Of a stretch of DNA of 35,338 nucleotides, positions 1 through 35,338 are shown piece by piece. Origin of the DNA: Ruminococcus sp. (GTDB taxonomy: Bacteria; Bacillota; Clostridia; Oscillospirales; Ruminococcaceae); the NCBI GenBank assembly GCA_014799735.1, contig JAAVHL010000041.1, positions 1 to 35,338 of the forward strand, written 5' to 3'. The notes beneath the pieces were generated by a model that worked only from the letters and a program-made list of their open reading frames with translations, was not told where the DNA came from and ran no database searches. Positions within the stretch are counted from its first letter, which is position 1. Each line of letters starts with the position of its first letter. A program made the position numbers and the translations under genes.

Positions 1-399
1 ACAGGTCTCGACCCTGTTGTCAGGAACGAAATTCTTGATATCTTTTTGGAGTACATTCAGGACGAAAACCACAGCATTTTTATGTCCTCCCACATCACCT
101 CCGACCTTGAAAAGGTGGCGGACAGCGTTACCTTTATCGACAAGGGAAAGCTTCTTCTGACAGGCTACAAGGACGAAGTTCTTGAAAATCACGGCGTTAT
201 AAAATGCGGCAAAAACGATTACAAGGAAATCGCCGCAGAGGATATTGTCAGCGCGCGTCTCACCGATTTCGGCGCGGAGGTCATGGTGTCCGACAAAGCC
301 GCCTGCAAGCGCAAGTACAGCGGTCTCGTCATGGACAACACCACGCTGGAGGAGATAATGGTTTTCTACGTAAATCGCGAGAAAAAGGAGTGGCGGTAA
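1..399 (+). CDS. ABC transporter ATP-binding protein, C-terminal part (5' truncated by window edge)
   Basis: Frame 1 is open from base 1: TGLDPVVRNEILDIF..., D-loop-like GLDP and H-loop SSHITSDLEKVAD, followed directly by permease genes. Confidence 0.9.
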   Translation, partial: TGLDPVVRNEILDIFLEYIQDENHSIFMSSHITSDLEKVADSVTFIDKGKLLLTGYKDEVLENHGVIKCGKNDYKEIAAEDIVSARLTDFGAEVMVSDKAACKRKYSGLVMDNTTLEEIMVFYVNREKKEWR

Positions 400-1166
400 T
401 GAACGGCGTTAAAGGTCTTATTCTGAAAGAAATTTATCTGCGGCGCAAGACCATGCTTACGGGTCTGTCCATATTTGTCCTGCTCTTCATTCTTGCGGTT
501 TCGTTCTGCCTGAGCTTCGATTACGGCAATATGAAAAACAACGAGAACCTGACCCCCGATTCCACAGTAATTCTCGCATATGCGATGGCAGGCGTGGGTA
601 TCATGCTGTTCAGCCAGAACGGTGAAACCTTTGTAAAGGACAGAAAGTGCAAATGGAATGTTTTTGAGTACACCCTGCCGCTTTCCCCGCAAAAGCTTGC
701 GGCGGTAAAAACGTGTCTGCTTTTGGGCTCAAACCTTTTGGGTACGGCAGTTTCCACAGCTTTTGCGGCAGTAATTTTCGCTTTTGCCCACCACCAATTC
801 ACACTTGCGACTATGGCAAATATCACCGTTATTGCGCTGGCGGCTTTTGCTCTTATGACATTTATGGACTTCCTGCTGCTTAAATTCCAAGACCCGCAGA
901 AAGCCGCATTAGCTTTTTCCGGCGTTGTCATAGCGCTCTACTTCTTATTTATGGCTTGGGTATGGCAAAGGCAGGCTGAACTTGAAGCGTTCATGGACAC
1001 TATTGAAGAGTCAGATACGTTAGATATGCTGACAATTGAGGAGTTTATTGCGCCTGCGCTCGAATGGCGGGACAGACTGTTCCCGTTTTCGATACTGTTT
1101 TTTGCGGCAGTAGCTGTCATCGGATATTTTCTTTTTCTTACGCAGTACAAAAGGAGGGAAAAATAA
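399..1166 (+). CDS. ABC-2 type transporter permease
   Basis: TAATG overlap with upstream ATPase; multiple hydrophobic helices (MNGVKGLILKEIYLRRKTMLTGLSIFVLLFILAVSF...). Confidence 0.85.
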   Translation: MNGVKGLILKEIYLRRKTMLTGLSIFVLLFILAVSFCLSFDYGNMKNNENLTPDSTVILAYAMAGVGIMLFSQNGETFVKDRKCKWNVFEYTLPLSPQKLAAVKTCLLLGSNLLGTAVSTAFAAVIFAFAHHQFTLATMANITVIALAAFALMTFMDFLLLKFQDPQKAALAFSGVVIALYFLFMAWVWQRQAELEAFMDTIEESDTLDMLTIEEFIAPALEWRDRLFPFSILFFAAVAVIGYFLFLTQYKRREK

Positions 1167-1891
1167 TGGCGGGCTTGCTTTACAGAGATCTGGTTCTCAA
1201 CAAAAAAAATCTGCTTACTATGGCGCTGGGAGAGATCGGCTTGTCGCTTCTCATATTTACTCCGATAATATTTGACGGCGTAACTTCGGATACAGAGATA
1301 ATAACGTCGCTGTTGAGCGTGTTTGTGTTTATTATGCTTTTCTTAGTGCTCGGCATTATGACGGCGTCAATTTTTGAAGCCGACGAAAGCAAAAAATGGG
1401 CATACTTCATTACCTCCACACCCCTTACCGATGTAAGTCAGATAAAGGAAAAGTACCTTTTCACACTCCTGCTTTATATCGTGCTTTTTGTCTGGTGCTA
1501 TTTTCTTTCTGCTCTCTCGGCAGTGATGGGCGGCGCGGCAAACATTCTGATCGCCTTTCTGATGATGTGCATTATGCTTGCGGCGAACGCCATAGAATTT
1601 CCGTTTCTGGTACGTTTCGGCAGCAAAGCGGGAAGCCATATAAAAACCGCTGTCATGCTGCTTGCTATGATCATAGCCTTTGAATATATTTTCTTCGGCG
1701 ACCTTTCTATATTCGGAAGTCCCGACAAAATTTTTGAGTTCTTTGAAAGGTTTTCGGACACCTCGCTGATGTCGGATATCTCTCTTGTTTTGCTTGCTGT
1801 GTTTCCCTATTTCTCCGCGGGACTTTACTTCCTTTCCTACAAGCTTTCCTGCAAACTATACCTGAAAGGAGCCGAGGAATATGAACGATAA
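1166..1891 (+). CDS. ABC-2 type transporter permease
   Basis: TAATG overlap with previous gene; hydrophobic multi-TM protein MAGLLYRDLVLNKKNLLTMALGEIGLSLLIF... Confidence 0.83.
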   Translation: MAGLLYRDLVLNKKNLLTMALGEIGLSLLIFTPIIFDGVTSDTEIITSLLSVFVFIMLFLVLGIMTASIFEADESKKWAYFITSTPLTDVSQIKEKYLFTLLLYIVLFVWCYFLSALSAVMGGAANILIAFLMMCIMLAANAIEFPFLVRFGSKAGSHIKTAVMLLAMIIAFEYIFFGDLSIFGSPDKIFEFFERFSDTSLMSDISLVLLAVFPYFSAGLYFLSYKLSCKLYLKGAEEYER

Positions 1892-2741
1892 AAAGCTTGC
1901 CGTTAAGAGGATACTCCTGTTTGTACTGTTCTCCTACGGGATTTACTGGATATTTGCGGGACTGTGCGACCTGCTCGGTATCCTTCAGGACGAAGCGGGA
2001 TTTCAATTTGTTACATTTTTGGCAATGTTCACTCCTGCAATAGGCTCTCTGCTGACAAGGCTTGTCACCAAGGAGGGCATGGCAAATTCCATGCTGCGGC
2101 TTAATCTAAAGGGAAACGGAAAATATTACCTAATGGCGATTGCCTTTCCCATTATTTATACGGCAATAGAAACCCTGCTCAACTCTGCGGTGCTGGGTTT
2201 AAAGTTCGACCCCAACGCGGCCTTTGAGCTTGCGGAAGTTTCCGCCGTGGGCTATACCGCTGCGGTATTTTTCAATATAGCAATGTCAATTGCCATGTTT
2301 CCGGTTTTTCTCGGGGAGGAGCTTGGCTGGCGGGGATACCTTTTCCCGAAGCTGAAAACGGTAATGAACCGTCCTGCCGCCTATATCGTCTGCGGGATAA
2401 TATGGGGCGTATGGCATACCCCCGCAATTATCGACGGACTTAATTTCGGCAAGGACTATATGGGGTACCCCTATATGGGGATACTGCTTATGTGCCTGTT
2501 CTGCATAGGCACGGGAATAATTTTCACATGGCTCACCGAAAAGACGAACTCGGTGTACCCCGCCGCTTTCGCCCATGCGGTGAACAACAACGTCACAGGA
2601 CTTATTCTTGCGCTGACGGAGACTAACGACGAAAGCAGGGTACTGCAATTTTTCCTTGTGGGAACAGCGGCAATTTTTATAGTTGCGGCGATATGCATTG
2701 CGGAAAGCGTCATTTCCCAAAAACGGACTGCTGTTTCTTAA
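1881..2741 (+). CDS. CPBP family intramembrane metalloprotease
   Basis: Motifs LGEELGWRGYLFPKL, HTPAII and FAHAVNNN typical of CPBP/CAAX proteases; overlaps permease end. Confidence 0.9.
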   Translation: MNDKKLAVKRILLFVLFSYGIYWIFAGLCDLLGILQDEAGFQFVTFLAMFTPAIGSLLTRLVTKEGMANSMLRLNLKGNGKYYLMAIAFPIIYTAIETLLNSAVLGLKFDPNAAFELAEVSAVGYTAAVFFNIAMSIAMFPVFLGEELGWRGYLFPKLKTVMNRPAAYIVCGIIWGVWHTPAIIDGLNFGKDYMGYPYMGILLMCLFCIGTGIIFTWLTEKTNSVYPAAFAHAVNNNVTGLILALTETNDESRVLQFFLVGTAAIFIVAAICIAESVISQKRTAVS

Positions 2742-2852
2742 AAACAGGCTGCTGCCTGAACCTGTCCGCAAGTAGCAATCATTCCTTTGCGGCATATACT
2801 GTACTAAGGGAACGCCGGTGACCTGATCGGCACGGCGTATCCCCAAGCTTAT

Positions 2853-3029
2853 AATACTAATTTCTAATCTGCCTATAGACAAATGTCTATAGGCAGAGCT
2901 GCCCGAAATGCGGCAGTCAAAACATACGGTTTTGACGAAATTAGTATTGCACGGCTTTCTCGGCGGCCTCGCCGCCACCGCCGTGCATAGCACGGCGGAA
3001 TCAACTTACAGACTTTGTCTATAAGTTGA
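2853..3029. repeat. Dense palindromic intergenic element: cloverleaf-like multi-branch structure plus three further hairpins
   Basis: Outer stem AATACTAATTTC (2853-2864)/GAAATTAGTATT (2937-2948) enclosing CTGCCTATAGAC-AAAT-GTCTATAGGCAG (2869-2896), CTGCC/GGCAG (2899-2916) and TCAAAAC/GTTTTGA (2917-2935); then GGCGGC-CTC-GCCGCC (2962-2976), CCGCCGTG-CATAG-CACGGCGG (2978-2998), TCAACTTA/TAAGTTGA (3001-3029). Confidence 0.8.
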
Positions 3030-3068
3030 TAAAGAAATAGTACAAAAGCTTTGAAAGGAATGAACTTA

Positions 3069-4442
3069 ATGGGTATAACCTACTCCAACAAGGAAGTCAA
3101 TACTGACAGCATCAGCTGCGGCGGATCGTTTGCGGTGACATTGTCCCTTACGGCTGCCCCCGACATTGTAAGCAACCCTGCTGATATTGTTCTTATTCTC
3201 GACCGTTCGGGAAGTATGGCGGGAAGCCCTCTTGCCAACATGAAAAACGGCGCGAGAAAATTTATTGATATTATCGCCGAGGCTACAGGCGGCACACAGA
3301 CAGGTCAGATCGGCGGCGGCAGCCGTATTGCCGTTGTAAGCTTTGCCGACACCGCAACTCAGGACACTCAGCTTATCACCTCCGTTGCAGACCTCAAAAC
3401 TGCTGTAACTGCTCTTACCGCAGGCGGCGACACAAACCACGCCGACGCGTTTGAAAAGGCTTTGCAGCTTTTCCCCGCTGGCTCCACAAACCAGAAGGTA
3501 ATGGTAATGTTCACAGACGGCGTTACAACTGCGGGCGGAAACCCCAACACAGTTGCAACTGCGGCTAAGGCTCAGGGCGTAGTAATTTACGCTATCGGTC
3601 TTGACGGCAACGGCGGTATTGACGAGGATGCTCTTGACGACTGGGCTTCCGACCCGTCCTCCTCATATGTTATAATTGCTCCGAACGACACGGAGCTTGA
3701 AGACCTTTTCGAGGATCTTGCAAACAACATCACAAAAACAGGAGCTACAAACATTGTTTTAAGAGACACAGTTGCTCCGTGCTTCAGAATAAATTCGGTT
3801 ATGAATCCTCCTGTCGGCACTGCTGCCATGATAAACTCAAACACGGTTGAGTGGCGTATTCCCGCTCTCGGCGTAAGCGGAAGCGAGGGAGCTACTCTCC
3901 AGTTCAACGTTCAGCACGTTGGTCAGTGTACGGGTACTGTTCCCGTAAACGAGTCTATTTCCTACACCGACACCGAGGGCAACATTGTTACGTTCCCCTC
4001 CCCCGAGATCGACGTAAACTGCGGCATTGACGTTATTCCCGAAAGCTGCCCTATCCCCGTTGAAATTCCCGCAGAGGGCTGCGGCGACACAATTGAATTT
4101 GACGCAGGCGATCTTGTTCTCGAATCCACAGGACGTATCCTCCAGCTTGACGTTACCATTCGGGACGTCTGCCCCAATAAGCGTGTTGCGCTGGCGGTTA
4201 TCCTGAACGAGACCGACCCCGAGGGCAACGAATACAGACGCGGAATGAAAACCATGACCATTCCCGCCCACACCGAAACCTCCTGCCGCGACGTAACAGT
4301 ACGCTGCATCAAGTTCGTTCTTCCCGAAGACCTTGACGTTTCGGGAACAGACACTGGAACCTGCAACGCAAGAAACTTCAACGCAAGATTTTTCGCAAAC
4401 TATATCGACTCCGACTTTGAGTGCTGCCCGTCGGCAACATGA
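3069..4442 (+). CDS. von Willebrand factor type A domain protein
   Basis: DIVLILDRSGSMAGSPL (MIDAS DxSxS), MVMFTDG; start at 3069 chosen by spacing to GAAAGGAA (ORF track extends to 3051). Confidence 0.88.
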   Translation: MGITYSNKEVNTDSISCGGSFAVTLSLTAAPDIVSNPADIVLILDRSGSMAGSPLANMKNGARKFIDIIAEATGGTQTGQIGGGSRIAVVSFADTATQDTQLITSVADLKTAVTALTAGGDTNHADAFEKALQLFPAGSTNQKVMVMFTDGVTTAGGNPNTVATAAKAQGVVIYAIGLDGNGGIDEDALDDWASDPSSSYVIIAPNDTELEDLFEDLANNITKTGATNIVLRDTVAPCFRINSVMNPPVGTAAMINSNTVEWRIPALGVSGSEGATLQFNVQHVGQCTGTVPVNESISYTDTEGNIVTFPSPEIDVNCGIDVIPESCPIPVEIPAEGCGDTIEFDAGDLVLESTGRILQLDVTIRDVCPNKRVALAVILNETDPEGNEYRRGMKTMTIPAHTETSCRDVTVRCIKFVLPEDLDVSGTDTGTCNARNFNARFFANYIDSDFECCPSAT

Positions 4443-4475
4443 CGTAAAAATGTAAAAACGTAAGGACGCAAAAAA

Positions 4476-4498
4476 ATCCCTCCGCTTTTCGGAGGGAT
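4476..4498 (-). terminator. Rho-independent terminator (minus strand, downstream of SGNH hydrolase)
   Basis: ATCCCTCCG-CTTTT-CGGAGGGAT; followed by a T-run on the minus strand (AAAAAAA on + at 4469-4476). Confidence 0.7.
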
Positions 4499-4585
4499 AC
4501 ATAAGTATTTGTTAAAAGCTTACCCTTGCCGCCGTTTTGACAGCAGGGGCGGTTTTGTTTCAGGACGAAAGCTTCTTTCGTACCG

Positions 4586-5647
4586 TTACAGCACGTTCGC
4601 CTTGATGAAATCGGTAAGCTCACGCGCCATTTCGTCATGCTCGGCAAGACGGGGGTGTCCCGGAGTAGCAGCTCCGTTTCGGCTGAAAAGGTTGTGATAC
4701 GCCTTTATGCCAACCTCGCAAAGCTCATTCTTGATCTCCTCGATGGCATTGTCCCATTCGGCGTCGTGTATGAGGACGGTTGTGGTAAGCACGAATTTCG
4801 CGTCTCCGTAACGCCTCGCAAGGTCGCGGACAAGCTTTTCGTATGCGACCTTCCATTCTCTCCTTGTTGCGGGGGACGAAATATCAATGTCGTCTTTTTC
4901 GGTCTTTCCGTTGTGCTTGTCGTTCTGACCGATGGCGATTATCACTATGTCGGGGACATATCTGCCGAAATCCCACACCGTAGGCTCGCCGCCCTCGGGA
5001 AAGTAGCAGACCTTGTCGTAAACGCTTTCCAGACCGATACAATTGGGATAATGAAAATAACCTGTACCGTCAAGAAGAGCAATGCCGCCCTGACAGATGT
5101 TATGTATCTGTGCGCCGAGATTTCTCGCGGTCTGCATAACAAAGCTGTTCCGAACATTGTCATATGCGCTTTCATGGTTTTCAGGATCGCACTGTCCCAC
5201 AAAGTCGTGCGCCTCGATCACCTCACCCGCGCAGACGCTGTCGCCGTAGGCTTCTATTCTCAGTTCGGGAAGCGGTTCGGGCGCAAGGAACTCTCCGTCC
5301 GTCTCAAAGGACTTGACCGACAATATCTGATTTCCCGCGTACCGCTTATAGAGAATTGCCGTGTGTTCACCCTCGGCAAGACCCTCCGCAAGTACGATCG
5401 TGATGTCCTTTCCGTTGTTTTCGTATTCAAGGGGAATTCCGCTCATTTCACCGTCGGTGACAACTCCGAATTGGAGCTTGCCCCACAGCGCGGTCGAATT
5501 TACCACCGCGGAAAGCTTAGTGCCGCGGAATTTCACCTCCGCCTGAGACCCTGCCCAGAAAAGCTTAGTCTCTCTTTCGGACACGTCAGTCCTGCCCATA
5601 TAGACCACCTTGGGGTCGTTGTGAGAAATTATCATATTTATGACCAT
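4586..5647 (-). CDS. SGNH/GDSL hydrolase, carbohydrate esterase family 2-like two-domain protein
   Basis: GDSVCAG block I, GQNDKHNG block III, GHPRLAEHDEMA catalytic Asp/His-like region, N-terminal beta-rich domain VKFRGTKLSAVV. Confidence 0.85.
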   Translation of the reverse strand: MVINMIISHNDPKVVYMGRTDVSERETKLFWAGSQAEVKFRGTKLSAVVNSTALWGKLQFGVVTDGEMSGIPLEYENNGKDITIVLAEGLAEGEHTAILYKRYAGNQILSVKSFETDGEFLAPEPLPELRIEAYGDSVCAGEVIEAHDFVGQCDPENHESAYDNVRNSFVMQTARNLGAQIHNICQGGIALLDGTGYFHYPNCIGLESVYDKVCYFPEGGEPTVWDFGRYVPDIVIIAIGQNDKHNGKTEKDDIDISSPATRREWKVAYEKLVRDLARRYGDAKFVLTTTVLIHDAEWDNAIEEIKNELCEVGIKAYHNLFSRNGAATPGHPRLAEHDEMARELTDFIKANVL

Positions 5648-5771
5648 TTTCCCGTTAGGGAAAATGTGTCCTCCTTTCTAACGATGTTTTGTGGTTTTGC
5701 GTTAGCAAAATTTCGAGCTTTAGCGAGAAAAACAAAACTCGTAGTTTGAAAAATCAAAGATTTTTCAAACT
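5645..5771. repeat. Palindromic hairpin array between SGNH gene and PstS-like gene
   Basis: CATTTTCCC-GTTA-GGGAAAATG (5645-5666), TTTTGC-GTTA-GCAAAA (5695-5710), AGTTTGAAAAATC-AAA-GATTTTTCAAACT (5743-5771). Confidence 0.8.
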
Positions 5772-5801
5772 TTAAATCCTTTCTAAGTTTTATGCAATGT
5801 T

Positions 5802-7373
5802 TTATGCAATATAGCCCGTGCGGTTTACGATCTGTCTGCCCTGTTCGCCTGTCATCCATTCAAGGAACGGTTCGACCATGGGGTTATCGGTGTCCTTAAC
5901 GGTTATGGCGTACAGACTTCCCGAAAGGGGATAGCTCCCGTCGCGGATAGCGTCCGGGTCGGGGTATACGCCGTCCACCGAAAGAAATTTTATACGGTCG
6001 TCGTGAAACATTTCCGACACATAGTACCGGAATGAGTACCCTATTGCTGACTCCTTATTCTGGTAGCTTGCGACCTCTTTTATCACGCCCACCATTGAAT
6101 ATTCGTACTCGATCTCAAGCGGCTCTTTCAGCGGCACGTCTCCCATAAAGTACTCCATTCTTGTCTGCGACCCCGAACCCTCGGGACGCTGAAACGCCAG
6201 TATGGGAATGTTCGAGCCGCCCAACTGCCGCCAGCTTGTGTACTCGCCCGAATATATCTTCCGTATCTGGTCAGAGGTCAGACCGTCCACGGGGTTTTCG
6301 CTGTTCACAAAAAAGACGAAAGCCTCGCTGCCTATTGGCGTAAGAACAAGCTCCAATCCCTTTTCCTCAGCCATTTTGTACTGCGCCTCCGAGGGCTTTG
6401 AGCCGAAAAATATGTCTGTCTCGCCCGTCAGAAGCTCCTCAAAGCCAACCACCGTGTTGGTGAACCGAACGGGCATCATCTTTCCATTGTACTCCTTTGC
6501 CAGCTGCTGGATATGCCCGATATTTTCGTAGCAGCACTCCGCAAACGCGGAATATATGGGGTACGCAGCCTCCGCGCCGTTCAGCACGGGCATCTGCTTA
6601 ACGTCGGATATTATGAAGTCCGACGGCTCGTCAAGCTTTGCAAGCTTGTTGTCGGGATTTTCCACATAGTACGGATACAGACTTACGCTTGACCAGCCGC
6701 CCTCATACGCAAAGCCGTGTCCCTCGGCAGTGCGGTAAATGTTGTCGCCCCTCTGACCGTAGTCCATTTCCGCGGAAACCGTTGACAGGTCTCTCATGCG
6801 GATAATATGTCCCATAGACAGCAGCGCAGTCCCGAAGCATACCGCGAACACCGCATATGGAATGAGCCTTGCCGTTGAGCGTGGAGTTCCGTACAGACGG
6901 TCGGAAACCTTTACCCCCGCCGCAAACGCTCCCAAAGCAAACAGGTGCGTTATACCGCTGAAAACAAGTCCCTTGACCGTTCCAAAGGCGATACATCCGT
7001 ATATTTCGGGAAGATTGGGAACTGCTACCAGCAGATATAAAAAATCGCTGTACGGCATAAACGCGCCCGCAAAGAGTAACGAAAATACCTTTGCAAGCAG
7101 CGGGAAAAGCGCGGTAAAATAAAGCGCGGCACGGCTTTGGGGTTTTTTAGGTCTTTTCAAAGGCGTAACAAAGCGTCCCCATATAAAGTACAAGGCTATG
7201 CGGAAAACCGCTGTGAAGATCACCAGCACAGCTTCCGCCGCGTTATACCTGTCCACAGACATTGAAGACTGCACTGCCGAAGCCGTAATAAAAATAAATA
7301 CGGCAGGCGCGGCGCAGAATACAGCCGCAGTCAGCAGAAAGTAGGCTACAGGCAGGTCTTTAAGCTTTTTCAT
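5802..7373 (-). CDS. Multi-TM protein fused to PstS-like (type 2 periplasmic) substrate-binding domain
   Basis: C-terminal half has PstS-like FTNTVVGFEELLTGETDIFFGSKPSEAQ... IRKIYSGEYTSWRQLGG...RPEGSGSQTRMEYF...; N-terminal half is about 5 hydrophobic helices. Start at MKKLKDLP (7373). Confidence 0.8.
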   Translation of the reverse strand: MKKLKDLPVAYFLLTAAVFCAAPAVFIFITASAVQSSMSVDRYNAAEAVLVIFTAVFRIALYFIWGRFVTPLKRPKKPQSRAALYFTALFPLLAKVFSLLFAGAFMPYSDFLYLLVAVPNLPEIYGCIAFGTVKGLVFSGITHLFALGAFAAGVKVSDRLYGTPRSTARLIPYAVFAVCFGTALLSMGHIIRMRDLSTVSAEMDYGQRGDNIYRTAEGHGFAYEGGWSSVSLYPYYVENPDNKLAKLDEPSDFIISDVKQMPVLNGAEAAYPIYSAFAECCYENIGHIQQLAKEYNGKMMPVRFTNTVVGFEELLTGETDIFFGSKPSEAQYKMAEEKGLELVLTPIGSEAFVFFVNSENPVDGLTSDQIRKIYSGEYTSWRQLGGSNIPILAFQRPEGSGSQTRMEYFMGDVPLKEPLEIEYEYSMVGVIKEVASYQNKESAIGYSFRYYVSEMFHDDRIKFLSVDGVYPDPDAIRDGSYPLSGSLYAITVKDTDNPMVEPFLEWMTGEQGRQIVNRTGYIA

Positions 7374-7453
7374 GGTACTCCTTTCGGTAGAAAAATACCC
7401 GTCCCGCGATTGTATTAAAATAATCACAAAGCGGAACGGGCACGAAGCTTGTC

Positions 7454-7523
7454 ACAAAATTCGCCGGCTAAAGGCTGAGCCTTCACCCATGCCGCCGTCT
7501 ATAGTAATAGCGGCAAATTTTGT
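7454..7523. repeat. Three-way-junction-like palindromic intergenic element
   Basis: ACAAAATTCGCCG (7454-7466) pairs with CGGCAAATTTTGT (7511-7523) with one mismatch; encloses GGCT/AGCC and GCCGC/GCGGC hairpins. Confidence 0.65.
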
Positions 7524-7566
7524 TTCCGATACGAAAGATACTTCCGTATCGTTATTCGTTTAAAAG

Positions 7567-8145
7567 TCAAACCTTGAAGATCTCGCCCTGAAGTGTGGGA
7601 GTTGCGGAAACAGCGTTAGCCTCGTCGGTGTCGATGTGCATAGCCCGTGCGAACTTGTCCGAAACGCGGCAAACAACGTCGCCGAGGATAGCCTTTCTGC
7701 CGTCGGTGTCAAGCTTTACCCATACGACCTCCTTGTCCTTTACGCCAAGCTCCTCAGCGTCGGCAGGAGTGAGGTGAATGTGTCTCTTGGCAACGATAAC
7801 GCCCTCCTTGACCTCTACCTCGCCGCAGGGACCTACAAGCTTGCAGCCCGCAGAGCCCGCAACGTCGCCGCTTTCGCGGATAGGAGCGGAAATGCCGATA
7901 GAACGCGCGTCGGTAGCGGAAAGCTCGATCTGAGTAGCGGGACGAACAGGTCCGAGGATAGAAACGTTTGCAAGGGACTTCTTGGGTCCTACCACTTCAA
8001 CGCGTTCCTCGCAGGCGTACTGACCGGGCTGGGAAAGGTCTTTCTTCTTGGTGAGTGTGGCTCCCTTGCCGAAAAGGGTCTCCAAGTCCTCCTGAGTAAC
8101 GTGAACGTGACGTGCGGAAGTTTCAACGATAAAGGTCTTTGACAT
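7567..8145 (-). CDS. pduL: Phosphate propanoyltransferase (PduL family)
   Basis: MSKTFIVETSARHVHVTQEDLETLFG...VAKRHIHLTPADAEELGV...DTDEANA, typical PduL His motifs. No microcompartment genes in the window. Confidence 0.92.
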   Translation of the reverse strand: MSKTFIVETSARHVHVTQEDLETLFGKGATLTKKKDLSQPGQYACEERVEVVGPKKSLANVSILGPVRPATQIELSATDARSIGISAPIRESGDVAGSAGCKLVGPCGEVEVKEGVIVAKRHIHLTPADAEELGVKDKEVVWVKLDTDGRKAILGDVVCRVSDKFARAMHIDTDEANAVSATPTLQGEIFKV

Positions 8146-8216
8146 AAAAATTCCTCCAAATGTAAAATATTCTGTAATAATTATACTACTTTCGGAGGAA
8201 AAGGTCAAGAAAAAAA

Positions 8217-8432
8217 TTACAATTCGCTGAGCAGATATTCCCTCATATAGTCGATAAATTCCTCCGGAGTGGGCTTTTCGCCCTTTCGGGGGATTTTTTC
8301 CCAGAACTTCACCGCCTGCGGAGAGGTGTTTTTCATTCCCTCGTCGATGTTTTTTTGAATCTCCGCGCGGACTTCTTCCACGCTTATTCCGTTATCCATT
8401 GCTACTTTGCTGATTGCGTTTTTGGCTTTCAT
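8217..8432 (-). CDS. Small conserved hypothetical protein (71 aa)
   Basis: Good ORF with AGGAGG-like upstream site; MKAKNAISKVAMDNGISVEEVRAEIQKNIDEGM..., similar in style to small Spo0A-C-like helical proteins (recall only). Confidence 0.65.
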   Translation of the reverse strand: MKAKNAISKVAMDNGISVEEVRAEIQKNIDEGMKNTSPQAVKFWEKIPRKGEKPTPEEFIDYMREYLLSEL

Positions 8433-8527
8433 GCTGTGTTGCCTCCTTAATTTTTATTATATTATATCACTTTAAAACCAACATGTCAACTCGTAACGTG
8501 TATATTTATGTACGCATATTGAGTATA

Positions 8528-8555
8528 TTAGTATAATAAAATTATATTATACTAA
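8528..8555. promoter_or_regulatory. Candidate operator: 10-bp perfect inverted repeat with 8-nt spacer
   Basis: TTAGTATAAT (8528-8537) / ATTATACTAA (8546-8555), about 20 bp upstream of the XRE start codon; contains a -10-like TATAAT. Confidence 0.55.
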
Positions 8556-8575
8556 ATTTATCGGAGGTGCGCGGC

Positions 8576-8875
8576 ATGATATACGGATTGCCCGAAAGAC
8601 TTAGGGAACTGCGTGAAAAATTTGGGATTTCACAACGCGACGCCGCTGAGCGTGTGGGCATAGCCCCTACTACCATATCGGGTTACGAACGCGGAGAGCG
8701 TACACCTGATGTATTGACGGTTTTGAAATTTTCATATGTCTACAATTGCAGTGTTGATTACCTTTTAGGTAAAAGCCATGAAGATGATTCGCATATTTAT
8801 ATAGATGTTACCGAGCTTTCGGGAGAACAGCGCAAGGTCATTGACGAACTTGTTAAGGTAATGAAAAAGAATTAG
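8576..8875 (+). CDS. XRE family helix-turn-helix regulator
   Basis: LRELREKFGISQRDAAERVGIAPTTISGYERGERTPDVLTVLKFSYVYNCSVDYLLG; ATG preceded by GGAGG. Confidence 0.93.
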   Translation: MIYGLPERLRELREKFGISQRDAAERVGIAPTTISGYERGERTPDVLTVLKFSYVYNCSVDYLLGKSHEDDSHIYIDVTELSGEQRKVIDELVKVMKKN

Positions 8876-8937
8876 AAAATTGGTATGGCAAAACATAGAT
8901 TGATAAATAATCGTCAAAGTTAAAGGTGTGAGAGTTT

Positions 8938-9243
8938 TTGAACTTGGGGAAACGTATAATGGAGCTTCGTGAATCTAAAGGTATGTCGCGTTACCGTTTA
9001 ACGCAGATTACAGGCATTTCGGGACATCACATTAAAGGTATTGAAGAAGGAACTCGTCAGCCGACAATTGAAACCCTTGAAAAGCTTATAGTTCCTTTCG
9101 GCATAACTCTTGCCGAGCTTTTTAAAGATGGTGAAGCCATGTATCTGTCCGAAAAAGAAAAGCATCTTATTGAAAATTTCAGAATACTGTCTGAGGAAAA
9201 ACGTAAAGCATTGTTTTTAATGAGCGAGTCATTAACAAAATAA
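8938..9243 (+). CDS. XRE family helix-turn-helix regulator (TTG start)
   Basis: LGKRIMELRESKGMSRYRLTQITGISGHHIKGIEEGTRQPTIETLEKLIVPFGITLAELF; AAAGGTG about 9 nt before TTG. Confidence 0.9.
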   Translation: MNLGKRIMELRESKGMSRYRLTQITGISGHHIKGIEEGTRQPTIETLEKLIVPFGITLAELFKDGEAMYLSEKEKHLIENFRILSEEKRKALFLMSESLTK

Positions 9244-9255
9244 TAAGGAGCTTTT

Positions 9256-9483
9256 ATGTCAGTAAAAAGTGTATCTATACGAATAGAGGAAGAAATGCTG
9301 CAAAAAATCGCTTATGTTGCGGATTATGAGGGACGTTCCGTAAACAGCCATATCCTTGTGCTTGTTCGGGACAACATTAAAAAGTTTGAAGAGGATAACG
9401 GCAAAATTTCAATCGGACAGCCAATTGACCGTGATGAAAACGTTAAACCCGCGGCTAAAAATAAATTACCCAAAAATCATTGA
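9256..9483 (+). CDS. Arc-like ribbon-helix-helix DNA-binding protein
   Basis: SVSIRIEEEMLQKIAYVADYEGRSVNSHILVLVRDNIKKFEEDNGKI; AAGGAG site upstream. Confidence 0.8.
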   Translation: MSVKSVSIRIEEEMLQKIAYVADYEGRSVNSHILVLVRDNIKKFEEDNGKISIGQPIDRDENVKPAAKNKLPKNH

Positions 9484-9509
9484 CAACCTGATTTAATTGA
9501 GGTGCAAAT

Positions 9510-9695
9510 ATGGAGGATAAGCTTCTGCGGTACACACTCCGCATGGACAGAGTATTATTTGCGAAATTCCGTTATGTTGCAGAATACGAGGGTCGCTCAG
9601 CAAATAAAGAAATCGAACAGATGCTGAAAAAGCGTGTTGCGGAATTTGAAAAGGAACACGGAAAAATAGAAATTGCCCATGACGAAATAAATTAA
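9510..9695 (+). CDS. Arc-like ribbon-helix-helix DNA-binding protein (paralog of previous gene)
   Basis: LRYTLRMDRVLFAKFRYVAEYEGRSANKEIEQMLKKRVAEFEKEHGKIEI; shares YVAxYEGRSxN and FExxxGKIxI with the upstream gene. Confidence 0.82.
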   Translation: MEDKLLRYTLRMDRVLFAKFRYVAEYEGRSANKEIEQMLKKRVAEFEKEHGKIEIAHDEIN

Positions 9696-9706
9696 CAAAT
9701 AAACTA

Positions 9707-9735
9707 TTGGCAAAACCGGCATAATGTGCTATACT
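9707..9735 (+). promoter_or_regulatory. Sigma-A-type promoter for fhs
   Basis: TTGGCA (9707-9712), 17-nt spacer, TATACT (9730-9735). Confidence 0.65.
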
Positions 9736-9768
9736 GTATTTATTATCTTTGTCAGGGGGAATTTTTCC

Positions 9769-11448
9769 ATGTTATCGGATATCGAAATCGCACAGCAGGC
9801 AAAAATGCTCAAAATAGGCAGAATAGCGGAAAATCTCGGCATTTCCGAAGACGACATCGAGCCCTACGGTCACTATAAGGCTAAGCTCTCGGAAGCACTT
9901 TACACCAAAACCGCTTCAAATCCCGACGGAAAACTGATTCTTGTTACGGCCATAAACCCCACTCCCGCAGGAGAGGGAAAGACCACCATGTCGGTAGGTC
10001 TTGCGGAAGCAATGGCTAAAATTGGTAAAAATGCGGTGCTGGCTCTCCGCGAACCGTCTCTCGGTCCCGTTTTCGGAATAAAGGGCGGCGCGGCAGGCGG
10101 CGGCTACGCGCAGGTAGTCCCCATGGAGGACATAAACCTCCACTTTACCGGCGATATGCACGCTATCACAGCGGCAAACAACCTCCTCTGCGCTCTTCTC
10201 GACAACCATATGCAGCAGGGCAACGCTCTCGGTATCGACCAGCGCAGAATTATGATAGACCGCTGTCTCGACATGAACGACCGCGCTCTCCGTAACGTTG
10301 TGGTAGGTCTGGGCGGAAAGGTCAACGGCGTGCCCCGTCAGGACGGGTTCAGAATTACCGTTGCTTCCGAGGTAATGGCTATTCTGTGTCTTGCCTCCGA
10401 CCTTACCGACCTGAAAGAGCGTCTGGGACGTATCCTCGTTGCCTACACATTTGACGGAAATCCCGTCTATGCCCGCGATCTGGGAGCGCACGGCGCAATG
10501 ACCGCTCTCTTAAAGGACGCTTTAAAGCCCAACCTTGTTCAGACCTTGGAAAATACCCCCGCCATCATGCACGGAGGTCCTTTCGCGAATATCGCTCACG
10601 GCTGTAACTCTGTCCGCGCGACAAAGCTTGCCTTGAAGCTTGGCGACTACTGCATAACCGAAGCGGGCTTCGGCGCGGACTTGGGCGCGGAGAAATTCTT
10701 TGATATCAAGTGCCGCTTTGCGGGTCTCAAGCCGTCCTGTACGGTTCTGGTCGCTACTATCAGAGCGTTGAAGTACAACGGCGGCGTGCCTAAGGCGGAG
10801 CTTACCTCCGAGAACGTGGAGGCTCTGAAAAAGGGCATTGTAAATCTTAAAACACATATCGAGAACATACACAAGTTCGGCGTGCCCGTTGTTGTGGCGA
10901 TAAACCGTTTCCATACCGATACCGAGGCTGAGATAGCGGTAATAAAGGATTTCTGCGCTGAAATGGGCGTAGAGGTTTCCCTTGCCGAGATTTTCGCAAA
11001 GGGCGGCGAAGGCGGTACAGACCTTGCTGAAAAGGTTTGCGCCACAATTGAGAAGTGCGATGGCTGTCAGACGAATTTCAAGCAGCTCTACGACGAAAAG
11101 CTGCCTATCAAGGAAAAGCTGGAGATAATTGCCAAGGAGATCTACCGCGCGGACGGCGTGCAGTACACAAGTCAGGCTGAAAAGGCTATCAAGGAGATCG
11201 AGGGACTTGGATACGGCAATATCCCCGTGTGCGTGGCAAAGACCCAGTATTCCCTTTCGGACGACCCCGCAAAGCTGGGCAAGCCCGAAAACTTTGTGAT
11301 AACAGTCCGCGACGTAAAGCTTTCCGCAGGCGCGGGATTTGTGGTCGCTCTGACAGGCGATATCATGGTAATGCCGGGACTTCCCAAAGCTCCCGCGGCA
11401 TTGAAGATCGACTGCGACAACGACGGAAATATTTCGGGACTTTTCTGA
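9769..11448 (+). CDS. fhs: Formate--tetrahydrofolate ligase
   Basis: [70 protein letters not shown] and the following conserved sequence. Confidence 0.98.
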
Positions 11449-11478
11449 TTACGGAAAAATACGATAATGCTTGAACGT

Positions 11479-11510
11479 AACGGGCGCGGTAATGTCTGCG
11501 CCCGTTTGCT
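11479..11510 (+). terminator. Rho-independent terminator after fhs
   Basis: AACGGGCGC (11479-11487) / GCGCCCGTT (11498-11506) then TGCTTTT. Confidence 0.7.
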
Positions 11511-11526
11511 TTTCAGAGGAATTTTT

Positions 11527-12210
11527 ATGGACATTCATCTCAGCTACACCGAAAAAGGCGAGGGCGAGCCGCTTGTGCTTCTCCACGGCAACGGCGAAAA
11601 CGGTGATTATTTCGCACATCAGATTGAATATTTTTCAAAACGGCGCAGAGTTATTGCGGTTGACACACGGGGACACGGTAAGTCTCCCCGCGGAGACAAG
11701 CCCTTTACTATTGCGCAGTTTGCGGATGACTTGCTGAATTTCTTGGACGAGCATTGCTTTGAAAAGCCTGATATTTTAGGATTTTCCGACGGGGCAAACA
11801 TTGCGCTGACCTTTGCGTTAAAGCACCCCGAAAGAGTTTCGCGGCTTATTCTCAACGGCGGAAATCTTTCTCCCGACGGCGTGAAACGGCGCGTACAGAT
11901 ACCAATTGAGATAGGGTATAAAATTGCCTCGAAATTTGCGGAGAAAAGTCCCGAGGCAAAGAAAAACGCGGAGCTTTTGGGGCTTATGGTAAACGAGCCG
12001 AATATTTCTCCCGACGAGCTTTCGGCAGTCACGGCGAAAACCCTTGTTATCGCGGGTACGTGTGATATGATAAAGGACAGCCATACCGAGCTTATCGGCA
12101 AAAGCATACTTAATTCACGGACGGTCAAACTAAAGGGAGACCATTTTATTGCAAATAAAAATCCCGAAGAATTTAACCGTGCCGTCGAGGAATTTTTGGA
12201 CGAAAAATAA
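11527..12210 (+). CDS. Alpha/beta hydrolase
   Basis: LVLLHGNGENGDYF, DTRGHGKS, GFSDGANIAL nucleophile elbow, C-terminal GDHF. Start at MDIHLSYTEKG. Confidence 0.9.
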   Translation: MDIHLSYTEKGEGEPLVLLHGNGENGDYFAHQIEYFSKRRRVIAVDTRGHGKSPRGDKPFTIAQFADDLLNFLDEHCFEKPDILGFSDGANIALTFALKHPERVSRLILNGGNLSPDGVKRRVQIPIEIGYKIASKFAEKSPEAKKNAELLGLMVNEPNISPDELSAVTAKTLVIAGTCDMIKDSHTELIGKSILNSRTVKLKGDHFIANKNPEEFNRAVEEFLDEK

Positions 12211-12226
12211 TTTTTTAAATTTTATA

Positions 12227-12358
12227 GGCGCAGTTCATTTGTACCTTCCTGCGCGAAAAAAACCAAGGTAATAAAAAATACCTGCGGTATTTTCAAATCA
12301 AAACCGGGACTGCATATTGCTTTTTATGGGTGCAGTCTGACTGCGCCCATTTTGTTTT
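12227..12358 (+). ncRNA. Structured leader of queD operon: H-type pseudoknot plus terminator/antiterminator; candidate preQ1-type riboswitch
   Basis: P1 GCGCAG (12228-12233)/CTGCGC (12249-12254); loop TACCTT (12242-12247) complementary to AAGGTA (12265-12270) across A-rich linker; hairpin AAAATACC-TGC-GGTATTTT (12275-12293); antiterminator GACTGCA/TGCAGTC (12308-12314/12331-12337) versus terminator GGGTGCAG/CTGCGCCC (12328-12335/12341-12348) plus ATTTTGTTTT. Confidence 0.7.
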
Positions 12359-12370
12359 GGAGGGATTTTT

Positions 12371-12790
12371 ATGTACATATTAAAAACCGAAGCCGCTTTC
12401 GACAGCGCGCATTTTTTAAGCGGCTACAAGGGAAAATGCTCTAATCTCCACGGTCACAGGTGGGTGATCTCGGCGGAAATATCCGATACCGAGCTTTTGG
12501 CAGAGGGACAGCTTCGCGGCATGGTAACGGATTTTGGCGACATCAAGCGGGACTTAAAAAATCTTGCGGACGAATTCGACCATGCATTTATTTATGAAAA
12601 GGGCACTTTAAAAAGTGCAACGGTTGCTGCGCTAAATGAGGAAAATTTCCGACTTATAGAGGTGGATTTCCGTCCCACGGCGGAAAATTTTGCGGAGTAC
12701 TTTTTTATGCGGGTCAAGGAAATGGGTTATAAACCGTACAGAATTACGGTTTACGAAACGCCCAATAATTCCGCGACATTTATGGACTGA
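12371..12790 (+). CDS. queD: 6-carboxy-5,6,7,8-tetrahydropterin synthase (QueD family)
   Basis: FDSAHFLSGYKGKCSNLHGHRWVISAEI, VTDFGDIKRDLK, DFRPTAENFAEYFF; preceded by GGAGGG. Confidence 0.95.
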   Translation: MYILKTEAAFDSAHFLSGYKGKCSNLHGHRWVISAEISDTELLAEGQLRGMVTDFGDIKRDLKNLADEFDHAFIYEKGTLKSATVAALNEENFRLIEVDFRPTAENFAEYFFMRVKEMGYKPYRITVYETPNNSATFMD

Positions 12791-12800
12791 GGTGAATTTT

Positions 12801-13469
12801 ATGCGCACATACAAAATTGCCGAAATGTTTTCCAGCATTAACGGCGAGGGAACTCACGCGGGACAGCTTGCGTTTTTTATTCGGTTCACGGGCTGTAATC
12901 TGAACTGCTCCTACTGCGACACAAAATGGGCGAACGTTCCCGACGCAAAATACACCGAAATGACAGCGGAGGAAATACTGTCCGAGGTGAAAAAAAGCGG
13001 CATAAAAAATGTTACGGTAACAGGAGGCGAGCCGCTTATTCAGCCGAATATTATTCCTTTGCTTGAAACGCTCTGCGGGGACGGTCGTTATGTTGAGATT
13101 GAGACAAACGGTTCTGCGGACGTTTCCGAGGTTGTGAAAATAAAGGGAGAACGTCCCGCGCTCACAATGGATTACAAGCTTCCAACAAGCGGCATGGAGA
13201 GCTATATGCATACCGAAAATTTTGCTGTCCTTGAAAAAAAGGACACGGTAAAATTTGTTGCGGGAAGCCGTGCCGATCTGGAACGCGCTCTTGAAATTAT
13301 TCGGGAGTTTCGGCTTATCGAAAAATGTTCGGTTTATGTCAGTCCCGTTTTCGGGGAAATCGAGCCTGCGGAAATTGTGGATTTTATGCTTGAAAACAAG
13401 CTGAACGGGGTCAATGTTCAGCTTCAGATGCACAAGTTTATCTGGGACCCGAATATGAGAGGTGTATGA
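12801..13469 (+). CDS. queE: 7-carboxy-7-deazaguanine synthase (QueE, radical SAM)
   Basis: MFSSINGEGTHAGQLAFFIRFTGCNLNCSYCDTKWA; CxxxCxxC radical SAM motif, VTGGEPLIQ. Confidence 0.96.
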   Translation: MRTYKIAEMFSSINGEGTHAGQLAFFIRFTGCNLNCSYCDTKWANVPDAKYTEMTAEEILSEVKKSGIKNVTVTGGEPLIQPNIIPLLETLCGDGRYVEIETNGSADVSEVVKIKGERPALTMDYKLPTSGMESYMHTENFAVLEKKDTVKFVAGSRADLERALEIIREFRLIEKCSVYVSPVFGEIEPAEIVDFMLENKLNGVNVQLQMHKFIWDPNMRGV

Positions 13470-13846
13470 TGGACGTTAATTTGAACAGAAATTTTGAGTA
13501 TTATCAATCGGACAAATCACTTCCCTGCGATTGTGCGGGGTGCAGAAATTTTTTCGTACAAATCAAAGAAAAATTTCCCGAACTAAACGAGTATCTGTTA
13601 TCCTTAAATGTGGATATATGTCGTCCGCTGGAGCTTATTTGGGACGAAATCGACAACGATAATAAAATCGAATATTGGGATTGTCAGTACGTTGTTTTCG
13701 GAAACTGCGAGAATGATTTTATTAAAAAAATTGGCAATATTGAATTTAATAAAAATACTAATTGTCACCCAAGCACGGGCATTTCGGAGGAACATTTTGT
13801 GCTTGCTTTCGGTACGATTGTGCTGGATAAAGTAATTGAATTTTAA
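13466..13846 (+). CDS. Conserved-looking hypothetical protein inside the queuosine operon
   Basis: Start overlaps queE stop (ATGATG); 126 aa with CDCAGC cysteine motif. Confidence 0.75.
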
Positions 13847-13862
13847 TAAGGAGATTTTAAAA

Positions 13863-14447
13863 ATGGATAAAATTGATTACGCCGCCATCGAAAAGCATAT
13901 CCGCGGCATACTAAAGGCTTTGGGGGACGACCCCGACCGGGAGGGTTTGCGGGAGACCCCTGCCCGCGTTGCGAAAATGTACGGCGAGGTTTTCGAGGGA
14001 ATGAATTATTCCAATCGGGAAATTGCCGAGATGTTTGCAAAATCCTTTGAAACGAAATACACCGAAAACGATATTGTCATTGTGCGGGACATTGAGGTTT
14101 TTTCCTACTGCGAGCACCACCTTGCGCTTATGTACGATATGAAAGTTACTGTTGCTTACATTCCAAAGGGACGTGTTCTGGGGCTTTCCAAAATCGCCCG
14201 CATTGCTGATATGGCGGCAAAGCGTCTCCAGCTGCAGGAGCGTATCGGCTCGGATATTGCGGAAATTATGCAGCTTGCAAGCGGCTCGGAGGACGTTGCT
14301 GTCTTTATCGAAGCAAGCCACAGCTGCATGACCGCAAGGGGGATAAAAAAGCCCTCCGCCCAGACGGCGACGGTAACTCTGCGGGGACGGTTCGAGACCG
14401 ATACCGCTTTGCAGAACAGGCTCTTTTTGCAGGTGAACATGAAATGA
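13863..14447 (+). CDS. folE: GTP cyclohydrolase I
   Basis: [86 protein letters not shown]. Confidence 0.97.
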
Positions 14448-15217
14448 CGCGGCGTTATATCGACGAGATAATCATGAAAAAGCCCGTTGACAAGAAGTCC
14501 TATTTGGCGGGACTTCCCGCGGTCAGGTTTCTGGAGAAAAGCGGTTCACTGCCCATTAACTCGGACGTGACTTTTTTCGTGGGCGAAAACGGCACGGGAA
14601 AGTCCACCCTTATCGAAGCCATAGCCGTGGCGTGCGGTTTCAATCCCGAGGGCGGGACGAAAAATTTCAGCTTTTCCACGTCGGGGGACGGTGAAAATTT
14701 CCACTCCGACCTGTGGGAGCATATCGCGGTCTCGCGGAGCAGATATCCCAAGGACGGCTTTTTCCTCCGCGCGGAAAGCTTTTTCAACGCGGCTACCTAC
14801 ATTGACGAGCTGGACAAAATTCCTGCGGCAAGTCCGCCTATCATCGAGAGCTACGGAGGGATATCCCTGCATGAGCAGTCCCACGGCGAAAGCTTTCTTG
14901 CGCTTGTGCAAAACCGTTTCCGCGGGAACGGTCTGTACATTCTGGACGAGCCGGAAGCGGCTTTGTCCCCAATGCGGCTGATGACCCTTATCGCGGAGCT
15001 AAGCAGGCTGGTGAAGCAGGATTCACAGTTTATTATAGCGACCCACTCGCCGATACTGCTGGCGTTTCCCGGCGCGGAGGTCTTGCAGCTTTCCGACAGC
15101 GGCATAGAGCGTGTCGGCTACAGGGATACGGAGCATTATCGGGTGACGCGGAGGTTTCTTGAAAATCCCGAAAAAATGCTGAGATATCTTACTGAGAAAG
15201 AAAATGACGAGACGTGA
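14444..15217 (+). CDS. AAA/ABC-type ATPase (COG3910-like)
   Basis: Walker [19 protein letters not shown], signature-like [18 protein letters not shown], Walker [15 protein letters not shown], switch [17 protein letters not shown] overlap with folE. Confidence 0.9.
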
Positions 15218-15248
15218 AAGCGTCTGTAAAATCGGAGGAATAATTTTT

Positions 15249-15938
15249 ATGAAAGCACTTGTTTTATTCAGCGGCGGCGTGGACAGCTCCACCTGTCTTG
15301 CGCTGGCGGTAAAAAAGTACGGTTCGGAAAATGTGGTTGCCCTTTCCGTTTTCTACGGACAGAAGCATACTAAGGAAATTCAGGCTGCAAACGCTGTTGC
15401 GGACTACTATGGCGTGGAGCATATCAAGCTTGACCTTAGTCTTATTTTTCAGTACAGCGACTGTTCCCTGCTGGCACAGTCCAAGGAGGAAATTCCTCAC
15501 GAAAGCTATGCGGAGCAGCTTGAAAAAACGGAGGGTTCTCCTGTTTCAACATATGTGCCGTTTCGGAACGGTCTGTTTATTTCGGCGGCGGCAAGCGTTG
15601 CGCTTTCCAAGTACTGCGGCGTGATTTTCTACGGCGCGCACGCGGACGATTCCGCAGGGAACGCTTATCCCGATTGTTCCCCAGCGTTCAACGAGGCTAT
15701 GAATAAAGCCGTCTGGGAGGGCAGCGGCGGACAGGTGAAAATTGAAGCTCCCTTTGTGGGACTAAGCAAGGCGCAGGTGGTGAAAACTGGTCTGGAGCTT
15801 GGCGTCCCCTATGATCTGACATGGAGCTGCTACGAGGGCGGGGAAGTTCCCTGCGGAGTTTGCGGCACTTGTCGGGACAGGCTTGCGGCGTTTGAGGCGA
15901 ACGGCGTTAAAGACCCGCTGGAAAAAACTGACCTGTAA
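15249..15938 (+). CDS. queC: 7-cyano-7-deazaguanine synthase
   Basis: MKALVLFSGGVDSSTCLALAVKKYG PP-loop; VPFRNGLFISAAASVA; C-terminal zinc site CYEGGEVPCGVCGTCRDR. Confidence 0.97.
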   Translation: MKALVLFSGGVDSSTCLALAVKKYGSENVVALSVFYGQKHTKEIQAANAVADYYGVEHIKLDLSLIFQYSDCSLLAQSKEEIPHESYAEQLEKTEGSPVSTYVPFRNGLFISAAASVALSKYCGVIFYGAHADDSAGNAYPDCSPAFNEAMNKAVWEGSGGQVKIEAPFVGLSKAQVVKTGLELGVPYDLTWSCYEGGEVPCGVCGTCRDRLAAFEANGVKDPLEKTDL

Positions 15939-15958
15939 AGGAGGACATATTTAATATA

Positions 15959-16336
15959 ATGAAAATTTGGGAAAATCTTTTTGGCAAACTCCGCACTCGC
16001 AGTTATACGTACAAATATAATGAAAAAACTCATTCTGAAACAATTGATTATATTGATAAAAAGGAATGTTCGGTCTGCTCACATTTAGAAGAAATAAAAA
16101 TTGAACACCCTTCCGAAATGCTTTCATGCGTTGAAATGGTCAAAGAACTTATTGCAAGCGGAAATTTTGAAAAACTCAAGTCAAACTTTGAGCTTGAAAG
16201 TCCCAAAACCGAGGACGGTTACTGGCAAGACGATGTGATGTATTATTCGTTTCGTTGCAAAAACTGCGGACAGGAATTTTCGCTGTGCTGTGAGACTTAT
16301 CACGGAAGCGGAGGAAGCTTTTCAAGAGGAAGATAG
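15959..16336 (+). CDS. Hypothetical protein with possible zinc-binding CxxC pairs
   Basis: ORF after AAAGGAGG; CSVCSH and CKNCGQEF motifs. Confidence 0.65.
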   Translation: MKIWENLFGKLRTRSYTYKYNEKTHSETIDYIDKKECSVCSHLEEIKIEHPSEMLSCVEMVKELIASGNFEKLKSNFELESPKTEDGYWQDDVMYYSFRCKNCGQEFSLCCETYHGSGGSFSRGR

Positions 16337-16364
16337 CTATAAATTTTAAACAAGGACTGATATT

Positions 16365-16859
16365 ATGGAAAAAGAATGGGTACTCCCGACCCACATAGTT
16401 GCTGTGGGCGGAATTGTTATAAACGACAAGAATGAAATACTTATGGTAAAGCATTGGCGGCAGGGCTGGGTGTTCCCCGGCGGAATGGTTGAGATCGGCG
16501 AAAATCTTTTTGACGGCTTGAAAAGAGAGGTCATGGAGGAAACAGGCGTGGAAATTGAAGTGGGAGAGATTTTCTGCCTGTCCTCAAACACGGGGAAATA
16601 TGCAGGCTACAACGGCGTAAAGGAAATCCCCACAAAGCTTATGCCCGACTTTATTTGCAGGGCTGTGTCGGGCGAACCGAGACCCTCCGAGGAAAATTCG
16701 GAGTCCATGTATGTGCCGAAAGAAAAAGTCCTTGACATGATAACCGAGCCTGCAATTATCGAAAGGTTCAAGGCTTACCTTGAATACAGCGGCAGACCGA
16801 TTTATATGGAGTACATAACCCAGCCCGAATTTGTGCTGAAATTAAAGAGGACGATATAA
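16365..16859 (+). CDS. NUDIX hydrolase
   Basis: GGMVEIGENLFDGLKREVMEETGVEIEVGE Nudix box (GX5EX7REUXEEXGU). Confidence 0.93.
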   Translation: MEKEWVLPTHIVAVGGIVINDKNEILMVKHWRQGWVFPGGMVEIGENLFDGLKREVMEETGVEIEVGEIFCLSSNTGKYAGYNGVKEIPTKLMPDFICRAVSGEPRPSEENSESMYVPKEKVLDMITEPAIIERFKAYLEYSGRPIYMEYITQPEFVLKLKRTI

Positions 16860-17383
16860 TGGAGAAAAATTTTATACTTGAAACCGAACGCTTATACCTC
16901 CGCAAAATGGAGCAGTCCGACTATTTTTCTCTTTGCAAAATCTTGCAGGACGAGGAAACAATGTACGCTTACAACGGAGCATTTAACGATATAGAAACGC
17001 AGGAATGGCTTGACAAACAGCTTGCCCGATATGAAAAATACGGCTTCGGTTTGTGGGCTGTAGTCCTTAAAGAAACTGACGAAATGATAGGTCAGTGCGG
17101 ACTTACAATGCAGGAATGGAACGGCAGGGAAGTGCTTGAAATAGGCTATCTTTTTCAGCGTGTGTACTGGCACAACGGCTATGCCGCGGAAGCCGCAAAA
17201 GCCTGCAAGGAGTACGCTTTTTCAACGCTTAACGCCGAGGAGGTCTGCTCCATTATCAGAGACACAAATACCGCCTCGCAGAGGGTCGCTCTGCGAAACG
17301 GTATGACTAAATCAGATGAAATTATGGTGAAGCATTATCGAGGTGTTGATATGCCCCACTATTTATATTCCGTAAGAAAATAA
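16859..17383 (+). CDS. GNAT family N-acetyltransferase (RimJ/RimL-like)
   Basis: LETERLYLRKMEQSDY, IGQCGLTMQEWNGREVLEIGYLFQRVYWHNGYAAEAAKACKEYAF. Confidence 0.92.
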   Translation: MEKNFILETERLYLRKMEQSDYFSLCKILQDEETMYAYNGAFNDIETQEWLDKQLARYEKYGFGLWAVVLKETDEMIGQCGLTMQEWNGREVLEIGYLFQRVYWHNGYAAEAAKACKEYAFSTLNAEEVCSIIRDTNTASQRVALRNGMTKSDEIMVKHYRGVDMPHYLYSVRK

Positions 17384-17398
17384 TGTGGGAAAATTTTA

Positions 17399-17806
17399 TT
17401 ATTCCGAAACAGGATAGATAACATTTGAATTTTGGTCGGTGATAAGAATATCTGCGTTTTCAACATACCGCGATATTACATACGCCGCCTCGTCCGCGTC
17501 GTCCGAGGACGGCTCCCTGCTTACGGTCAGTACGACTGCTACGAATAAATCTTTATCGGAATCCGAAACAGTTACCACAGCGTGATCGACCCAATCCAGA
17601 TCGGACAGTACATCGGCTATTCTGTTTTCCTTATCAATTCTTGCAATGATATCCCGTTCATCTTGATCGCTGAATTTGTCAACAGTTACTTGAGATATGT
17701 CCATAGTCACATCAGCGCTTACAACGTCATTTTTACCAATTATAAACAGCACCGCCGCAGCTGCAAGGACAACCGCAATTACAGCAGTAATAATTATTTT
17801 TTTCAT
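17399..17806 (-). CDS. Small membrane-anchored protein with FliF/YscJ-like (ring-building motif) domain
   Basis: N-terminal TM MKKIIITAVIAVVLAAAAVLFII, then IADVLSDLDWVDHAVVTVSDSDKDLFVAVVLTV...ADILITDQNSNVIYP, resembling the FliF/YscJ pattern 'ldgVksArVhl...ASVvLkl...vtVvDqnGkl' (recognised by eye). Confidence 0.55.
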   Translation of the reverse strand: MKKIIITAVIAVVLAAAAVLFIIGKNDVVSADVTMDISQVTVDKFSDQDERDIIARIDKENRIADVLSDLDWVDHAVVTVSDSDKDLFVAVVLTVSREPSSDDADEAAYVISRYVENADILITDQNSNVIYPVSE

Positions 17807-17850
17807 TAAAACATCTCCTGTTTGTACGTTAAACACTATAATTTTAATTA

Positions 17851-17879
17851 ATTATATCATGCCATTATTTGAATGTCAA
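17851..17879 (-). promoter_or_regulatory. Consensus sigma-A promoter driving the FliF/YscJ-like gene
   Basis: Minus strand TTGACA (17879-17874), 17-nt spacer, TATAAT (17856-17851). Confidence 0.8.
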
Positions 17880-17923
17880 CCGCATTTAAATTTTTCGCGG
17901 ACTTTCGCAAATGGAAAAATAAG

Positions 17924-17952
17924 TTGAATTTATCCTGATTATAGTGTATAAT
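17924..17952 (+). promoter_or_regulatory. Sigma-A-type promoter for queF
   Basis: TTGAAT (17924-17929), 17-nt spacer, TATAAT (17947-17952). Confidence 0.65.
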
Positions 17953-18012
17953 ATTCCAGTGAACAAAACCGTCTGTAATTTTAAGACATAGATTTTTGAA
18001 AGGAAGATAAAA

Positions 18013-18510
18013 ATGTCAGGACGCACAAAAACCGAGACTGAGGGAGTAACTCTCCTCGGAAACCAGAAAACCAAGTACCCCACGGATTACGCCCCCGAAG
18101 TGCTGGAGACCTTTATCAACAAGCACCCCGACAACGACTATTTCGTGAAGTTCAACTGTCCCGAATTTACAAGTCTCTGCCCCATAACCGGTCAGCCCGA
18201 CTTTGCAACTGTGTATATTTCCTACGTCCCCGCGGAAAGAATGGTGGAAAGCAAGTCCCTGAAGCTTTATCTCTATAGCTTCCGCAATCACGGAGACTTC
18301 CACGAGGACTGCATGAACATCATCATGAAAGACCTGATAAAGCTTATGGATCCCAAATATATCGAGGTCTGGGGAAAGTTCACTCCCCGCGGCGGAATTT
18401 CCATAGACCCCTACTGCAACTACGGCAAAAAGGGTACAATGTGGGAGCAGGTCGCGATTGACCGTCTTACTCACCACGATCTGTACCCCGAAAAAATAGA
18501 TAACCGCTAA
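18013..18510 (+). CDS. queF: NADPH-dependent 7-cyano-7-deazaguanine reductase (preQ1 synthase)
   Basis: [71 protein letters not shown]. Confidence 0.98.
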
Positions 18511-18590
18511 GCGGGGAGCCCCCGCAGGCTGTGTCACCCCCGCAGTAAAATATAAGTATCTTTACTGTATCAAGCCCCCTCAAGGGGGCG
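18511..18590. repeat. Three-hairpin intergenic repeat, copy A
   Basis: GCGGGG-AGC-CCCCGC (18511-18525), CAGTAAA/TTTACTG (18543-18567), GCCCCC-TCAA-GGGGGC (18574-18589); shares GGCTGTGTCACC and AAGCCCCCTCAAGGGGGCGGG with copy B at 25239-25316. Confidence 0.8.
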
Positions 18591-18639
18591 GGTGAGATAT
18601 CGAAATTTTGAAATACATTTATAGATTAGGAGCATTTTT

Positions 18640-19278
18640 ATGAATTACGGAATAATTTTCGATCTAGACGGAACGCTGTGGGATTCCTCGGAGCAAGTCG
18701 CAGTCTCTTGGAGCGAGGCTCTGGCGCGCCGTCCCGAAACGGACAGGCAGGTCACGGGCGAGGATATGCGGGGCTTTATGGGAAAAACCATGGAGACTAT
18801 CGCTGCCCTGATGCTTCCCGAACTTGAACCACCCCTTAGGATAGAGATAATGCACGAGTGCGAACGTGTGGAGCAGGAATATCTTGAAAAGCACGGCGGA
18901 GTGCTGTTCCCCAACCTTGAAAAAGAGCTTGAACGTCTCTGCGGTCTTGGAAAACTGTTTATCGTCAGCAACTGTCAGAGCGGCTACATCGAGACCTTTT
19001 TAGAGTACCACAAGCTTGGGAAATACTTTGCCGACTTTGAGTGTCCGGGCGGAACAGGCTTTGCAAAGGCGGAAAATATCCGCATTGTAATGGAGCGGAA
19101 CGGTCTTGACAAGGCTGTCTATGTTGGGGACACACAGGGCGACCTTGACGCGTCCGACTCCGCGGGAGTGCCATTTATACACGCGGCTTACGGCTTCGGA
19201 AGCGTTGACAGGGACGTCCCCGCGGTAAAAAGCTTTTCCGAGGTTTATGACGCGGCGAAAAATATCCTCGGAGTATAA
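18640..19278 (+). CDS. HAD family hydrolase (phosphatase-like)
   Basis: IIFDLDGTLWDSSE, FIVSNCQSG, VYVGDTQGDLDASDSAGVPFIHAAYGFG. Confidence 0.93.
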   Translation: MNYGIIFDLDGTLWDSSEQVAVSWSEALARRPETDRQVTGEDMRGFMGKTMETIAALMLPELEPPLRIEIMHECERVEQEYLEKHGGVLFPNLEKELERLCGLGKLFIVSNCQSGYIETFLEYHKLGKYFADFECPGGTGFAKAENIRIVMERNGLDKAVYVGDTQGDLDASDSAGVPFIHAAYGFGSVDRDVPAVKSFSEVYDAAKNILGV

Positions 19279-19321
19279 AAATAACATAAATTTACAAAAA
19301 TTGCCGAAAGGAATTGATATT

Positions 19322-19618
19322 ATGATAACAAGCAAACAAAGATCAAAGCTGAAAAGCATTGCAATGACCGAGGACACCATTTTGCAGGTGGGAAAAAACG
19401 GTATCATAGACACGCTGGTGATCCAGGTCTCGGACGCTCTCAAAGCCCGTGAGCTTATCAAAATGAAAGTTCAGGACGGCTGTATGCTGTCCCCTGCCGA
19501 GGCGGCGGAGGAGCTTGCGGAGAAAACCAAGTCCGAGGTGGTACAGGTCATCGGAAACAAGTTTGTGCTGTTCAAGCGCAATCCACAAAATCCCAAGATC
19601 GACCTAAAGGTCAAGTAA
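19322..19618 (+). CDS. yhbY: YhbY family RNA-binding protein (CRM domain)
   Basis: MITSKQRSKLKSIAMTEDTILQVGKNGIIDTLVIQVSDALKARELIKMKV...GNKFVLFKRNPQNPKI. Confidence 0.93.
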   Translation: MITSKQRSKLKSIAMTEDTILQVGKNGIIDTLVIQVSDALKARELIKMKVQDGCMLSPAEAAEELAEKTKSEVVQVIGNKFVLFKRNPQNPKIDLKVK

Positions 19619-20226
19619 TGCGCAGAGCGATATTCGGGGGCAGCTTCGACCCCGTTCATAAGGGACACGTCAGTCTCGCTTCGGAGCTTCAGAAAGCCCT
19701 GCGGCTTGACGAGGTAATCGTCATGCCCACGGGAATTTCCCCGTTTAAAAAGGACATGAAACGCCGTCCCGCAGGCGGCGCGGACAGGCTTGAAATGTGC
19801 CGTCTCGCCTTTGCGGATATGCCGTTTGTGACGGTAAGCAACTACGAGGTATCACAGGGCGGCGTAAGCTATACGGTGGACACGGTGCGGCATTTTCACG
19901 GTCTGTACCCCGACGACGAGCTTTTTCTGCTTGTGGGCGGGGATATGCTCATGTCCTTTGACAGATGGAAAAACTGGCAGGAAATACTTTCCATGTGCGG
20001 ACTTGCGGCGGTTTCCCGCCAAACGGACGGCGCGGATACGGAAAATCTTGAAAAAAAAGCGGCTGAACTCCGCAAATTCGGGGAGGTAATTTTTGTAAAA
20101 ACCGAACCGCTGGAAATTTCTTCTACGGAAATTCGTGAAAAAATTATAAAAAATTGCGATTTATCTTGCTATGTTCCGCAAAATGTAGTAAAATATATAT
20201 TGGAAAATAATCTTTACCGGGAATAA
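19618..20226 (+). CDS. nadD: Nicotinate-nucleotide adenylyltransferase
   Basis: IFGGSFDPVHKGHVSLASEL, VMPTGISPFKKD, ISSTEIREKI. Confidence 0.96.
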   Translation: MRRAIFGGSFDPVHKGHVSLASELQKALRLDEVIVMPTGISPFKKDMKRRPAGGADRLEMCRLAFADMPFVTVSNYEVSQGGVSYTVDTVRHFHGLYPDDELFLLVGGDMLMSFDRWKNWQEILSMCGLAAVSRQTDGADTENLEKKAAELRKFGEVIFVKTEPLEISSTEIREKIIKNCDLSCYVPQNVVKYILENNLYRE

Positions 20227-20289
20227 TACCGTCCAGCCCGTACCGCGGACAAGGCTTCTGCTGTACGCGCAGAGAATTTGTAAGGGGAA

Positions 20290-20886
20290 ATGTCTATGTA
20301 TTCCGCTGCCGAACTTACCGATATCCTCAGTATCAGGCTTTCCAAAAAACGTTTCCAGCACAGTCTGAACGTTGCCGAGGAAGCCGAAAAGCTGGCGGAG
20401 AGGTACAACTACCACTCGCCCGAAAAGGCGTATCTGACAGGACTTCTTCACGACATCTGCAAGGAGATACCCAAGGAGGAACAGCTGATAATGGCGAAAA
20501 AATCCACGCTGGACGTTTCGCCTGTGGAGCTTGTCACCCCTCCGCTTTATCATGCCATAGCGGGAGCGTGGTACTCCGAGAACGTGCTGAACGTCCATGA
20601 CGAGGACATTCTCAACGCGGTGCGGTACCATACTGTAGGCAGGGCGGGCATGAGCCGTCTGGAGGAAATTATTTACATTGCTGACCTTATCTCGGCGGAC
20701 AGGAACTACAAGGACGTGAACAAAATGCGGAAATACGCCTACCAGAGCATTGAAAAAACCATGCTGGAAGCGCTGAGGTTTTCCATTGCGGACGTGGTGG
20801 CGAAAGGCTCTATGCTTCCGCACCACACCATTGAGGCGTACAATCAATACATTTCGGAAAAGAAAAAAGAAAGGACGGAGATATGA
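20290..20886 (+). CDS. yqeK: YqeK-type HD-domain hydrolase (Ap4A hydrolase)
   Basis: RFQHSLNVAEEAEKLAERY, GLLHDICKEIP, AVRYHTVGRAGMSRLEEIIYIADLI. Confidence 0.94.
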   Translation: MSMYSAAELTDILSIRLSKKRFQHSLNVAEEAEKLAERYNYHSPEKAYLTGLLHDICKEIPKEEQLIMAKKSTLDVSPVELVTPPLYHAIAGAWYSENVLNVHDEDILNAVRYHTVGRAGMSRLEEIIYIADLISADRNYKDVNKMRKYAYQSIEKTMLEALRFSIADVVAKGSMLPHHTIEAYNQYISEKKKERTEI

Positions 20887-21239
20887 TGACGCAAGAGGAA
20901 CTTATCAAGTCGGCTGTTAAGATACTCGACAGCAAAAAGGCGGAGGACATACGCGTAATAGGAATAGGCGACCTGACGATCATAGCGGACTACTTCATTA
21001 TCGCGGACGGTACTTCCTCGACCCATACCAAATCTTTGGCGGACGAGCTTGAATTTCGTCTGAAGGAAATGGGCAGAGAGCCGAGGCAGGTACAGGGAAA
21101 CAACGGTTCAAACTGGATCGTGCTTGATTATTCGGACGTTGTGGTACACATTTTCTATAAGGAAACAAGGGATTTCTATAATCTGGAAAGACTTTGGAGC
21201 GACGGTCACGACGTTGACATAAAACAGTATTTGGAGTGA
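20883..21239 (+). CDS. rsfS: Ribosomal silencing factor
   Basis: DYFIIADGTSSTHTKSLADELEFRLKE...NGSNWIVLDYSDVVVHIFYKETRDFYNLERLWSD. Confidence 0.96.
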   Translation: MMTQEELIKSAVKILDSKKAEDIRVIGIGDLTIIADYFIIADGTSSTHTKSLADELEFRLKEMGREPRQVQGNNGSNWIVLDYSDVVVHIFYKETRDFYNLERLWSDGHDVDIKQYLE

Positions 21240-21244
21240 TCTGA

Positions 21245-21631
21245 ATGGCTTTGTCGGAAAGCGCAAAAAAGGGCAGATCGGCTGCTTCCGCGGCGGCATT
21301 CTTCTGCGGGACAGGCGCAGTCCTGTCGCTGCTGACGCTTAATATACCGCTGGCAATTATCGGCTTCTGGGCGGCAAACGGCGTAAAAAAAGGAAATTTT
21401 GCGGCGCGAAATATAGGCGTACTGCTTCGTATCGCGGACATACCCTTTATGCTGATAATATGGTTTGCGGTGAAAACCGCAGGCGCGCCTGAGCTGCTGA
21501 ATACTATTATTATTGCCGTGATGGCGGTCGCGGCGCTTATTGATATTATTGCGCTTATTGTACTTATGAATAAAAATCTTAAACAGTACCTCCGTGAAAT
21601 GAGCGGCACAGAGTCCGGCAGGGACAAATAA
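21245..21631 (+). CDS. Hypothetical multi-TM protein
   Basis: 128 aa, hydrophobic helices, between rsfS and leuS in the same direction. Confidence 0.7.
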   Translation: MALSESAKKGRSAASAAAFFCGTGAVLSLLTLNIPLAIIGFWAANGVKKGNFAARNIGVLLRIADIPFMLIIWFAVKTAGAPELLNTIIIAVMAVAALIDIIALIVLMNKNLKQYLREMSGTESGRDK

Positions 21632-21655
21632 AATTACGCAAAAAAATGCAAAGGA

Positions 21656-24070
21656 ATGATTACAGTGGAAAAATACGACTATTCGTCCATTGAGAAAAAA
21701 TGGCAGAACTACTGGGAGGAGCACGGCACCTTCAAGGCGGAAACAGGCAGCAAAAAGCCTAAATTCTACGCCCTTGTAGAGTTCCCCTACCCCTCGGGAG
21801 CGGGTATGCACGTGGGTCATATCAAGGCTTATTCGGGACTTGAAGTGGTCAGCCGCAAACGCCGTCTGGAGGGCTACAACGTTCTGTTCCCCATAGGCTT
21901 TGACGCTTACGGTCTGCCCACGGAAAACACAGCGGTGAAAACAGGCGTACACCCGAGAATTGTTACCGACAACAATATCGCCAAGTTCACAAATCAGCTT
22001 AAGCGCGTGGGATTTTCCTTTGACTGGTCAAGGGTAATCGACACCACGGACGAAAAGTACTACAGGTGGACGCAGTGGATATTCCTGAAAATGTTTGAGA
22101 ACGGTCTTGTTTTCAGGGACAAAACGCTGGTAAACTACTGTCCCAGCTGTAAGGTAGTTCTTTCCAACGAGGACTCACAGGGCGGCAAGTGCGACATCTG
22201 CCACAGCGATATCGTGCAGAAAACCAAGGAGGTATGGTATCTCCGCATTACCGAGTACGCGGACAAGCTTTTGCAGGGTCTGGACGAAGTAAACTATCTG
22301 CCGAATATCCGTCTCCAGCAGGAAAACTGGATAGGCAAGTCCACAGGCGCGTTCGTGAACTTTACCGTCAAGGAGAACGGAGAGCAGCTCCGCATTTACA
22401 CCACTCGTCCCGATACGCTTTACGGCGTTACCTTTATGGTAATTGCTCCAGAACACCCAATTATTGAAAAGTACAGGGACAGCATTGCGAATATTGCCGC
22501 ACTTGACGACTACAAAGCCGAGTGCGCAAAGAAGAGCGAGTTCGAGCGTACACAGCTTGTCAAGGACAAAACAGGCGTGAAGATAGAGGGTCTGACGGCT
22601 ATAAATCCCGTTACCGAAAAGGAAGTGCCTATTTACATTTCCGACTATGTTATGATGGGCTACGGCACAGGCGCGATAATGGCTGTTCCCGCCCACGATA
22701 CCCGCGACTATGATTTCGCAAAGAAATTCGGTATTGACATTATCCCCGTAATTAACGGCGGCGACATCTCCAAGGAAGCCTACACAGGCGAGGGCGAGAT
22801 GATAAATTCCGGCGCGCTCAACGGCATTTCCAACAAAAAGGACGCTATCGCAAAAATGCTGGACGTTCTTACGGAAAAGGGCTGCGGCGAAAAGGGCGTT
22901 CAGTACAAAATGAAGGACTGGGCGTTCAACCGTCAGCGTTACTGGGGCGAGCCTATACCTATCGTGCATTGTCCCAAGTGCGGCATGGTGGCAGTGCCTT
23001 ACGACGAGCTTCCCTTGAAGCTTCCCCCCGTGGAGAATTTCCAGCCGGGTACGGACGGTGAAAGTCCCCTTGCAAAAATAGACGAGTTCGTTAACTGCAA
23101 GTGCCCCAAGTGCGGCGGCGACGCAAGGCGTGAGACCGATACCATGCCCCAGTGGGCGGGTTCGTCATGGTACTTCCTCAGGTACTGCGACCCCGACAAC
23201 GATCAGGATTTCGCTTCGCAGGAAGCATTGAAATATTGGATGCCTGTTGACTGGTACAATGGCGGCATGGAGCACGTTACCCGCCATATGATCTATTCCA
23301 GATTCTGGCACAGATTTTTATTTGACAAGGGCGAAGTTCCCTGCGACGAGCCTTATGCCAAGAGAACGGCTCAGGGACTTGTCCTCGGGCCCGACGGCGA
23401 GAAGATGAGCAAGTCCAAGGGCAACGTTGTTGACCCCAACGACGTTGTTGACCAGTACGGCGCGGACGTGCTGAGAGTTTACGTGCTGTTCATGGGCGAC
23501 TACGAGCAGGCCGCACCATGGAGCGAGACCAGCATGAAAGGCTGTAAGCGTTTCCTTGACAGGGTCTGGGCTTTGCAGGAGAAGCTTATCGACGGCGAAG
23601 AATACCGTCCCGAAACGGTTTCCCTTATGCACAAGACTATCAAGAAAGTCACCGAGGATATCGAAGCGATGAAGTTCAACACTGCGATCGCGGCGATGAT
23701 GAGCCTTATAAATGAGATTTACGCTCTCGGCAGTATCAACAAAGCCGAGATGAAAACCTTGTTGACATTGCTCAATCCCTTTGCTCCCCATATTACCGAG
23801 GAAATGTACAGCGTGATATTCGGAGCTATCCTGAACGAGCAGGAGTGGGTCAAGTACGACGAAAAGCTCTGCATTGACAGCACTATTGAGGTTGCGGTTC
23901 AGGTCAACGGCAAGATCAAGGCTAAGATAAATATTCCCGCGGAGGCAGAGCAGGACGAGGTTCTTGGACTTGCCAAGGCGGACAGTGCGATCGCGGCGGC
24001 TATGGACGGAAAGACCGTTGTAAAGGAAATTTACGTCAAGGGCAGACTGGTAAATATCGTTGTAAAATAA
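21656..24070 (+). CDS. leuS: Leucyl-tRNA synthetase
   Basis: FPYPSGAGMHVGHIKAYSGLEVVSR (HIGH), KMSKSKGNVVDPNDVVDQYGADVLRVYVLFMGDYEQAAPWSE. Confidence 0.98.
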   Translation: MITVEKYDYSSIEKKWQNYWEEHGTFKAETGSKKPKFYALVEFPYPSGAGMHVGHIKAYSGLEVVSRKRRLEGYNVLFPIGFDAYGLPTENTAVKTGVHPRIVTDNNIAKFTNQLKRVGFSFDWSRVIDTTDEKYYRWTQWIFLKMFENGLVFRDKTLVNYCPSCKVVLSNEDSQGGKCDICHSDIVQKTKEVWYLRITEYADKLLQGLDEVNYLPNIRLQQENWIGKSTGAFVNFTVKENGEQLRIYTTRPDTLYGVTFMVIAPEHPIIEKYRDSIANIAALDDYKAECAKKSEFERTQLVKDKTGVKIEGLTAINPVTEKEVPIYISDYVMMGYGTGAIMAVPAHDTRDYDFAKKFGIDIIPVINGGDISKEAYTGEGEMINSGALNGISNKKDAIAKMLDVLTEKGCGEKGVQYKMKDWAFNRQRYWGEPIPIVHCPKCGMVAVPYDELPLKLPPVENFQPGTDGESPLAKIDEFVNCKCPKCGGDARRETDTMPQWAGSSWYFLRYCDPDNDQDFASQEALKYWMPVDWYNGGMEHVTRHMIYSRFWHRFLFDKGEVPCDEPYAKRTAQGLVLGPDGEKMSKSKGNVVDPNDVVDQYGADVLRVYVLFMGDYEQAAPWSETSMKGCKRFLDRVWALQEKLIDGEEYRPETVSLMHKTIKKVTEDIEAMKFNTAIAAMMSLINEIYALGSINKAEMKTLLTLLNPFAPHITEEMYSVIFGAILNEQEWVKYDEKLCIDSTIEVAVQVNGKIKAKINIPAEAEQDEVLGLAKADSAIAAAMDGKTVVKEIYVKGRLVNIVVK

Positions 24071-24133
24071 GCGGTTTATATAAGTTGTCCGAAAAACAAG
24101 CGGATTTTTTGTGTATATTTTTTTGAATTACGC

Positions 24134-24163
24134 TTGACAAACAGTATCGCTATAAGGTATAAT
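24134..24163 (+). promoter_or_regulatory. Sigma-A-type promoter for rpsU
   Basis: TTGACA (24134-24139), 18-nt spacer, TATAAT (24158-24163). Confidence 0.75.
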
Positions 24164-24220
24164 AAAATAGTTCTATCTTGTATATGAGCCTCTGCCTTAT
24201 GGCAAAGGGAGGGAATCAAA

Positions 24221-24394
24221 GTGGCAGAAATTCGTGTTGGTAAAAACGAATCTTTGGATACCGCTCTCAAGCGCTTCAAGAGAAGCTGCGCAAAGGACGG
24301 CGTTATCGCGGAAGTTCGTAAAAGAGAACACTATGAGAAGCCTTCGGTAAAACGTAAGAAAAAGTCCGAAGCTGCTCGTAAGCGTAAGTATTAA
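24221..24394 (+). CDS. rpsU: 30S ribosomal protein bS21 (GTG start; absent from the ORF track because it is under 60 aa)
   Basis: Manual translation: [66 protein letters not shown] upstream. Confidence 0.95.
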
Positions 24395-24413
24395 TCTTGA
24401 TTAAAACGCTTAA

Positions 24414-24444
24414 AAAAGCGGGCGGCAATGCGCTGTCCGCTTTT
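24414..24444 (+). terminator. Rho-independent terminator after rpsU
   Basis: AAAAGCGG (24414-24421) / CCGCTTTT (24437-24444). Confidence 0.7.
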
Positions 24445-24523
24445 AAATTTCCCGCCGCACGGTATTTTTTCCCGCATTTCGGAAAAAATATTCCCGTGTT
24501 TACGGAAAAAATGCGAAAAACAC

Positions 24524-24552
24524 TTGCAATATTCAAAAAAATGTAGTAAAAT
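24524..24552 (+). promoter_or_regulatory. Candidate sigma-A promoter for efp
   Basis: TTGCAA (24524-24529), 17-nt spacer, TAAAAT (24547-24552). Confidence 0.5.
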
Positions 24553-24610
24553 ATATGTAAGCTTTTTATGCGGTATTTTCCGCAAAAAAATTTTTAAGGA
24601 TGGTTAAATT

Positions 24611-25168
24611 ATGATTACAGCAGGCGATTTCAGAAACGGCGTTACCTTTGAGGAGGACGGCAACGTGCTTCAGGTTGTTGAGTTCCAGCACGTTAAACCC
24701 GGCAAGGGCGCAGCTTTCGTTAGAACCAAGATCAAGAACGTTATCACAGGCTCCGTTGTTGAAAAGAGCTACAACCCTTCGGCGAAGTTCCCTACGGCTT
24801 TCGTCGAGAGAAAGGATATGCAGTATTCCTACACCGACGGCGACCTGTACTATTTTATGGATCCCGAGACCTACGAGCAGGTTCCTATCAGCAATGCGGA
24901 GCTTTCCGACAACTTCAAGTTTGTCAAGGAAGAGATGATCTGCAAGGTTTGCTCCTACAAGGGCAAGGTTTTCGCTGTTGAGCCTCCCAACTTTGTTGAT
25001 CTGGTAGTAAGCCAGACAGAGCCCGGCTTTGCGGGAAACACCGCTACAAACGCTACAAAGCCCGCTACTCTTGAAACGGGTGCGGAGGTAAGAGTACCCC
25101 TCTTTATCAACGAGGGCGAAACTATCAGGATCGACACAAGAACAGGCGAATACATGGAGCGTGCTTGA
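24611..25168 (+). CDS. efp: Elongation factor P
   Basis: [60 protein letters not shown]... Confidence 0.98.
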
Positions 25169-25189
25169 TTACGTCTATTTCGGACTTTT

Positions 25190-25316
25190 CGATGTTTTTG
25201 CGAAGCAAAAACTCGTAAATGCCGCTTGGCGGCATTTTGCCCCTTGCGGGCTGAGTCACCACCATCGTTAAATATTCTTGGTATTTAACTATGCTAAGCC
25301 CCCTCAAGGGGGCGGG
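25190..25316. repeat. Multi-hairpin intergenic repeat, copy B (composite of two modules)
   Basis: TTTTTGC-GAA-GCAAAAA (25195-25211), AAATGCCGC-TTG-GCGGCATTT (25217-25237), GTTAAATA/TATTTAAC (25267-25289), GCCCCC-TCAA-GGGGGC (25298-25313). Confidence 0.82.
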
Positions 25317-25405
25317 AAAAATGCTATTTGTCTGTACGGATTATTATCCGAATAATACTATAAAAATAACAGCCGTAACAACGGCGTGCAAAAGGAGGAT
25401 CATCT

Positions 25406-25846
25406 ATGAAGCTTGGTGAAAAGGTCGCTTTCCTTAAAGGACTTATCGAAGGTCTGGAGATCGACGATTCCTCAAAGGAGGGCAAGGTCATTTTGGCTAT
25501 GGCCGATATTCTGGAGGAAATTGCCGTTACGGCTGAGGATATGCAGGATCAAATCGACGAGGTCGTAGAGGTTGTTGACGCTATCGACGAGGACTTAGGT
25601 GAGGTCGAGCGCGATTTCTACGAGGTTGACGACGACTGCTGCTGCGGTGACGAGGACTTCGATGACTACGATGACGACAGCGAGTGCGGCTGCGCGGACG
25701 ATGATGATGACGAGCTTTACGAGGTCGTATGTCCCAGCTGCGGAGACACTATCTGCCTTAACGAGGGTATGCTGGAAGAGGGCTCTATGACCTGTCCCGG
25801 CTGCGGCGAGCTTCTGGAATTCGACTTCGGCGACGAAGAGGAATAA
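25406..25846 (+). CDS. CD1247-like acidic protein with C-terminal zinc ribbon
   Basis: MKLGEKVAFLKGLIEGLEIDDSSKEGKVILAMADILEEIA..., Asp/Cys-rich linker, CPSCGDTICLNEG...MTCPGCGELLEF. Confidence 0.85.
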   Translation: MKLGEKVAFLKGLIEGLEIDDSSKEGKVILAMADILEEIAVTAEDMQDQIDEVVEVVDAIDEDLGEVERDFYEVDDDCCCGDEDFDDYDDDSECGCADDDDDELYEVVCPSCGDTICLNEGMLEEGSMTCPGCGELLEFDFGDEEE

Positions 25847-25872
25847 GCCTCCGCAAAATCGAATAAATGCAA

Positions 25873-26014
25873 TCTGTTTCAGGGCGAGGTGCAATTCCTC
25901 ACCGGCGGTAAAAAATTGCCGACGCAATTTTGAGTCCGCGAGCAGCGTTTAGAATACGCTGCCGATTCGGTGTGATTCCGAAACCGACGGTATAGTCCGG
26001 ATGAAAGAAACATA
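25873..26014 (+). ncRNA. FMN riboswitch (RFN element)
   Basis: TTCAGGGCGAGGTGCAATTCCTCACCGGCGGTA...GAGTCCGCGAGC...GATTCGGTGTGATTCCGAAACCGACGGTATAGTCCGGATGAAAGAAA. Confidence 0.96.
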
Positions 26015-26032
26015 CGCTGCAAATGCGCAAGT

Positions 26033-26064
26033 ACGCCTGTGGAAGTTTTTTCACAGGCGTTTTC
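26033..26064 (+). terminator. Terminator of the FMN riboswitch expression platform
   Basis: ACGCCTGTG (26033-26041) / CACAGGCGT (26052-26060) followed by TTTC. Confidence 0.8.
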
Positions 26065-26111
26065 TGTTGCAGACTGCTTTATTAATATTTTATTAAAAGG
26101 TGGTTTTTGTT

Positions 26112-26804
26112 ATGGAAAAATCTGTAACGCTCGAAAACAAAGGTCGATCCCGTATGGACACGAAAAAAATGGTGACCCTTGCGGTAATGACGGCTCTTGC
26201 CTACATGGCAATGCTTTTTTTCAGGATACCCGTGGTGCTGTTTCTGAAATATGAGCCAAAGGACGTGATAATCGCCATAGGCGGCTTTATGTACGGACCT
26301 CTCGCTTCTCTGCTGATGTCGGCGGTGGTGTCGCTGGTGGAAATGGTCACAACAAGCGATACGGGTCCAATAGGTGCGCTTATGAACTTTATCGGGACAT
26401 CGGCGTTTGCGTGTACGGCTGCGCTTATTTACAAAAGGATACGCTCCATAAAGGGCGCGGTAATCGGTCTTGTATGCGGCACGGTTTTAATGACGCTTAT
26501 CATGCTGGCTTGGAATTATCTTGTTACGCCTATCTACATGGGTACTCCCCGAGATGTCGTGGCAGGTATGCTGCTTCCCGCGTTTCTGCCGTTCAACCTG
26601 CTTAAGGGCGCGCTGAACAGCGGTATTGCAATGCTTATCTATAAGCCGCTGTCGAATATTATGCGAAAGGCGCATCTGCTCCCCGAAAGCTCCTCGTCGG
26701 GCGCGGAAAGCGGCGGACGTATTAAAAAGTACGCGTTTGTGTACATTATCGCGGGATTTGTTATTGCAACCTGCGCGGCGGTAATTATTATCTGGAATTT
26801 GTAA
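26112..26804 (+). CDS. ribU: Riboflavin ECF transporter substrate-binding protein (RibU-like)
   Basis: MTALAYMAMLFFRIPVVLFLKYEPKDVIIAIGGFMYGPLASLLMSAVVSLVEM, downstream of FMN riboswitch. Confidence 0.9.
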   Translation: MEKSVTLENKGRSRMDTKKMVTLAVMTALAYMAMLFFRIPVVLFLKYEPKDVIIAIGGFMYGPLASLLMSAVVSLVEMVTTSDTGPIGALMNFIGTSAFACTAALIYKRIRSIKGAVIGLVCGTVLMTLIMLAWNYLVTPIYMGTPRDVVAGMLLPAFLPFNLLKGALNSGIAMLIYKPLSNIMRKAHLLPESSSSGAESGGRIKKYAFVYIIAGFVIATCAAVIIIWNL

Positions 26805-26811
26805 AAACCTG

Positions 26812-26840
26812 TTGACAAAACGGGAAAACAGTGGTATACT
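26812..26840 (+). promoter_or_regulatory. Sigma-A promoter for SAM riboswitch/metK
   Basis: TTGACA (26812-26817), 17-nt spacer, TATACT (26835-26840). Confidence 0.8.
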
Positions 26841-26861
26841 AAAATCACAATCAAATATGCC

Positions 26862-26965
26862 TTATCAAGAGCGGCTGAGGAACTGGTCCTGTGAAGCCCG
26901 GCAACCTAATTACAGTGATGTGAGAAAGGTGCTAAATCCTGCGGAGTTTTCCGAGAGATGAGGAA
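26862..26965 (+). ncRNA. SAM-I riboswitch (S-box)
   Basis: TTATCAAGAGCGGCTGAGGAACTGGTCCTGTGAAGCCCGGCAACCT...AAGGTGCTAAATCCTGCGGAG...GAGAGATGAGG. Confidence 0.97.
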
Positions 26966-26982
26966 TTTTTTGTAAAAATTTC

Positions 26983-27020
26983 GCAGCGCTTGGAGAAGTT
27001 CCAAACGCTGCTTTTGTTTT
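26983..27020 (+). terminator. Terminator of the SAM riboswitch
   Basis: GCAGCGCTTGGAGAAGTTCCAAACGCTGC then TTTTGTTTT. Confidence 0.8.
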
Positions 27021-27053
27021 AAATGCAAATTTCAAGATGGAAAGGTGATTTTT

Positions 27054-28235
27054 ATGTCCAAAATGCTGTTTACCTCCGAGTCCGTTACGGAGGGACATCC
27101 CGACAAAATCTGCGACCAGATTTCCGACGCTATCCTCGACGCTATCCTCGCCAAAGACCCCATGGGACGCGTTGCCTGCGAGACCACCGTTACTACGGGC
27201 ATGGCTATGTGCATGGGTGAAATTTCCACAAGCTGCTATGTGGATATCCCCAAGATCGTAAGACAGGTCATTATCGACATCGGCTACGACCGCGCAAAGT
27301 ACGGCTTTGACGGTCACACCTGCGCCGTTATGCAGTCCATAGACGAGCAGTCCTCCGATATCGCAATGGGCGTTGACGAGGCTCTCGAACACAAGGAGGG
27401 CGAGGGCTCCGACAAGTTCATGACCGGAGCGGGCGATCAGGGTATGATGTTCGGCTACGCCTGCAACGAGACCCCCGAGCTTATGCCGCTGCCTATCGCG
27501 CTTGCTCACAAGCTGGCAAAAAAGCTTACCGAAGTGCGTAAAACAGGCGCGCTGCCCTATCTTCGTCCCGACGGAAAAACTCAGGTCACCGTCGAGTATG
27601 AGGACGGCAAGCCCGTAAAGGTTGAGACTGTTGTAGTTTCCTCTCAGCACGCGGCTGAGGTGTCGCTTGAAAAGATCCGCGCGGACATTATCGAAAAGGT
27701 CATCAAGCCCACCATTCCCGCAGAGCTTCTTGCGGACGATACCAAGTACTTTGTAAACCCCACAGGACGTTTCGTTATCGGCGGTCCTCAGGGCGACAGC
27801 GGTCTTACGGGACGCAAAATTATTGTTGATACATACGGCGGATACGCACGTCACGGCGGCGGAGCGTTCAGCGGCAAGGACCCCACAAAGGTTGACCGCA
27901 GCGCGGCTTACGCGGCAAGATACGTTGCGAAAAACATTGTTGCGGCCGAACTTGCCGACAAGTGCGAGGTACAGCTTGCATACGCGATAGGCGTTGCAAA
28001 GCCCGTTTCGATAATGGTTGACACATTTGGCACGGGCAAGGTCTCCGACGATAAGCTTGCCGAGGCTGTGGACAAGGTATTCGACCTGCGTCCCGCGGCT
28101 ATAATCGAAGCTCTGGAGCTTCGCAAGCCCCAGTACCGCAAGCTTGCGGCATACGGACACATGGGACGCGAGGAGCTTGGCGTTGCATGGGAGCGTACAG
28201 ACCGTGCTGACGAGCTGAAAAAGGCAGTGCAGTAA
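27054..28235 (+). CDS. metK: S-adenosylmethionine synthetase
   Basis: [62 protein letters not shown]. Confidence 0.98.
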
Positions 28236-28244
28236 AATTATTCC

Positions 28245-28282
28245 AAGAACGGCTATGCCCGAAAGGCGTGCCGTTCTTTTTT
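28245..28282 (+). terminator. Rho-independent terminator after metK
   Basis: AAGAACGGC...GCCGTTCTT followed by TTTT. Confidence 0.8.
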
Positions 28283-28291
28283 GCGTACAAA

Positions 28292-28348
28292 ATAAAAAGC
28301 GCAGAGCGCAGTTCCGCCGATATGCGGTTCTGCGCTCTGCGTTTGTAT
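28292..28348. terminator. Long inverted repeat terminator between converging metK and fucI
   Basis: CGCAGAGCGCAG (28300-28311) / CTGCGCTCTGCG (28330-28341); T-rich on the minus strand side (CTTTTTATTTTG). Confidence 0.75.
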
Positions 28349-28367
28349 TAGCTTCACAGAGTTTGCA

Positions 28368-30137
28368 TTACTTATAGATAGCGCCGTAGTGCGCGCAGGC
28401 TCTGTAGTCCGCGCTCTCCTTGTCAGCTGTGCCGAAGCCCGTCCAGCTGTGGGGACGGTAGATCCTTTCCTCGGAAACGTTGTGCATGGAAACGGGAATT
28501 CTCAGCATTGAAGCAAGAGTTATCAGGTCTGCACCGATGTGTCCGTAAGTCAGAGAACCGTGGTTCGCGCCCCAGTTCGCCATAACGGAGTAAACGTCCG
28601 CAAAAGCGCCCTTGCCCGTAAGCTCGGGGACGAACCATGTGGTAGGCCATGTCTTGTCAGTGCGCTCGTCAAGTGGCTTGTGTATCTCGTCGGGAAGCGT
28701 CACGGTGTAGCCCTCCGCAAGCTGAAGAACAGGTCCCACGCCGTCAACAATGTTTACACGTATCATTGTCACGGGCATTTCAGCCTGTGTCTTAAAGTGT
28801 GAGGAAAATCCGCCGCCTCTGAAATAGCCGAGGTTTGCGGGACACCAGTCCGTTGCGCCAAGCATTGCGGAAATGTCCTCGTCGGTAACGTCCCACCACT
28901 GCTTCATAAGGTTTTCGCCCTTTTCGTTTTTGGCAAGACCTGTTGCGTCCACAGACGCCGCGCCCGAATTTATCAGGTGGATAAATCCGTTCTTAGCTCT
29001 GCCCTCGGGCTTTTTGCCTGTAACTCTTTCCACCGCTTCGGGGCTCCAGTATGTTCTCACGTCAGCAAATACGGAAGCCCTGCCTGTGAGCATATTTCCG
29101 AAAAGCATTGCCGTGCCGTTGAGACCGTCGTTCTCAGTTGCAAGCAGAACAGGCTGTTTTTTGCCGTTCCAGTCGAATGTGGAGTTGAGAATACTCTCCG
29201 CAAAATCCGCGTTGGGAAGCCAGTCCGTCCACATTCTCTGACCCTGAAAACCGCCGAAGATAGCATTCCTGCCGCGGGACTCCTCATGCCAGCCCATTTC
29301 CGCAAGCTTGGGGTTGCCAAGCATGATGTCGCGGATTATAATTATCATTTTCACGCAGAATTCCCATTGCTCCTCGTGGGACATAACGCTCTTGTTTCCG
29401 GGGTTTATTTCGGTGTTCACGTCCATGCCCTCGGGACAGTTTTTCTTTGTCCATGCAAGAGCCTTTTCGTACTCCTCCCGGTCGTAAATTTCAAGCTTAA
29501 CGCGGCGGAGGATTTCCGTCATGTCAACCCATTCGGGACGCACGCCAAGATATTTCTGCATAAACAAAGCGTTGCAGTAAGAGCCGCCGATACCCATAGC
29601 GACTGCGCCGAGACCAACATAAGCCTTGTTTCTTATCTGACCTACAGCGGCGGCACACCTTGCAAAGCGGAGGATTTTTTCCGCAACATCGTCGGGAATT
29701 GAGGTGTCCGTCATGTCCTTAACGTCCCTGCCGTAAATCGCAAATGCGGGCAAGCCGTTCTGGGCGTGAGCCGCCATAGCCGCCGCAAGATAAACCGCTC
29801 CGGGACGCTCCGTTCCGTTAAAGCCCCAAACTGCCTTTATTGTCAGCGGGTTCATGTCAATGGTCTCCGTGCCGTAGCACCAGCAGGGCGTAACGGAAAG
29901 AGTTGCACACACATTCTGAGTGCTGAAAAATTCCTCGGTCTTGTACGCTTCCGCACCGCCGCCTATCGTGCAGGGGGCAATAACGCACTCCAAGGGCGTG
30001 CCGTCAGCATAGCGGCAGTTCTTTTCGATAAGCTCCTTTGCGGCTTTCGCCATGCTCATTGTCTGAACCTCGAGAGACTCCCGGATACCGAACTGACGAC
30101 CGTCAATTACGGGTCTGATACCGATTTTTGGATTCAT
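28368..30137 (-). CDS. fucI: L-fucose isomerase
   Basis: [37 protein letters not shown]...[30 protein letters not shown]...[18 protein letters not shown]. Confidence 0.97.
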
Positions 30138-30178
30138 GATTATCTTCTCCTTTTTAATTTATTTAAAGCGAGTTTTTC

Positions 30179-30835
30179 TCACTTTGATTTTAATTTTACT
30201 GTGATTGATGTGATTATTGCGCAAAAAAACAGCGACGGTAATATTAAAATAAAATATATTATTCCGAAAAGTATAATGCCCAATCCGTCCCAATCGCCGA
30301 TTATTGCACCAACTACAAATGACGCAAACGGCAAGATAACTGCCCAAAATCCGCCCAACTGTACCCATAGAATTTTTAAAGCAGAAAGATCGAATTTTTT
30401 TCTAAAATAAAATGCGGTGATCATATGGCTTATCAAAAGAACAACTATGGCTACATAATTAAAGTTAAGAATTTTATATGCGGCAATAATGTTGAATATA
30501 ATAAAAAATGTGCTGTAAATTATTTTTTGCTTGTAGGTCAATCCGTCGTGTGAAGCGATTGTGATTTTCTTTATTTCTCTGTTGGCGAAAAATTCGTCAA
30601 GATACGTTTCAGACATTATAAAAAGCTGACTTGCCTTATATTTAAACTTAACGCAGATTTTTGATGTTATTCCTTGATCATTTGTGATTTCAAGGATTTG
30701 TCCCATTGACGTATTTTCAAATTTGGCGGAGGTATCCTCAACAAATTCGGGATAACAATTTTTCACGTCCTCAACGGTATTGTAAAAATCCTTTTTATCC
30801 GCGTTATCGGAAATTACGCATAGGTATTTGTACAT
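30179..30835 (-). CDS. Hypothetical protein with cytoplasmic-like N-terminus and about 4 TM helices
   Basis: Start MYKYLCVISDNADKKDFY with AAGGGG upstream; hydrophobic C-terminal half; located between kinase and fucI. Confidence 0.75.
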   Translation of the reverse strand: MYKYLCVISDNADKKDFYNTVEDVKNCYPEFVEDTSAKFENTSMGQILEITNDQGITSKICVKFKYKASQLFIMSETYLDEFFANREIKKITIASHDGLTYKQKIIYSTFFIIFNIIAAYKILNFNYVAIVVLLISHMITAFYFRKKFDLSALKILWVQLGGFWAVILPFASFVVGAIIGDWDGLGIILFGIIYFILILPSLFFCAIITSITVKLKSK

Positions 30836-30846
30836 CAAATCACCCC

Positions 30847-32319
30847 TTAGTTCTGAAACTCTCTGTACCTCCGATACGCTTCCTCCCAAGCCTCGGCATT
30901 GTCGGGCGCAAATGCTTTCACGCTGTCGGAAACAGCAATTATTTTCCTCGCCGCCGCCATGTCGGGAATAGCCCCCGCCGCAATAAGCTGAATAGCAACG
31001 TTTCCGTAAGCCGTGGCTTCGATAGGACCTGCCGTTACGGTGCAGCCGGTGGCGTTCGCCGTCATTTTGCAAAGCAAGCCGTCCTTTGCCCCGCCGCCTA
31101 TCAGATTTATGGTGCGGTAATTTTTTTCGGTGCAGGTCTTAATTTCCTCAAAAGCCTGACGGTACTTTAGCGCAAGGCTTTCGTAAATGCAGCGCATAAC
31201 CTCTCCCACACTTTGGGGAACGTACTGTCCTGTCCTCTTGCAGAACTCCCGCACTCTTTCGGGAATGTCTCCCTCGGGAACAAATTCGGGCGCGTCTGGG
31301 TCAATAAAGCATTTGAAAGGTTCTGCCGCAAGAGCAAGCTTTTCAAGCTCGGCGTAGGAAAGCTCAGTCCCCTCACGTCTGAACTGGCGGCGTGATTCCT
31401 GAATAAGCCAAAGCCCGATTATGTTTTTCAGGAAAGTCGTTTTGCCGCCGTAGCCTGTTTCGTTGGTAATGTTCAGCTCCTCGGAGACGGAATTTATAAG
31501 CGGTTCGGAAAGCTCCGTGCCGAACAGAGACCACGTTCCGCAGGATATGAAAATGAAATCCTCTTCTTCCGTGGGAACGGCGCATACAGCGCATTGTGTG
31601 TCGTGTCCGCAGACCGCAATAACGTTTGCGGCGGGAGCGTTCAGTTCCTTGCAGATGTCCTCCCTGAGACTGCCTATGACCGTTCCTGACGGCACTATTT
31701 CCGTCAGCAGATTTTTCGGCAGCTTCAGCATACCGAGGACTGTGTCCGACCACCTTTTATTTACGGCGTTCATCATCTGCGTTGTGGAGGCGATGGAGAC
31801 CTCCGTCTTTTTTTCACCTGTCAGCATATAGTTGAAAAGGTCGGGCATAAGCAGCATTGTCCGCGCATTTTTCAGCATATGGGGACGATTGGTTTTCAGC
31901 GACAGAAGCTGAAAAACCGTATTTATGTCCATAAACTGATTGCCTGTAATTTTGTAAAAATGCTCCCTCGGGAACATTGTCAAAGCCTTGTCAACCATGC
32001 CCACGTTCCGCTCGTCGCGGTAGTGAACAGGGGCTTCAATGATAGTTCCGTCCGCGCCTATCAGACCAAAATCCACGCCCCATGTGTCCACGCCTATGCT
32101 GCCGAAGCCGCCCGCAAGAGCCGCTTTGGAAATGCCCTGCTTCACCTCGTAAAAAAGGCGGTAAATGTCCCAGTAAAGGGTGTTCCCGATTTTCACGGGG
32201 TTGTTTTCAAAACGGTGAATTTCCTCCAAGGTGATTTTTTCGCCGTCAAATTTTCCAAGCATGGCGCGTCCGCTTGACGCTCCGAAATCAAAGGCAAGAA
32301 CACGGTTTTCGTTACTCAT
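30847..32319 (-). CDS. FGGY carbohydrate kinase (rhamnulokinase/L-fuculokinase)
   Basis: MSNENRVLAFDFGASSGRAMLGKFDGEKITLEEIHRFENNPV...GVDTWGVDFGLI...HDTQCAVCAVP...LIGGGAKDGLLCKMTANAT. Confidence 0.92.
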   Translation of the reverse strand: MSNENRVLAFDFGASSGRAMLGKFDGEKITLEEIHRFENNPVKIGNTLYWDIYRLFYEVKQGISKAALAGGFGSIGVDTWGVDFGLIGADGTIIEAPVHYRDERNVGMVDKALTMFPREHFYKITGNQFMDINTVFQLLSLKTNRPHMLKNARTMLLMPDLFNYMLTGEKKTEVSIASTTQMMNAVNKRWSDTVLGMLKLPKNLLTEIVPSGTVIGSLREDICKELNAPAANVIAVCGHDTQCAVCAVPTEEEDFIFISCGTWSLFGTELSEPLINSVSEELNITNETGYGGKTTFLKNIIGLWLIQESRRQFRREGTELSYAELEKLALAAEPFKCFIDPDAPEFVPEGDIPERVREFCKRTGQYVPQSVGEVMRCIYESLALKYRQAFEEIKTCTEKNYRTINLIGGGAKDGLLCKMTANATGCTVTAGPIEATAYGNVAIQLIAAGAIPDMAAARKIIAVSDSVKAFAPDNAEAWEEAYRRYREFQN

Positions 32320-32744
32320 TTCACCACGCCTTTCTTTAAGATAATGTTAGCGTAAATCGCTTCCTCGCCCGTGGCAACCACAGCGTATGCGGTTTTAGCG
32401 CGCTCGTAAAATGCGAAACGTTCTATCATTTCAATCTTGCAGTTTTCCGGCTCGTATTTGTTGATAATTTCTTTGTACTCGTCCCATATCGTGGGGACAA
32501 CAGGGTCGCCCTTGACAACCTCCATAAGCATAACGGGCTTGTCGGTGTAAGTGTCAAGCGGGAAAAGCTTCATTATCGCGTCCAGCAACTCGGGTACGCC
32601 GTGACCGTCGCAGCGGACAACGCGCTTTCCGATAGTCTCGGACGGGAAATTTCCGTCGGCAATAACGATTTCGTCGCCGTGACCCATTTCCATAAGAATT
32701 TTTACAAGCTCGGGGGATAAGATTTTCGGTATGTTTTTCAGCAT
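32316..32744 (-). CDS. fucU: RbsD/FucU family L-fucose mutarotase
   Basis: MLKNIPKILSPELVKILMEMGHGDEIVIADGNFPSETIGKRVVRCDGHGVPELLDAI. Confidence 0.94.
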   Translation of the reverse strand: MLKNIPKILSPELVKILMEMGHGDEIVIADGNFPSETIGKRVVRCDGHGVPELLDAIMKLFPLDTYTDKPVMLMEVVKGDPVVPTIWDEYKEIINKYEPENCKIEMIERFAFYERAKTAYAVVATGEEAIYANIILKKGVVK

Positions 32745-32770
32745 TTTTCATTTCTCCTTTTAAAAATATT

Positions 32771-33427
32771 TTATTCATTGTCGTCAGTAACATCAGGCTC
32801 TTTGCCGCCGCTTACAGTGACCTTGACCGCCGAATACACCGCCGCTTTTTCAAATGCGGGCGGGTCTGTTGCGATAACTTTTCCATTCGGTACATCATCG
32901 GAATATTCACTTACAAATCCTACTGTAAAAGTACTTTCTTCAAGTATTATCTTTGCGTCCTCAAAATCAAGTCCGATAACATCAGCAACATCAACCATTC
33001 TCACGCCCCTGCTTACAATACAGCGTATTTCCGGAAGAGAAGAAACCATGTTGTGCGGTACAGGATCTTGCCGCATAATCGTACCTTTTGGATATTCGTA
33101 AGAATATTCTTCGTGTTGAACGATAAGTTCAAAATATTCACCATACGACGATTGGCATTCATCATAATCAAGTCCTACCAAATCAGGCACCCAAATAGGG
33201 TCTACAATAGTTTGAATTGCGGTAAACCAATTATTTACTGATATAAATGACATAACCGGCACAAGCAATGCAAAAACGACTGCGGCAATTTTAGTTTTTT
33301 TCATCTGCCTGCGTTTTTTCTTTTTTACAATTAATATTATCGCAAGCACCACAGCTGCAATAAGTGACCAGAACGCAAGTAAAGCAAATATTACCATTTG
33401 AATGCGTGCTTTTGTAATAATTTCCAT
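32771..33427 (-). CDS. Membrane-anchored PASTA-domain protein B
   Basis: TM segments then VPDLVGLDYDECQSSYGEYFELIVQHEEYSYEYPKGTIMRQDP and DVIGLDFEDAKIILEESTFTVGFVSEYSDDVPNGKVIATDPP; no kinase domain. Start set by homology to paralog A. Confidence 0.85.
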   Translation of the reverse strand: MEIITKARIQMVIFALLAFWSLIAAVVLAIILIVKKKKRRQMKKTKIAAVVFALLVPVMSFISVNNWFTAIQTIVDPIWVPDLVGLDYDECQSSYGEYFELIVQHEEYSYEYPKGTIMRQDPVPHNMVSSLPEIRCIVSRGVRMVDVADVIGLDFEDAKIILEESTFTVGFVSEYSDDVPNGKVIATDPPAFEKAAVYSAVKVTVSGGKEPDVTDDNE

Positions 33428-33459
33428 TATGCACCAATCCTCCGGTGTAATTTCTCCTA

Positions 33460-34149
33460 TCATTCGGTGCTGTCAGGAACGTCAGGCTCTTTGCCGCCGC
33501 TTACTGTGAGCTTTACCGCCGAACCATACGCCGCTTTTTCAAATTCGGGCGGGTCTGTTGCGATAACCTTTCCCTTTGGTACATCGTCGGAATATTCGCT
33601 CACAAAGCCAACTACAAATTTGTCGTTGTCTCCAAGTATTGTCCTTGCATCCTCAAAATCAAGCCCGATAACATTGCTGACTGTAACCATTCTCACGCCT
33701 TTGCTTACCGTGCAGTGTACTGTTGATAAGCCAACCAAATATTCCGCACCCTCAGCAGGTTTTTGGTCGATTATCGTTCCCTCGGGATATTCGGAGGAAT
33801 ATTCCATTATTTCAACGGTAAGTTCAAATTTATCGGAATTATTTTCTTTACATTCCTTATATGAAAGTCCTATTATATTAGGCATCTTTTCAACAGTCCC
33901 GAACCCGGGTGGGAGAGGCGGCGGAGGCGGTGGGCGTTTTATATAATCATATATTGCTTTAGAGGCGATAATTGTTACAATTATTGCAGAAATAACAGCG
34001 GCAATTTTAACTTTTTTCATTTGCTTGCGTTTTTCTTTTTTGGCAATTATCAGCCTGATAATGCACACAAGCATTACAATAACTGCGGCTAACGGAATTA
34101 AAACGCATAATATATCAAATGTGCCTATGTAAACTAAGGTAGCACACAT
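33460..34149 (-). CDS. Membrane-anchored PASTA-domain protein A (tandem paralog)
   Basis: TM segments, proline-rich RPPPPPPLPPG, then MPNIIGLSYKECKENNSDKFELTVEIMEYSSEYPEGTIIDQKPAEG and NVIGLDFEDARTILGDNDKFVVGFVSEYSDDVPKGKVIATDPP. Confidence 0.87.
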   Translation of the reverse strand: MCATLVYIGTFDILCVLIPLAAVIVMLVCIIRLIIAKKEKRKQMKKVKIAAVISAIIVTIIASKAIYDYIKRPPPPPPLPPGFGTVEKMPNIIGLSYKECKENNSDKFELTVEIMEYSSEYPEGTIIDQKPAEGAEYLVGLSTVHCTVSKGVRMVTVSNVIGLDFEDARTILGDNDKFVVGFVSEYSDDVPKGKVIATDPPEFEKAAYGSAVKLTVSGGKEPDVPDSTE

Positions 34150-34293
34150 TATGCACCATCTCCAAAATTATTTTAATCAACACTTAATAACCAACAGCGT
34201 AAAAATTATTGATTATTAACTGTTAATTATTATTTCTGCAAGGGACAAGCCTGTACCGGAATAAGCCCGTCCCCTGCAAAAGTATAACGTCAA

Positions 34294-34983
34294 TTATTTG
34301 TCTCCGTAAGGATACTTCTTGTAGCCGGGGTGCTTGCCGGTCACCTTGTAGTTCTCGCGCATAGAGCAGAGACGGTCGATGTTTTCGCGGGAAATTTCCC
34401 TCTCTCCGCCAAGCAGGTGCGCCGTAAGGGAGATCTTGGCAAAAAGCTCCAGAGTTTCCATGCGGTAGTACGCGGTGAGCAGATCAGCTCCCACGGTAAG
34501 CGCGCCGTGGTTCTGCAAAAGCATAACGTCGTGTTCCTTTAAGTATGGTGTAATTGCTTCGGGGACTTCATATGTAGACGGCGTTCCGTAGGGCGTAACG
34601 GGAACGCTTCCCACCGCAATGACCGCTTCGATCATGGTGTAGCCGTCCAGAGCCTTGTTCGCAACAGCGTAGCCCGTAGCCGTAGGCGGATGAGCATGAA
34701 CAACTCCTCCTACATCGGGACGCTCCTCATAGCAGCGCAGGTGCATTTTTATCTCCGAGGACGGTCTGTAGCCCTCGTTTGCTTCAAGAATTTCGCCCTT
34801 GGCGTTGATCTTCACGATCTTTTCGGGAGTGATAAAGCTTTTGCTTACTCCCGTGGGGGTAGCAAGGAAAGTTCCGTCTCCAAGCCTTACGGAAACGTTT
34901 CCGTCGTTAGCGGCAACCCAGCCCAGCTGCCACATTTTATGACATACGTCGCACATTAAATCTTTGATTTCCTGTTCATTCAT
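34294..34983 (-). CDS. fucA: L-fuculose-phosphate aldolase (class II aldolase)
   Basis: DVCHKMWQLGWVAANDGNVSVRLGDGTFLATPTGVSK...VVHAHPPTATGYAVA...LLQNHGALTVG. Confidence 0.94.
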   Translation of the reverse strand: MNEQEIKDLMCDVCHKMWQLGWVAANDGNVSVRLGDGTFLATPTGVSKSFITPEKIVKINAKGEILEANEGYRPSSEIKMHLRCYEERPDVGGVVHAHPPTATGYAVANKALDGYTMIEAVIAVGSVPVTPYGTPSTYEVPEAITPYLKEHDVMLLQNHGALTVGADLLTAYYRMETLELFAKISLTAHLLGGEREISRENIDRLCSMRENYKVTGKHPGYKKYPYGDK

Positions 34984-34999
34984 ATTAAAAACTCCTTTT

Positions 35000-35019
35000 T
35001 ATGGTTATAGTATGGTTAT
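35000..35019 (-). promoter_or_regulatory. Candidate operator: tandem direct repeat TATGGTTAT-AG-TATGGTTAT upstream of fucA
   Basis: Two identical 9-mers at 35000-35008 and 35011-35019 (11-bp period), between the fucA start and a promoter-like TGGACT-17-TATAAT on the minus strand. Confidence 0.45.
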
Positions 35020-35171
35020 ATTATACAATATTTTGATAAAAAAGTCCACAAAATTTTATATTTGCGCGAAAAAATAAGTTGCAGACTTTTAGTTATTCTG
35101 CACAAGTGTGCGCTTGCACAGGAATTAATTTCGGACGGTAAATTTTGATTTTACGCACCATGTAGCAAATC

Positions 35172-35338
35172 TTAGGCGGCGAAGCCGCCGACTAAAGCTG
35201 GTCGAGCTGAGCCCAGCTCGCAGAAGTCCAGAGGGCGGAGCCTTTTGGTCGCCGCCCGCAGGCGGCGAAATCTCCTTTCGTCCGAAACGGTGAAAGGGGT
35301 GAGAAATGCGACAGCATTTCGAGGGGGAGCGGACACGA
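35172..35338. repeat. Palindrome-rich element at window end (continues beyond the window)
   Basis: GGCGGC-GAA-GCCGCC, CGAGCTG..CAGCTCG, CGCCGCC-CGCA-GGCGGCG, GAAATGC-GACA-GCATTTC; outer GTCCG/CGGAC. Confidence 0.7.

Follow-up and report, generated by a model that had tools for sequence, protein, structure and literature searches.

A long-loop leader ahead of the queD operon of a Ruminococcus sp. as a probable class-I preQ1 riboswitch variant

The queD operon and its leader

The window, meaning the whole stretch of DNA that was analysed, comprises 35,338 nt of contig JAAVHL010000041.1 (GCA_014799735.1, Ruminococcus sp., forward strand), and contains a queuosine operon in the order queD, queE, orphan frame, folE, ATPase gene and queC, with queF further downstream on the same contig. 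Since queF is present in the genome, the organism can make preQ1. The orphan frame (13466–13846) has no NCBIfam or Pfam match, and the ATPase gene (14444–15217) is of the AAA type. An FMN riboswitch (25871–26016) and a SAM riboswitch (26859–26964), each far above its Rfam cut-off, are also present in the window. Pattern search of 12050–12450 found no sigma-70-like promoter. The features of the leader and the operon are as follows.

12228–12254, + strand: P1 hairpin, 12228–12233 GCGCAG pairing with 12249–12254 CTGCGC, 15-nt loop at 12234–12248; 4 of 6 pairs vary on both sides among relatives
12241–12245, + strand: conserved P2, 5′ side, GU[A]CC with the A bulged, covarying with 12307–12310
12247–12248, + strand: U and C ahead of the P1 3′ strand, equivalent to type-I U16 and the specificity base C17 (roles in PMC8752633, PMC11625349), invariant in the collected leaders
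12255–12294, + strand: lineage-specific hairpin of about 40 nt inserted in L3 and holding AAGGTA (12265–12270), self-folding here and in relatives, absent in most leaders
12300–12304, + strand: AAAAC, the A-rich close of L3 plus the tail C, matching type-I A27–A30 and C31, invariant in the alignments
12307–12310, + strand: conserved P2, 3′ side, GGAC; one pair occurs as UA, CG, UG or GC, and 99.6% of P2 cells are paired
12308–12314, + strand: antiterminator 5′ arm GACTGCA, overlapping P2 and pairing with 12331–12337
12326–12358, + strand: intrinsic terminator, 11-bp stem at 12326–12350 followed by TTTGTTTT at 12351–12358, −17.1 kcal/mol
12331–12337, + strand: antiterminator 3′ arm TGCAGTC, overlapping the terminator 5′ arm and pairing with 12308–12314
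12359–12363, + strand: Shine-Dalgarno GGAGG of queD, read from the sequence
12371–12790, + strand: queD (TIGR03367, just below cut-off, 88.8 vs 89.25 bits)
12801–13469, + strand: queE (TIGR03963, above cut-off)
13863–14447, + strand: folE, GTP cyclohydrolase I (TIGR00063, above cut-off)
15249–15938, + strand: queC (TIGR00364, above cut-off)
18094–18429, + strand: queF, encoding preQ1 synthase; the coordinates cover the TIGR03139 match (above cut-off)

In the window, the conserved P2 is formed by G12241–C12310, U12242–A12309, C12244–G12308 and C12245–G12307, with A12243 bulged, and the tail AAAACCGGGAC (12300–12310) lies about 37 nt past AAGGTA. The leader folds more stably than its shuffles (z = −3.2). 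Most leaders of closer relatives share a common motif, consisting of P1, a UUCRUUUGYRCCNUC-like loop, the P1 3′ strand, a linker, and AAAACYNGGRC.

A QueD search yielded 66 loci, and covariation was assessed on 66 distinct, ungapped 46-mers from relatives. Most leaders were collected using a sequence pattern that fixed UU, CC, UC, AAAC and GG of loop and tail without constraining P1 pairing or the outer two pairs of P2, so that some letters counted as conserved were set by the pattern; many loci (L067 onward) came from a covariance model and not from the pattern. Across the 66 46-mers, P1 and P2 positions were paired in 99.4% of cases, with 6 of 10 pairs varying on both sides, and none of 500 shuffles matched any measure of P1 and P2 covariation. 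Sliding the partners by 1–3 columns reduced pairing to 33–42%. The second P2 pair (U12242–A12309 in the window) occurred as UA (34), CG (23), UG (8) and GC (1), corresponding on the QueD tree to at least 8 loop changes and at least 9 tail changes, though only 2 comparisons fall on well-supported branches; a sign test of P2 covariation on this tree did not reach significance, having too few supported branches.

Transcription switch, gene context and ligand

Antiterminator and terminator are mutually exclusive in the window. Since the P2 3′ strand overlaps the antiterminator, which excludes the terminator, a ligand-OFF transcription switch is implied. Of 106 leaders, 88% have a terminator of −8 kcal/mol or lower behind the motif; among shuffles the figure is 7%. 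When duplex energies were compared with those for swapped terminators, tails paired better with the 5′ half of their own terminator than with those of others (mean rank 0.30, Wilcoxon p = 2e-8), although related leaders, which are not independent, contribute some of the antiterminator signal. The first antiterminator test, which scored uninterrupted pairing from GGRC, gave a weak excess and was set aside, its pattern having taken the wrong tail in the window and in some relatives. Without the pseudoknot, the terminator fold of the window has a 6 kcal/mol advantage over the antiterminator fold, which means that the ON state must be reached kinetically, with the antiterminator forming first.

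In the proposed mechanism, P1 closes the 15-nt loop, and GU[A]CC of the loop pairs with GGAC past the A-rich linker, producing an H-type pseudoknot, with a hairpin inserted into its linker in this lineage. Abundant preQ1 would complete the P1–P2 stack and keep GGAC in P2; with GGAC held, GACTGCA could not capture TGCAGTC, the terminator would form, and the queD operon would be off, ligand-stabilised P2 thereby leading to termination as repression by product. With no ligand, the antiterminator, whose last base is transcribed ahead of the complete terminator, would keep the operon on.

The motif was found in 36 of 396 genomes sampled from the order and 36 of 392 sampled from the class, and no copy was found on plasmids. 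The genes behind it are most often queD–queE, and otherwise queF, queT, yhhQ-type transporters, queC, a ribonucleoside hydrolase with an ECF S component, and RaSEA-like radical SAM proteins beside yhhQ. Several genomes in which the motif stands before a transporter lack a match over cut-off to either QueF or QueC.

In L067, L068, L069, L072, L085, L097, L099 and L124, the motif is followed by a yhhQ-type transporter and then an SDR oxidoreductase, and the genomes have no QueF over cut-off; by gene content, they would be salvage-only, and the SDR protein may take part in queuosine metabolism. Behind the motif of L100 and L101 lie genes for a ribonucleoside hydrolase (perhaps QueK-like) and an ECF transporter S component akin to the CD3073 family, and together they may form a queuosine salvage operon. 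The RaSEA-like radical SAM protein adjoining the yhhQ-type transporter behind the motif in L094, L095, L104 and L105 is possibly a queuine lyase (QueL-like, putative). In L078 (G201:C1:940535-943247), the motif is immediately followed by a transposase-like frame on the opposite strand, and QueF is encoded about 2.4 kb downstream; an insertion may have separated the riboswitch from its gene.

An HgdB-like protein (Pfam HGD-D; a weak relative of double-cubane reductases) and an HgdC-like activase are encoded as a pair in an operon with queD, queE, folE and queC, in some motif-bearing Clostridia and one Fusobacteriia MAG (L034, 1174–4959; L173, 411–4680; L174, L175 and L176), several of these operons lying behind the motif. 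Homologous pairs adjoin queD/queE or queC in L196, L198, L201 and L203, loci outside the motif search. The whole genomes that carry these loci, other than that of the Fusobacteriia, had no QueF over cut-off, and QueC was confirmed in G434, G489, G513 and G525. As a non-orthologous replacement for QueF in preQ0 reduction, the pair is a good candidate. A literature search found no paper joining double-cubane proteins with queuosine, and the QueF/preQ0 papers found were without 2-hydroxyacyl-CoA dehydratase.

The reading held with good confidence is that the leader is a preQ1-sensing, transcription-terminating class-I (type-I-like) riboswitch of a long-loop variety. The sequences themselves show that the pseudoknot is conserved and covaries, and they show the terminator, the overlapping alternative pairings, the gene context and class-I homology. 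Which ligand binds, in which direction it controls the operon and how many copies of it bind (two, should the type-I pocket be preserved) are deduced. Among metabolites, preQ1 would fit all gene contexts best. The same architecture could serve another 7-deazaguanine such as preQ0 or queuine, given that the window operon makes preQ0, that class-I types vary in how well they reject preQ0 (PMC10622847), and that some relatives' motifs precede salvage-like genes; this is improbable, however, since the contact bases are those of preQ1 sites, and since queF and transporter genes lie behind the motif, including in genomes without QueF or QueC over cut-off, where QueF would not convert preQ0 to preQ1. 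A ligand-independent attenuator or protein-binding leader, which the terminator/antiterminator pair by itself would also suit, is very improbable, since unpaired loop and L3 bases are near-invariant across families with differing downstream genes, at class-I preQ1-contact positions.

The hairpin inserted in L3

In the original prediction, the functional pseudoknot was formed by TACCTT (12242–12247) and AAGGTA, and the leader was possibly a new riboswitch class. The complementarity stands, with six perfect pairs in the window at −4.7 kcal/mol as a bare duplex, but its role as P2 does not, AAGGTA being part of an insert that most relatives lack. The L3 inserts of the window and of related leaders having one fold alone at −4 to −15 kcal/mol, AGGUA is base-paired inside the insert in the window, and the insert is followed by the same short linker as elsewhere; RNAalifold gave no consensus fold for the inserted hairpins. 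The motif is present in all 21 genomes of the genus, the loop is unchanged in leaders that lost AAGGTA, and the conserved tail lies elsewhere, at GGAC. Since the insert is self-folding, and AAGG occurs in the linker of just 3 of the 14 leaders examined in the genus, the insert is most readily understood as a hairpin that the RNA tolerates, rather than as a partner in the pseudoknot, and the pairing first proposed is hardly tenable as the functional one.

The remainder of the prediction fared better. P1 with its 15-nt loop, as well as the antiterminator (GACTGCA/TGCAGTC) and the terminator running up to the queD Shine-Dalgarno, were found where it had placed them, and the proposal of a preQ1-type H-type pseudoknot and terminator ahead of a queuosine operon is supported, with GGAC (12307–12310) as a different P2 partner. 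The pseudoknot covaries, as had been asked of a genuine one, in the 66 relatives, as P1 and the GGAC P2. The class-I 3′ motif, thought to be missing, is present as AAAAC, displaced by the inserted hairpin.

Relation to known preQ1 riboswitches

At Rfam cut-offs, no riboswitch was found at the leader or in 20 relatives. RF00522 gave the window leader 15.5 bits against a cut-off of 39, aligned to the wrong tail, was above cut-off in 0 of 33 motif-bearing genomes, and did not match the Eubacterium ramulus ATCC 29099 leader (L054) even at E <= 10. The class II and III covariance models had no match up to E = 10 over 12190–12400, nor did they reach the gathering score in any of 20 relatives. The original prediction, which left the leader without a class, was right in that the standard models do not assign one. 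PyrR, LhrC and other weak Rfam matches on the leader were rejected, being far under their cut-offs with implausible alignments.

A covariance model built from the long-loop motif (R1) also matches leaders with 12- and 14-nt loops, and loops of 12, 14, 15 and 16 nt occur in one family. The 12-nt-loop leaders L161, L162 and L169 were found via RF00522 under its cut-off and are given 34–39 bits by R1, and the loop of L161 and L169, UUCGAAACCAUC, is identical to that of L143, which has 55 bits on RF00522. Since R1 and RF00522 share matches, and this loop is common to L161, L169 and L143, loops of 12 to 16 nt are taken as one series. The suggestion of a new class is unsupported, because the 12- and 14-nt-loop relatives link the leader to class-I type-I preQ1 riboswitches, and from its sequence the leader is very probably a long-loop, long-P2 variant of class I (type-I-like). 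L161, L162, L169, L115, L116 and L124, all class-I-like with 12-nt loops, have 23–28 bits on RF00522 (cut-off 39), and Rfam appears to miss many such preQ1 riboswitches in Bacillota. L042, on a contig filed as Alistipes senegalensis, is a que locus of clostridial type; its loop has 16 nt, and an additional base in the tail matches it, producing an added A–U P2 pair. The binning of this contig looks doubtful.

In the type-I structure, G5–C18, U6, U7, U16, C17, A30 and C31 contact the two preQ1 molecules (PMC8752633, PMC11625349), and their equivalents are kept in 106 leaders, some of these letters being pattern-fixed. Among the 93 leaders whose loop is 15 nt long, position 32 is C in 80 and U in 13; in those with 12- or 14-nt loops it is U in 12 of 12. 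The window leader keeps the C8 equivalent (C12236) and has C12305 at position 32, so it does not have the C8/U32/CUA ceiling; P2 of the 15-nt-loop leaders gains Watson-Crick pairs.

In sum, covariation of P1 and P2, the kept preQ1-contact bases, the terminators, the que gene context and QueF in the genome speak for a preQ1-sensing class-I riboswitch, against which stand the 15.5 bits on RF00522, C at position 32, the pattern-fixed letters, and the terminator fold favoured by 6 kcal/mol. A more tentative proposal, possible but not the expected outcome, is that the long-loop RNAs are a fourth functional type of class I, in which C in place of U32 and the extra P2 pairs would rebuild the pocket ceiling, altering ligand number or selectivity relative to type I, coupled to termination. 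Types I–III of class I were reportedly defined in a 2014 paper. A literature search found no paper on a long-loop variant, though the 2014 type-I set may already include part of the group. Nor did it turn up a preQ0 riboswitch, or any preQ1 riboswitch designated class IV or type IV.

The leader, a relative of the smallest preQ1 riboswitches known, very probably represents a queuosine-control RNA present in many Clostridia and invisible to standard annotation (Rfam 15). Its natural series of 12-, 14-, 15- and 16-nt loops offers a test bed for pocket rebuilding in a very small aptamer, and the genes found with it suggest queuosine functions that are still to be assigned, among them a candidate QueF replacement (preQ0 reductase) and candidate salvage genes.

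With class-I type-I riboswitches (RF00522; Carnobacterium antarcticus structure, PMC8752633), the window leader shares an H-type P1/P2 pseudoknot joined by an A-rich L3 ending in invariant AAAAC, UU after the P1 5′ strand (12234–12235) and UC before the 3′ strand (12247–12248), both invariant in relatives partly through the collection pattern, the conserved tail C31 (C12304), equivalents of G5–C18, U6, U7, C8, U16, C17 and A30, and association with queuosine genes. It differs from them in its 15-nt loop (12 nt in the Carnobacterium aptamer and the RF00522 consensus), extra Watson-Crick P2 pairs, C and not U at position 32, the hairpin in L3, control by a terminator, and a score far under the RF00522 gathering score (15.5 of 39 bits). 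Class-I type-II riboswitches (Bacillus subtilis, Thermoanaerobacter tengcongensis) likewise form an H-type pseudoknot with an A-rich L3, and that of Bacillus subtilis also controls transcription (PMC11625349), but types II and III have AC before the P1 3′ strand, where the window leader and its relatives have UC. Class II and III preQ1 riboswitches share the preQ1 ligand and queuosine transport genes, and class III is found in Ruminococcaceae too, but both form HLout pseudoknots with other conserved sequences.
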